DNA from: Nautilus pompilius
Taxonomy: Eukaryota > Mollusca > Cephalopoda > Nautilida > Nautilidae
Direction of reading: 5' to 3'
Length of the DNA: 64,000 nt
Assembly (NCBI GenBank): GCA_018389105.1
Contig: JACATO010000095.1
Location: 1,299,501-1,363,500 of the forward strand
Position numbers and translations under genes: made by a program
Notes under the pieces: model-generated
Told to the model about the DNA's origin: nothing
The model's database searches: none
What the model saw: only the letters and a program-made list of their open reading frames with translations
Shown here: positions 1 through 64,000 of the stretch, piece after piece
Numbering within the stretch: the first letter of the stretch is position 1
How the letters are laid out: every line of letters starts with the position of its first letter

Positions 1-690
1 AATTTCTCTGGCCACCATAACAGAATCTAACCGGCACCTTTCAGTAGTTCCACTCAAGATTAAAAAAGAATGTGCTAATTAACATAATTAGATTACAAAG
101 TCTGACAGGTCAGCACTGGCTGACTAGTGCTCCCTCAAAATTGAGTGTGTTGGTGCTTGTGTACAAACAACTCTTTCTTGGTACTTTTCTCAGATTTTCT
201 TGATGCTAAATAGAATTTTAAAAAGTCAAAATATTAAAAAAAAGTTTTTTTCAGCCACCTTAAAAGCACTGACCCTAGCATGTCTGATTATTAGTTTTAA
301 TCTGCCCAGGGGTCTAAAGTAATGGCATTTTCTGGATGAGGCATAATGTCAAAAATGATTTAAAATGTACTTATTTTTATATCTAAAACAACCATACCAT
401 TTGGTGTTTCAAATCCAGAGAAAGATTGTGTAAAAAGGGAGCTACCTAGAAATTACAAGATCAATATTTATAACAACCATAACCTTGGAGTCAACACCCA
501 AAGAGTAAAAAATAATTTATTTAAGCCTAAAAATTCATACTTAAACAAATAGCTAAATTGCATTGTTATGCAGATAATAGGAATGTTTTTTTTTGTTTTT
601 TTTGTTTGTTTTTTTTTAAATTTTACCTATAAAAAATGTCACCAGTGTAGTATCTAACCCTTAAGCTGCAGTACATGTAAATATACACAG
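1..690. other. AT-rich stretch, no gene seen
   Basis: Low-GC, CpG-poor sequence with T-rich runs near 580-618. I see no open frame with protein-like composition and no repeat structure. It belongs to the CpG-depleted left domain and could be intron or untranslated sequence of a gene extending outside the window. Confidence 0.5.
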
Positions 691-723
691 TATTATTCCT
701 GCCATTATTGGAGTTTCCCACAG

Positions 724-917
724 GGGAGCATCACTTGTGGGGTCAGGTGGCCAGCAGAGCACAGGCAACCACCCATGCAGGCCTTTGTATCTTAGTCATG
801 TCTGACCCACCATGGATACCCCACAACCCTCAACCTCTCAGTGAACCCAAGCATAAAGTGAGAGAAAATTTGACCCCCATGGAAAGTATGAAGAAAACTT
901 ATAGAACTGAGTGATGA
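724..917 (+). other. Possible coding exon or relic, unrecognised
   Basis: A local island of higher GC in very AT-rich surroundings. It is preceded by an acceptor-like pyrimidine-containing run ending CCCACAG at 717-723. One + frame stays open for about 63 residues to a double stop (TGATGA, 915-920), with protein-like stretches such as MSDPPWIPHNPQPLSEPKH. A second + frame is open just downstream through about 1075 (MIVIPSGKQTGTEHDDPSAH). The frames differ by one base, so this could be a frameshifted relic, a last exon followed by 3' UTR, or chance. I do not recognise the family. Conservation in related genomes or RNA coverage would decide. Confidence 0.18.
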
Positions 918-1440
918 AAGAGCTGAAGAAGTAGGGTTGCAGTTCATGATTGTAATACCCTCAGGAAAACAAACAGGAACAGAACATGACGACCCTAGTG
1001 CACACTCACCCATATCCCACACCCAAGCCTCTGTCAGTCTCGACATGAACTTTCACACTTCACCAAGCAGACAAAAGGGTAGATATCTGATTTTATTTTA
1101 CATTTTCCCATATTTCTGCATGCATATCTTTAATTTTATAAGAATTTTTAATTTTTTTTTTGCAACAGATGGTGGATGTCAGGGATTACAATTACTGCAG
1201 CTTAAGGGTTAAAACATACAATATTCTATACAACAAATGCTAAAACTGAAGTTGGTAAGGAACCAGCACAGAAAGTATATCCCTTACTACTACTACTACT
1301 ACACACATTCTTATGCTAAAACTTGCCACCTTGAGGAGATACTTTGATGGCAAAGCTTGCATTTAGTTTTGCTGGAATCTTTCTGCATCACAAAAGCAAA
1401 AAGTAGCATAACAGCAAAGAGATCAAACAAAAGTCTAAAT

Positions 1441-2233
1441 CAGGGATCAGCAATTTCTCGGACACCAGGGGCCAGATTATGGGCCCAAGATCACCTCGCG
1501 GGCCGGAGTAAAAACAAGGACACTTATAAATGCACAAACATATTTATTGCTTTACTACTGCGTATCAGCCTTCTTAACACAATGATAAACATGATGGCGC
1601 TTTCGCCGTGAACACAGAGATGAAATATCCGGTGAAATGCTACAAGATTTCAAAGCAAGGATATCATTGAGGTGACTATCAGTCAACTGTGCACGGAGGA
1701 GGTTCTTGGCGAGCTTCATTTGAGAAAATAATTGTTCACAACTATAAGTCGACACAAACATCGACATGATGACACGAACCAGGCCCACGATTCCAGGAAA
1801 GCGACCACTGGGAAACATAACATCCCTGAAGAAAGCGGCGGGAGACAATGAAGAGAAGTGAGAACGAAGCTGATCGTCACTCTGCAACTCAATAAGCTCC
1901 ATTTGGAGATCAGTATGGGCATCATCCACAACAATGTCAAAGGGCAACGATAAGAACTTCATCTTGCCAGCTCGCCTGCGATAAATATGAAACACTTTCT
2001 TATTCACCTGCGCTGGCATCGATCTTGACGAAAATGAATGGTTGATATCGGTGAATTGCGCACTCTTTACCGAGTTTCCTATAGCATTAGTGTGTTGGTT
2101 AACTATTTTTAGAAATGACAAATGACGACTTTTTAAAGAAAATACTGCCCGCGGGCCAGATTCTATATTAATATGCGTAAAGGCTTGCGGGCCGGACCAG
2201 AGGGGCTCGTGGGCCGCCAATTGCCGACCCCTG
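1441..2233 (-). mobile_element. hAT-type DNA transposon, internally deleted copy
   Basis: The element starts CAGGGATCAGCAA at 1441 and ends TTGCCGACCCCTG at 2233, a 13-bp terminal inverted repeat with two mismatches of the usual hAT form (CAGGGGTCGGCAA). It is flanked by a perfect 8-bp target-site duplication, GTCTAAAT, at 1433-1440 and 2234-2241, as hAT transposases make. At 793 bp it is far shorter than an autonomous hAT element, yet it keeps the end of a transposase gene on the minus strand. It is rich in CpG while the host sequence on both sides is almost devoid of it, so it probably landed recently or is a young copy. Confidence 0.95.
1555..1941 (-). pseudogene. hAT transposase C-terminal fragment
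   Basis: This is a minus-strand open frame ending at 1555. The frame stays open upstream to 2220, but that part reads through the terminal repeat and is not protein-like. From about 1941 the translation matches the C-terminal dimerisation region of hAT transposases of the GTF2IRD2/ZBED-like type: an acidic DLQMELIELQSDDQLRSHF stretch, then STYSCEQLFSQMKLAKNLL and RAQLTDSHLNDILAL. Roughly 128 residues remain. The N-terminal BED finger and most of the RNase-H-like catalytic core are absent, so it cannot be an active transposase. No frameshift is visible in the retained part. Confidence 0.88.
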
Positions 2234-2241
2234 GTCTAAAT

Positions 2242-4465
2242 GGATTCTATATGAAAGCCAGCAAAACACATTAACATTTCACATATTACACAGAAATTAC
2301 CCCTAGATTTAGCCATTTCCTGTCACATTACTGGAAACTGCACTAGAATTAAAAGCCAAAAGTATTTCCTCTTATTGAAAAATAAAAATTCTTTCACTTT
2401 CTAAAGATAAGATCATTCCAAATGAATACTGTTCTCATCATTAGTGTAGCAGCAAGTGATGGTGCTGTTCTGAACTTGCCAAGTAAAAATAATAACTTTC
2501 TTTTACTGTTTTCAGTTTTATAAGAACAGAGGTTGTGAAAAAAGCTCCAAAAATTACATGTCAAATATCTTACTAGCTTATACCACCACCATTACATAAA
2601 CATGACAGAAAAGCCATAACAATTCCCATCTCTTGCACTCCTTTCATTTTTAGACTGTCTAATATTTCCTAATTTCTACCAATGCCATTACCAACTTTGA
2701 CAAAATGGCAAAATCTCATTTTTAAGGCAAATACTAAAAATAAAATTTCCCACAACTCAAATATATATACTTTTAAGAATATTATTTTCTACTGTCTATA
2801 AAAATGAGAATCAAAGTTTTTCTTTATTTTATATTATGCAAAATGGCATCATTTTGATATGTAACAAGTAACACCATCTCAGCATGGAAGTAAATTTTTC
2901 AGCTATAGTTCACACAAAAGTCTCCCAATTAAGAGATGACAAATTTATTTTGTTTACCTTGAATAACCACTGAAATATAGCTACTAGATTTAATACAAAG
3001 TTTTTGATTTGAAATTATAAAATACTAGAGCTAAAATGTTCAAGACAGTTGATCAAAACATACAATGAAGTAATCAAGAACCACAGAGAATAATAAACTC
3101 TACTGTGAAATAAAGCATAACACCACAATACTAAATCAATACACCTACACAGTATTTCCAATGAAACATTCAAATAAATGCAAACCCCAAAACATTTTTT
3201 GAGATCTTTTGCTGGTGTTTCAATTACAATTCTAGATTTTAAAATCTAATTAGGTCAGTTTTTTTTTTTTTTTTTTAACTGATTAAATAGTCATCCAGTC
3301 ATTCAGAGAGTCTTTTCAAGTCCAGTTTGGAGAATTCTCTTAATTATAAAAATAATTTCACATCTTCCTCTGGTTTTCCAGGCCATTTCTTTCTTTCTTT
3401 CTTTCTTCTCAGAAAAACTAGCTAACTATCCTCCCACTTTGACGCATCGCAGTCATGTCCAAAAGTGATATTGCAAAAGATTACAGAGCAAAAAGGCACA
3501 GCATAGACTAGCTATTGGCCTCAACTTCAGATTGAATATCTTACATCTACAATATCAAGACTCAAAGGAAAAATCTCATCAAGGAATGGAAAGAAAGAAA
3601 ATAAAGGGTTACAGAAAAAAGCAAATCATAAAATGAGAAAAATTAGCTGAAAAGCAAAAAGTATGAGGTGTAAAGTTAAACATGCTTCATTAAAGAAACA
3701 TGAAAAGTGCAATGCAAAGGATAATGGGTAATTACTTATGATTAAGTTTAGTATAAATTTTACTTTATCAAAATGAGGTTTATCCACTCAAAACAAACTA
3801 ATGCTCAGATTTGTTCTTTATAAAATATATTAACTTGAAACAAACATTTCATCTAATGTGACACCTTTGTATTGTCCTCCTGATCCTACATTTTATGGGT
3901 ATGTCACAAGAGTGTAAATTGAATAATGCTACTCAGAAATTTGCAAAAAAATTTTTAAAACATAGAATTTTGTGCATTAAGACCTTAAGAAAAGGGAAAT
4001 TTAAATCCAATAAGTTCTTGAAACTTTCTTGATGTTGCATGGTACTAACAGAATCTTTAAATGGAAATAAAATAGAATCAATATTTTTCCTCTTCCCCAA
4101 TTCCAAGTCAATTCAGGTATTTTCTTCTTTTTTTTTGTCCTTTTATTCAGCTTAATGAAAGCAATAAATCAGAAAAAAACTGAGTTATTTCCATAACTTA
4201 AGGTATTTTATTTCAGTTTAAAAAGATTAAACGGGTAAATTGAAATCATTTTAACTTCAAATTTTGGCACATCTTTTTATTCCAAAAGGCGGCTGCTGTT
4301 AAATAATCAAGCTTTGAAACTAGTTTTGGTAGAAACAAGTTGGCAATGAATGCCTAGTTAATAGACATGTTAAAATCTAACTCATATTCAAGTGCATGCA
4401 CACGCATATACCCACCCACATTAGGTGAATTTCAATTCAACCTTCAGCCTATAAATTTCTTATTT
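2242..4465. other. AT-rich, CpG-poor non-coding stretch
   Basis: No coding frame, tandem array or transposon end is apparent. Minor features are a T16 run near 3261 and a short TTTC repeat near 3388-3406. Likely intron or untranslated sequence, given the CpG depletion. Confidence 0.45.
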
Positions 4466-5213
4466 GAAAAACATTTTCTTTAGGAATCATGAATTAGGCT
4501 CTGTACACAAAATATAAAATAGATGTCTGAAGCATCAGATTTTGATTTTCCAACTGAAAGTATACTATACATGGCTTTTGTAGGAAAGTCACAGCTTGAA
4601 TTAGGATGCATCTCCACATACATTACGCTCTTTAACATTTTGAAACCGTAATCTTGTAATGAATGAATTTTAATATGAATAAAGACAAAGGGTTTGTTCC
4701 AAAGTTATTTATGTCATGCACACATTTAGATTTTATGTTTGCTTTATTTTAGAAAAAAAATGAAATCAGTTTTGTTGTACAATTTTACAAACTTGCTTGA
4801 TCAAAAGATCACAGCCATTGAAAAATTGGTATGCATGTGTGTATACTATACATACATTAAGTAAGAGTTTTGTAATCTTCTGTTTTCCACAACTATATTT
4901 ATAAATACTTACCAAAATAGAATATCTTGGAAAGTTAAAATTGTTGCCAATGAAAATGGTCATTCATTATAAGAAGAATCATAAGACATTTTTCTATAAA
5001 CAGACAAATTATTCAATGCAAAAATCTGTATACAGCAAAATATTTATATGAGGTGATCACATGCTTTCAGGATAACACTTCCTAAGAAATGTCTGCCTGC
5101 CTCAGTGGTCCATTTTAAAGCAGTAACAATGGTTGGATTATATAAATCCTTGATTGAGCTTTTGTACGCGCATGTTCCTTCATTCAACTATTATGGCAGA
5201 GTTCTGTAGATGT
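4466..5213 (+). repeat. Copy L of a ~0.74-kb inverted, permuted duplication
   Basis: This block aligns by eye, in reverse complement, to 6441-7374. Segment A (about 4470-4990) matches 6441-7165, and segment B (about 4990-5213) matches about 7165-7374. Shared landmarks include CATTTTCTTTAGGAATCATG, ACAGCCATTGAAAAATTG, CAGAAGATTACAAAACTT (as complement) and GCAGTAACAATGGTTGGATT. Divergence looks like roughly 20% with small indels, so the duplication is old. I see no transposase and no terminal repeats. Confidence 0.75.
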
Positions 5214-6440
5214 GAAGAAAGGATCAAATTATTATACTCATGGCATAAAATTACTGAAAAGGTTGGCAGTAAAATTATTTGAAACTTGCTTACTATTATC
5301 CATCCATTTCAATTGAATTTTATACTCCATGTTACAAGGCATCATACCAAAAATAATTTTAAAAAACAGAAGGGTTCTGATATGCTGTTATTTGTTAGCA
5401 TTTTAACATGACTTGGTATTCACTAAGAATGATATTGGTGTTCAGTATAAAATCAATGTAGCAGTGTTCACATAAGCAGTATCGACTGGTCACTGTCAGC
5501 CATGTGTATGACAAAACAGGTTACCAGTATCATATATAATGCTGCTTCTGGATTATATCTATGATGTAATAATACTGATGGTTTTCTTGAACTGAGGCCA
5601 ATGGTACTTTCCTGTGTCAAAATGATTGAGCTATCTGTCACATTATTTTGACCACTAGGATACTGGAATTGTTTCTAATAATGATTTCTGTCTTCACTGG
5701 AAATGATAGCTAGGGGGAAAAGGCTGCCTTATATTCTGGTTTTGCTTATAACTTTTGTTATGTTCAGTGTAACAGATATTAGTCATTTCTTTTATCTGGA
5801 GTTAGAGGTGACGTCCATAAAGATTATTTGTAAGGAGAGCGTATGGGGATCAACTCTGAGCTACATCACTTCAGCTCCACCTAATCTTGATTTTTTTTTA
5901 ATGCTACCATGCAAATTTTTTTCTGTAAGATTTGTAAGCTATAAACAAGATCCCTCTTTTCCTGTAAGCTAAATAAACAAATGCCATTAGCATGTAGTGT
6001 TTGGAAAAAGAAAAATTAGTGTAGTTTCTATAAACACTGATATTATAATTTTAAAAATAAAATAAAATATTTCAATAAGAAACTAAACAACAAATATTTG
6101 GAAATAAATTTAGGCCTCATTTAAGCTAGATCATGAATGTTATGCAAGCAGAAGTTTATTAAAATTAAAGAGACTTATTGGAGTGCTTAAGATGAACTGA
6201 CAGCAAGGTTTTTGTATTGAAAAATAGATATATTCACAGCAAGTTGTTTATTTCTTTCTCAGTGAGTAATACCCAAGACAGTGGATGTAAAAAAATAAAA
6301 TTTGTTGCAAGTCTGGTACTGCACTACGTAGTTATTTAACATCATATTCTTTTAGATACCATTAAGATGACTAATAAATAAGCTAAGTCAACTAAATGTT
6401 TGCTCAAAAATTTCTGATGATCCTTCACATAATGAATATA
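5214..6440. other. Spacer between inverted copies, no gene seen
   Basis: AT-rich unique-looking sequence. An 89-codon + frame at 5703-5972 is hydrophobic and not protein-like in the AT-rich context. I do not call it. Confidence 0.4.
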
Positions 6441-7374
6441 GATAGACCAGATGCATTGGCAACAATTTTAACTCTCTGAGATATTCCATTTTGGTAGATT
6501 CCTCTAAAAATAGTTGTGGAAAACAGAAGATTACAAAACTTTTACTTAAGTATTTCACTACTAAGTTTTTCCTCTGTGGCTTTATTTAAGCAGTAAACCA
6601 ATCAAAAACCTTTTTCAACTTTTGGTACTGGTTAAGTTATGTAATAAAAAATGCTATTAACGAATCAATGTAGCCACTTAACAAGTTTGGCAAGCCACAA
6701 TGCTGAGCCAACTGCAATTTTCAATGATGTTATCCGGGCCACAACAGGAAAACAGTTTATGTATGTACAGTATACATGCATGCATACAACAATTTTTTTC
6801 AATGGCTGTGACAATCCTTGGATCAAGTTAGTTTGCAAACTTATACAACAAAACTGATTTCACTTTTTCTAGAAATAAAGCAAATACATTTATAAAAACT
6901 AAATGTGTCCATGACACAAATAACTTTGGAAAAACCTCTTATTTTGTGTCTTTATTCATATTAAAATTCATTCATTACAAGATTATGGTTTCAAAATGTT
7001 AAAGAACATGATGTATGTGGCGATGCATCCAAATTCAAGCTGTGCCTTTCCTACAAAAGCCATGTATAGTATACTATCAGTTGGAAATTCAAAATCTCAT
7101 ACTTCAGACATCTACTTTGTATTTTTTGTACAAAGCCTAATTCATAATTCCTAAAGAAAATGCTAAATCTACAAAAACCTGCCAATATGATTTGAATAAA
7201 CACACAGAAGCTCAATCCATGATTCACAGAATCCAATCATTGTTACTGCTATAAAATTAATCACTATGGCAGGCTGACTTTTCTTAGAAAATGTGATCCT
7301 AAAAGCATGAGAGCCACCTCATAAATCTTTTGCAGTACACAGATTTTTGCACTGAATAATTTGTCTGTTTACAG
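6441..7374 (-). repeat. Copy R of the ~0.74-kb inverted, permuted duplication
   Basis: Read on the minus strand this copy runs B then A, whereas copy L runs A then B. The join between the end of B and the start of A lies near 7165 and is continuous. It carries about 200 bp (approximately 6548-6755) with no counterpart in copy L, which accounts for its greater length. See copy L for landmarks. Confidence 0.75.
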
Positions 7375-10300
7375 AGAAAGGAGTACTCCTGCACACTAAC
7401 ATCCTCGATGATCTGCCACTATCAGTGAATATGTAGAAAGATCTATTTTGTTGGTAACCACCTTTCAGTTTTTGCAGCATTAACATCACTACATTGATAA
7501 ACTGTAGTGTCCTCTGCACAGATTTGTGTATACTGGATACAATACTCAATAGAAGTCAATGGTGACAGGTGAATAAAGAATATTGTCTTGCCCTGGCAAC
7601 AAGCATATTAACAGGCCACTTGGTCATACAGCCATTATTCAATCATCTGGCTAGTGTTCCACCAATTCTTTGCTCATTATTCTGAATGACACTGCTTTAA
7701 AAAATATTTATTATTGTCCTAAAAATTTTATTGGCTAAATAAAATCTAAAAGCAAGTTATGCCTTCAATGAACAAAAACCAAATCCAAAATGAAATGACT
7801 GCTTAACAGCAATCAAAATTTTCTTTCTAGAAAGATTTAATATAAAACACTTAATTAGCCTAATAATCCAGGAATTAATATTTTGTTTTTGCTGCTTTTC
7901 AGTTTCCGCAAGTCTTTAATTAACCTGAAAACCTGAGTCATTGCTTCCTAAATATTAAAAAATGAAACACTATATCCCCAACACTGGAGTCAGTCTGGTA
8001 GAAATAGTTTCCAGTGAAATACAATTTTCCTTCTATCCAATAGGCCCCAACAATTACCAATAGTAAATTGCTCTGGGCCAGTGGGATCGAACATCAGAGA
8101 GATTAAAATCAGCCACCAGAGCGTTATCAAAGAAAATTCAAAAAATGATATATACTTTTTATAACAATAACAAAGTTGGTATTGGTGCATAATTACATGC
8201 TTCTCATTTTACTTATTTTGGTGATCCAAATTCTTAGTTGTATTTTGTTTTTTTAATTCTGTTAGTCACAAATCACATAATGGATTTACTTGCTTTATAT
8301 ACTAAATTCTTACTGAAAGAGTTACAGCCAAATTTCAATTTTAGTTTAAAACAACAAACCAACTCAGTATTTGTAAACATTTCCAACCTAAAGAGAGATC
8401 AAAGATTGGTTTTAAAAACAAAAAAACACAGCCAACTTATGAATTTAATATTTTTTTTTGTTTTTTGTGGAAGCATTTGGGGAAAAAAAACAAGAGACTC
8501 TTCAAATTTAAATGAAGTTATGGAAGAAAATTTGTATCCAGACAGAACAAAGTCACTTGGCATGCAACAGAATACAGCACAATACTTTAAATAAATGAAT
8601 ATGAATAGCATCTGGGAATAGGGGCATTTTACCCTCCCAACTAAAATGCATCTTTTAAAAATTTTAAATAAAAATACCTTAAAATAATGACATCTGATGC
8701 AGTCTCAGGAGTCTACTTTGCAACTTTACACAACGTCATTGATCATTTATTTCTAGGTATTCCAGAGCAGGATCTCAACATGTTCTCGTCATACATCCTC
8801 TCTCATACAACACAATAGTACATGCAATTAAGAGAGATATCACTAAGAAAACCTTGTTCATTTGAAATGAATGGCAAAAATGCTCAGCAAAAAATTTTAA
8901 CGCTAATGTCTTGAAACTATAAATTCATCTAAAATACTATTTTAGAAGCAGCCATCCTGCCTTACTGCAAAGAGACTACTTGGAACATGAAATTGATTTC
9001 ATAAGTTTTGGTCTAGGTAACATTTATGTTGGTTTTTTTCATCTAACAATAGGTTATGCACAATTTCTAGACTGAGAAAAACAAGAGCCAAAACACAGAT
9101 GTATAGTTTTTCTTCATAACTAGTGAATGAAATATGTTTCACCAACATCATTTCTGTCTGATAAGAAATGTAAATGACTGGTTTTGAAAATAGACGGTAA
9201 AGGATGTTCTTTTTAGTATTTACATTAATGCTACACCAGCATTCCACTACCTTGTGCACTATAGTTACTACTAAAAACTGTGGCTTCTATATTAAACAAT
9301 CTGCTTTTGTAAAAACATGATATTAAAATGTTCTAGTAATTCCTGGAGCAGTGTGTGACAGGAATTCACTTTACAATAATGTTCTCAAATAAGTTTCTAT
9401 CTTTTTCACTCTTCAAGTCTCCAAACATCCACAAGTCTTATGGAATCTCAGAGGAGAAAAAATACTAATAACCTATATACTAGGGATGTTATGCAGTAAC
9501 ACCACACCTCATGATCAGATAAGCAAAGGAAGCAGAAAGTAAAACTTAGGTTTAAAAAGGCAAACATTCCATCCAACCTCCATACCACTAAGTCATTTAA
9601 CTCTAGACATTATTTGACGGTTAAAATTTATTTTTGAACAACAGTCTTACAGCACTGGATATTGTTGAAGATTCTTCAAAGACTGAGCATCCATGGCAGA
9701 AAACCAACATAGACATCAGCCCAAATCATCAGAATCTCTGAAGTCTGGCTGCGTGCACATGGGACAAATGCAATTCAGAGATGCTCTACATAATCACATG
9801 AAATATAAGCATGCTTTAGTTAATGCCAAAATAATTAATTAATTAATTAATGTGCAATGACAGTAATAATAATTCCCATTTAACTAACTACAAGGAATTG
9901 CATCAAAAACAATGCATTAATATGAAAGAGACATTAACAATCAAGAATTGTCCAAATTGTTGTGTGTTCTGGTTTTATTATGTAATTAATAAACAGATAA
10001 TATTGTTTGCACAATGTATTAATTATAAATGGATGGAGAAAATATTTTAGGTTTTAATACAACTGAATAATCTCTGAATGAAAAGTGATATAAATTCATT
10101 CCAGATGGACTTAACAAATTGATTCCAAGTAGTTTTTATTTGTATTTTTTTTTTTTTTAGTGTACATAAAAATTTTATAATACCAATAATATTTAGTATT
10201 TTGTAAAGTAAAGTTGTTTTTTAGCAAAATCAGTAAAACCAAACCGAACTGCATTATCACTCTGCTATTTCAGCCAGGCTTCATCTGAACGTCCCTAGAC

Positions 10301-10642
10301 GACAGATATTGAACCTTTTTCCTCACTCAGGTTCCTTAAGATGTTTGCAATGTTGAAGAGCAAAAGAAAATAAGTTGAGGATTCCTCGTAAAGACTGTTT
10401 GGTTCTTATCTTTATCTAAAATGAAAAGATTTTTTTTATGTCTATAAACAAGAGCATTATTTAAAGCACAAGATGGAATAACTAAATCTGATGTTTGTTT
10501 TATTAACCAAATTCTTCACATATAAAATTAATCCGCATGAAATCTTTATATTTCAACAACATACTTTTTGATTGCTGAAGAAATCCAGTTAGTTTCAATA
10601 CCATATAAGAACTGATAATAGATTTTAAAAATTATTTTTCAG
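7375..10642. other. AT-rich, CpG-poor non-coding stretch
   Basis: No recognisable gene. A 118-codon + frame (8238-8594, non-ATG start) has the composition of AT-rich noise. A short TAAT repeat lies at about 9835-9850. Around 10255-10300 a short segment resembles one near 62378-62400 (GGCTTCA..TGAACGTCC), probably a shared dispersed repeat. Confidence 0.4.
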
Positions 10643-11123
10643 ACCATCGCCAAGGGGGGGAAAAAAAAAAGTACATTTAATGAGTTAACAAGTTGTACAT
10701 ATAATGGTCACAAAATATCTTGGGATACCCCAAATCATGTAGGTTCTGTGGAGACTCTTAAGTCTTAGGCATCTGCAAGAGGTGCATAATGTTGAGAGAT
10801 ATTGGACTTAGCAGCCATTCTATTGTAGTAATACTGTTGGTCCTAAAGAATTCAGTAATGACCTCAGCTCTGTGCATCCTGAAACACAAGCCTTGATGAT
10901 AGTTGACAAAGAAGAACTGTTAATTTCACTCTCTTATCCCAGTACCAATGTCCAGAAAAATTCTACCAGCCATGATCCCTGTGAGCATCATAATAATTGT
11001 GCTGCACAACATGATAGTTATCATACTGTTCCCCTTAATATTGCCATGGCAGAGAAAAAAAATATAACACATTATCAGAAAATATCACTTGCTACACCTG
11101 GATCCTTGTCCAACAATTTGTAA
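10643..11123 (+). other. Possible coding relic or exons, unrecognised
   Basis: After a good acceptor-like TTATTTTTCAG (ending 10642) one + frame reads a protein-like run including STFNELTSCTYNGHKISWD and then a stop near 10760. A second frame is open from 10812 (just after CTTAG) to TAA at 11121-11123, about 103 codons, with stretches such as PETQALMIVDKEELLISLS and SHDPCEHHNNCAAQHDSYH. GC is higher than in the flanks. It may be an old pseudogene, terminal exons of a + strand gene, or chance. I cannot name a family. Confidence 0.18.
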
Positions 11124-12400
11124 ACTAATCAAGTTTTGTGATGACAATTGCTCAAAAGGCAATCAACATGTGTCTGGCACATAATCCTGAATGTTAAGAC
11201 AGTTGATGATGGTTTTGTCTGGACAAATGAATTCTTCTAACTGCCAGCAAATATTATTGGATTTGGGCAGTAGTGATTAACATGTTCCACAGGTCCATCC
11301 CTCTGATCATCCATACATCACAAGTATTCAGATGAAGAGCCTCCAACGATGTAACATGTCTCCAGACTACCAGTGAATTTTACTGCATAAATGACATCAC
11401 TCATCTTTACACCTATAAATGAGCATGCGTTTTAAAAGCCATGATTTTACACACCAATGATTTATTTAGATCAGGTGGCCTTGCATTATCAGTGTTTGTT
11501 TTTTTTTCACATTTTCTACATTACATTTTATGCCTATGAGCCAAAAACAACTGATTGTAGTCTGTTTTTTCACTTATAATAACTTTAATGTAATGGAGTT
11601 CAGATTACATTTTAACAAGATTTCTATGCCCTACATAAATATAATATGCTTTTCCTAGATTTTACCAGTTTAATTTTTATTTTCCTCCCTCTTTATAGTA
11701 GCAGTATTATTTCAAACTTTTGAAAATTTTAAATTAGCTTTTATTTTTTCTATCCATGTGTAATTATTTGAGGTTGGTTAAAGGATATTATTTGCTTTAA
11801 ACAATCTGTAATTGTTAAATTTTGGTTATACTTATCACTATCAAGCATAAACTTTCAAAACATTTTAATTGACTAATGTAACCAGCAGTTTTCACATGTA
11901 CATGAAGATCTACAGTAAAAAAGAAACAAACTTAATAAATGCAACAATTTAATTAATGACAAGACACTCTTAGATGCAAGTAAAAAAAAAAGAAAAGAAT
12001 AAAGCATAACTTAATTTAGAATAACAAATATTGTTGTCATTTACAAAATCTTCAGAGACAGCTCTAAATCCTAAGGACAGATGATAGCATCAACCTGTCA
12101 AGACAAATTATGTGAATAAATAAGGTGATATAAATACCATTTACATTGTAAAGATCTCAACAAAAAAAATGACAACGTAATTATTAAAACTAAACGATGT
12201 CCACTTGTTCAGGTCACCTAGAAATTAGTTTGGATGCAAAGCAAAATTCACTCTATGGGTGCAATGTGTGGATTTGACATGACAGGCAATTGGATTTAAG
12301 TTGTTTTGCAAAATTGGCCTGAAAAGATTGGGTTTGTTATGCTGATTTTGTTTGTTTTCGTTCGTTTACAACAAGCACAGGCCGTGTTTCATAGCGTTTT
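11124..12400 (+). other. Non-coding; candidate 3' region with AATAAA signals
   Basis: No coding frame. AATAAA hexamers occur at 11934-11939 and 11998-12003, close to the right edge of the CpG-poor domain. If the coding-like stretch just upstream were real, these would be plausible polyadenylation signals for a + strand transcript. AATAAA is common by chance in sequence this AT-rich, so the evidence is weak. Confidence 0.2.
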
Positions 12401-12586
12401 CGGGTCTGATTAGAGCCTGCAATAGCAAGACATGTCAGAGTAGGGTTTCGCAATGGCAAATATGTGAGGAAACAGAGAACTACAAGAGAGATTTTTCCAC
12501 ACACCAAGATTACTGCAGATGAATCTTAAGAGTATAATTAAATACTGCCTTCGTCGATTTTTTTTTTTTTTTTTTTTGGCACTTAC

Positions 12587-13050
12587 GAAATTTTCACACA
12601 GAGAGACACACAGAGACCTTCGAATTAAACTGAAGTCTAACGATAATGGCAAGTGTACTGAGGTCTGAGAGAAACATCTGAAAACGTGGGACTCGATACT
12701 TTTCAAAGAGTCTTCAAGATGAAATTCCATCATCCTCATAGTGAACTGCTTTGAAGAAAAACGGGTTTCTTGTTTTTTTGGGAGGGGGAAGAGGGAAGGG
12801 GAGAAGGGTACAGCGGCGACAATACGTGGATAGATTTAATGTCAGAGGAGGAGGAGGTGAGGAAGACGAAGAGTAGGTATTTGCAGCCTGTATCCAATAG
12901 AAGAAAACAAACAAACTCTGAAGACTAGCGAAATTACTTTGGAAAGAAAAGAGAGTGGATATTAAAGTGATAAACAGAGAGGGACAACAACAACAACAAT
13001 AGAGGAGGCCGTCGTCGTCGTCGTCGGCCACACGAACAATGGAAATGGCG
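12587..13050 (-). other. Candidate first exon of a leftward gene
   Basis: On the minus strand this stretch runs from the CpG-rich zone down to TTTC|GTAAGT, with the donor hexamer at 12586-12581 in perfect consensus. An open frame with an ATG (from 12739, MRMMEFHLEDSLKSIESHVF) reaches the donor. It is preceded by another open frame containing a GAC repeat (poly-Asp) at 13017-13031, so the segment may be mostly 5' UTR. Downstream (leftward) lies the CpG-poor domain expected of a methylated gene body. No protein family is recognised and no acceptor was identified. Confidence 0.3.
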
Positions 13051-13560
13051 TCAGTAATGGCAGACCGGGCGCCATTCTATCGGAGGGTAGGGTGGGGGGG
13101 GCCGTATGGACGGACGCTCACTCGGTCGGGTGGGCCCAAATCCGGTGCCGGTGTCGCGAGTATATCTTATTTTCTGAGAAAGTTCTAGCAGAGGAGACGG
13201 CCCCTGTTTTTAGCAATTCTCCCCCCCCCTTCCCCTGTTCACGCGTAGGTATCAATAATAATGCAGTATACCAGCGTTTGCGCGCGCACACACAAAGTAA
13301 AAAAAGAGAGAGAGACTCGTTAATAATTCCAAACAGAAACTCAAGTCGACTGGGAGTGGAGCTGGGGACTGTTAACACGCTTACCTCGGTTCTGCTCACC
13401 CATAAATCAGGGATGTGAAACGCGAAACGGATATCAGAAGTTAAGCTAACGAACGAAGGAGTGAGCCGCCGGGCGCCATTTCGCTACGTTCGTGAGTTTC
13501 CGTCAAACCTCGGCGCCGTAACGACCTCCGAAGGAGGGGACGTCAGTTAGCAGGGATTAA
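12960..13560 (-). promoter_or_regulatory. CpG-rich promoter-like zone at a domain boundary
   Basis: CpG density rises abruptly here after ~10 kb of depletion. The zone has GC-rich runs (13060-13170), several GCGCCATT elements like the core of YY1-type sites (13070, 13473) and GA/CA microsatellite bits (13280-13320). This is the usual appearance of an unmethylated CpG promoter. The direction is uncertain, but the GTAAGT donor to the left on the minus strand favours leftward transcription. Confidence 0.4.
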
Positions 13561-14665
13561 GGACTGCGGCCATTGATCCTTTTTTGGTGTTGTCAGTGCC
13601 CCCCAGCATCCAAATGGAGTTTTATGAAGCCGCCGACAAAAGTAGAAGGAAGAAATCTTACCTACGCTTTTATCTTTAATATATCCGGACCGTGTCGTGT
13701 CTGTCTAATTGAACTGCATTAAGTTTGCTGTTTTTTTTAAATAAAAAAAAAATAAGGTTAATATTAATTAGTTAGGTGAAGTAAGTTACATAAAAACGAT
13801 AGAGGGTTAAAGATATTATTATTACTATTATTAAGTATTTATAAAATAGTTATATGCGGAATTAATTACTACGTTCATTGCTTTGGATTTGTATAACTAC
13901 TGTGAGCATGCGCGGTGAGGCTATCGCGAAATAAGAATATGCGTCAACTGGCAGAACAACCATAGTCATCTCCCCTTTTGTTGTTTTTTTTTTGTTGTTT
14001 TTTTTTTGGCTGTCTCCCCAAAATATGCTACATATATATATTCTAGTTTTCGTTTTCTGACAACTCTGTTTATATGTAAATTTCTTTAAATATGAACTTA
14101 AATGTTTTCAAGCTGGTAGTCAGGTGAAGGGACAAGAAGACTAACTCTGCCTGCCTGCGGGAAAAATTCGTAGAGTAAATAGTAATATAATTTTTAATTA
14201 AAAGCTTGCATGATGCCTGTAAATGTGCCGATCGAATTTTAGCTTCTTCTGCCATATTTGAGTAAAAGAAAATTATTTCCCTCTCTTCTCCGTGATAATA
14301 TTTGATTTGTATCCGTATTACTTTAGTTCGTTAATGTTAACCTTAATTCCGAGTTTAAGTTGAATGTGTATCAGTTGTGCATGGTGCGTTGTCACGTGTC
14401 CGACAGGCTCGAACCTTGTGTACAGGAAATCCCGAAATGAAGAAGAAGGAATGTGCAATTAGCGGAGATGGAGCCGGGGGTACAGGTGTTTAGCGTTCCT
14501 ATCGAAGAGAAGTGTATTTAGTGTTGGAGCGGTTGTAACTAGAGTTCTGTAATCTGTATTTAATAGGAAGACTGCCCGCCAGTTGTTTGGGTTTGAAGTA
14601 TCGTTTCGTTTTAAGGAGCGGTTTTTGTGCTTTAGAAATTGTAGGAAGGTTTGTTAAAGCGTTTA
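13561..14665. other. Intergenic stretch, no gene seen
   Basis: AT-rich sequence with poly-T/TTG runs at 13975-14010 but with normal CpG frequency. No coding frame or transposon end other than the mariner that follows. Confidence 0.45.
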
Positions 14666-14667
14666 TA

Positions 14668-15930
14668 TTAGGTGGTCGTTACAAAAGTTTTGCCGGGTTT
14701 TTACTGAAACAATGAGACTTCACATCGTCGCTGAACGTGAAGTTTATTAACCAAAGTAAGTTCCATTACAATCAGTACATTTATGCCAACGAGTCACAAG
14801 CGCATTTGTACCATTTTCAAAAAAACAAATCTGGATTTCTGGAGTCAATGAACTGTTGGAAGACAGTTTCAGCTGCTGCTTGGTTGGAGAGAAGGATTTC
14901 CTATGGAGGAAGCTGTCGAGGTGTTTGAAAAGGTGGCAGTCTGTGGAGAAAGGTCTGGTGAATAGATTCGGTGATGGAGAACATCGTACCCCAAAGTGTT
15001 CAGTTTCTGAAGAGTCATGAGGACGACGGTTGTCGTGGAGCAGGATTGGGCCTCTTCGACTCACCAACGCCAGCTGTCTTTGGCAGAGTTTCTGATGAAC
15101 AATGTTTAATTCATGACAGTCCTTTCAGCTGTGATGGTTTCGCCAGGTTGCAAGAAGTTATAGTGGATGACACCAGTTGTAGTCCAGCAGACAGTGACCA
15201 TGACCTTCTTTGGGTGGAGGCTGGGTTTTGGAATGTGGTTAGGCACCTTGTCTCTGTCGAGCCACTGTAATTGTCGTAAAGGATCCATTTTTCATCACAC
15301 ATAATGATTCGGTCGACAAATGGGTAATTTTATTTCTTATGACAAGCGAAGAGCAGATCTCCAATCAACAATTTGTTGTTGCTCATTCAATTCGTGAGGC
15401 ACCCACTTGTCAAGCCTTTTCACCTGGTCGATTGCGTCAAGATGCCGGAAACAGTTGCAGTGCTTACGTCAAGCTCTCCCGCAATTTCTCGCACTTTTTT
15501 CTTGGATCGGCTTCAATTTGGGCTTTCAGACGGTTGTCATCACAGCTGGAAGAATGCCCGCTACGTTCCTCAACTTCGAGGCTTTCATCTCCTGATCGAA
15601 ACTTTGCAAACCATCCTTGTACTGTGCACTCGTTTGCTGTGCCCTCGCTCCATGCTGGCTTAACGTTACGAGTTGCCTCGCTTGTTCCGTGGCCTGGTTT
15701 GAACTCGTGAAGCAAAATGGCAAAAAACGTTCCTATCCACGCTTCACTCAGAACCCTGAAACAAATATCCATTTTATGATTTTTAAAAAGGTAGGTTTTG
15801 CATAATGTATGCCAAAGGACAGGCAACAAAACGAAATGTAACTTAACTACGTTCACCTTCACAAACATGCACAAAATGAACCCCAAATTAACATAATATA
15901 AAAACCGACAAAACTTCTGTAACGTTCTAA
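14668..15930 (-). mobile_element. Mariner-family transposon, inactivated full-length copy
   Basis: The left end reads TTAGGTGGTCGTTAC then AAAAGTTTTGCCGGG. The complement of the right end reads TTAGAACGTTAC then AGAAGTTTTGTCGG, so the two termini form an imperfect inverted repeat of about 33 bp of the mariner type. TA dinucleotides abut both ends (14666-14667 and 15931-15932), matching the TA target duplication. At 1263 bp its length is close to that of a complete mariner. The transposase gene on the minus strand is broken by several frameshifts. Confidence 0.92.
14747..15775 (-). pseudogene. Mariner (SETMAR-like) transposase pseudogene
   Basis: Reading leftward from about 15775, the N-terminal helix-turn-helix region is recognisable (SEGTANECTVQGWFAKFRSG, then LEVEERSGHSSS and LKAQIEADPRK). 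The catalytic part follows in fragments in different frames: CDEKWILYDN near 15299, QWLDRDKVPNHIPKPSLHPK and GVIHYNFLQPGETITAE around 15110-15270, PILLHDN near 15040, YSPDLSP near 14954, then FKHLDSFLHRKSF and the C-terminal RWHKCTDCNGTYF ending at 14750. These match the order of the D,D34D transposase of SETMAR-like mariners. All three acidic motifs are present, but at least four frame changes separate them. Confidence 0.9.
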
Positions 15931-15932
15931 TA

Positions 15933-16660
15933 AATGCTATAGTGAAGACGCAATCAAACTGTGGGTAGAAATCACGCGAATCCATTTGGCCTTGATATTT
16001 TAATTTTGGTCTAGTCGAATACATCCTGTAGTTTGTGTGGTGTAAAGGCGCATTTAAAGTTTTTCATGGTGATCTGAGATCTTACTTAGTTTATAAGACT
16101 CTTCCTTCAGAATCGGAAAAAAGTAGGTGAGTCAGTGTGAGACTAAATTACGGTGTCACATCGACAGTGTGGTGTGTACCACTTTGTCCTATAATCACCG
16201 GTCTGTATTTGATTGAAAAATTAACCATTTTAGTCTTACATGGAGTTTCTCTAAGAATAATTAAGAAATTTTTTTATGATCTTGTCAAATTTAAATAACT
16301 CGGAAAATGTTACATTATAAAAAGGAAAAAAACTACTTTTAAAAAATATATATGAAAAAAATCATAATTATTTATATATGAGATTTAAACAAGAAATGCT
16401 TACATTTAGTTTTTCTTTAATTAACTAAATTAAAAATATCTTAAACTTATTTGCAAATCTCATCTTTAATTGAATTTTAAAATACCAAGAATTTCATACA
16501 ATATCGTAGTAAAGTATAAACCAAAATTTTTTTCTGTTTAATTACTGTTAACTTAATGCAAATGGTTCAACTTTTTAACTTGTAGAACTTGTTGCAAAGT
16601 CAGTGTTTATCTGTGTGCATATCAATGGAGTGGGAGCAAATGACATCCATAAGGCCTTCG
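15933..16660. other. Intergenic, AT-rich, no gene seen
   Basis: No coding frame or transposon signature. The sequence is strongly AT-rich at about 16230-16560. Confidence 0.45.
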
Positions 16661-17078
16661 TATCTTAAGAGACGTGTGTCAGTGTCAACCATTTCTTGAC
16701 GCTATCTTAGGAGACGTGTGTCAGTGTCAACCTTTTCTTGACGATATCTTAGGAGACATGTGCCAGTGTCGACCTTTTCTTGACGCTATCTTAGGAGACG
16801 TGTGCCAGTGTCAACCATTTTTGACGCTATTTTAGGAGACGTATGCCAGTGTCAACCATTTCTTGACGCTATCTTAGGAGACGTGTGCCAGTGTCAACCA
16901 TTTTTGACGCTATCTTAGGAGACGTATGCCAGTGTCAACCTTTTCTTGACGCTATCTTAAGAGACGTGTGCCAGTGTCAACCATTTCTTGACGCTATCTT
17001 AGGAGACGTGTGCCAGTGTCAACCTTTTCTTGACGCTATCTTAGGAGACGTGTGCCAGTGTCAACCATTTCTTGACGC
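16661..17078 (+). repeat. 42-bp minisatellite, 10 copies
   Basis: Units begin TATCTTAGGAGACGTGTG and start at 16661, 16703, 16745, 16787, 16828, 16870, 16911, 16953, 16995 and 17037, a period of 42 bp with two 41-bp units. Because 42 is a multiple of three, part of the array is open in one frame and encodes a spurious 14-residue repeat (DAILGDVCQCQPFL). The 41-bp units break the frame, and I do not regard it as coding. Confidence 0.95.
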
Positions 17079-18729
17079 TCTCTTGGGTGCTTGTTCGCGA
17101 TAACGTTTTCGTTTGTGATTTATCTCAGAGTAGAGAAAGTGCGTGGGAAAACTACCTTTAGGATAAAGGTGGACAGAAGAGAAGGTCGAGCCGCAAGTAA
17201 TGATTTATCACGCGCTTTTATTTACCATATTTATTAAATTAGGACGACGACGACGACAATATTAGAGCTGCTATGTTACATCCACAGTCCGGCCTTGCTA
17301 TTCCTGATGACTCCGCTTCCAGCGCTACAGAGATGTAAGGCCAGCCGCGACCGATTCTCAGAGCCGGCTCTTAATTCCATACATCAAGTCGAGCAGTCAG
17401 ACACAAAAGGGGTAGGTCAGGGCCAATAATGATATACTGATGGCACGATTATGGTGGTTTTCTTTCAGTTTCTTTGATGCTGCACTAATTCGCCTGAGCG
17501 AAAACAACAAAACAAAACTTGCAACAAGAGAATCGCAGATTCTGTTAACTTACAGCAAAAACGGGGCTCATCTGTTGGACATATAAAATAAAAATCGCTG
17601 GATACACGAAAAAGGAGAGAGAAAAAACTCAAACAACCAGATATTATCTTCCAGCCGTTTTCCTTATTAATCTTAAAGAAAGCTGTAAGCAAGAGAGTCT
17701 GGTCCATTGACAGTTGACTTCATCTGTCAGCGAACGATTTTGTTCTGCTCGTTTAGCAACGAGGATAGGGCAGAAGCCGGCCTTTTCCTGTTCAGATGCT
17801 CTCCGGGTCGTCCGGGTGTTCTCGAGTGTTTACAGAGTTCGTCGCAGTCCATCGTCTGCGGGCATTGATAACGATGCGCGGGTCCGCATACAGCCGACTG
17901 GAGCGCCGCCGGTGGTGGCTGCGGGCACCCGCGACACGTTTATCTCGGCCCTCATCCTCCTGGGTTTCGCTTAAGCGGATTTAGCTGGCGTTTCGCATTA
18001 ACTGTAAAATGCTTGGGTGCCGTTCTCAAGAATTTCCCATAAAAAATTTTCGGCAGAGGGTGCAAATATTACGACAAAAGGCAGCCGATATCGGAAGGGG
18101 GGTCCCGACTAGCTGTCTCCTCCTTGCTCAGCCAGTCGTGCAATGACCAATGAACTCAAGCGCGAAGAAACTAAACTTCGGAAATACAATTCGGCGTTTT
18201 GCTTCTTTTATTCTCCGTGTTCCCCGTTTGATTGTCGAAGGAGATTATTATGCTCAGTGGTTCTTCTATAAGTTGTTAACTATTCAGAACTCCTGGATTC
18301 TAACAGTAATAATGGCTACTTACAAATAGGCCAGCGTAATAGCGAAGAGAACTGCGACGTTAGCTACAATACACTCCTCGCATACAGAGAACGAGCAGCA
18401 GGTGCCACCAGGGGGCGCGGCTCAGATGTGTTCCTGTTCTGGTTGAACACGTGACGTAACGGTTGTCTTCTCCGGAAGTGAGCGACCCTGGAGACTCCCA
18501 CCCACTCTGCGTACATCTTCGCACGTGACCCATCTCCATTGCCTCCATAACTTGGCTAGAATTCAGCCTGGGAAGGCCCAGGTGTCGGTTAACACCGAAT
18601 GAGGTGGTTGTGAGGGGCGGGGGGTATAGCAGCCGGTGCTTTCCGATACAGTGTTCACGGAAGTGCCATTTCTAGGGTTCTAACGGGGTACCGTCAGACT
18701 GTCAGGTTTAGGGTCCCCTCCCCACGTGA
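17079..18729. other. Intergenic, CpG-normal, no gene seen
   Basis: Mixed-composition sequence with a GAC repeat near 17243-17257, a CpG-rich patch at 17740-17950 and an ETS-like CCGGAAGTGA at about 18473. Short open frames here overlap on both strands and have no recognisable domains. Confidence 0.4.
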
Positions 18730-19170
18730 CGATCGTCATCTTGTCCCCATTTTCGGAAGATCGGCGCCATTGACAGCTTCGCGATCTGCGGGTTGAGCCG
18801 TTGGTGCCATCGTCTTATCACCGACGAGTCTAGATTCTGTCTAAGCATCATCGATGAACGGGCTCGAGTCTGGAGACGAGCTGGGGAACCAGTGGATGGC
18901 CAGCTGCGCCCTCTGCCAGCGGGATTGATTGCCGGAGAACCGACCTAGTCACCATTGGGAGCGGTGCCATGGGAATGGTCTCGACCGTCCTCGCCGTACA
19001 CCTGTTGTCAGGTCTCCGACGTCAGTCACGTGGTTTGGCCCCGGACTTACATCCGACCAACGGCTTGGGGACATCTTAGGGAGCCGTGTTCCTGGTCACC
19101 AGGTCCGCCCGAGCGGACGTGGACCCGGTCGAGGAATGGCGCCGGCGACAGCTGATTGGGTCGGCACAAA
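18730..19170 (+). pseudogene. Tc1-like transposase fragment, degraded
   Basis: In the + frame around 18800-18900 the translation includes LITDESRFCLSIIDERARVW followed by RRAGE. This is the first catalytic-aspartate region of Tc1-type transposases (DESRF...RVWR..GE). A stop at about 18946 follows. In shifted frames the next part reads like the glycine-rich GSxMVW...RTP region (HGNGLDRPRRTPVV). No second or third catalytic motif and no terminal repeats were found, so this is an old fragment. Confidence 0.7.
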
Positions 19171-20565
19171 CACCCGCTGGAGCTCGTGTACCGGGGCCAA
19201 TCGGGGCCACACACCTTAATCATTTCCAGACTCCATCCTTACCATTTCCCTTGTGTCAGACAGTCACTTATACTTTAACTAAGCTTCCGCTGACACAATG
19301 TTTGTTTTATATGGAGAATTTAGACCGACTCCGCGAGCGCAAACCTACCACACTAACGCCACAGTCTTAGAAACGACGCTGGCTGGCTGGTTATATTTTT
19401 CTGTGAAGGGTTAATATTTTGTCTTGGGTTTGAAGAATTTGCAATTACGAAAAGGCAGTAATAATATTCTTTAAACAAACAAAAAGGGAAAGCTGTGATT
19501 TAAAGTTGATTATAAAACTAGGACGTAATAGGTATCGATCTAAAACTTCCGGAATGAAAACTCTAAATATCTGGAGAGTTGATGGTTTGTTTTTTTAAAA
19601 ACTAATCTTATGGACAAAATTTACAATCAAAAACTCATTAGGCCCCGTCACCTTGTCGTCTCTTCTAATGCAGTAATAAAGGCCACTTCTGAGTTTTCAT
19701 ATATAATCCAACAATTGCAACAACAACAACAACAAAAATTGTTTTGTTTTGTAATAGAAAAGATTTTTGTTTCTTTCACAGTTTCATCAAAGTCAACGGA
19801 AAATGGAATTATGTGATATTACGACGATGTCGGAGAAACATCGCGCTGCGATTTATTCTATTATGGCAACTTTTCAGAAATCTGCGTGAGACGACATCGT
19901 AGCGAATTATGGCATCATTAGATTATTTCTGGCGAATGCTGGCCAGCCTGAGCTGCTGTGCGCTCCTTTGATGTTCTGTCGGCAGCAACTCGGAGACTTA
20001 TTCCATGAGTGTCTTTTTTCTTTTATTATCTGTTGATTTAAAGAAAAAAACAACTTTAACTTACTTTCGAGAATATTTGTAAGCTGATTTAGGAATAAGA
20101 TATCGATTTTTTTTCCCCCTCTATTTTTTGTTGTTGTGGTTGTTTGTTGGTGGTGGTGGTGGTGCGATTTATACCCAAATACGATCTTGAATTTATTAAT
20201 TTTAAAATAAAAGAAAATTATCCACATCGCCATCCGTTGAAGTTGAAATCGAGCGGCCATGTACATTTTGTGGCCGCTTACGACCTTAGCCTGGCTGCTT
20301 GTGGGAAAATGGGCAGCAGAGGATTAATCCATACATAGTAAATAAGATTAAAATGAATAAATTTTTTTTAGCAGTCGATTGTAGGTGAGCGAACTGAGCA
20401 GTTCTCAACTAGATCGGGTAGTGAAGCAAACAACAGAGAAAATTAATTTATTCATCAAATAAAATAGGGTTTTTTTAATGTTAACTTTGTCTGAGGCGGA
20501 TATTTTTAATTAGTGTTTTGTAGCTACAGTTCGGTGGTTTCTCTACCGTTACTACACAAATTAAC
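19171..20565. other. Intergenic, no gene seen
   Basis: No recognisable coding frame. It contains a CAA repeat near 19720-19735 and a GGT/GTT-rich run near 20130-20163. Otherwise unremarkable. Confidence 0.4.
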
Positions 20566-21320
20566 TATCTCTCTCTCTCTCTCGAGTCTCCTCTCTCTCT
20601 CTCTCCTCTCCCATCCGTCTCTCCTCGCTCCCTCTCTCCTCATCTCTCGATCTCTCTCTCCTCTCTATCTCTCTCTCTCTCTCTCTCTCTCATCTCTCTC
20701 CTCCCTCTCCTCCTCTCCTCTCTCCTCTCTCCTCGATCTCTCTCCTCGCTCATCTCTCTCGCGCTCTCTCCCTCCCTCTCTCTCTCCTCCACCCTCCCAG
20801 CGCACCCGCTCCACCTCTCCCCTCCACTCCGCTCCTCCCCCTCCCGCACTCGACTCTCTCTTCTCCCCTCTCCTCCCACCATCACGACCTCCTCGCTCTC
20901 CTCCCTCCATCTCGCATCCCTCCCTCTCACTCTCCACTCTCTCTCTCTCCTCTCCCTCTCCCTCCATCTCTCTCCTACTCCTCTCCCCCTCTCTCGCTCT
21001 CTCCCCGCTCCATCTCTCTCCCCCTCTCCATCTCCATCTCCTATCCTCCCCCTCTCTCTTCTCCCTCTCTCTCCATCTCTCTCCTCTCTCTCTCCCTCCA
21101 TCTTCTCTCATCTCTCTCCCCCTCTCTCCCCCTCCATCTCTTCTTCCTCTCCATCTTCTCTCTCTCTCTCTCTCCATCTCTCTCTCTCTCTCCATCCTTT
21201 CTCTCTCCTTTTCTCCCCTATCTCCATCTCCATCTCTCTCTTTCTCCATCTCCCTCCTCTCTCCCCTCCCTCTCTCTCCCTCCCTCTCTCAGCAATCTCC
21301 CTCTCCACCCCTCTCTCTCA
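20566..21320 (+). repeat. Long CT-rich (polypyrimidine) tract, ~755 bp
   Basis: Almost pure C/T on the + strand, mostly (CT)n interrupted by CC, CATCT and CGAT. The lack of purines makes several frames open over hundreds of bases (serine/leucine-rich on +, arginine/glutamate-rich on -). These are composition artefacts and not genes. Such homopurine-homopyrimidine tracts with mirror symmetry can form triplex DNA. Confidence 0.95.
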
Positions 21321-24190
21321 TTATCCGATCGTATAAATCCGGATTACTTTCTGCTTACTTGATGTGTTCTTTGTTCGGTTATTTATTCTTTTGGAATTTA
21401 CTGTAAGTAGAAAATTATCTGGGTTTATTTTTAGACGTCTTTTGTTTCCTTGTGATTAAAGCTACCTTCTTATTTTGTTTTTTTCTTTCTTTTAAATATT
21501 AATTATTAATGACTGTACAACTAAGATAAAGCCTCGGGTGCAACGCTATAGATGCTAATCTCTTACAAGACATCAAACGTCCCAGAGCCAATCCGTAACA
21601 TGGCAGAGAAGGGCCAAGTGATCTCTCGCTGCAGTTCGAAAAGAACAAGGTGCCTTTTGAGAAGGCATCCGATTGCGTCATGCCTGTCCTTCAAATGATT
21701 TCGCACCTGCTTTGTCAGAATGGGAAACCATTCAACCGTATCTCAGCTTTGACGTCAGCAACTTGATAGCTGTTGATAATGATTATCTGCACCAGACTTA
21801 AGAGAATTCTTCCAGCTAATGCTCGCACAGATTACTGAGAGGCATTTACAATGCCTCGTTATATCTTCCTTTCTGTTTTAACGATTTTTTTATAAATAAC
21901 TGTTGCAGTTTACCTGTTTATTAAGCCTTGCGATTACCATGGAAATGCTGTGTTTAATTAACCAAACGAAAAGAGACATTTATCGGATCGATTAATAACT
22001 ATAGAAAAAAAGACTGATTGAAAACACCAAAAATTTTTTTTTTTTAATTTTATTGGATTTACGTACATTTTTTTTAAATAAAGTGAAAAAAAAAGCAAAA
22101 TACAAAGTCCATAAAACTCTACTTTATTAAAACGGAAAAGGTTAGATAGTACATCATACAACTAGAACCTCATTAGTCCTTCAGCCACCAGTTAGATTCA
22201 GGAAATGTTGGTCACATTTTAATCCGTATATGTAAAAGTGTAGATTAATGCTTCCTCAGAGCGGAATGGCTACATGCTTGTTCCCTGCAGAGACCGGAAG
22301 TAAGTAGTATGGTTAATAACGGACGTGGCGTCAATTACAACAGAAGCGTTTTATTCAAAAGCCGAGAGAATTCAATGTTCACGGTAGCATGTAAGCATGA
22401 ACTAAAACTGGGAATATTTTTAGTGTACAGACTCCCTTATTTAACGAACATTTGCATAAACCGAAATGGTAGCGATTACAAAAGAACGCCCAAACAAACA
22501 ACATGGCGACTTTCAGGACGATAAAAGAAAACATTGTAGGCAAATAAGCACGCCCATACTTGACGGTACCAGAGTGAACCATTTCGGTGAAAACCAGTAC
22601 GATTCATTTAGCGATCAGTTTGCCTGTCGAAAAGGGCCTCACGAGAGATCCCACACGCAGGTCTATGCACAAGCGCACGAGCGTTAATACGATGGTTATA
22701 AATTCCACACGACGCTGTTGAAAGAATCGGCTTTTGGCATTTTTGGATTTTTTCCCAATAACTAGCGAAACAGAAAATCCCGCTGTATATAACAGAGACG
22801 TTTAATAATTGGTATGTAGATGAAAATAATTTTTTCGACAGATCTATAACATCGCTGGCTCACAAAATCGATACATTATGACAATTACGCTAATATTTCA
22901 GTACTTGTATATACCTTGAGCGAAAATAATCAACATGGACTACCGGCGTGTCTTCTGTTTGAGATCATTCATGTAGACAGCTAAGCGCTACCTCGCGGCG
23001 ATATGTTGCTATTAAACAAAGGCACCGGAGTTGAGAAAGCGATTCCGAAAATAATTTTTATATTGGTTTTGCCTTCGAAGCTATGATATAGAGCTCCAAT
23101 TGAAAAAAGAGTTTGCTAAAACTTGTTTGGTTCTTAGTATAAATAAATACGAGGAATAACAGAAAAGGGTACATGCATTTATTTCTCCTTTTGTGACAAA
23201 ATGCCGCAATCAACCCCTTTTCCCCATCCCTTTTGTATCCAAAAAAGAAGTTCGATCGGGAAAAACGTGACAATGTTCTGTGTGGAATATTTTTTTGTTT
23301 GTTTCTGTGATGGAGGAAAGGTTCTCTCTTTTCTGCAGGCCAAGATAGGTGAGGAATTCGACACGAAAGGTTGGGTTTCTGCAGCCGGTGTAAAACGAAA
23401 TTTTATTCTCCGTTTAACGGTATTCCGGGGTAGGGGGGCGTTTGTGCGAGACTGCGAATGCGACTGGCAGAGCACGCGAGCGTGCAAAACAGTCTGATTT
23501 TATCTGTTCACATGCTAGGGAAAAAACGTGAAATGGCTGGGCAAAGAACGTTTGCGTGTTGGAGGCCCTCTGCCTTACAATGCGGGTTGTCCCAGAACAG
23601 CAGAGCTCAGCGAGCCCGCAGCGCGGGTTGTTCAGCCACCCCAATGGCCGCTGGTAGCCCGACAGAAGACAAACAAGAAGAAAAAAGAATGCACAAGAGG
23701 CTCCGAAGTTTTATTTTTTGTTAATACGAGTCATTGTCTTTTGGGCTCAACAGAAAGTAAAATATCGATCTGAGTGGGGTAATAAAAAAAAAATTACCGA
23801 TATAATATAGCCGCGTATATTGATTGGATTTTTATTTTAGATGAACATTATTCTTCATCGTACTGTTCGAAAATTCTCATTTTTTTTTTTTTTTTAAATT
23901 ATTGCTCTTCCCCGTTTTAGATGTACGCACGCAGCATGAAGCGCAGAAATTATTGGTCCAGCTTTCCTCTCTGACACCTCGATATATTATTACATAAAGG
24001 TGGATTTATAGTAAGAACCTTTTACGGCAACAATAGCACGCGTGAAGCATGGAAACAAAAAAAAAATTGGTTAAAAATTGCGGGAAAACGTTAGCGTTTA
24101 CCATATTTAATGTTATTTATCTTTTCTTTGTTTTTTGTTCAAGTTTAAATATTTTTATCCAAAAGTATTTTTTTAAGCTTCCATTTCTCC
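21321..24190. other. Intergenic, no gene seen
   Basis: CpG-normal, AT-rich sequence. It holds an exact TGACGTCA at 21750-21757 and an ETS-like CCGGAAGTAAG near 22293. Short overlapping frames at 23200-23770 are not protein-like by eye. No repeats of note. Confidence 0.4.
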
Positions 24191-24322
24191 GCTTGTATAA
24201 CTCGCAATTTTGGAATTTTCGAAAGCGATTGCGGGTTATGCACTATACGTGATACATTTCATTATGCGCTTGTATAACTCGCGGCGTCGAAAAAAAAAAC
24301 TTTAGAAAGCGATTGCGGGTTA
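24191..24322 (+). repeat. Two direct copies of a hairpin-forming ~50-bp unit
   Basis: GCTTGTATAACTCGC followed by AAAGCGATTGCGGGTTAT occurs at 24191-24239 and again at 24268-24322. Within each copy ATAACTCGC(AA) and (TTG)CGGGTTAT are near-complementary, giving a stem of about 10 pairs. It may be a remnant of a small inverted-repeat mobile element or just a local duplication. Confidence 0.6.
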
Positions 24323-26846
24323 TAAAATACATTTGCCCTTATGTTTTTCAGATTTATCCTCAGAATAATAACTTTTTTTTTACAAAGTAAACAGACTGTA
24401 AAATTAACGGTTGTATTTAGTTGAACAATTTTCTGAATGCTTTTATCTACTGTTAAAATACTATAGGTCCTTCCTTCGAATCAGCACGAATATAAAAAGA
24501 AAGTTGCTATAGATTGTGAAAGAATGAAATAAATTATCTGTAATATTAATTGCGTAAACAGACCTTAAAAGGACAAATTGGTATTTCTTTTCTCGAGCGA
24601 GAAACGCTTATAAATCACGATAGAATTTTATAGGAATTAAGCCAAATAGGATTAAACAGGCAAGATAAATAATAAGCAAACAAAAAAGAATTTAAAGAAC
24701 TAAGAAGTGCTCTAAAAACTGTTTTCACGTAAAAACATGCAAAAACTTTCTTACAAATGTACTCCCTTATTCGGTTGTATAACAGGGGCCGATAAACATG
24801 CGAATATAGCTACAAGCTAGCAGGAGGAAAACATAGTTTAAAACCCTATCAACAGCTGATAGAGAACTAAGGGAACAGTGCCACTGTTGCTTAGAATCGA
24901 TACAAGACTCACAATAGAAACTTTTCCTTATTTTATTCGTGAATAATATTCCTGTTTCTACGCAGAACACAATTATTAGTCTCTAGAAAGTCACAATAAA
25001 AATATCTGCATTACGCACTTGTTCGAATTATATTTATTTTAGAATTAGATTACATTCGGAGTTAGTATCGCACGACGAACTTGCATTTGTGTTTGTTGTT
25101 AAAATGTCTCAAGTTTTCCGCTACAACTTTTTTTTTTCTAAATCCCTCAAGTCTACATAATTCCAATAAATATCACTAATATTTCTGGTTCGGTTTCCAT
25201 GCACATAATGCTTAAACAAAAGAATGATACAGTAGGTGACTAGCAATTCAAGTGATATTTTGAAGAGAACTATCATGTGGTTTATTAGGCCTTAGATTTA
25301 ATTTGCTCCAAAATTAAAAACACAAATAAATACAACGACATTGAGAAGCAATGGTGGCTCAGCATTATTATTATTATTTATTTTTTTTAATCGCTCATCG
25401 CTATAGCGAAAACGTAATTATATTAATCGGCCAAAAAACAAACACACGCCGGCTACAGATATTTCAGGAACAACCGCCCGAAGTCGGTCTTCATCAAAGT
25501 AGATTCTCCGGGCGTTCAAAACGTCCCTTCATCCGTAGAGAGATGCTGACGTCTCTGAAACGTGATATTTAAAGTTTTGCCGAGCACCGATAGAAGTAAA
25601 AGTGGCCCCGGAGGAATCGACATTTCGTTTACGATATTTAAGAGTGGAAAGAAAAGAAGAAAGAAAAAAAATGTCATTAGCGTTTTCATATAGCATGTCA
25701 GAAAGAGCCATACTATAGATCTGTCTTTCGGTATAATGTCGGGAGCGTGTTAGTCACGTGATCGAGTAATGGGCCCGGCCTTCTCTTCTCAGAAAACAAC
25801 AACCAAAAAACCACGTGGCCAAAAACTGAACTTTGAACTTTGCCTCTCAGAGCACTTTTCAGGGGTCAACGAGAAACACCGTGACCCTAAAGGTTGTGTA
25901 TGATATCTAGAGATTTGGAAACGACGTCAGGTCGGCCGCAGGTCTAAGCGGGAAGGAAGGCTTCATGAACTTCTTCTGTTGTTTGTAAAATCACCGCTAG
26001 AGGACGCTCTTAGCTTTTAAGCTACGAATTAATAGATTGACTACTTCACGTATACTAATGGAATGTTTCAAACTTGGCGTCAAATTAGTAATCAGTGAAG
26101 ATTTTCGCGCCTCACTCGCCAAACCTAATCGATGCCAGCAGAGGTTCCTGTCCTGCTTAAATGGCAAGTAAAAGAAATAATCCATTTGTACATAGTTTCT
26201 CCTCCCACTTAAAAAGAGAGGAGAGCAGATGATTTGAACAGAGGGACAATGAGGCAGTCGTTTCTGGACCTGTGACGGGATGTAAGGTCGTGAGATAAGT
26301 GAAGCAAGACTGAACCCAGCTGATGCTGTACGCGGAGAGATAGCGTCACGCCAGCCCGAGCCGCCATTACCGCAACTCTGAACATACCTACGTATGCGAT
26401 ATAACAAAGACCCACGAAAAACTGCGGAATTATCCGGGATGTTTACAAAGTGGCGGGTTTCCCTCACGTTTCCCACGCCTCCCCGTAGCGCCCGGAATGG
26501 GAGAGGAATAGATGCACGCGAGCTTAGTTCCGTACCTGTATTCTAACAAGTAAAGGGAGTCCGTTATGTAAAATTGAAAAAGAAAAAAAACAACAACAAA
26601 ATTTTGTTTTTTTCTTTATTTTTGTTGTTTGTTTTTTTTTTACTTCTTTCCATTGAATAATACCTGCTGTCTGTTCTATAGAGTGAAATACGGATGGGGT
26701 TTTCACACACAAAATAATCGATACGTGTTATCCCGCCCGTCTTTCTGGGTTGTGTTTTTAATAAATTTTTTAATCACATTAAAAAAAAAAACAAAAACGA
26801 CAAGAATGTAGCCAACAGAGGCGGCTCCGGAATCGTTATTGGGGGA

Positions 26847-26848
<2 letters not shown>
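24323..26848. other. Intergenic, no gene seen
   Basis: CpG-normal sequence. A 159-codon minus-strand frame (25997-26476) has no recognisable domain and I do not call it. A/T-rich foldback near 26585-26640. Confidence 0.4.
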
Positions 26849-26902
<54 letters not shown>

Positions 26903-26925
26903 TCTACCTCCTCTCTCTCTCTCTT
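26849..26925 (+). repeat. (CT)n microsatellite
   Basis: About 25 uninterrupted CT units followed by a slightly imperfect CT run. Confidence 0.95.
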
Positions 26926-29689
26926 CGTGTTTCACGTCAACAGTATCAAGTCCACGTGCTGCTCGATCGATATTTGATCATTAGCTTACGGGTCTTATTT
27001 TCAAACTCCACCTTTCGTTTTGTTTCTTGTTTTCTGCTAACGAACTGGCTGCGTTTTATACCTGAATTTCCTTGTGTCGGGAAATCTGTCAGGAGAGGTT
27101 CTCGGGCAGCCAATAAACCAACAGTCACCGATCGCGATGTTCTGTTCTGTATGTAAAGCCCTGTTTTCTTTTACAATGACTGGGCTTGGTCGCGACCCTT
27201 CAACATCCAACCATATTTTCATACAGGGTGTCCCAAAAGTAATTTATTTTAAGACGAATAAATAAAAGAACAACAGAACAGAACAAAACAAAATCGTGTT
27301 CTTCGTCCCTTACAGTCGGACTTAGGTCCCTGTCCGGAGAGCGTCACCATGGCGAGATAAATCATCGATCGGTGCTCAGTTTTTTAAAAGTTACCACACC
27401 ATCTACCAGAGAGGGAGAGATCGCCTCCCTGATCTACCAAAAGTTTCCCTACGCTGCTTTTGGGACATTGATTAAATTCTAATTTTTAGCATCGATGACA
27501 GATTACGCTCAGACGTTTGCAATCATACATCTAAACAAAACAAAAGTAGCATTAAATATATTCACCTCGGAAAATGGCCAGACTTTCTTCATTCTGAAGA
27601 AACACATCGTGTATTACATAAAACGTCAAGTTTGCGTCATAAAAACGCCATTCACATATCTTCATCACAGCGCATGACTATTTTATTTAATAACATATCC
27701 GTTGGAAGCGGAAGTTAGCATTTAGCGTTATACAAAAAAAGACAAAAAAAAAAAACACGACTTTTTCAAAATGACTACTTGTCGCCACGTCTTCAATCAT
27801 CTTCATTCTGGACGAGTAATCGCCCCTGATCGTTCTAGCTTTGGGCGTTTTCCGCCAAGCAGCGCTCTAATTCTTGTTCCATTCTTTCTCGCCGCTGTAC
27901 GACGACATTATTGAGCACCGACTAACTCCCCAAGATTCTTACTCCTCGGTTCTGGTGCTGCATACCGTGTGGCGCCAATCGTTTAATCGCAGAGATACTG
28001 CCTGAAGCTAATGTCCTGGGCGAACGCTAAAGACGCCATGGAAATCTACGCGCATCATGGCGGCGGAAGAAGCGAAATTGAGAGAGAAGAAAAAGATTGA
28101 AGCGATTCAATCTCTGGAAGATAGCTGAGAAATGATTTACTCTTCTTTTGAATCTTTATCGGATGATAAAAAATGATAAATAAGTAGCTGTTACGGCGAA
28201 AGCGATAGTGTGGAGAAACAGTTGACTGAAAGCAGCAACAAGAAGCCGGATTTAGTATGAAAGTGTGTCAGGGATTGATTTTCTTCCTCTCCCCCTCCTT
28301 TCATTCCGTGTTGTAGAGGTGTTTCTCCGTCCGTGGCGCCCTGGTATTACCAGATTCCAAATGATTTCTACTAGTCAGATAGATGGGCAGACGGGCCGGT
28401 AATGAACATTTTCTCGTCCTTGCTTGCCACTCGCGGGAATGACTTAGAGGAAATTTCTGGACCCATCTTCCCTCGGGCACATTCAGAAAACAGTGAGCAG
28501 CGACACCTGGTGGTGGGTGGTGCGTTGGTCTTTCGACAAAAAACTTAGATTAAAACTGGACGGGCAACATGATTTAATAACAACAAACCCGAGGTTGGAA
28601 AAGTCCTGATAAAGCAATCATAATTGAGGCTGAGATTACAATGAGTGCAGTCGGGCAGGGAACTGAATCGTGCTATTGTCCGGCGTATATACACTATAAT
28701 GGCTGCTTGCCCCAATAAGTACAGGTCAGAATTTAGCCATCCATCGTGGTATGGCACATAATCCGAGAACTTTGTTATTTGCTTTAATATTTATTAAATA
28801 ATGTGTAAAATAGCTCCTACTAATACAACTACCAATAAGTTCAGTCAGCCTCCCCATGTTCGCATAGAAGGATGGTAGTTGACAGGTTAATAACTCGCGG
28901 ATAGTTTCACAAAGACTAGTGACTTCCACCGGGAGAAGAAAAATAAGATGCGATAATAAAAAAGATCTCGTTACCCTGTGGCTGTAGAACCCCCCATCTT
29001 TCTTTTTCCTTTTTTTCTTTTTCTTTTTACAAAACGAAACGAAACGAAATCTACCTTTCGTATATCAGTTTTATTCGCTATTTTGTTTACGATGGCAGAA
29101 AAATCATAAGCAGACTAATTAGCGCTAAAAGTCAGCGAGCACCAAACTGAAATACGTCTAACTTAGCTGCATCTCAGACATGCGAGTTATAATCCTCTCC
29201 CCGCTGCTGGTGAATCGTTAGCTATCACGTATTGCAGAGGGGTTATCTGATTCAGATTTATTGAACGATCGAATGCATAAATAAATATGGCGACACAAAA
29301 AGAAATAGACAGTGGATGTATATGAATAAGTTGGATATATTACTTATAAAAATTCAGATGGCATTGTCAAGTAATAAATATATTTCCATTTTTCAAACGC
29401 TATAAAATGGTTTTCAAAATTATGAACCGACCACACGAAAACAGTTATCTACCATTTTATTATTATATTATTATTATCCAAAATGCATTATTCCAGCAAA
29501 ATCCAACAATAAAAAACCTGATAAATCTTTTATCAGAATATATAAAATAAATATGGTAGATTATCATTTTATGCTATTTTTTTTTTCATCAGAAGGCAGC
29601 TTTTGTGCCAAATGCGCATCTTTCTGTCCAATAGATTTTTAAAATATAGCTTAAGTAACCCTTATTCTCTTGACATTATTCCTACAGCT
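26926..29689. other. Intergenic, no gene seen
   Basis: Includes the possible short inverted-repeat element at 27226-27465 (listed separately) and a CpG-rich patch at 27780-28130. In that patch lies a 23-codon frame starting in a good initiation context (ATCATGG, 28057-28128, MAAEEAKLREKKKIEAIQSL). It is too short to call. Confidence 0.4.
27226..27465. mobile_element. Possible short inverted-repeat (MITE-like) element
   Basis: ACAGGGTGTCCCAAAAGT near 27224-27241 is a terminus-like motif seen at transposon ends. At about 27450-27465 CTGCTTTTGGGACATTGA provides an inverted partial match (TGTCCCAAAAG). No target duplication was established. The match is only about 11 bp, so chance is possible. 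Confidence 0.25.
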
Positions 29690-30738
29690 GGATGACATTA
29701 GTTGGCCATTCTAACTGGAATCTCCAATCTAGATCATCCAACATAGGTGAAGCGGGATTAAGATCTGCAGATGGAGGAGCCTCAACAGTTTTAAGAAGTC
29801 GTCTTCCATATATATGTTGTTGTTGTTTTTTTAATTTTAGCCACATGTCGAGGTATTGGGCTTTCCAGGGGCCTTGCGCTGTTATCTTGTTGCAGTATAA
29901 TCCAATCATTTATCAAACAGAGCCCTGACAAAAACTGTTTGGTCTTCCGGGATGCTGTGATTGCTTCTGTAAGAAATATTTACCAAGCCACCAGACGGAT
30001 GACAGATCAACGCCATACATTCACATTTCCGCAGCTCTGCGTAACTGAATGCCAAGAGCACGCAACTCATCTTATACTTTTCTCGGGGCGTTCCTTTCTT
30101 CTGACCCGCTGTCCTTACTTAGAACCGAATATTTCAAACCTGCTCTCATCTGGCCGCAGCACATCGCACCATTGCTCCGAGGTGTAGGCCTGACGCTGTT
30201 CAGCCCAGTCAAGTCGCTTGTTACCACGTCTGAGCACGAGCTGTTTAGCTGCTGCTCGGCCAATCAGACCCAACCTCTCTTAACGCCTTTTGGCGGTGGA
30301 GGTTGGTTGACATGCTGGAAGTTGCAGAAAAATTGTGGTCAGCAGTTACTTGACTACCTGTCAACAAAGGTTTTTCTCTGGACCTTCAAACTAGCATTTC
30401 GTGGGTTCTCAGTCTCTTCTCCATCCCTTTAACTTTATGGTTTCGCCATCAGATACGGTTGTGTCCACACTGCCCCGTGCAGCTCCGACTTTCCGCTGGG
30501 AGCAGCCATCTTTGTGAAGAGCAGTGATGGGTTATATGGAATTTCGGTTTGAACAGCTATTTTGATTTCCAAACAAAACAATAGCAGTCATCAATAACGA
30601 ATGCCATTAATAATGATACAAAATTATGGCACGTGCTAACGATCATTCAGATTAGTAATAGAAATGATAATGGATGAACAAATAATACAATTCTTCGATG
30701 TGAGCCAAGATTGACATTTATAACAATAACTCGTTGCC
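29690..30738 (-). mobile_element. Tc1-like transposon relic, copy 1
   Basis: On the minus strand the fragments of a Tc1 transposase appear in order. GLIGRAAAKQLVLRRGNKRL (about 30280) and WCDVLRPDESRFEIFGSK (about 30165-30125) are followed by VRRKERPEK. Then LQQDNSARPL (about 29895) carries the second acidic motif, and ADLNPASPMLDDLDWRFQ (about 29780) the third region. Stops and frame changes interrupt it. The 5' non-coding part reaches about 30738. The right-hand 791 bp (29948-30738) are shared with a second copy at 35986-36783. No clear terminal repeats or TA duplication were found. Confidence 0.85.
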
Positions 30739-33700
30739 TCCATAATTAAGAAACCAAAGATGGTCACATTACAATTGCTTTTGCTTTAAAACTCTTCAGA
30801 GAATTTTTAATTTTTGCTCTTTTACCGGAATAATGCCTCATTCATTAACAAAGTGTGAAAAAGAAACGTTTTTCCGTGTGGTTGTCTCATTATTTTAAAC
30901 TCCATATCTTGAAAATCTGCACGAATTTGTTTTATGCAGTTTCTCTTGTTTTGACGAGACATTTTCATTGTTGCCATAAGTACACCAAACAATACTTCTG
31001 TCTGTAGCGTGTGTTTTTTATTTCGAGTTTTTTTTTAATGTTCGAATTCATACATCGTGGTAAGATTAATCGTGACGTTTTTCGGTGCTTAGAGAGATAT
31101 TCTTATTAACCGTAGGAATGCTAAGTAATATATCGAGATGACTATCGAATCCACCCTAAAATGTAACAATGATTTGACAGGTTGCACTGATAAATCTAAG
31201 GTATGCTAAATAAAAATATTATAATGAAGACATTGGATATTCTTGTTTCTTTGTGTAAAGCTTTGGCCGGACCTCGTCTAGAGTATGCAGTCTACGAATC
31301 ACATCTTGTTTGAGACGTTCGCAGATCGGTAAAAACCGTATGCCGAAAACTATTTTGACAAAAAGACGATTTTGTTCATTCTGAACATTTAGCAGAAATT
31401 AATCTTACATTGTTGCATATCGAATATTTCGTAATGAGATCTAATTGCGGAAATTAAATTTGGTGAAGGCTAGAAAAGTAAGGCTAATTTCATTTGTCTT
31501 TGGAGGGGTTCATGACTTTAAACCTTATAAACATAATTGTAATCAAGATCTATTCGAAGGTATCCCTATTAAATGCGTGAAAGAATTTACAGTCTTGAGG
31601 AATGTCATTATTCAGTGATAGGCAGAAAAGTGAAATTCAGGTAACAATTGTTAATGTGCAGAAGCATTTTAGCAATTTGAGTTTACCATTGATAACCAAA
31701 AATTTAAAATATTACGAACATATCAAAGAGCTAATTATTTATTTCTTTTGTTCTTTCTTCCAGATTTTATGTTTACCCCAGCAATTTTGTCTCTAAATAA
31801 AGTACAAGAGCAGTGAATAAAAACAACACAAAGAGCAATTGAGAGAAGAATGCCGGATATATCTTAAGACAGAATATAGGATGAGACAATAAGATAGAGG
31901 GTAAAGTTTAAGAATACAATAGGAACATGCTAAAGACAAATCATAAAACTGGACTAGTCAGGTAGCAAGATCACAAATGACTGATGAAACAAATAGATTT
32001 TCGAACTCAAGAGTGCTAAAAGAAGAGATTACAAAAAAGACGTATCCCAAGACTTATGTATAACATAAGAAAAGATGCCAAAAACCGGAACTTAAAAAAC
32101 CTTGGGAAAAGTTTATAATCAAGAATGGAAAACCAACAGCTGAAAATAGCAGCGACCTAAGCATCCTTAATTTTTTATTTTTATTTTGGGGTAATAAAGA
32201 TGTGAATAAATGGAAATCCGCCTCGTGCAGTTACTAAATGTAACAATCATTATATTAAAAAATTCATTAAATAGACGAGTTAGAATTTTTATACCAGTTT
32301 TTCTCTAATATAATAATTTAGGTGCATTTTAATTATGAAATATCCGTTTGCTTGTTTTTTTTAAAGAGGCAAACAAAATTTCAAAATAAATAAATAATTT
32401 ATTCGAAATTACAAAGCAACAAACATTTTGGGTTTTCGTTTCGTCTAAAATCTTGTTTCAAGTTTTTTCGCACCACTACCCAATTTTTAGTCTAGTATTT
32501 TTTCCAGATTTTCAACTCCAGGTTTTAGAATGGTTGAGTTGGGGCAGACATACTGGGAAAACAGTTGCGCGGTAATTATTGACCGGAATCTCTTGTCGAC
32601 CTGTTTCGTTCGCAGACAAAATGCTGACCATTTCTTTTGCCTCAGGCTATTCGAAGCTACGCATTGTTTATTCTGCGAGTTCTTACTATTGAGAGAAATA
32701 GATCAGAATGGTCGAGTTAAGAGAACACTCTTTAAATGTGAGATATATCGATCCCGTCATTTTCTTCAGCTACTAGCTGTTCCTATAACCTTCATATATA
32801 TATATAAAACGAAAAACAAAAGGGTAAAAATTACTTGCCTTCATTCTTGTGGGGAAAAATCAATTTTTTTGCGGAAAAACGACAGATGACATCAAAAGGG
32901 GAAAAAAAATGGCGTCATGAATCAGCAAAACACTGATACCATTTTGACGTTTCTTGTATTCATAAGACGAAACACAAGAAAACTCCTTGTATTGGTCTGA
33001 AAATGGCCACGTTCTGATCTCCGTGGTATTCAACAAGCTGCCATCTTCTGAAGTCCCTGCACTGATATGATATTTAGCCAGCGAAGCCTAAAGGATTTTG
33101 TTTTGTTGTTGTTGTTCTTTTCATAAATGGTATTTAATGATGACTTTGGTGCTTGCAAATGAAAAGTCCGGCAGAATAATTTCTAGAAGTGCGCTAGGCG
33201 CCGTGTTTCCTGTCAGAGACAAAACAAAAATATTTGACAAATCAGAGTGGCAACGATTTAATATTAGCATAAGAAAAAAAAAAACTGTGACATGAAAGCT
33301 TTTACTTTACGAAATTTTTTTAAAGTATGAATAAATAAATTAAATAGTTTTTATGAAACCAAATTTATACTTCGCTCTTAGTAAGTCTGATTACTGATGG
33401 AATCCATTTTCTAAATTATTAACTTTCATTGACATTTTAAGTTGTTGTGCCTCGGACTTTACGAATGCAAATAAGAATTTCTCGATTCTAAATATGTAAT
33501 AAAATTCATTTCAAATGTCAGTTTTTTAATGAATTACGTTCATGTACAAATTGGTTTCTTGTGTAATCATTAGCGGTCCAGTTCACGTTTAATGACTCCA
33601 CGATACACAACGATAAAGTGGCCATACTGTGTTCCACGTCGGCAGTGACGTCATATTGACAGGTTTCTTCTGGTTAGTTATTGTTAACCAGTCATTTAGC

Positions 33701-35985
33701 CTCAGTGTGCGTCGTCTTATTATCAAGGCAAAGTTAGCTAATATTGTTGTTGTTGTGTTGTTTTGTTTTAATTATCAAAGGTTTGTTTGTTTGCTTGTTT
33801 TTGTTTTAAAAAAGAAAATCTTTTTTCAGTTGTCCTACCTCTAGAACATTCGAAACTGGACGATGTTGTTCGTGTGGGCGGAATGGCAGGTAAACCTTTG
33901 TGAAGGGGGGGGCTACAGGTGAATTTGGTCGTTCAGAACAGAGTTTAAGGATCTTTGTGCAAGAACTTCAGCGCCTCGGTTCAGAAGCCGCAGAGCAGGC
34001 TGCTCCTGGGCGCGTGGCGTATTAGGTCCGTGACACGTTGCGAAATGGTGGCTTTTGCTATTTCCGGGACGTCACTTCCGGACCTACGGCGGAATGCACC
34101 GGCAGGCAGGCAGTCAGTCGGCCAGTCGGGAATGCGACAAGGCTGTCTGAAAACAAACTTCCAAAATGCGAGAGATTTAATCTGAAAAGAAAATGGGGGA
34201 AATATTAATTCTAAACAAACAGAACGGTACCAGGGCCTAGCCTTAGTTCGGACAGCTCTCGGCCGAGGCGCTCGCTGGGATTCGCTGCCGAAGAAGCCGC
34301 TTGACGGCGGTGAGTTGCCGGATAGTTTCCCCGGGAAGAACCCATTAGAATAACGCCTTGTGACTGTCTGTCTGTCTGCCGCTTTGTTATATCTAATAAT
34401 AATCCCGATCGTCTATCGTCCATTGTCAACTCCGGTGTCAATTTAATTACCGAATGAGAGCTCGCTGCTTCTTCACAGCTGCTTCCCGTCTTTCTGCGCC
34501 GAGGGCTGACAGCAAACACAGCAATTAGCCATCTTCCGCCGGTAATCAAGGCGAGAGTTGCCATCAGCGAGCTTCTGGCCGCCGTCCTGTACATTTGTTC
34601 GCTTGCCAAAGTCGTCTTCTTCCCGAATAATAATGATGCCCTGTAAAATGCGCTCGCTGGGAAGCTTTTGTTTCAGAGAAGGGAGGGGAAAGTTGGAGAA
34701 GTAAACTATAAAGGGAAAGTTCATTCCCCATTGAGATCGCCGAAGAACAGACGACGGACGGCCTACGGTGCCCGTGTTTGATAATCGTTGTTTGTCTCTG
34801 GCATTTTCAAGGTCAATGAACGGAACTTGGTTATGCTAAATTTCTTTTGCCTTTTACCTGTTCTTGTTTAGCGCCAGTTTATCAGTAATGAGTGGTTTCC
34901 ATAAGACACCGCCACTTTGAATATTTAGGAAAACACTGAAGTGCCTTACCACGAAAATCGGTTGGGTTTTGTTAACATCTATATCGTTAATTCCAGTAAA
35001 TTACAGTTGACCATCCAGACACCCATGGGCTATAGAAGCTGCAGTTCTCCTGTGGAAAAAATCTCAAAAGACCCCCATCCGCGTCATAATTGTGCATGGG
35101 GCGTTCGGCTGAGCGCTGTAGTCGAGCAGAACGCCTCGCACGGGCCACCTGGCGGCCATGCTGCTTTTTTTTGTCTTAGACTTTCGCTTTAAAAGATTCC
35201 AGACACTAAGGGGCCTCACAAAGCGCCACTGTGAGGGTGTTTAATTGGTTATTTGAGTTGTAGCGATTACAAACGCCTGCGTCTCCTCCCAGGTCGACAC
35301 AGCCTACATCAGAGATGAGTATCTGATACAAAGCGAGGAGAGACGGACGGACTGCACGAGACCTGCTTACCTCATCTCATCGGGCCGTCAACTAAACACT
35401 TTCTAAATGACCCCTTATCAATCATTTCGCCGAAGCCTCTTCGATAAAAGGGCGGGCGTTAGATAAATATAAACGTATTTGATGAAATGTGGTTTTTCGC
35501 TGAAACCGATTCAGAAATAGTGAACGTCAAAGATGTCTGACCATCCCGCTCGTTTACAATAAAAAAATTATATAACCAAATTATAAAGACAACCCAATTC
35601 TTACATCCCTATATCAATTATCCAACAGTTTAAGACCTTAACAAAAAAGTTATATCTATAAATATCCTGGCGTTCAACATTATTATCTCACATACGAAAT
35701 CTCATGTGCCTCATCTATCATTCCAGCAACAACAACACTTGAAAAATCAGATGAACCAGGTATCAGAATATAAACTATTGTCTGTGTCATTGTTATCACT
35801 CCAAGTTCGTTTAATCAGAACAGCCACTTTGCATGCGAGTACTGCTGAACATATCTTGGTTATTTGTTCAGTAACTTTTCAAAATATACCTTGTAAGTAA
35901 CCTCTTTCCATGTGCCCATAGGGATCCGCACCCGTGTAATCGAGAGAGAGAGAGAGAGAGATGGAGGTGGAATGTCATGCCGTCG
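30739..35985. other. Intergenic, no gene seen
   Basis: AT-rich, CpG-normal sequence to about 33.9 kb, then a GC-richer zone at 33.95-34.75 kb with a candidate ETS/CRE site. Frames such as 34211-34609 (minus, 132 codons) have no recognisable domain. Exact TGACGTCA at 33646-33653. Confidence 0.4.
34068..34081 (-). promoter_or_regulatory. ETS/CRE composite site in a CpG-rich zone
   Basis: The minus strand reads CCGGAAGTGACGTC, the overlapping ETS and CRE composite known from mammalian CpG promoters and bound there by GABP-alpha and CREB-family proteins. The surrounding 33.95-34.3 kb is CpG-rich. No transcript start is visible, so a promoter is inferred only from motif plus composition. Confidence 0.35.
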
Positions 35986-36783
35986 CGGGATGCTGTGATT
36001 GCTTCTGTAAGAAATATTTACCAAGCCACCAGACGGATGACAGACCGACAGATCAACGCCATACATCACATTTCCGCAGCTCTGCGTAACTGAATGCCAA
36101 GGAGCACGCAACTCATCTTATACTTTTCTCGGGGCGTTTCCTTTCTTCTGACCCGCTGTCCTTACTTAGAACCGAATATTTCAAACCTGCTCTCATCTGG
36201 CCGCAGCACATCGCACCATTGCTCCGAGGTGTAGGCCTGACGCTGTTTCAGCCCAGTCAAGTCGCTTGTTACCACGTCTGAGCACGAGCTGCTTAGCTGC
36301 TGCTCGGCCAATCAGACCCAACCTCTCTTAACGCCTTTTGGCGCTGGAGGTTGGTTGACATGCTGGAAGTTGGCAGGAAAGTGTGGTCAGCAGTTACTTG
36401 ACTACCTGTCAACAAAGGTTTTTCTCTGGACCTTCAAACTAGCTTTCGTGGGTTCTCAGTCTCTTCTCCATCCCTTTAACTTATGGTTTCGCCATCAGAT
36501 ACGGTTGTGTCCACACTGCCCCGTGCAGCTCCGACTTTCCGCTGGGGAGCAGCCATCTTTGTGAAGAGCAGTGATGTTTATATGGAATTTCGGTTTGAAC
36601 AGCTATTTTGATTTCCAAACAAAACAATAGCATCATCAATAACGAATGACATTAATAATGATACAAAATTATGGCACGTGCTAACGATCATTCAGATTAG
36701 TAATAGAAATAATAATGGATGAACAAATAATACAATTCTTCGATGTGAGCCAAGATTGACATTTATAACAATAACTCGTTGCC
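35986..36783 (-). mobile_element. Tc1-like relic, copy 2 (near-identical partial copy)
   Basis: This 798-bp block matches 29948-30738 in the same orientation at an estimated 96-98% identity. It includes the DESRFEIFG catalytic fragment but is cut off before the second acidic motif. The left edge is abrupt, about 25 bp from a GA repeat. Many differences between the copies are single-base indels in short homopolymers. Because both share the same interrupted frames, the transposase was already dead before they separated. Confidence 0.85.
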
Positions 36784-38916
36784 AAAAAAACCTCAGGTGA
36801 CTGCAGCTTTAAATTAATGCTTTGTTTTCTGACACGTGATTCATCCATTTTTGTACTGTTTTTCGCTGGAATAATACATCTTCATCACACTAAAGTGTTG
36901 AAGGAGATAAATGCTTTCTTGATCTTGATTTTGACCGCCAGTCTTCGCCATAAGACAGTTAAATTTTACAGAGTTCTTATGTTCAGATGTTGCAGGTAAT
37001 CCGCCAGTTATACGCGCCATTTTGTTTTTTAAAATTATTTTTAGTATTGTAATCTTGAAAGATGTCTGGTAATAATCTCTTGGTTTCTACACTTCTCCAT
37101 AAAAGAAAAAGAAAAAAACAGAATTTTCTCGTTTTCAAGGATTTACTGTATTAACTCTTGGAATCCAATAAACGTTTGTTTAATAAACCGTCAGCCAAAT
37201 ATCAGGACCGCTCCACTAATGTAAGAAACCAGTTGTCCCCCTTTCTTTCTCCACTCTTTGTTTTTAATGTCATGTACTTTGCAATCGACCAGTTGTGCCA
37301 AGCAATAATTGAAAATTATTTAAAAGAAACCTGAAGCAAAAAATTAAAAATATATATATATGTATTATCCTAGATCGTGGTGTTAGATTTCTTGAAATTA
37401 CGGTTCCAATAAATCAAATGCATTAACTTCTAAAATGGCGAATAATTTCAATTCCACCACAGACAAAAAAAAAAAATGAAAAATCAATATAAATTTGGTT
37501 AAACTTACACCACAGATTTTGGTTCATCTGAGCATGAATCTGTTCTGGTAACATCGGATGTACAAATATTACTAGGGGGGTTAAGTTTATTTCTAATGTT
37601 ATGCATACTGGTAGTGGATACTCCTTCCTTCGAAGCTATTTCAGGGTGGTCTTCTATTAAAAACTAAATGTCGTAGATAGAAATAACGATATGAATGTAA
37701 AGTTCAACATCAGGTGGCGCCACTTGGTGTATCCCCAAGAACTTAGGAAGTGATTAGGAATGGAATCAATCAATTTCTTCATCACAGCCTGATTTATAGT
37801 TCCCTTCACGCTGGCAGTTGTAGCCGTCGTATGATTCATATCAGAATCGCCGTCTCTTGTTTACTTGTTTTTAAAGGTGTTCAGTAGAATTCATATCTGG
37901 CCCGAGCAGTATGGCATCCATCTTCCTGGAGATTGTGTGATCCATCATCAAGGTGGCTCTGGGTAAACAATGACGGGAGTTTGGCTAAAAGGCCTCACTT
38001 ATAAACAGCTGTGGCGGCCGGTCGTGGAACCGACCCAGCTCCCAAACACACAAATGCAACCTTACACACACACACACCCCAAAAATTAGCACCACACCAA
38101 AAAAAGAGAGAGAAGATCTGCACACCCGGCCTAATCTCGCCAGGCCTCTCCGTCTGTGCCCGCCCACGTGTGTTTCTTCTGGTTCTGCGAATACCCTGGA
38201 GCAGAGACTTTCTCCTCCACAACACCCAGGCGAGTCCGCCAGATGGGTTTTTTTTTTCTTTTTTGTACTTCTCAATTATATTTTTTTTTTTAGAATTTTT
38301 CTGTCATTTCAAAGTTTGTTTAAACTGAAGTATAAAATCTGATATTATAATCGGGTCTTTGCCCCGGGCGTTAATTGCATGAAGAAATCTCAGGCGGAGC
38401 TGGTTTCGGTCAGCTATTGTTTATCAACCAATCTTTAAAAAAAGATCCTTGGAAACGAAAGATATAGAACAATCAAGTAAAAATGCTTTTCATAAAAACT
38501 TTACCTATAAAAATGTTCTTTTTAAATAACGTGATACCGCGTATCTTGTTAACAAAAGAGTATCACCGTGGCAATGGAGAGAATAATTATAATAAATGAA
38601 ACTGGTGTCGCCCTCTCACGGCATTATTCACTCAAACACTTTTATATAGTATGAAGAAAACATAATGAAAAGAAACTGAAATAAAGATGGATAGACTTAT
38701 ACAAAATCAGAACCCGAGTATATAAAATGTCTGCTTATATATCACATCATGCCTTTAAAATTATTTGATAATAAAAGGGGAGATTGGCTTAGAATTGTAT
38801 ACCAAATAAATCTTAATTAAGATGTGAGACGTAAAGCGTATAGTAACTGCTCTCTCAAGAAGTAAATAAATGATACTCGTAAGCTCACACCAAGAAAGAA
38901 ATCGAACCGTAGGCAA
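36784..38916. other. Intergenic, no gene seen
   Basis: AT-rich sequence with an (AT)n bit at 37350-37362 and a CA run near 38065-38077. No recognisable coding frame. Confidence 0.4.
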
Positions 38917-39080
38917 ATCTCTCTCATATCTCTCTAGGATCTCTATCTTAGTAGATCTCTCATCTCTAGAGAAAGACGAGCTCGATGGAAGGGAAGGAAG
39001 TCTCGCTCATCTCTCTCCTCTCTCTCTCTCTCTATCTCTCTCTATCGACATCCTTACCTACGATCTCGGTACTGACGTAA

Positions 39081-39139
<59 letters not shown>

Positions 39140-39175
39140 TCTCTCCATCTCTACCTCCTCTCTACTGTACTGACG

Positions 39176-39227
<52 letters not shown>

Positions 39228-39270
39228 CTCTCGCTCTCTCTCTCTCTCTCTTCTCTCTCCCCCTCTTCCC
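38917..39270 (+). repeat. CT-rich tract with embedded TACTGACGTAAT motifs
   Basis: Long (CT)n runs are interrupted by TACTGACGTAAT at about 39070-39081 and 39172-39180. This is the complement-strand form, with one substitution, of the TGACGTCAGTACAG motif in the GA tracts at 42.6 and 45.5 kb. Open frames here are compositional. Confidence 0.9.
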
Positions 39271-42200
39271 TCCTGTTGTCCCCAGAGGAAAGTTCTTTTT
39301 AAAAAAAAAAAAAAAAAAAAGTTTCTCAGCGCTTCTTCGATATTTGCAGGCACGTGGCGGCCCTTTTGAAGTCTTATCAGTTGGCGGCATATTAAGAAAT
39401 AATTTTTTAAATTATTATTTATATTATTTATATAAAACGCGATTAATTCCAATGTACGCGCAGAGTTGTTACGGCTATTAATTACGGTCTTTTAAGATTA
39501 TCTTTTGGAAAGTAAATGAAAGAGAAGAAAGGGGGGAAAGGTGCTGAATCAGACATGGCTGCCGCCCGGTGCCCGGGGTTTGGCTGGTTTTAACTGGCGC
39601 GAGATCTCCGAACAGCCAGCCGTCTTGTAACCTGGTTACAGCGAGTAAACGGGGACTAGTCGTTTTCTTTAAAAAGACCCTCTATTTTCCCAAAGGGAAA
39701 TTCGGTAGGATTTTCCATCCGCCCCGGCAAAGGTTTACAAAACGCGATCGTCGTTAATCAAAACCCCGCCGGACGTGTGTTTGTCCACGCTGGGTCCCCT
39801 CCACATGAACGCGAAGAGCCGCTAAAGGAATCATTCTTGCGTCGATCTTTCGCAGACAGACATGGGAGCAGTAAAAAGTATATCTATTTACTCTTTGTTC
39901 CCCCACCCGGGACTTAAAAATCCAGAAGTGACATCGCACCCTGATGGCGCCCCGCCTTCTGTGCTGTTACGCCAAAGATCTCGCCGCGTGCTTCAGATCG
40001 GAGACAACCGCCATCTTTAAAGATACTCCGACAGCGGATTGTCGCTTTTAAAAATCAAATGAGAAACATTTACAAGAAAGCGAGATGGCTGCCACTCACT
40101 GTCCGATTGTCGTCGTGAACCCAAAGGTCGAGTTCTGGTCTGACTGGCTGGGTTTGGCGAAATCCCTTGGTATTGTTTCTTCTTGCACCTCTTCGCCAAC
40201 TTACCACGCGAGGTTTTTCCCGGCCTCTCCGTTTTCTTCCCACATCTAAAGTATGAATGGCTCTCGTATGACTTTTCCGGCCGAAGTCAGATTTGTCCGA
40301 GTCCAAGGTGGCGCAGGGTCAAAGCTCCTTCTCTAGGGTTTCCCGCCTTGTTGACGTCCATGTACACCTACTGCTTCCATTTTTAATATCTAACTAAGCA
40401 TCTTGCAAAAATCGGGATTTTCGTCATCTCGTCTGAACTTAAATAGCCACCCTGGTGGAAAGGGGGGGAGTAGTAATCTAACGTTTGGATTAAAATAATA
40501 ATGAAACACTTTAATAAATAACTGCAAATCTATCAAAAATTAGAATTAGATTGATTCCAATTTAAATTTTCGATTACTGAGAAATGGGTTTTGCATTATG
40601 CACACAAAGCCATTGTTCGTATGAAGATTTTTTCCTCATGAAAAATAACTGAAATCTAGCTACCTATTGTGGAAATCATGTTTCTGTTTCCGACGATCGA
40701 TTTAAAAGTAAAGGAAGCATGGTACGAGGAGAAATGTATACATAAGAGAATTTTACAATTACCTCCCTTGTGAGCTTCAAAAATAATGGTGGAAAATAGT
40801 CCGAAGCATAAAATGAAAAGGAATTGAAAAATTTTCTATTATCATTTACATTCCTAAAGCCATTGAAATTGTTCATGCACAAAAAATTGGATGGAACTAT
40901 ACCAGAAGTTCATTAAATTGAAAAAAAGAAATAAATGAGGGAGACAAGTTTTCAGTTGTTATGATTTATTACGTTCGGTTTAAATCTACTCTCAGTCGTT
41001 AAATCGTTAACTAGAAAGTTAATTAAATTTATCTGGATTATAAATCATAAGATTCTTGCTTTTTTTGTTGTTTTTAGGTAATTATCGAAGGTGCTGATTT
41101 TATTTTATTATTTCTTATCAACCCGCTATAGCAACATCGCCATATTTAAATCCGTTAGTTCATCCGGAATCCGTGGCCATTAAAACTCCGTCTCATATCA
41201 TTTTATATTTACCTGCCTTTAACCGCGATGATGTGTTCACATCAAATTAGTATAAGCGTTTTATTTGTTTCCCCTTTTTAATACAGAAGTTGTTTTTTTT
41301 TCTCTTTTAAGCAAATATTTAGATTTTATAAAAAAATTTCTCATACAATTCTGAGCGGACATTAAGCGCCCTAAGTGTATCTCTGTTTATTCAGTGCTAA
41401 TACGACCCGTTAATTCTTCCAGCAACAGACAGTTGGTTCCAAGCGCGAGAGGGGAAAAAATCGGTTTGACTAAATTCTTGCGCCCTGATTAAATGTACTT
41501 GGTGTAAACGAATAGAAGAGGAAGATCGCGTTACGAGAATTTATTACATCGACAGAACAAATAGAAGATGCTTGTAAATCCGGCATCGCTGTCAGACTGC
41601 CGTATAAAATTTGCCTTTCCTCCATCTAAAGGATTAGAAATAAACAGGTTCTTCTTTATGATTTCGGCGCCGGAGAGTTAATAACCATCACTGCTTCGTT
41701 CGCCCTGAATTCTCGCTAACGGGGATGGATGTCTGACGGCGGTGCTGCGAGAGAAGCCGGACGGGCTCTCTTTTGGCTGCTGGTGTTATGGCATCCATTG
41801 ACCAGCATGGAGACGGGGCCACCCTTTCGATAGCCAGGTGCGTACAAGTTCGCCGTTCATCCGAAATTACCGTTGGCACCTTTCGGGAAATTAATTCTCG
41901 CTTTTACGCGTAGTCTTCTACAAGGGAAAAACTATGCAGATTGGCGATCTGGGATCGTCAGCTGTTCTCTTGTTTGCCGTGGCCACACACATGGCGGATT
42001 AGCACGTCACGTGATCTCTTCACGCGGATCGACGTGTTTGGAAGGTATATCGGAGAACACCATCGTTTGATCCGCATTGCCAATTAATCCCATTGTTTGC
42101 ATTTCCTAATGGCAATTCGACGTGGCTGGAACAAGTTCTCTTCAAAATCTGCTGCCAGAGGCTGGCGCAGAAAATAGAATAAAGGCCATTTTGCCGCGTA

Positions 42201-42561
42201 AAGATCTGTAGCCATTCGCGGGTTACGCAGAACCTGCTTCGTCAAATGCTATTACTTCAAGAAGTCCTCCTGATTTATAATACCTTTCCAGTTTTTGGCT
42301 CAACGAACCGTGAAGACGGAACTCCATTCCTCGCCCCACTGCCGAATATCTGCCCCATTCTGGTTGAATTCGCAGGCTGCATATTTTTTTTTGCCTTTAA
42401 ATTTTTCTTTCGATGAGAAAGATAACTGAGGGGACCAGGGAGGAAGTTGAAGAGGCGACGCCGGCCAGCAGAAAAGAGTAGCGTAGCCACCTTAATAAAA
42501 TGGGCAGGTCGGTGAAGTCTTTGGACAACAACTTATTTCTTTAAATATATACGGAACAAAC
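39271..42561. other. Intergenic, partly CpG-rich, no gene seen
   Basis: Poly-A at 39301-39320. CpG-rich patches lie at 39.55-40.35 kb and 41.65-42.25 kb and contain CGCCATC/ATGGCTGCC elements. They could be unmethylated regulatory DNA, but no exon was recognised. Confidence 0.35.
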
Positions 42562-42609
42562 AAGAGAGAGAGAGGGGGGGGAGAGAGAGAGAGATGATGA
42601 TGATGTCAG

Positions 42610-42665
<56 letters not shown>

Positions 42666-42839
42666 AGTGGAGAGAGAAGAGGAGAGAGAGAGAGAGAGAG
42701 GAGAGGAGCAGAGAGGGGAGGAGAGGAGAGATAGAGAGAGAGAGAGAGAGAGAGATGATGATGGATTCAGTAGAGAGAGAGAGAGAGATGATGGCGTCAG
42801 TACAGAGAGGGAGATGACGTCAGTACGGGAGAAGAAGGC

Positions 42840-42877
<38 letters not shown>

Positions 42878-42938
42878 TGGCGTCAGTACAGAGAGGGAGA
42901 TGATGTCGTACAGGTAGAAGAGGAGAGAGACAGGAGAT

Positions 42939-42972
<34 letters not shown>

Positions 42973-42982
42973 GAGAGAGAGG
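42562..42982 (+). repeat. GA-rich tract with embedded TGACGTCAGTACAG motifs
   Basis: (GA)n runs are interrupted by GATGATG and by variants of TGACGTCAGTACAG, including GATGATGTCAGTACAG (about 42600), GATGGCGTCAGTACAG (42789, 42878) and an exact TGACGTCA at 42815-42822. The spacer motif recurs in the tracts at 45.5 kb and, complemented, at 39.1 kb, so the tracts are one composite satellite family. Confidence 0.92.
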
Positions 42983-45223
42983 TAATATGTATTATTCTGA
43001 TTTCTTCCTACCTGCTTAAGAAATAATTAGGTTTTATAACAGACCACTTTGATTGACAATACCAAAACATATCCTACCAAGGAACGTAAGTAGTGGCGGA
43101 CTTCTTCCAGACTCCCTAATTCTAACCATATTGCGGAATATCCTCACGTCTTACGTGGATTATAGCAAAACGCCACGCATTCCATTTTTTCTTTTACACA
43201 CTGAGATACACATAATAAGCGATCACTTAATTATTAATTCTTAGAAAAACACGAAAAATACAGTGTAGAATTACACACGAAAAAGCAACAACAGACAATA
43301 ATATCGGGTTTCTATTATAACAGACTAGTGTACTAACGTCTCTTTAATTTGTGAAGTTGTTCTGGGCTGTAATTTACACGGAGTTAAAATTGTCCGGCTC
43401 TGACCACTAACTTGAATTAAGTCTCTGGCAAAATTTTCAGGTGCAAATTTAATCGACGCCGTTGTTTATAAACAGCACTGAAAAGTTCTGTTGGCTAGAC
43501 TCTTCGACAGCTCAGGTGATATCTCCCCCCCCTTTTTTTTAGGTTCAAAGAAATTTTATTTAAATTTCGCTTAGTAACAGAACCCGAGAATCTGTTTTAA
43601 CTGAAATCTTAGCCGTTACTTGGTACGACGCGTGTCCCTTTAACTTTCTCGGCTGTTCCCAATCTTAATGGCACAGAACTATGTTTTAGTAGCTTGTGCA
43701 CTTCGGGTAAATAAGGGCGCATCTCGTCGAGACCTTCGCCATCGTTTTCAGGGGTTTCTTTGCTGCAAACTTCCACGAGCTGCTATCTCCTTTGGTAGTT
43801 CGTCGGGACCAACGACACTTGAAAGGTCCTTCGGTCCTCTCACCGTCTCGCCCGCTACGCATCCATCGTTCGCAACGGACACGAGGCGGATCTTCCGTCG
43901 CTTTGATCGCGACGACTCGAAGATCCTCAAAAGCGATTATTTTTTTTTATTGTAAAGCTTCAGTAACCCCGTAGTATACGCGTGACAGTTGGCTGCTTCA
44001 GACGGTGCTTCTGAATGTACAGCGAACTCCGCCACGTGACCAGGCCTCCGCCGCCTCGCACCTCGGTAAGCCACTTTACCACACAAACGCTCAAGCCCTG
44101 CGCTCGAGCGCAGTTCTTGAAGGCGAGTGTAGAACTTCTCAGTGCTGTCGGTCCTCTGATCGGAAGTGATCGACGCACCCTGCATTTGCTTCGAGTAGCT
44201 TTCGAGTCTACCAGCTCATTAAACACGTCTAATTTGAACATCTCTTACAAGGAATGGATGGCTCCCCCCATTTCGCACGTCATTCGGAAGTGATGCTAGT
44301 GTCGTTGGATAGCATCTTCTTCAGCTGAGGACTGTTGCTGTCGGCGCTTTCTCCCTGGATATCTTCAGACAACAAAACTCAGATCTTGGAAGAGGTCTTG
44401 GGCGCTGTCACGCAGTGATGCTACAACTGCTCCATCCATAAAGTAAAGAGTCAGCAGAGGACGTTAGAATATAATGCATAGTCGCACACATCCCTCTTAA
44501 GAAGTACCGCCAGTCGTCTGATAGTAAAAGCCAACATCAAGCCCCATCCTTGCCATCTTTTCCTCGACCCCACAGCAAAACGTCTTTGACTATGGAAATT
44601 TTTAATTTAGGTTTTCATAATCGTAATTAAATCCATTCATCTGTCTGAGACTTTCCAACCTTCTTTGGTCTTAATTTTGACGGCAAATTTTCGTCAAAAA
44701 ACATTTTGGAAACATTCTTTAGTTGTTAAAACCTTTATAAAATACAATAGTTATGGCTTTTTAAAAATTTTCGGATAATATGACCCGATAAATAATAAAG
44801 TTAGATGTATAAATCTACAGAAATGTATTAGAATTTAGTGAACTGGGTTGGAACTGTTTCCTCCAAGTGTCGCCAATAATTCCCTATCGCCGCCTGCAGG
44901 TTCAATTCTGGGGTAGAATCGATCGCTGAGAGCATAAAATTAGAATTATATAATTTCTAGACAGAAAACAAATGTTCTTGTGCAAAACTTTATTGATAAA
45001 ATTATGTTGCTGTTTATTTTTCCAATACTGAAGATTGAAACTCAAATATGGCGTCTTCTTCGAGAAACACTTTTGTTTTGTAAAGGGAACAACAACAGAA
45101 CTTTTTTTGTGATTTATCAGTTTTTCATCTCTGGGTGGTGTGGCTGGTGGCCTCCCAGGAGTCAGCAGGGGAAGAAGGGAGCAGTGGCATAGGACATTTT
45201 TACATATTGACAATATTGAAGCA

Positions 45224-45254
<31 letters not shown>

Positions 45255-45457
45255 AGTTTTTTTTGAGCAAAAGACGCAAAGAGAGAAAGAGTTCTGAAGA
45301 TCTTCCAGAGAGGGATAACCCGGCCCCAATTTGACTCCATTTGGCTGCGCACAAAAGCCACCCAGCCCCTCCGTGGTTTCGGCGCCCCTGAAGATAACAC
45401 TTTCAGCTTAAAACTAATCATTTATCACCCTTGATATCCAGAAACACGGACTGGGGG

Positions 45458-45460
<3 letters not shown>
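42983..45460. other. Intergenic, no gene seen; short GT microsatellite
   Basis: A CpG-rich patch lies at 43.66-44.3 kb, including CGGAAGTGA elements near 44160 and 44285. A (GT)n microsatellite lies at about 45224-45254. Overlapping short frames on both strands, none recognisable. Confidence 0.4.
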
Positions 45461-45493
<33 letters not shown>

Positions 45494-45659
45494 GGAGATG
45501 GAGAGAGAGAAAGAGAGAGATGACGTCAGTACAGAGAGAGAGAGAGAGAGAGAGAAGAGAGAGAGGATGGGGAGATGGAGAGAGAGAAAGAGAGAGATGA
45601 CGTCAGTACAGAGAGAGGAGGTAGAAATGGAGAGAGAGAAAGAGAGAGAGGGAGATGAC
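45461..45659 (+). repeat. GA-rich tract with two exact TGACGTCAGTACAG copies
   Basis: GA runs containing repeated GATGGGGAGATGGAGAG blocks. TGACGTCAGTACAGAGAG occurs at 45521 and 45598. Same composite family as the 42.6-kb tract. Confidence 0.93.
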
Positions 45660-46709
45660 CGTAGTAAGAAACTGGATAATCATCCGGTTTACCCCGAGTT
45701 CTTTGGGTTACTACGGAAAACACAGACAACTCGACCTCTTCCTGGTCTCTGAAGGACAACACCACTACTTTCAGACCGCCTATTCTCTGAAAAACCAACA
45801 CTGGAAAGTCGCTGAAGCATCCAATAAATAGAGCAAATTAAGGAATAAAAGGGGACAAAAGGAAAACAGGCTGTCGGCGAAGTACACGGTAAAGTCTCAA
45901 GCATTTTCGCGGCGCAGATTTCTCGCTTCCGTGCTGAGTAGAATTTCCATTGACCGCCAGGCGGCCGGGTGAAGTTTGGTCTACGTGCTTGGGGCTGTTG
46001 GGCTGTCGCTTTATGTGGGAACGGACTCCTGCGCAGCAGCTTTAATTCTCTTCTATCTCCGCAATGAAAATAAAGTGTAGATGTCACCCGGCGTTTGTAG
46101 AGAGAAGTCAAAACCGCACATTTATTTACAGGCTTCAAGAAAGAAAACTCCAACAGCAGATTCCAGTTTTCTTAGCGAAGCGAAAGAGAATAACTAGGGT
46201 GCGGCGGTTAGCAGCATATTCCCGAATCGGACGGTTTCTCGAGGTGAAATAGCAAAATAGCAGCACCCGGAAGAAACTTTCGTGTCCGACAGCGTTGTGG
46301 GTATTTTTTCCGATTCGTCTTCGCCTAAGGCTAACCACCGGACCAACGCACCGCGCTAAACTATCAGTTAATTATTCGCTTAATTCTGGTTGGTTTCTTC
46401 AAATTATCCGTTATTGTTGGATCTTGCTTATCCTGCTCAATCAAAAATTAATTAATCTTCCTAGCTTCTTCTTTAGGTACTTTAGACAAAAAGAAAAGGC
46501 GAAGAAAAATACGGTGAAATATTATTCGCTTCCCACTGTTAGAGTGGTGTGTTCGGATACCAGGTCGTTATACATAACAAATTTCAATGTAGTGAGTCAT
46601 TTTACTATTAATTAGCTGGCTGCTATATTAAAAATGCGCAATACAACTGCATCACAGAAGGTATCACTAGTAAGATATTGATATGAGTCAGAGAAGCAGT
46701 CCTGTTTGC
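45660..46709. other. Intergenic, no gene seen
   Basis: CpG-normal sequence leading up to the tandem array. A 154-codon minus-strand frame at 45689-46153 has no recognisable domain and runs into the GA tract edge. I do not call it. Confidence 0.4.
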
Positions 46710-47405
46710 GTTTACTGCGAGCTTAAGGCCAGCTGTGTACAGGAAGTGACATCGTAACCTTAGTCAACCAATAAGATCCAACAAATACGGTACCAATAGT
46801 TCTCGTGGTTTACTGCGAACTCAAGGCCAGCTGTGTACAGGAAGTGACGTCGTAACCTTAGTCAACCAATAAGATCCAACAAATACGGTACCAATAGTTC
46901 TCGTGGTTTACTGCGAACTCAAGGCCAGCTGTTGTACAGGAAGTGACGTCGTCGTACCTTAGTCAACCAATAAGATCCAACAAATACGGTACCAATAGTT
47001 CTCGTGGTTTACTGCGAACTCAAGGCCAGCTGTGTACAGGAAGTGACGTCGTAACCTTAGTCAACCAATAAGATCCAACAAATACGGTACCAATAGTTCT
47101 CGTGGTTTACTGCGAACTCAAGGCCAGCCAGCTTGTGTACAGGAAGTGACGTCGTAACCTTAGTCAACCAATAAGATCCAACAAATACGGTACCAATAGT
47201 TCTCGTGGTTTACTGCGAACTCAAGGCCAGCTTGTGTACAGGAAGTGACGTCGTAACCTTAGTCAACCAATAAGATCCAACAAATACGGTACCAATAGTT
47301 CTCGTGGTTTACTGCGAACTCAAGGCCAACTGTGTACAGGAAGTGACGTCGTAACCTTATCCAACCAATAAGATACCGTAAAAACAGACTATGCTGAAGG
47401 ATGCG
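46710..47405 (+). repeat. ~98-bp tandem array, seven near-identical units
   Basis: Units begin GTTTACTGCGAACTCAAGG and start at 46710, 46808, 46906, 47007, 47105, 47208 and 47307 (98-103 bp apart). Each contains ACAGGAAGTGACGTCGTAAC, an ETS core overlapping a CRE half-palindrome, and 20-odd bases later AACCAATAAG, a CCAAT box. Length changes between units are small insertions such as GTCGTC and CCAGCCAG. The first unit differs slightly (GAGCTT, GTGACATC). No protein-coding function is evident. Confidence 0.95.
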
Positions 47406-48065
47406 TAAAACAGAAAGTGTAATTGTAACTTTTTCTGCCAATAAGATCCCTTAAATGCTGTTCCTGCTCCTTGAAAAACCATGGGTAGCTGAAAGAAGTG
47501 ATGGCTGGTTCAGGAAGTGACGTTGTAAACATAGGCAGCCAATAAGATCAAGTGTATGACTACTGTGTACCTGATGGAAAGCTGAATGAAGTGATAGCTA
47601 GTACAGGAAGTGAAGTCGTAACTTTACTCGGTCAATAAAACCCCGTAAATATTTACTTTTTGCATTTAATGTGAAACCACAGTTGTCTGAAGGACGTGAA
47701 GACCAGTACAGAAAATTGCGTCGTTATCTTAGTCAAACAATAAAATCTAATAAATACCTGCTGTTGGCATTCAGTGTACATTTATTTAGTTGAAGGAACT
47801 AATGCCTAGTACATTAAATAAAGTCAACCATAGTCAGTCAATAAGATCTCGCGAGTAGACAATATTCGCATTCACTGCGAACTCTATGGGCCAAAGGATG
47901 CGATGCCTAGTAAAGGAAGTGACGTCGTAAGTTTAGTCAGACAATAAATCCTGCAAATATCTGCTTTAGCGTTTACGGCCAACTGATGGACCACTGAAGA
48001 ACATTACGTTTAGTACAGGAAGTAAAATCGTAGCCTTTGTTGGCTAATTTGGTCTGGTGTTTACT
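47406..48065 (+). repeat. Degenerate extension of the ~98-bp array
   Basis: Diverged units continue in phase. Recognisable cores start near 47412, 47512, 47605, 47710, 47810, 47914 and 48017, spaced 93-105 bp. Several keep GGAAGTGACGT or a one- or two-base variant, and most keep (C)CAATAA(G/A)ATC at the same distance. The intervening ~58 bp are much more diverged and share a different consensus (CTGAAGGA..TGATGCCTAGTAC) from the homogeneous units. Confidence 0.8.
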
Positions 48066-48067
48066 GA

Positions 48068-49664
48068 GAGCTTATATCGTATTTTTCGGACTGAAGGTCA
48101 GTCAATTAGGGGAATATGTCATATGGTCATTTTTTGGCCAACATCGGCTATTGGGTCTTAGATAAGTCGATCCCAGGCGAAAGATGGCCGAATCTCCGGC
48201 AAAGAAAGTCTAGGTAAGTATGGGTGAGTATAAGCTCAGAAGCAATCATGGTATGATTAAGCTATTGTGTAATAAAGTTTGAAAAATAGATAAAAAATAT
48301 TGTCTTATTTTTTTCGGAGTAACAACAGCGTTTCTTTGATCTTTTGTCGTCATGTAGAATCTATATTGAGGAGTGAAAAGTGCTTGATTGCTGTTAACTC
48401 AGATGTGGATTACAGAGCTTTGCTGTAAAACAATAAACAAGTCAAGTGTTGATCTGTATTTAATCCGTTGATTATTCACTTGAAGTCCTACATAACAATA
48501 ACGAGTGATTTACTGCTGATCAGCTTGCTTGTCAATCGATAAATAGACTTTACTCTATCAAGTAATAAGGCCAGACAGCTTGAGATATTATTTAACCACG
48601 ATTGTAAGACAATTAAATAAAGTCAGTGTAATGAATTTCAGACGGTGCTAAATATACCTAAGAATTCGACAATCTACTCGACTGACAAAATGTATTTCAT
48701 TCGCCATTTTGTAAATATCTATGTGCGCATGCGTGAAAAGTTTGAAGTGCACTATGGGTAATTTTGTAATACCGATAGGCGAGTAACGCTGTGTATCTGT
48801 TTGTTGTTGATTTGGGCTTTGTTTATTCGTATACCGTAATTGTTCATAAATTTGATTTATTTGTTTGTTGGTTTTTTTCTCATAATATCGTACATAAATA
48901 ATTACAGGATCCGGAATTTTTCGGACTCTGGAATATAGATATACCGGCATACAGGTAGTTTTATGCAATGTTTTTAATCATTTTGTGTGTATGAAAGCAT
49001 AAGATGTACATTTAACATGAGAAAGCTAAGCTATCGCCACGGTAGGCCTACCGGTACCGTGGGGGTATTTGCAGGCCAAAATCACGGTGAGTAAAGCATG
49101 TACGTCAGGTGTGTCGGGACCCACGTGTCGCCCAGGGACCTTCAGGAATTTTCCACCGAAGGCGCTCCAAAAATATTTTGGGTTTTTTTGGAGCTTTTCG
49201 GTTTTCAGAATTTCGGATAAAGGATTGATTCTTGACCTGTATATAAATAAAAATCAAAATGACCAACATTTAATTCTTTAAAAAATCTTTATACTGTACG
49301 TTTATTTGCACTATAAGTGAACATAAAAATATCAGATTATTAAGAGAAGTAAGTGGATAGCAGGCATTGGTCATAAAACATCGTTCGGAAAAATTTCCTA
49401 CAAACATTTTATAGCAGAATCAGTTGCCAGTGTCCAGTTTTTATCAAACAATCTAAGACACTTTTTACCTGTTAACACAAAAGATAACTACATTCAATCA
49501 CTGAAAGCCCTACAGAATATTTATCGTAAAAGTTCTTGGTCCGATCGCCATTTCTGCATAATTTAAAAAAAAAACTTTGTTTCTCAAAATTTCATCTTTA
49601 GAAGGGTCGGGGCTGAGATTTTCAGGGGGGGGAGAAAATCTATAAGCCGAAAAATACGGTACAT
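48068..49664. mobile_element. Possible inverted-terminus element within the array
   Basis: The left edge carries CGTATTTTTCGGACTGAAGG (48071) and the right edge, complemented, TACCGTATTTTTCGGCTTAT (49662), so CGTATTTTTCGG is inverted at the two ends. The 98-bp satellite stops at the left edge and one more unit appears right of the other edge, as if something had been inserted into the array. No transposase and no certain target duplication were seen, so the boundaries are provisional. Confidence 0.4.
48150..48213 (+). other. Candidate short first exon with strong splice donor
   Basis: A CTATTGGGTC (inverted CCAAT) is followed by GCGAAAGATGGCCGAATC, an ATG in good context overlapping a YY1-like AAGATGGC. 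Nine codons (MAESPAKKV) lead to TAG, immediately followed by GTAAGT (48214-48219), so the junction AG|GTAAGT is a perfect donor. The in-frame stop means it can only be a 5' UTR exon or a minimal upstream ORF. It lies about 100 bp beyond the ETS/CRE/CCAAT array. It may equally be part of the putative inserted element. Confidence 0.25.
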
Positions 49665-49740
49665 GGTGTTCGCATTTCTAGGGATCTCGCTGTAAGCTGA
49701 AAAACGTGACGTCTGGTACAGGAAGTGACGTCACTCGGTC
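49665..49740 (+). promoter_or_regulatory. Orphan array unit with canonical ETS/CRE site
   Basis: TGGTGTTCGCATTTCTAGGG followed by GTACAGGAAGTGACGTCACTC resembles one degenerate array unit. It carries the full palindromic CRE (TGACGTCA, 49726-49733) overlapping the ETS core. It sits at the left edge of a CpG-rich zone (49.74-50.25 kb) that contains an inverted CCAAT box (TTTCATTGGACG, near 49768). The arrangement resembles a compact CpG promoter, but no exon was recognised. Confidence 0.45.
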
Positions 49741-52700
49741 TCCATCGTCATCGTTCCTTCTCGGCCTTTCATTGGACGACAGAGGTGGACGCCGCAGCGC
49801 CAAGCGGCGGCTACAGTACCACAGACGATCCCGGTGGGACCAGAAAATGATTTCCATGGCCGACGCCCAATCCAATCCCAGACGCCGCTTTCCGAATCGA
49901 AAACAACCGCAGGCATCAAGAGATTGGAGAAAGAGGAAACAATTCCTTTCGCCTACATTTTCCTTGTGTAAAATACTCGTAAACACCACGTGCGTTCCCC
50001 TTCCCCTAAGATTAGATGCGTGAACAGTCCGACGATGGCAGATCGGGTATAAGGAGCCGAGCTCGAGCTCCGATCAGCGGTTTGATATCTCGACGATGTG
50101 TCATTCGGTCGGCAAACCTGCCAGCAATAACGGGGAAGCTGTCACTCATCCTTCCTGGAAGATCAACACTGCGCGACATAGAGAACGGTGGAAAGTGTTA
50201 CACAGAGAGTCGGCCTGGGATGGAAACGTGTGATAAAAGAGGCGGGAATTTCTGCTGGTGATGTGGCCTTTTTCCTCCCCGGATCAGAATTCTGCATTAG
50301 TCAGACTGTTTGGATTTCTGACACCCATAATAAATAAGCTGGTAATTCTTTTATCTGCATAACCTCTTGCGAAGTCATTTCTTGCCTCATCTCTCTCAAA
50401 TCTCGCTGGTACAGCTTCAGCGGTGACGCATCTCATTTACATAGCTTTTGTGAGCGGTGCGGTAGTCAGGTGGTTAGTTCACCGGCCCTCGTTCAGTGGA
50501 AACGACTCCGTTTGGTGTACCTTTCAGGCATGGTTTCTTCTCAATCTCCTTAACTAGAGTTATCTACCCTGCAAACGTCGGCGCACACCGGCAGCAGTGA
50601 AACTTCTTTTTCATCTGCCAGAGTTGTGCGCTTTCCCAATAGCGAGCGGGCGGGCCAAAAAAAAATGCAAAAGTCCTGGTTGACTGGTTCTTCAACGTAG
50701 TTGACAGTAACTTTAAAATATGATGAAATTAAAAGTCGGTGGTGAAGGCAAACAAAAACTATGAATATTTCTAATTCAGCTGAATTCCTCCTCAACATAA
50801 AAGCAAACAACCGAACTCGTCCACAAAACAACAAGATGGAATACCGCGCGAAGCAGAGTGATCATTAGGGAGAGCGTGAGCTCGTCAAAAATAATGATTC
50901 CAAAAACCCGGAGTTTGAGATCCGAACAAGTGGCCCGCGGGACGTGATTAAGATAAAGCATGTGGTCAGTCTTAAAGAGCGTAGTTTAATGGCACCGAAT
51001 TCTCCCTTCCGGACAAATGAGCAACGTACCGCTTGTGGATACACCTGGTGGTCTTTCTCGTCCACGTAGGCTGCTCGGTCATACGTGGACAGCAAGTGAT
51101 CTGTCCAGAATAGAAATTCGACTCTGGAATGTCACAGAAACCTGAACACGCGGATAAGATATCCGCCACACACACACACCACCTGACCAAACGCAGGTTC
51201 TAACCACGAGAAACCGCGCGATTACACGCAGCCATTATACAGAGAGACTAATTTCCATCTAATTAGACATGTAAATAAATTAATTCCATAAATAGTGCTA
51301 TTTAGCTTTCCTTACAGTTAAAAGAAGAAGAAGAAGAAGAAGAAGCTGTCGATGTATTACAGATAATAATAACCCAGTGTTTTGCTTCATCCGGCGCAGT
51401 AATATAAATCTGGTGCCATTGGTAGGCGGCTTCTTCTTCACCAATATCCTTTTCATAATTATAAAATCTTTTTTCAGTAGATTCCAAAACATTCTCATTA
51501 CATCAACGTCGGGCTCGCTGCTCCGTTATCGATGCGGTCGTGACTCGAGACACAGCGATTCGGTAATTACAGGTCTTTAAGGGCGGCCAGGTCCAGCGGG
51601 CAAAACGTGTCACTCGCCATTCACACACTCGTTTGTGACGTCACATTCCCTGTTCCTACGTCACGGCTGGCAGTCAGTTTCAGCTATTTAAGGGAGATAA
51701 CCTCTCTCTAAAAGCTCTGTGGCATCTGAACGGATGCGTTCCACTTTCTTAGTTAGACGACTGTTCTGCGTTATAGAATGCGCTGGCTGTTCCCATTATT
51801 TGCAGGTAGGGGCGGGTAATTCTTACATAGCTAATGCATTGCATTTTAGTACAATAGATGAGGACTGTTCTACTGAAAAGTCAGTTTCTCGTATGAGATC
51901 TTTAATGCAACCCCTCCCGCCTCCCAGATTCGGTCACAATGAGACCGCGAACTGGCTCGCATCCAACACCGTCCGCTTCCGTTTCAGAAAAAGAAGGAAG
52001 AAGTTCCTTCACATGACGGATGGCGATGATGATAGTTCTCCACGTAGCGAAGCATCCGCAGCGGTCTCCTAGCGACTTCTTCCTTTCAACGACCGCTATC
52101 CGGGTTAGCTAAGCCTGATGAGCGCTTGAAGCGTAAACAGATTACAGTAACTAAGTTATCCGGGGGAAGGAAAAAACCTCCGAAATTCCTCACTGCTGCG
52201 GGGATATCATTGTACCTGTCAGTACTTCCACAATTTTTTTTCTGGATTTCCTTCTTTCGGCGAGGTTTCATATCGGCGGGATCTGGTGGTAAGGGGGTGG
52301 GGTCGGGACATGAGAAGGGCTAGGCTCGATAAAGGCAAGCACAGGCTCTTCTTCTTCATAATACGTAGGTGCGGCTGGCATCAGTCAGTTCGGTTGTTTT
52401 GCTTTCTCCTGTCCCAAGCGTAGAAGACAAAAAAAAAAAACAGAAAGAATTTTAAATGATGCAGCTTATTTGGGACAAATCTTTCGTACAAGCGAATGTC
52501 GTAAATAAGGACAGCGCACGCGCACTAATCAAAACTACTGTCGAGGGGGAGGAGGTTGGGATGTGGGATGAAGCTGCTGTTTGTTTGGTTTCTAAAAAAA
52601 ACCGTCCAATAGATTTATAAGGATAAAGGGAAAGCAGAGAAAAATTTATCAAAAGCAATGAGAAAGCGAAACTGTCTCCTCTGCATCACCAGCGGAACAG

Positions 52701-52949
52701 ATTCTACAGTTGAATCAACCGAACTTTCAGAGAACAGTGAAGAAGAAGAGATTCTGGAACCCGCTTCCACACGAACAGCAGCCATTCCAGCTCTTATTAC
52801 CTCGAACGGTTCCGTGTGTATAACCATAACTGAAAGTAGAAGATGGAGGTGTCGTCACGTCACACACTTCTCCTGTAGCTGTAAACTGTCGCTAGAGGAC
52901 GCACCTGGCATACATTCGACCTGTTCCAACTGAGCACTTTAAGAATTAC

Positions 52950-52952
<3 letters not shown>
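49741..52952. other. CpG-normal stretch, no certain gene
   Basis: CpG-rich at 49.74-50.25 and 51.5-52.1 kb. Exact TGACGTCA at 51636-51643, with a second ACGTCAC 15 bp on. An (AAG)n run lies at 51321-51345. Open frames at 51734-52072 (+) and 52658-52933 (+, with an acidic STELSENSEEEEILEPAST stretch) are unrecognised and too short to call. Confidence 0.35.
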
Positions 52953-52998
<46 letters not shown>

Positions 52999-53086
52999 CT
53001 CTTTTACGATTACTTTCTACCTTTTTCTGGCTGCCAGAAAAAGGTAGAAAGTAATCGTAAAAGAGTTTATTATTATTATTATTATT
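52953..53086. repeat. (TAA)n run and perfect 53-bp-arm palindrome
   Basis: The left arm at 52978-53030 is the exact reverse complement of 53034-53086, with only CTG between. The arms end in CTACCTTTTTCTGG / CCAGAAAAAGGTAG, and their outer ends are (AAT)n / (ATT)n repeat. The left TAA run extends further out to 52953. Confidence 0.95.
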
Positions 53087-54033
53087 CCAGAAAACTCCAA
53101 CATCTCTGGAATCTAGTGCCGCTTATTAGCTGAAGCACCTGTTTTATATGTATATAATGGATCCAAGAGGATGCTGCAGTTATCTAACACCTGAAACAGT
53201 TCTGTTATAGTTTAAAACGGGCTTTAAGAGAAATGTGCTGCCATAGGCTATTGTTTCTTTGGCCGACTGAAGCTTAGGAAGAATACGACTGTCAGATACT
53301 GAATGAAGGAACACTGAGGTTTAAACTTTTACTTGATATAAAGCTGAGCCGACAGCGTTGCAGGTAAACTGAAGATATATCGGATCTGATGAGGTGGAGC
53401 ATAAACCGAAGCAGCCGTTAAAACAACAGCAGAAGCTTTGCGTCGATATTTTTTTACAGATGAAAGTAAGTCGACATCGTATCGAGGAAGACTTTGCACG
53501 TTTTGCCGCTCACGTATTTATCCCAGTCTACGTGCAAGTGCCAGGAAAGAGCGTGAGAACGGTACAAGTTTGTGGCATTCTGCCGTGAGAAACGGCTAAC
53601 TGGGAGAAATCGGCTTGGCTAAGTTTTAAAAGATGATTCCGATGCTGGGAAGGTGACACGCACTTGAGCGTGCAAGAGAAGTTTGCGACTGGGGAAGGGT
53701 AATAAACAGGAGGAGGATCTTGTAGGAAGGTTCCAGATTACTATCTATTCCTTCATTTATTTTCTGTTCTGTTGTAAGAAAGATGATTTGAGAATGGCGT
53801 CATATCTGCTCAGAAACATCTCGAATGGAATTGGGTCATCTCTGTGCTCAGTCAGAAAACTATGGTGCCTTTGATTAGACTCACGATATGAGTGCTCAGC
53901 TTCAGTTGTTCTGGCGGGATGAGGAAGATCGTGAATGCCTGTGTGGAGACAGTTTTTTTGTTTCCCGTTTAAGTTATAAATAGATTTAAGATTTTAATCA
54001 AGTTTGAGGCGTATATATAGATAAGCAGCAACA
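53087..54033. other. Intergenic, no gene seen
   Basis: No recognisable coding frame or repeat. Confidence 0.4.
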
Positions 54034-54629
54034 CTTGTGGGAGGGAGTTCGGCGGGGCGCTGTGTTAGTGGTGGGTGCCTTTGTGGGAGGGGGTTCGGCA
54101 GGGCGCTGTGTTAGTGGTGGTGCCTTTGTGAGAGGGGGTTCGGCGGGGCGCTGTGTTAGTGGTGGGTGCCTTTGTGGCAGGGGGTTCGGCGGGGCGCTGT
54201 GTTAGTGGTGGTGCCTTTGTGGGAGGGGGTTCGGCGGGGCGCTGTGTTAGTGGTGGGTGCCTTTGTGGGAGGGGGTTCGGCGGGGCGCTGTGTTAGTGGT
54301 GGGTGCCTTTGTGGGAGGGGGTTCGGCGGGGCGCTGTGTTAGTTGGGTGCCTTTGTGAGAGGGGGTTCGGCGGGGCGCTGTGTTAGTGGTGGGGCCTTTG
54401 TGACAGGGGGTTCGGCGGGGCGCTGGTTAGTGGTGGGTGCCTTTGTGGGAGGGGGTTCGGCGGGGGCGTGTGTGTTAGTGGTGGGTGCCTTTGTGGCAGG
54501 GGGTTCGGCGGGGCGCTGTGTTAGTGGTGGGTGCCTTTGTGGCAGGGGGTTCGGCGGGCGCTGTGTTAGTGGTGGGTGCCTTTGTGGCAGGGGGTTCGGC
54601 GGGCCGCTGTGTTAGTGGTGGGTGCCTTT
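54034..54629 (+). repeat. 46-bp G-rich minisatellite, ~13 copies
   Basis: Units of the form TTTGTGGGAGGGGGTTCGGC followed by GGGGCGCTGTGTTAGTGGTG and GGTGCC repeat about 13 times with one- or two-base length changes and GGGA/GGCA/GAGA/GACA variants. The + strand is G-rich, with several G runs per unit, so it could form G-quadruplexes. The period is not a multiple of three. A partial open frame rich in GG and AFV is an artefact. Confidence 0.95.
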
Positions 54630-55639
54630 AGCACAAATGAACCGCCTTCCCCTGGATGATGGCGGACTGACTGCTGGCTGCTGGTCCCCGACCCGCCGGC
54701 GGTTCCGAGCAGCCTGCATACGTGTGGCAGCGGCCACAGCCCGGGCAACTGGGTCGGCCGAGAGAGTGGGACATGCAGTGGCGCTTGGTCCCCAACACCG
54801 CGGCCATGCGCGAGCACCCCGTGTCCGGTTTGAACTAGTTCGAAGCCCGAGGCAGCTCAGCGGATATGTCCGAAAAAATCCTAATTGTTTTTTAAAAAGA
54901 CAGACACGTAAAGGGGTGACCCCCCCCCTCTAAACCTAGTCGAGCGCAGTCGGACCGGACCTGCACATGTGATTTTGGACGGAGGGGTCACCAACAACGC
55001 AACTGAGATGATCATAGCTGGCGATCAGGAGAGAGAGATTTTGAAACCAGTGCCAGCGAATATCGTTAATAGTGGAAGTACTCGCCTGGTTGGTTTTGAT
55101 ACATACATACATATATATATTCACGCCATTAGTGATTGTTCGCCACAGTAAATGTCTGGTCCGACTGCTGCCACTAACGAAGCAGTGTTGTTGTCTGTTG
55201 CACTGCTGCCACTGCTGCTTTTTGTTTACGTTAAGCAAGTGTAAAATGAAAATGCATGGAAAACAGATCATTGTGAACTGGAGCTCGCTTTAAAACACAG
55301 ACGTATAATGATGAATAGCTGCGAACTTTCCCTTCTGGTAAAAGACGCTTTCTGTCTGACAGCTCTGTTCCGTCAATCTCTGAGAAGAGATATAGTTATA
55401 GTCGAGGGATAGCGGAATGAAGTCCCGTCCGTAACGGAAGGAAAGGAGCGGGCAGCTCTTCGTCATCTCTTCTGGGTATCGGCGAATTCGGGCGTCTTGG
55501 AAACCCTCGGCTCGAATAGAAGCAACGGAGTCGAAGAATTAGAGTAAAAGTCATACGGGCGACAGAAAATTTCCGTAATCTGTGGATATAAGAGTTCTGT
55601 CTATTGACTGAGTAACACCCTGGCAGGCGAGGGCTCTCC
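54630..55639. other. GC-rich then mixed stretch, no gene seen
   Basis: GC-rich at 54630-54870, directly after the minisatellite. The open + frame there (54622-54933) begins inside the repeat and has no recognisable domain. Confidence 0.35.
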
Positions 55640-55650
55640 CATCTCTCTCT

Positions 55651-55684
<34 letters not shown>

Positions 55685-55696
55685 ATCTCTTCATAT

Positions 55697-55750
<54 letters not shown>

Positions 55751-55772
55751 TCTCTCTCTTCATCTCTTCATA

Positions 55773-55816
<44 letters not shown>

Positions 55817-55866
55817 CTCTCTCTCTCTCTCCATCTCCATCTCTCTCTCTCACACACACACACACA
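55640..55866 (+). repeat. CT-rich tract ending in (CA)n
   Basis: (CT)n runs with TTCATCTCTTCATAT interruptions repeated twice, ending in a short CA run at 55851-55866. Open frames here are compositional. Confidence 0.95.
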
Positions 55867-58800
55867 GCATCATCCATTTAATTTTTGATTTTGTGCATTC
55901 AAAATTCCGCCTGATTTTACTCACGCGGAAACATTTCGAGTGATGATTTAAAATAAGTAAAGAACACCTACGCATTGTGATTCTTGCGTAATTACTATTT
56001 TTCTTTTTTTAATTGCCTTTGAAACTAAATTGTGTATCATTCAATCCTTTTTTTTTCTCCTTATCGCACTTAAAGTTCGTTAATACTTAGTAATATTAAA
56101 GGTTCTTTATGTGCGAGGCAGGGACGTCTCTTACTCAAAAGAAAAATGTATCGCTGCAGTCTGAAGTACAATAAATATGGTAAATTATAACTGTGGCTCG
56201 TATATCCTTAACTGTCCTTGAAACGTACGTAACTCACCTACTTAATGTGGGCAGCAATAAAAAAAACTGGATTTGTAAATTAAATTTCATATGTAGAACT
56301 CGAGTAATTGGCACGCAGATCTATCGTGGTCCTGACTCGCGGTTACAGTAAGTACCTGTCATTTAACAAGCAACTTGGCTCCAGGAATTTGGCCATGAAT
56401 TTAAGGGCGCTGCGTCGTCAACTGTTAGTTGTAATGGACACGGAGCGTCCGCGTAAATACACGATATCCACATGAGAAAAATAAATTTCCATCTCTTTAC
56501 TGTTGAGAAGACATTATGATCGTTCGTATTTTCAATTATCAAACTAGTCGGTAAGCGCCAGTCGGTTCTGTCCGATGTGAGACCGCAGTGGCCGCTGGGT
56601 ATGACTGGTTAATTAGCACGTGGTCAAAGGGAAGTAACTACCAAAACAGTCTGACCAGGGGTGGGGATATCACAGCATTAGTACATTCTGGAAGTACCAT
56701 TTTGGTCTTGATGGAGAATAATAATCAAGATAGCACCTTAAAGATTAAAACCAGATTTATCTTATATTTTTTGGAAGGATGATGAGGGTTCTGCTGGTCC
56801 GTGTTAAAAATCCCCGTCCAAGTTTTAAATGTTCTCGGGAACATTTGTCTGATAGTTGTCCTCGACACTACCGACAGGCGGAGCTGCAGTCTTTTGTTTT
56901 TATTTTTATACTTTTAGACTGGTTGTTGCTGTTTTCGTATTTTAATTCTTCCATTCCTCCCCCCTTATTTTAATTTAAAAATGATGTAAACATTTTTACG
57001 GTACTTTCGTTTAGAATTTGTAATTGATCGGTTTAATTAAAGCTACTTGCCACCCGCCATCTGTGTCGTCCACATACGAGATGAAAGACGGTCATCAGAT
57101 CTTCTCTTCAAGGTCGGCCGAGCACCGCTGTTATTAGTTATGAGATATTGAATTATGAAAAGGAAAAAGTAAAAAAAAAAAAAAATCCCAGGTCAGATGA
57201 AAAATTAAACAAAGGATTTAAAAAAAAATTATTAAAACCTAGGACAGGCGGATATAAATGGAATAAACCTGAAATGTAGTCAAGAAGTTGGAGTTAACCT
57301 TTGGCCTTGTTGGGGAGGTGGGTCCCGTTAATTTATTTCCATAAAATTAGTTGTAAGAGATATTATTCTTCAAAGAATGTTTTACAAATTTGTAATCTTC
57401 ATAGCATCACGAGGATACCTAACTGCCATAATAGCTTTAACAGGATATTTTTGTGCACGTGTACTACAACATGTGAAAAGGTAACTTTGAGGATTTGGTG
57501 CACACAGTTAAAGTTTGGACATCTGGGCATGGAGTCAGTCCGACCGTTAATGGTTGTCTGGTCCGTGTTCTCATCGGAATATCACTTCAGCTAGCATTTC
57601 GAGGTTGGTCTTGGTCAGTTGGCCTTTGATTGTCGTTATCAGAAAACTGGTGGGGTTCAGAGAAGCAACAGCTGTTCCGTGGGATGTTTCTCCATTTTCA
57701 TGCCTAATATGGCGATGATCAGATACAGGCCAGGTATCCTTTCTGAAGGACCGGCGGAATAATAAAAATTACCCATCACTCAATGCAAGATCTCCTTTAT
57801 CCCCATCTCTCACCCGAATCTGCTTTTTTTCTTGTCGGTTGGTGAGCGCGCCGAGCAAAAGACTCACCTGCGCAAGAAAAGCGAATGGCGAATCGTCTGT
57901 GGAGACCAGGGGCCTATCAGCGATACATGCCCCACCTGGGCTGAAACGATATTGCACGGGAATGCTGATGCAAAAACAGCTGAGATAGATTATCGCCATT
58001 CTGGGAATTCTTCGAGAGTTAAATGAAAACTTCAGCTCACTAAACAAACACGTAATCGAGCGAGCACAGACGGGGGGGGTATCGGGGGTGGGCGGTGAAG
58101 GGAACAGGGCGTGAGCGGTGGTCTCCGATTAGCCACAGTTACCTGACCCGGGATAAATAAAAAAATATCCCCGCCGCCACCACGAGCTTTAGAAATCACC
58201 CCTAACGAGGAAGTAAACCTGCCAGCCTCTCATGGCGCTGCTGACGATCGAATATGTAAATCGTGGCGAAGTTTCTTTTATGGGGGTTCAAATTAATGTG
58301 ACAGGGACCTGTAGTTGGTAATTTTCTTTTTAAAATCTAATTAATTATAAAATAACTTCTTTGGTTTTCTATTTAATATACTTAAAGTCGCGCATTAACC
58401 CTTTCTAGTTTGTTTTTTTTAAATTTAAATTCCTCTCGAATTCTATTTCTTTTTTTGAGAATTTTGATATCGGCAAAAATTTTACATGTAATGAAACTGA
58501 TTAATAAATTCGATTTTAACGGGCAGCTGAGTCACTAAGAAAAATAATGTGCTGATACCAAATTTACTGCGCCGTGTTTGGCTTCAAGGAAAGAAACTTA
58601 GCATCAGCCAGGTAATCTAATGTGCAGGCAACCAATAAAACAAATTGACTTTATTGCTCACGAAGCTCTATTAGCGGATAACCCAATATACCTGATTAAC
58701 AAATTATATTTATGGTAAAGTACCAGTGGAAGACCAAATCTAGGTGGACAAACTCGATTAAATAATCACATTTTAATGGTGCAAACTCAATTAAGAATAA

Positions 58801-61800
58801 ATTTAATGTGCAGAGAAGTCGATTAAAGAAATTAATTGAATAAATGCGATAAAGAATAAATTCAGAATAGATCTTAAACTTTTAAGTAATGAAGCCGCCG
58901 GACAGAAGATGACGGGGCTGAAGTTATTATGTCACATAAATAGCAGTTACGAGTTTTATATTAAATGTCTGTACGTGATATTCCATGTGCGTGCCAGAGA
59001 TGCTGCTGTAGAACAGAAGCCGTAAGTTAGGCAGGTGTAGGGGGGGGGGCAAAAAACTGAAACATCTGTTAACATAATTTCTGTTTTCACGCTCTAAGAG
59101 AATTTTTCAATAGCAATAATAATAAAGAATGGAATATGAGCTCTTCGGATGACAGACTCGTGTAATCGCGCGGACACGCCGCTCGTCGCCTAGCAACTGC
59201 AGAAATAAGTGCCATATGTAGACCGTCTGACAACGTGTACATGAATTAATTCTTTGAGATGTTAATAAGTTAAGTAATTAAATTAAATTAAATTAAACTA
59301 ATTAAGCGACCCCCCCGTGTTCTACGAGAATCCGTTGCTAACAGGACCCGCGAAGGCTTCTACCAACTCCCTAGTATGGCTGACACGGGGCCGAAAGCTG
59401 GGTGAGACCTTACACCTTTAGATCTCCGTCGCTACCTGGAACCCGGTGAACGGTGAGCGATTTACCCGGGACTATTTCTTTTGATGCGGCGAGGTTCGTC
59501 AACAAAGCCGCGAGCGGTGACGTGGCGCAACCTGGCGAGCAAAGGTCTCGTGACCAGGCCGACATCTGCGCCTCAGCAGCGATCGCAGCCCCGACTTTTG
59601 ATTTTTTTATTTTTTTTTTTCCGCTTTTTTTAAGTACTTCTCTCCGGTCGGAAAAATCTACCTGAGGACCAATCGCGACCGAGGAGAGAAGCCGGCTCCA
59701 CGCGGCTGTGAAGAACAGCAGCGCCCCCACCCGCCGGCAGGTCCGGAAAACAACGAGTCGTCGCTCACGCAATCAGGGAAGACTCCGGTTGCTTCCCCCT
59801 GGCAGCCGTGACATTTAAACGCTTAAATAAGTGAATAAATACAAATTAGGGAATTTAAAGTAAAACAACAAAAAACGAAATAAACATTTTTTTTCGGAAG
59901 CCAGAAACTAAACGTTGCGTGGCAGGTTGTGTTTTTTTATTCTGATAGAAGCGTAAATTTCCAATAGCATTTAAAATTAGTATCCACTTTAGTCGTCGCC
60001 ATTTCTTTGTCAGTTTTCTCTTTCTTGTCTTCTAGAATGTTCAGCGAGGCGGTGCGTGTTAAGCAGTCGCGTAGGAAATCGATTTCAGAACGAACGGTGT
60101 TGGTTTTATAAATGAAACACAGGGTACTGTCAGAAATAAACGAACCCGTATCGTTTTTAATAAAAAAATAAATATGGAGATGGTGTAATGAGGCCACTTT
60201 TAAGGTTATAGTGAAAGACTTAAAAGAGTAACATTTAAGTCCGAACGCGTTCAATCAGATATGCATAAGGATGGGTCAAAGGAAAAGGAAGTGTAGAACA
60301 GAGACTGTGTAAGCCATCTCTTTCTCTGTGTTGACGTCATCTCCAGACTATGTGTAACACCAATGTAGTATGGACGCCATGATTCTGCAAATGCCACTTC
60401 TGGTCATAAATACAACAAAATGTTAGACTTACTAGTCTCTGGTTTCTGATACATCTAAAGAAATGTTTTCGTAATAAAAGCTAATAAAGCAATATGTAGG
60501 TATATATATTCAGAATACGCTGATGTAGACGTTTTCTTTTTCTTTTTTAAAAAGTTGCCAACTTTGGATACTTGGGAATGAGCCATTAAAAGCTTCATTA
60601 TGGGAAAAACATAAAGCGACGTGTGAATATCCGCTGACGTAACTGATATCTACTTTAAGTCTAAAATGGTTGAAAGTTTACTGTTTTGAGTCATCATTCG
60701 AATCAACTCTTCCCAAAAGCTGCAGAAAATGAGTGGGAGAAATTCCTAGCAAAGAGTGTTTACTGCAGAATCGTTGAGCCACTGAGATAAAGAGCGTCGG
60801 CATGTCACGGAGACTGGTATAGATAAACATGTCTCCCAACCTCCTCATAAGTCGAGATAAGTAAGTACTAATACTGTAGCAAGTTTTTAAAACCCAACTT
60901 CTGTATAACTAATTGTTTTTCTTGTTGAAAACCAAAGAAATAAAAAGACATAGACATATAAACACGGGGAGAGGCTTATTACCATTTAGCGTCGTCAGTA
61001 GAATAGAGCTGATATTTTGCTCCGTGTTTAAGGTGCAAATGAGGTGTGACATCATCGTGTATGCAACATCTAGTATTTAGTGATTCAGGAAAAATAGAGA
61101 CTATCCTTACATTATATTTATAGGGATTTACTTATAAAGATAAACATTTTTTCATGATATTTAATGTCATAATAAAGGCATGTGTGTGTGTGTGTGTGTG
61201 CTTTTTTTGTCTAATATCTGCGTGTTTTAAATTTGTCCAATATCCTGCATCTTCAGGTATTAGGCAGATTCAAAGTTCCTAGACGATTTTGGCAAATAAA
61301 AGCTTTTATTTCGTAAATATTAAGATTTCAGAAAGGGCGATAATTGATAAATTTTTATAACAAAATCGTTAATTGCACGGATGCACAGGTAAATGACGTC
61401 ACAAAAGAACCTTTTCTTTTCACAAGGCACGATTGGCAGTGCCATTTAATGGCATCAATAATTTTGCTACTTACCCCTCATCGGTTAACACAGCTTCATG
61501 GGAAAAGTTCTGCTCGAAAATGAAATAAATAACTGCGGAAGATCAATGGAGATATAGCAACAGCAGACTATAGATGTAATAATCGCGCTTCGTCTTTATT
61601 TGAAACTTTGGTGATAAAAACATATGGTCACAGTCTCTACTTACTCAATCCACAGATTAAAGTGGGGGTTATTGCATCGAGAATACAAAAACTAAATAAA
61701 ACCGACGGCGAACCTAACCCCAACACTAATGTCTGCCCATTTATGCTACCACCTTTATTGATTTCCATCCGGTTCCAGTCGCCTCACCTATTTAACTATC

Positions 61801-61965
61801 GTCAGTGTCGCTTGGAATTTGTACCAATATGATTTTCCAATACGCTGTACTTCAAATCCGAAACAGTGGCAGCTGACTGCTGTCGGTCTCGTGAGAATTT
61901 CCCATAACGAGATTCTCGCTGCTCGATGATACGAATTTACACCCGGTCAGGCGACACGAAAACTA
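55867..61965. other. Intergenic, no gene seen
   Basis: CpG-normal, AT-rich sequence with a CpG-rich patch at 59.3-59.8 kb. Exact TGACGTCA sites at 60332-60339 and 61394-61401, an AATTA repeat at 59275-59300 and a (GT)n run at 61177-61200. Open frames of 90-120 codons occur (57301-57594 +, 59410-59772 -) without recognisable domains. Confidence 0.35.
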
Positions 61966-62021
61966 AACACACACCCCACACACACACACACACACACCAC
62001 ACGAGAGAGAGAGAGAGAGAG
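61966..62021 (+). repeat. (CA)n and (GA)n microsatellite
   Basis: A CA run at about 61966-62001 followed by GA at 62003-62021. Confidence 0.95.
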
Positions 62022-62325
62022 ATAGAAAGTGTTGTCCTAACAAACAGACGGGTTTCCACGTATGAGAAGTTAGACTACTAACTCTCTCGCTTATTTATGT
62101 ACGCCAACGTATTAGCCTCGTTCTGAATACAAAAACAACTAACAAGAGACAAAAAATGGTGTTTAATTAATATTAATTCTCATTCTTTCATTCCGCTTAA
62201 ACTGGCGATCGCGATAACAAAAGACACTCGATGAATTATCTTTGCCTTTGTTTTCATGTGAGAAGTAGGAAACATTTACCTCGAAAGTGAGCACAAAACG
62301 CAGCATTATTCAATGACGTAATACG

Positions 62326-62600
62326 AGGGGCGGTCAGACGCAACTCGGCCGGACACCATTTTTACACGGCTATTGTAGCCTGGCTTCACTTGAACGTCCT
62401 AATATTTTTCTCTCTCCAGAAGACTAACTGCTTTTTCCTGACTCACGACCGACGGCGCGGTGCCTCCGGACCACTAGGGCCGAGAACCCAAATTCGAACC
62501 TCGCCCTATCACGGTTTCTTCTCGTTCTTTTTTACCAGCCGGCCATATATGGCTCTTCAGGTTCACCCCCCCCCCACATCTAAAAAAAAATGAAGAGTTC
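62326..62600 (+). mobile_element. Transposon-end and SINE-like fragment
   Basis: ACGAGGGGCGGTCAGACGCA near 62325 resembles mariner-type termini of the ACGAGGG-xGTTCA form. The adjoining GGCTTCACTTGAACGTCC resembles a segment near 10275. Further on, GAGAACCC..ATTCGAACCTCGCC near 62475-62500 resembles a tRNA-type promoter box, followed by an A-run at 62581-62589. I could not establish a second terminus, a target duplication or a clear tRNA fold. Confidence 0.3.
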
Positions 62601-62912
62601 TATAGTAAGTTTTTTACTGTCTAGTTCGGAAGTGCCAGGGTTAGGGTGGCGTAGGTAGCGCTTCTGGGCGAACAGCCATGACACTACGCCTTTACAAGGG
62701 GTTGTCTTTCTTGTTGACATCGGTGTACGACAAAATAATAGAACAGCTGGTATAATTTTGTAACAGACGATTTTCTTCGCATTTCGCTAGCAAATCTTTT
62801 AATTCAGAAGCCTTAACAGGGCCTCGCGGATATAAAGTCAGTCTGTCTGGACGGTTAAGTCCACGTCCTAACAGACTCATGGATTTCCAATCAGACGGGA
62901 AGCCAACTCTCT

Positions 62913-63179
62913 TTAGTTCCTTTGTTTGTGGAGTACATCTCGTCGTTTTGGTAAAATACTGGCACTTGCCTTTGCTGTAGATAACGGCAGCGATGACGTC
63001 AGATCTTCCAGCCACTCGTGGGTGTTTTCTTCAGGGTTCTTGGCAGAGCCTGTGCAGCCGGACAAGAAAGCGTTAAAGCAGTCATCACTTCTCCCGAAGG
63101 CTGCGCTGTCTGGACAACCACTTCGTTCTATTTGGCGCGAGATTCGGCAAGGAAAATACTCTCCGTCTTCCTTATACTT
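62913..63179 (-). other. Protein-like open frame, possible exon, unrecognised
   Basis: The minus frame is open for 88 codons between stops, without an initiating ATG, and reads convincingly as protein in places (AFLSGCTGSAKNPEENTHEW, LEDLTSSLPLSTAK). A GC-type donor (AAG|GCAAGT) occurs about 70 codons in. However, two other frames are also open here: minus 62692-63015, with MSLLGRGLNRPDRLTLYPRG, and plus 62926-63228. This warns that local composition is simply stop-poor. No family recognised. Confidence 0.22.
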
Positions 63180-64000
63180 TCATTTTAACCAGAACCTGCT
63201 CTTTGGTTTGCTTTTATTAAGAAAATAAATCCAAAATACTTAGTATATCGATCTTATTACCGACAACGGACTGAAAGGAACAGAAACTTTCGTGTGTTAT
63301 CGGTGTAGATGCTAATTACTGCTGATAAATCTCCTGATAGTTGAATGGATGCAAATACCGGAAGCCCATACAGTTACTTCCTGCAGTCGGTTGCATATAT
63401 CCTCCAAACCGTGCGTGCATTTCCAGAGATTACAGATTTTGCCACTTGGCGGGATAGCGTCTCTTACTATGTATAGCGTCCATTATTTCCGTATATAATT
63501 AGTGGGGATGTTAGATGCGTAGGTTTGCCCTTTTCTTTACTGTATCTCTTTCAGAAGAACCTGTGTTCGTCTGTGGTCTATGCTTTTCCGCTGCTTAATG
63601 GAAATATAAATTTAAATGATGGAAGTAAAACTTTTTAATCAAGTAGCTTAAAGGAAGGTTTTCCGCTAAGGCGTGCCGATTAGATTACGATATCCTGAGC
63701 GATATTCCATCCTGGCGATCAGTCTGATCGACGAGCGCTGTCCTCGTGTGAAGCCGTCAGACTCAGTGATCGGAATTCTGGCGATGGCGCCCCACACCTA
63801 CTTCCTTAAACTTAGCTGCGCCGCAGTCCACCTCAACGGCGATTTCCTTTTTTCTTCTTCTCCTCTTCCTTCCTTTCTTCATTCTGTCTTTTTGTTTTGC
63901 TAATCTTCCGCTTTGTCGATAACTTTGATTCATTGCTTTCAATTAAGCTGCGGAGTGGACGGCTTTCATTCACCGGTTAGTTTACAGTTTCTCCACCAGT
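63180..64000. other. Intergenic to window end, no gene seen
   Basis: Mixed sequence without recognisable gene or repeat. A 76-codon + frame at 63673-63903 is not convincing. Confidence 0.35.

Follow-up and report, generated by a model that had tools for sequence, protein, structure and literature searches.

A tandem array of units with an ETS/CRE composite, one of many arrays of this site in the genome and possibly born from promoter DNA

Promoters and enhancers are known to arise or gain strength through the tandem copying of binding sites. The ETS-CRE composite of mammalian proximal promoters is described, in the accessible parts of two reports, as being bound by GABPalpha and CREB, with GABPalpha and CREB1 binding cooperatively only at exact overlap of the two sites (PMC3464117, PMC4555227). 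According to the available text on the MORC3-restricted element of IFNB1, this tandem repeat is made up of seven units that resemble each other and three that vary, with 45 PU.1-type sites, and it is a repressed enhancer with experimental support (PMC13373173). Duplication of an ETS-bearing stretch of the TERT promoter can activate the gene, given helical phase, and recruits a GABP tetramer (PMC9481613). In variable tandem repeats of regulatory DNA, again by a partial account, the number of repeats is a possible tuning device (PMC3899988), and in this they may resemble the array described here. A published tandem ETS/CRE array was not found in the open-licence literature at the level of titles and the beginnings of abstracts, which is a thin basis for novelty.

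The window analyzed here is a 64-kb stretch of one contig (C95:1299501-1363500, plus strand) from an assembly of 728 Mb in 2558 contigs. Between 46710 and 48054 it contains 14 units arranged head to tail, seven of them young (U1-U7) and seven old (U8-U14). The young units (46710..47374, plus strand; TRF and unit alignment) were detected by TRF with a period of 98 bp, 6.7 copies, 95% matches and a score of 1200, and U7 stops after the core. The old units (47375..48054, plus strand) were found by nhmmer (E 3.1e-11 to 1.6e-21); the profile, itself derived from U1-U14, recovers all 14 of these units. Their cores are located at 47413, 47513, 47606, 47711, 47814, 47915 and 48018, and the last eight cores of the array follow each other in steps of 73 to 105 bp. 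The initial annotation had described a tandem array of ~98-bp units, seven near-identical and seven degenerate, with the latter in ~100-bp phase; TRF, alignment and profile bear out the array. A weak match at 48053..48075 (plus strand; nhmmer E=9.8, non-significant alone) is possibly the stub of one further unit's spacer.

With the entire array or a single 98-bp unit as query, searches of the 728-Mb genome, in which very common words were skipped and only the best candidates were scored and which are weak for old copies, revealed no second place apart from the window locus. Copies at many genomic places, as a dispersed satellite or transposon would have, were likewise not seen, only C95 being matched by this search. 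An ordinary satellite, or the interior of a transposable element with tandem repeats, in which the motifs occur by chance, would suit a window that also has other minisatellites, GA arrays and transposon remains; the restriction of array and unit to their own locus, within the weakness of the search for old copies, argues against it, and we consider this origin very improbable. The reading that we prefer, tentatively and with somewhat less than even confidence, is that the array is a minisatellite which arose by repeated tandem duplication of a ~100-bp upstream promoter segment with ETS/CRE and CAATAA sites.

Like the ETS-CRE composite in its accessible descriptions, the units have GGAAGT and TGACGTC overlapping via a common GT, and U15, a solitary unit downstream, has GGAAGTGACGTCAC. 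The exact overlap of GGAAGT with GTGACGTC was found as GGAAGTGACGTC in 7 of the 14 array units and in U15, and the initial annotation was right in that its ETS core overlaps the CRE with the precise published GT. To judge from the letters and the same partial descriptions, array units differ in having CAGGAAGT where the composite has C/GCGGAAGT. The young units have TGACGTCG instead of TGACGTCA and read CAGGAAGTGACGTCGT, with GACATC in U1; the 5' C/GCGGAAGT together with the full palindromic CRE GTGACGTCAC was not found, and U15 has GTGACGTCAC yet also CAGGAAGT. A further difference from the known composite is that the site is repeated here at one locus, as a series of putative sites.

The architecture of the array is similar to that of the IFNB1 element as far as the available text describes it, since both combine seven similar units with degenerate or varied neighbors bearing ETS-type motifs (PMC13373173). 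As there, tandem units with the same factor motif were found in the window, the motif being decayed in most old units. By analogy, the array could be a dense homotypic cluster kept closed in the normal state, as the human MORC3-restricted repeats are, and would be an enhancer only when released. This common architecture would fit, whereas the sites in the human element, in the same portion of the source, are of SPI/PU.1 type, and each of its units has five ETS-type motifs where a window unit has a single composite; the CRE overlap present here goes unmentioned in that text (PMC13373173). We regard a repressed cluster of this kind as improbable.

To compare core and spacer, the six old units whose spacers are complete (U9-U14) were used. 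Across the 42-bp core their mean pairwise identity was 0.68, compared to 0.49 across the spacer and 0.21-0.24 for shuffled sequence. Gaps made up 0.8% of the core and 5.8% of the spacer, and the core-spacer difference was reached by 2 of 105 circular shifts, one of which is the true register. Divergence is therefore unequal, and the better-kept stretch of ~40 bp that had been noticed by eye in the old units is real as a block, but the motifs are not its best-kept part. Over U8-U14 the letters matching the young unit amounted to 65/84 in ETS/CRE, 71/98 in the linker and 46/56 in CCAATAAG, compared to 31/35 and 19/21 in GTACA and ATC, the non-motif ends of the block; 17 of 28 GACG letters were retained. 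Since motif letters match no better than the non-motif ends, the kept entity is the 42-bp block and not specifically the named motifs. The statement that every unit carries both motifs was wrong, as exact GGAAGTGACGTC is present in 7 of the 14 units (U2-U7 and U13) and exact CCAATAAG in 9 (U1-U9). U1 and six of the seven old units have one or more changes in GGAAGTGACGTC; among the old units TGACG was retained in two (U9, U13) and GGAA in four. The distance from GGAAGT to CAATAA is 27 bp in 11 of the 14 units (U3: 29, U8: 26, U12: 25), with U14, which reads TAATTT, counted by position.

The CCAAT pentamer of an NF-Y box is present in U1-U9 and is not kept beyond, U10-U14 reading TCAAT, ACAAT, TCAAT, ACAAT and CTAAT, while CAATAA stays in U10-U13. 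For this reason NF-Y seems doubtful as the second factor, and a Cdx or posterior-Hox-like homeodomain presumably suits the letters of CAATAA better.

The retention data bear on a neutral version of the promoter-born minisatellite, according to which promoter DNA is duplicated more often than other DNA, and the motifs are carried along in copies that are functionless and decaying. It agrees with the finding that, in old units, retention of the motif letters does not exceed that of the surrounding block; plain decay predicts neither that the 42-bp block outlasts the spacer nor that the 27-bp distance persists in 11 of 14 units. We hold the neutral version to be a possible reading of the locus, and on the present evidence nearly as likely as the preferred one.

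A 15th unit, U15, which the initial annotation had missed, is located ~1.6 kb downstream of the array (49661..49734, plus strand) and ends in GTACAGGAAGTGACGTCAC. It was identified by nhmmer with U15 left out of the profile (E=1.1e-9 with the U1-U14 profile and 1.7e-9 with the U8-U14 profile). U15 carries exact GGAAGTGACGTC, its end is GTGACGTCAC, and a second TGACGTC was found 19 bp upstream of its CRE; it lies within a GC-richer stretch (GC 0.52 in 49.6-50.0 kb). U15 could be a relative of the founding copy of the array.

At 48214, 160 bp past the last unit, a donor-like site with the sequence GTAAGT was detected (score 7.1), one of two plus strand sites scoring at least 6.5 in 64 kb with a donor matrix that was typed in from general knowledge. 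The preceding ATGGCCGAATCTCCGGCAAAGAAAGTCTAG (48183..48213, plus strand) is a candidate short first exon with a 9-codon frame that closes where the exon ends. Pfam, at the cut-offs used, gave no match on the plus strand from 48.1 to 64.0 kb and in ~30 kb beyond (~45 kb downstream), and no PDB match on the plus strand from 48.2 to 63.2 kb (15 kb), so that by these scans no recognized coding gene lies near the array. On the minus strand between 28 and 58 kb, TMC (0.18), CDC45 (0.074) and Bac_transf (0.037) were below the curated cut-offs and were taken as chance matches. Coverage was one frame of three on the minus strand from 58 to 64 kb, and ten chosen ORFs for the plus strand before 48.1 kb and, on either strand, for positions below 28 kb. 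Searches for tRNAs (bacterial settings) and against Rfam gave no matches.

Upstream of the array, at a distance of ~1.1 kb, a GA minisatellite (45461..45657, plus strand; TRF period 77) has two exact GACGTCAGTACAG inserts. This kind of minisatellite recurs in 6 of 34 other records (L022, L023, L027, L028, L029 and L055), and its CRE is ATGACGTCAGTACAGAGAG or close to it; in the GA minisatellites of the window the CRE is found at 42602, 42793, 42816, 42879, 45522 and 45599 on the plus strand and at 39067 and 39165 on the minus strand. A descent of the array core from the GA kind carrying TGACGTCAGTACAG was also considered. U15 aligns over 30 columns with a GA-CRE array of another contig, and none of 500 shuffles was as good; with the CRE masked, however, 64 of 500 shuffles matched the score of U15, and U2, U9 and U13 were equaled by 45, 58 and 52 of 500 shuffles even unmasked. 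Such a descent is thus unsupported beyond the common CRE, and we judge it the least probable of the origins considered; the minisatellite at 45461..45657 is probably not the source of the array. In 103 kb of flanking DNA, which is non-random as the flanks were picked by ETS/CRE matches, TGACGTCA occurred 32 times and ACTGCAGT once. Other clean minisatellites of the window are located at 16661-17084 (42 bp x 10.1) and 54035-54629 (46 bp x 13.0), transposase remains are of mariner type (HTH_48; 15464-16063, minus strand) and hAT type (1555-2235, minus strand), and the CpG ratio is 0.90. Taken with the GA repeats, these remains and this ratio would suit an invertebrate animal.

The composite is not confined to the window. 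Allowing one mismatch, 31 matches to GTACAGGAAGTGACGTC were obtained compared to 2 for the reversed control; 10 were on C95 and 21 elsewhere, 20 of the latter being inspected and the C2205 site left out. GGAAGTGACG occurring twice within N2-32 gave 61 matches on 13 contigs, and twice within N74-104 gave 95 matches on 16 contigs, while the reversed control gave 0 in both cases. Both spacings together yield 23 contigs and, with C840 (a 25-bp array, TRF 6.2 copies), 24, a raw count for the two spacings covered that is not normalized for the abundance of single sites. Fifteen of the 24 contigs have non-GA arrays of at least three units with periods from 22 to 112 bp (C95, C317, C365, C565, C634, C663, C840, C1084, C1166, C1330, C1597, C1630, C1634, C1642 and C1764), four are of GA type (C222, C363, C1307 and C2096) and in five GGAAGTGACG was seen as pairs only (C30, C71, C451, C559 and C1413). 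This sorting is a reading of the matched strings, some of which show 80 letters only, and for C71, C222, C317, C663, C840, C1597, C1634 and C1642 it was also done by TRF.

With the 10-mer removed, the spacers of the 15 arrays were alike at p<0.01 in 3 of 105 pairs, where ~1 is expected, so that at this sensitivity most array units show no relationship; kinship, or simple sequence common to both members, may explain the three top-ranking pairs (C565/C1084, C317/C365 and C1330/C1764). C95 and C317 share TC-TAACCT after the core, and this pair is outside the 8 best of 105. A likeness of the C317 and C1642 units to the window unit beyond the 10-mer had been seen by eye and is unsupported. Variation in the 10-letter core exceeds that in the rest of the unit in C663 (0.100 vs 0.005) and C840 (0.080 vs 0.027), in agreement with neutral copying, and falls somewhat below it in C317, C1597, C1634 and C1642; these comparisons in six other arrays rest on 2 to 71 units, few in several of them.

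An NRF1-type palindrome searched at N74-104 was found at 21 places distributed over 8 contigs (control: 0); arrays are evident at C364:130054-130743 and C319:412071-414013; in the one C364 string listed, ATGGCGG is also present. Since the NRF1-type site shows it too, the tandem effect is not special to ETS/CRE and may come with promoter motifs as such; two of these were examined. This is what a neutral origin would lead one to expect. The one-base decoy GCAAGTGACG gave 1 match on 1 contig at N2-32, and the one-base decoy GGAAGTGTCG gave 31 matches at N74-104, all in one C309 array; decoys are sometimes non-empty, as reversed GCAAGTGACG gave 12 matches. The C309 array found via the decoy (C309:1258013-1260968) consists of ~32 very regular 95-bp units carrying GGAAGTGTCG. 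For GGAAGTGACGTC with CAATAA at N8-38, 10 matches were obtained, 7 in the array and 3 elsewhere, compared to 3 for the reversed control. As the matches outside the array equal the control, this pairing does not amount to a general grammar in this genome, and the candidate was rejected.

The likeness to the TERT duplications, as far as the available text goes, would be that an ETS-bearing promoter stretch is duplicated in tandem, recurrently and independently; in contrast to the tumors in which those occur, with one extra ~22-bp copy in helical phase (PMC9481613), there are many copies here, in an assembled genome, with periods that lack phasing. Helical phasing as for the GABP tetramer was rejected, because 6 of 15 array periods are in phase and 6 are expected; the Rayleigh p for the periods was 0.06 with C1330 taken as 98 bp and 0.24 as 49 bp. 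Periods without phasing again suit neutral copying.

Because GGAAGTGACG is in tandem on 24 contigs and the NRF1-type site on 8, the window array looks like one case of a recurrent tandem copying of promoter-motif DNA. The amplified promoter element proposed in the initial annotation is partly supported, by the exact overlap of the composite, the single locus, the core outlasting the spacer, the donor-like site at 48214 and the recurrence of ETS/CRE and NRF1-type arrays; it is weakened by the few TGACG and GGAA left in old units, the loss of CCAAT in U10-U14, the lack of a general pair grammar and the lack of a recognized coding gene nearby. Returning to the preferred duplication of a promoter segment, the segment would have been duplicated in tandem long ago to give the old units, which would then have decayed outside the core, and a recent re-expansion at the 5' side would have produced the young units. 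With at least seven intact composites, the array would, if bound, provide GABP/CREB-like proteins of the ETS and bZIP types with many neighboring docking sites; a transcript beginning near 48.1-48.2 kb or near U15 may lie downstream of it. Promoter origin, factor binding, a start site and an effect on expression are what we infer for this locus, and its action as a promoter is presumed from them. A wider proposal, which we consider rather unlikely as a whole, is that promoter modules (ETS/CRE, NRF1-type, and one GC box with TATA) have become tandem arrays over and over, each time independently, with minisatellite growth supplying promoters with further factor-binding copies; under this proposal the window array would be an old, recently regrown one, in which a bound block is kept while spacers decay. 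Two dozen loci with one composite in mostly unrelated surroundings raise the question whether promoters attract duplication or selection keeps the copies. The window array, where young units adjoin old ones and a solitary relative is present too, lends itself well to testing this.

The individual arrays differ in their surroundings. At C1764:22813-23524 an 88-bp tandem unit has CGGAAGTGACGCG and GGGGCGGGG, with TATAAA in 7 of the 8 strings listed, and to judge by its motifs this unit looks like a core promoter; C1330 has TATAAA followed by TATATA. The C365 array, which continues into an open frame, may derive from an exon, and the C1084 array is near a frame with DVNDNAPVFG, which we take to be cadherin-like; some arrays, such as these two, may be unrelated to promoters. 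Flanks downstream of the motif were inspected at 14 loci (12 arrays and 2 pairs), some over only ~230 bp, and a donor-like site above 6.5 was present at one of them, C1084, 12 bp after the last motif; in C1166 a donor-like site of 5.3 was found at 600 bp. With 1 of 14 flanks having such a site, nearness to first exons is not supported for the class of arrays. Among single sites, the one on C2130 starts 190 bp ahead of an ATG with an open frame, presumably BTB/kelch-like. The single sites of L020, L025 and L030 have a common (T)AWAARGTACAGGAAGTGAYRTCAYT and TACTATGGCTCCT at nearly equal distance; of 130 letters, 72 are identical between L020 and L030, and 49 and 51 in the other pairs, and the three are possibly promoters of one gene family.
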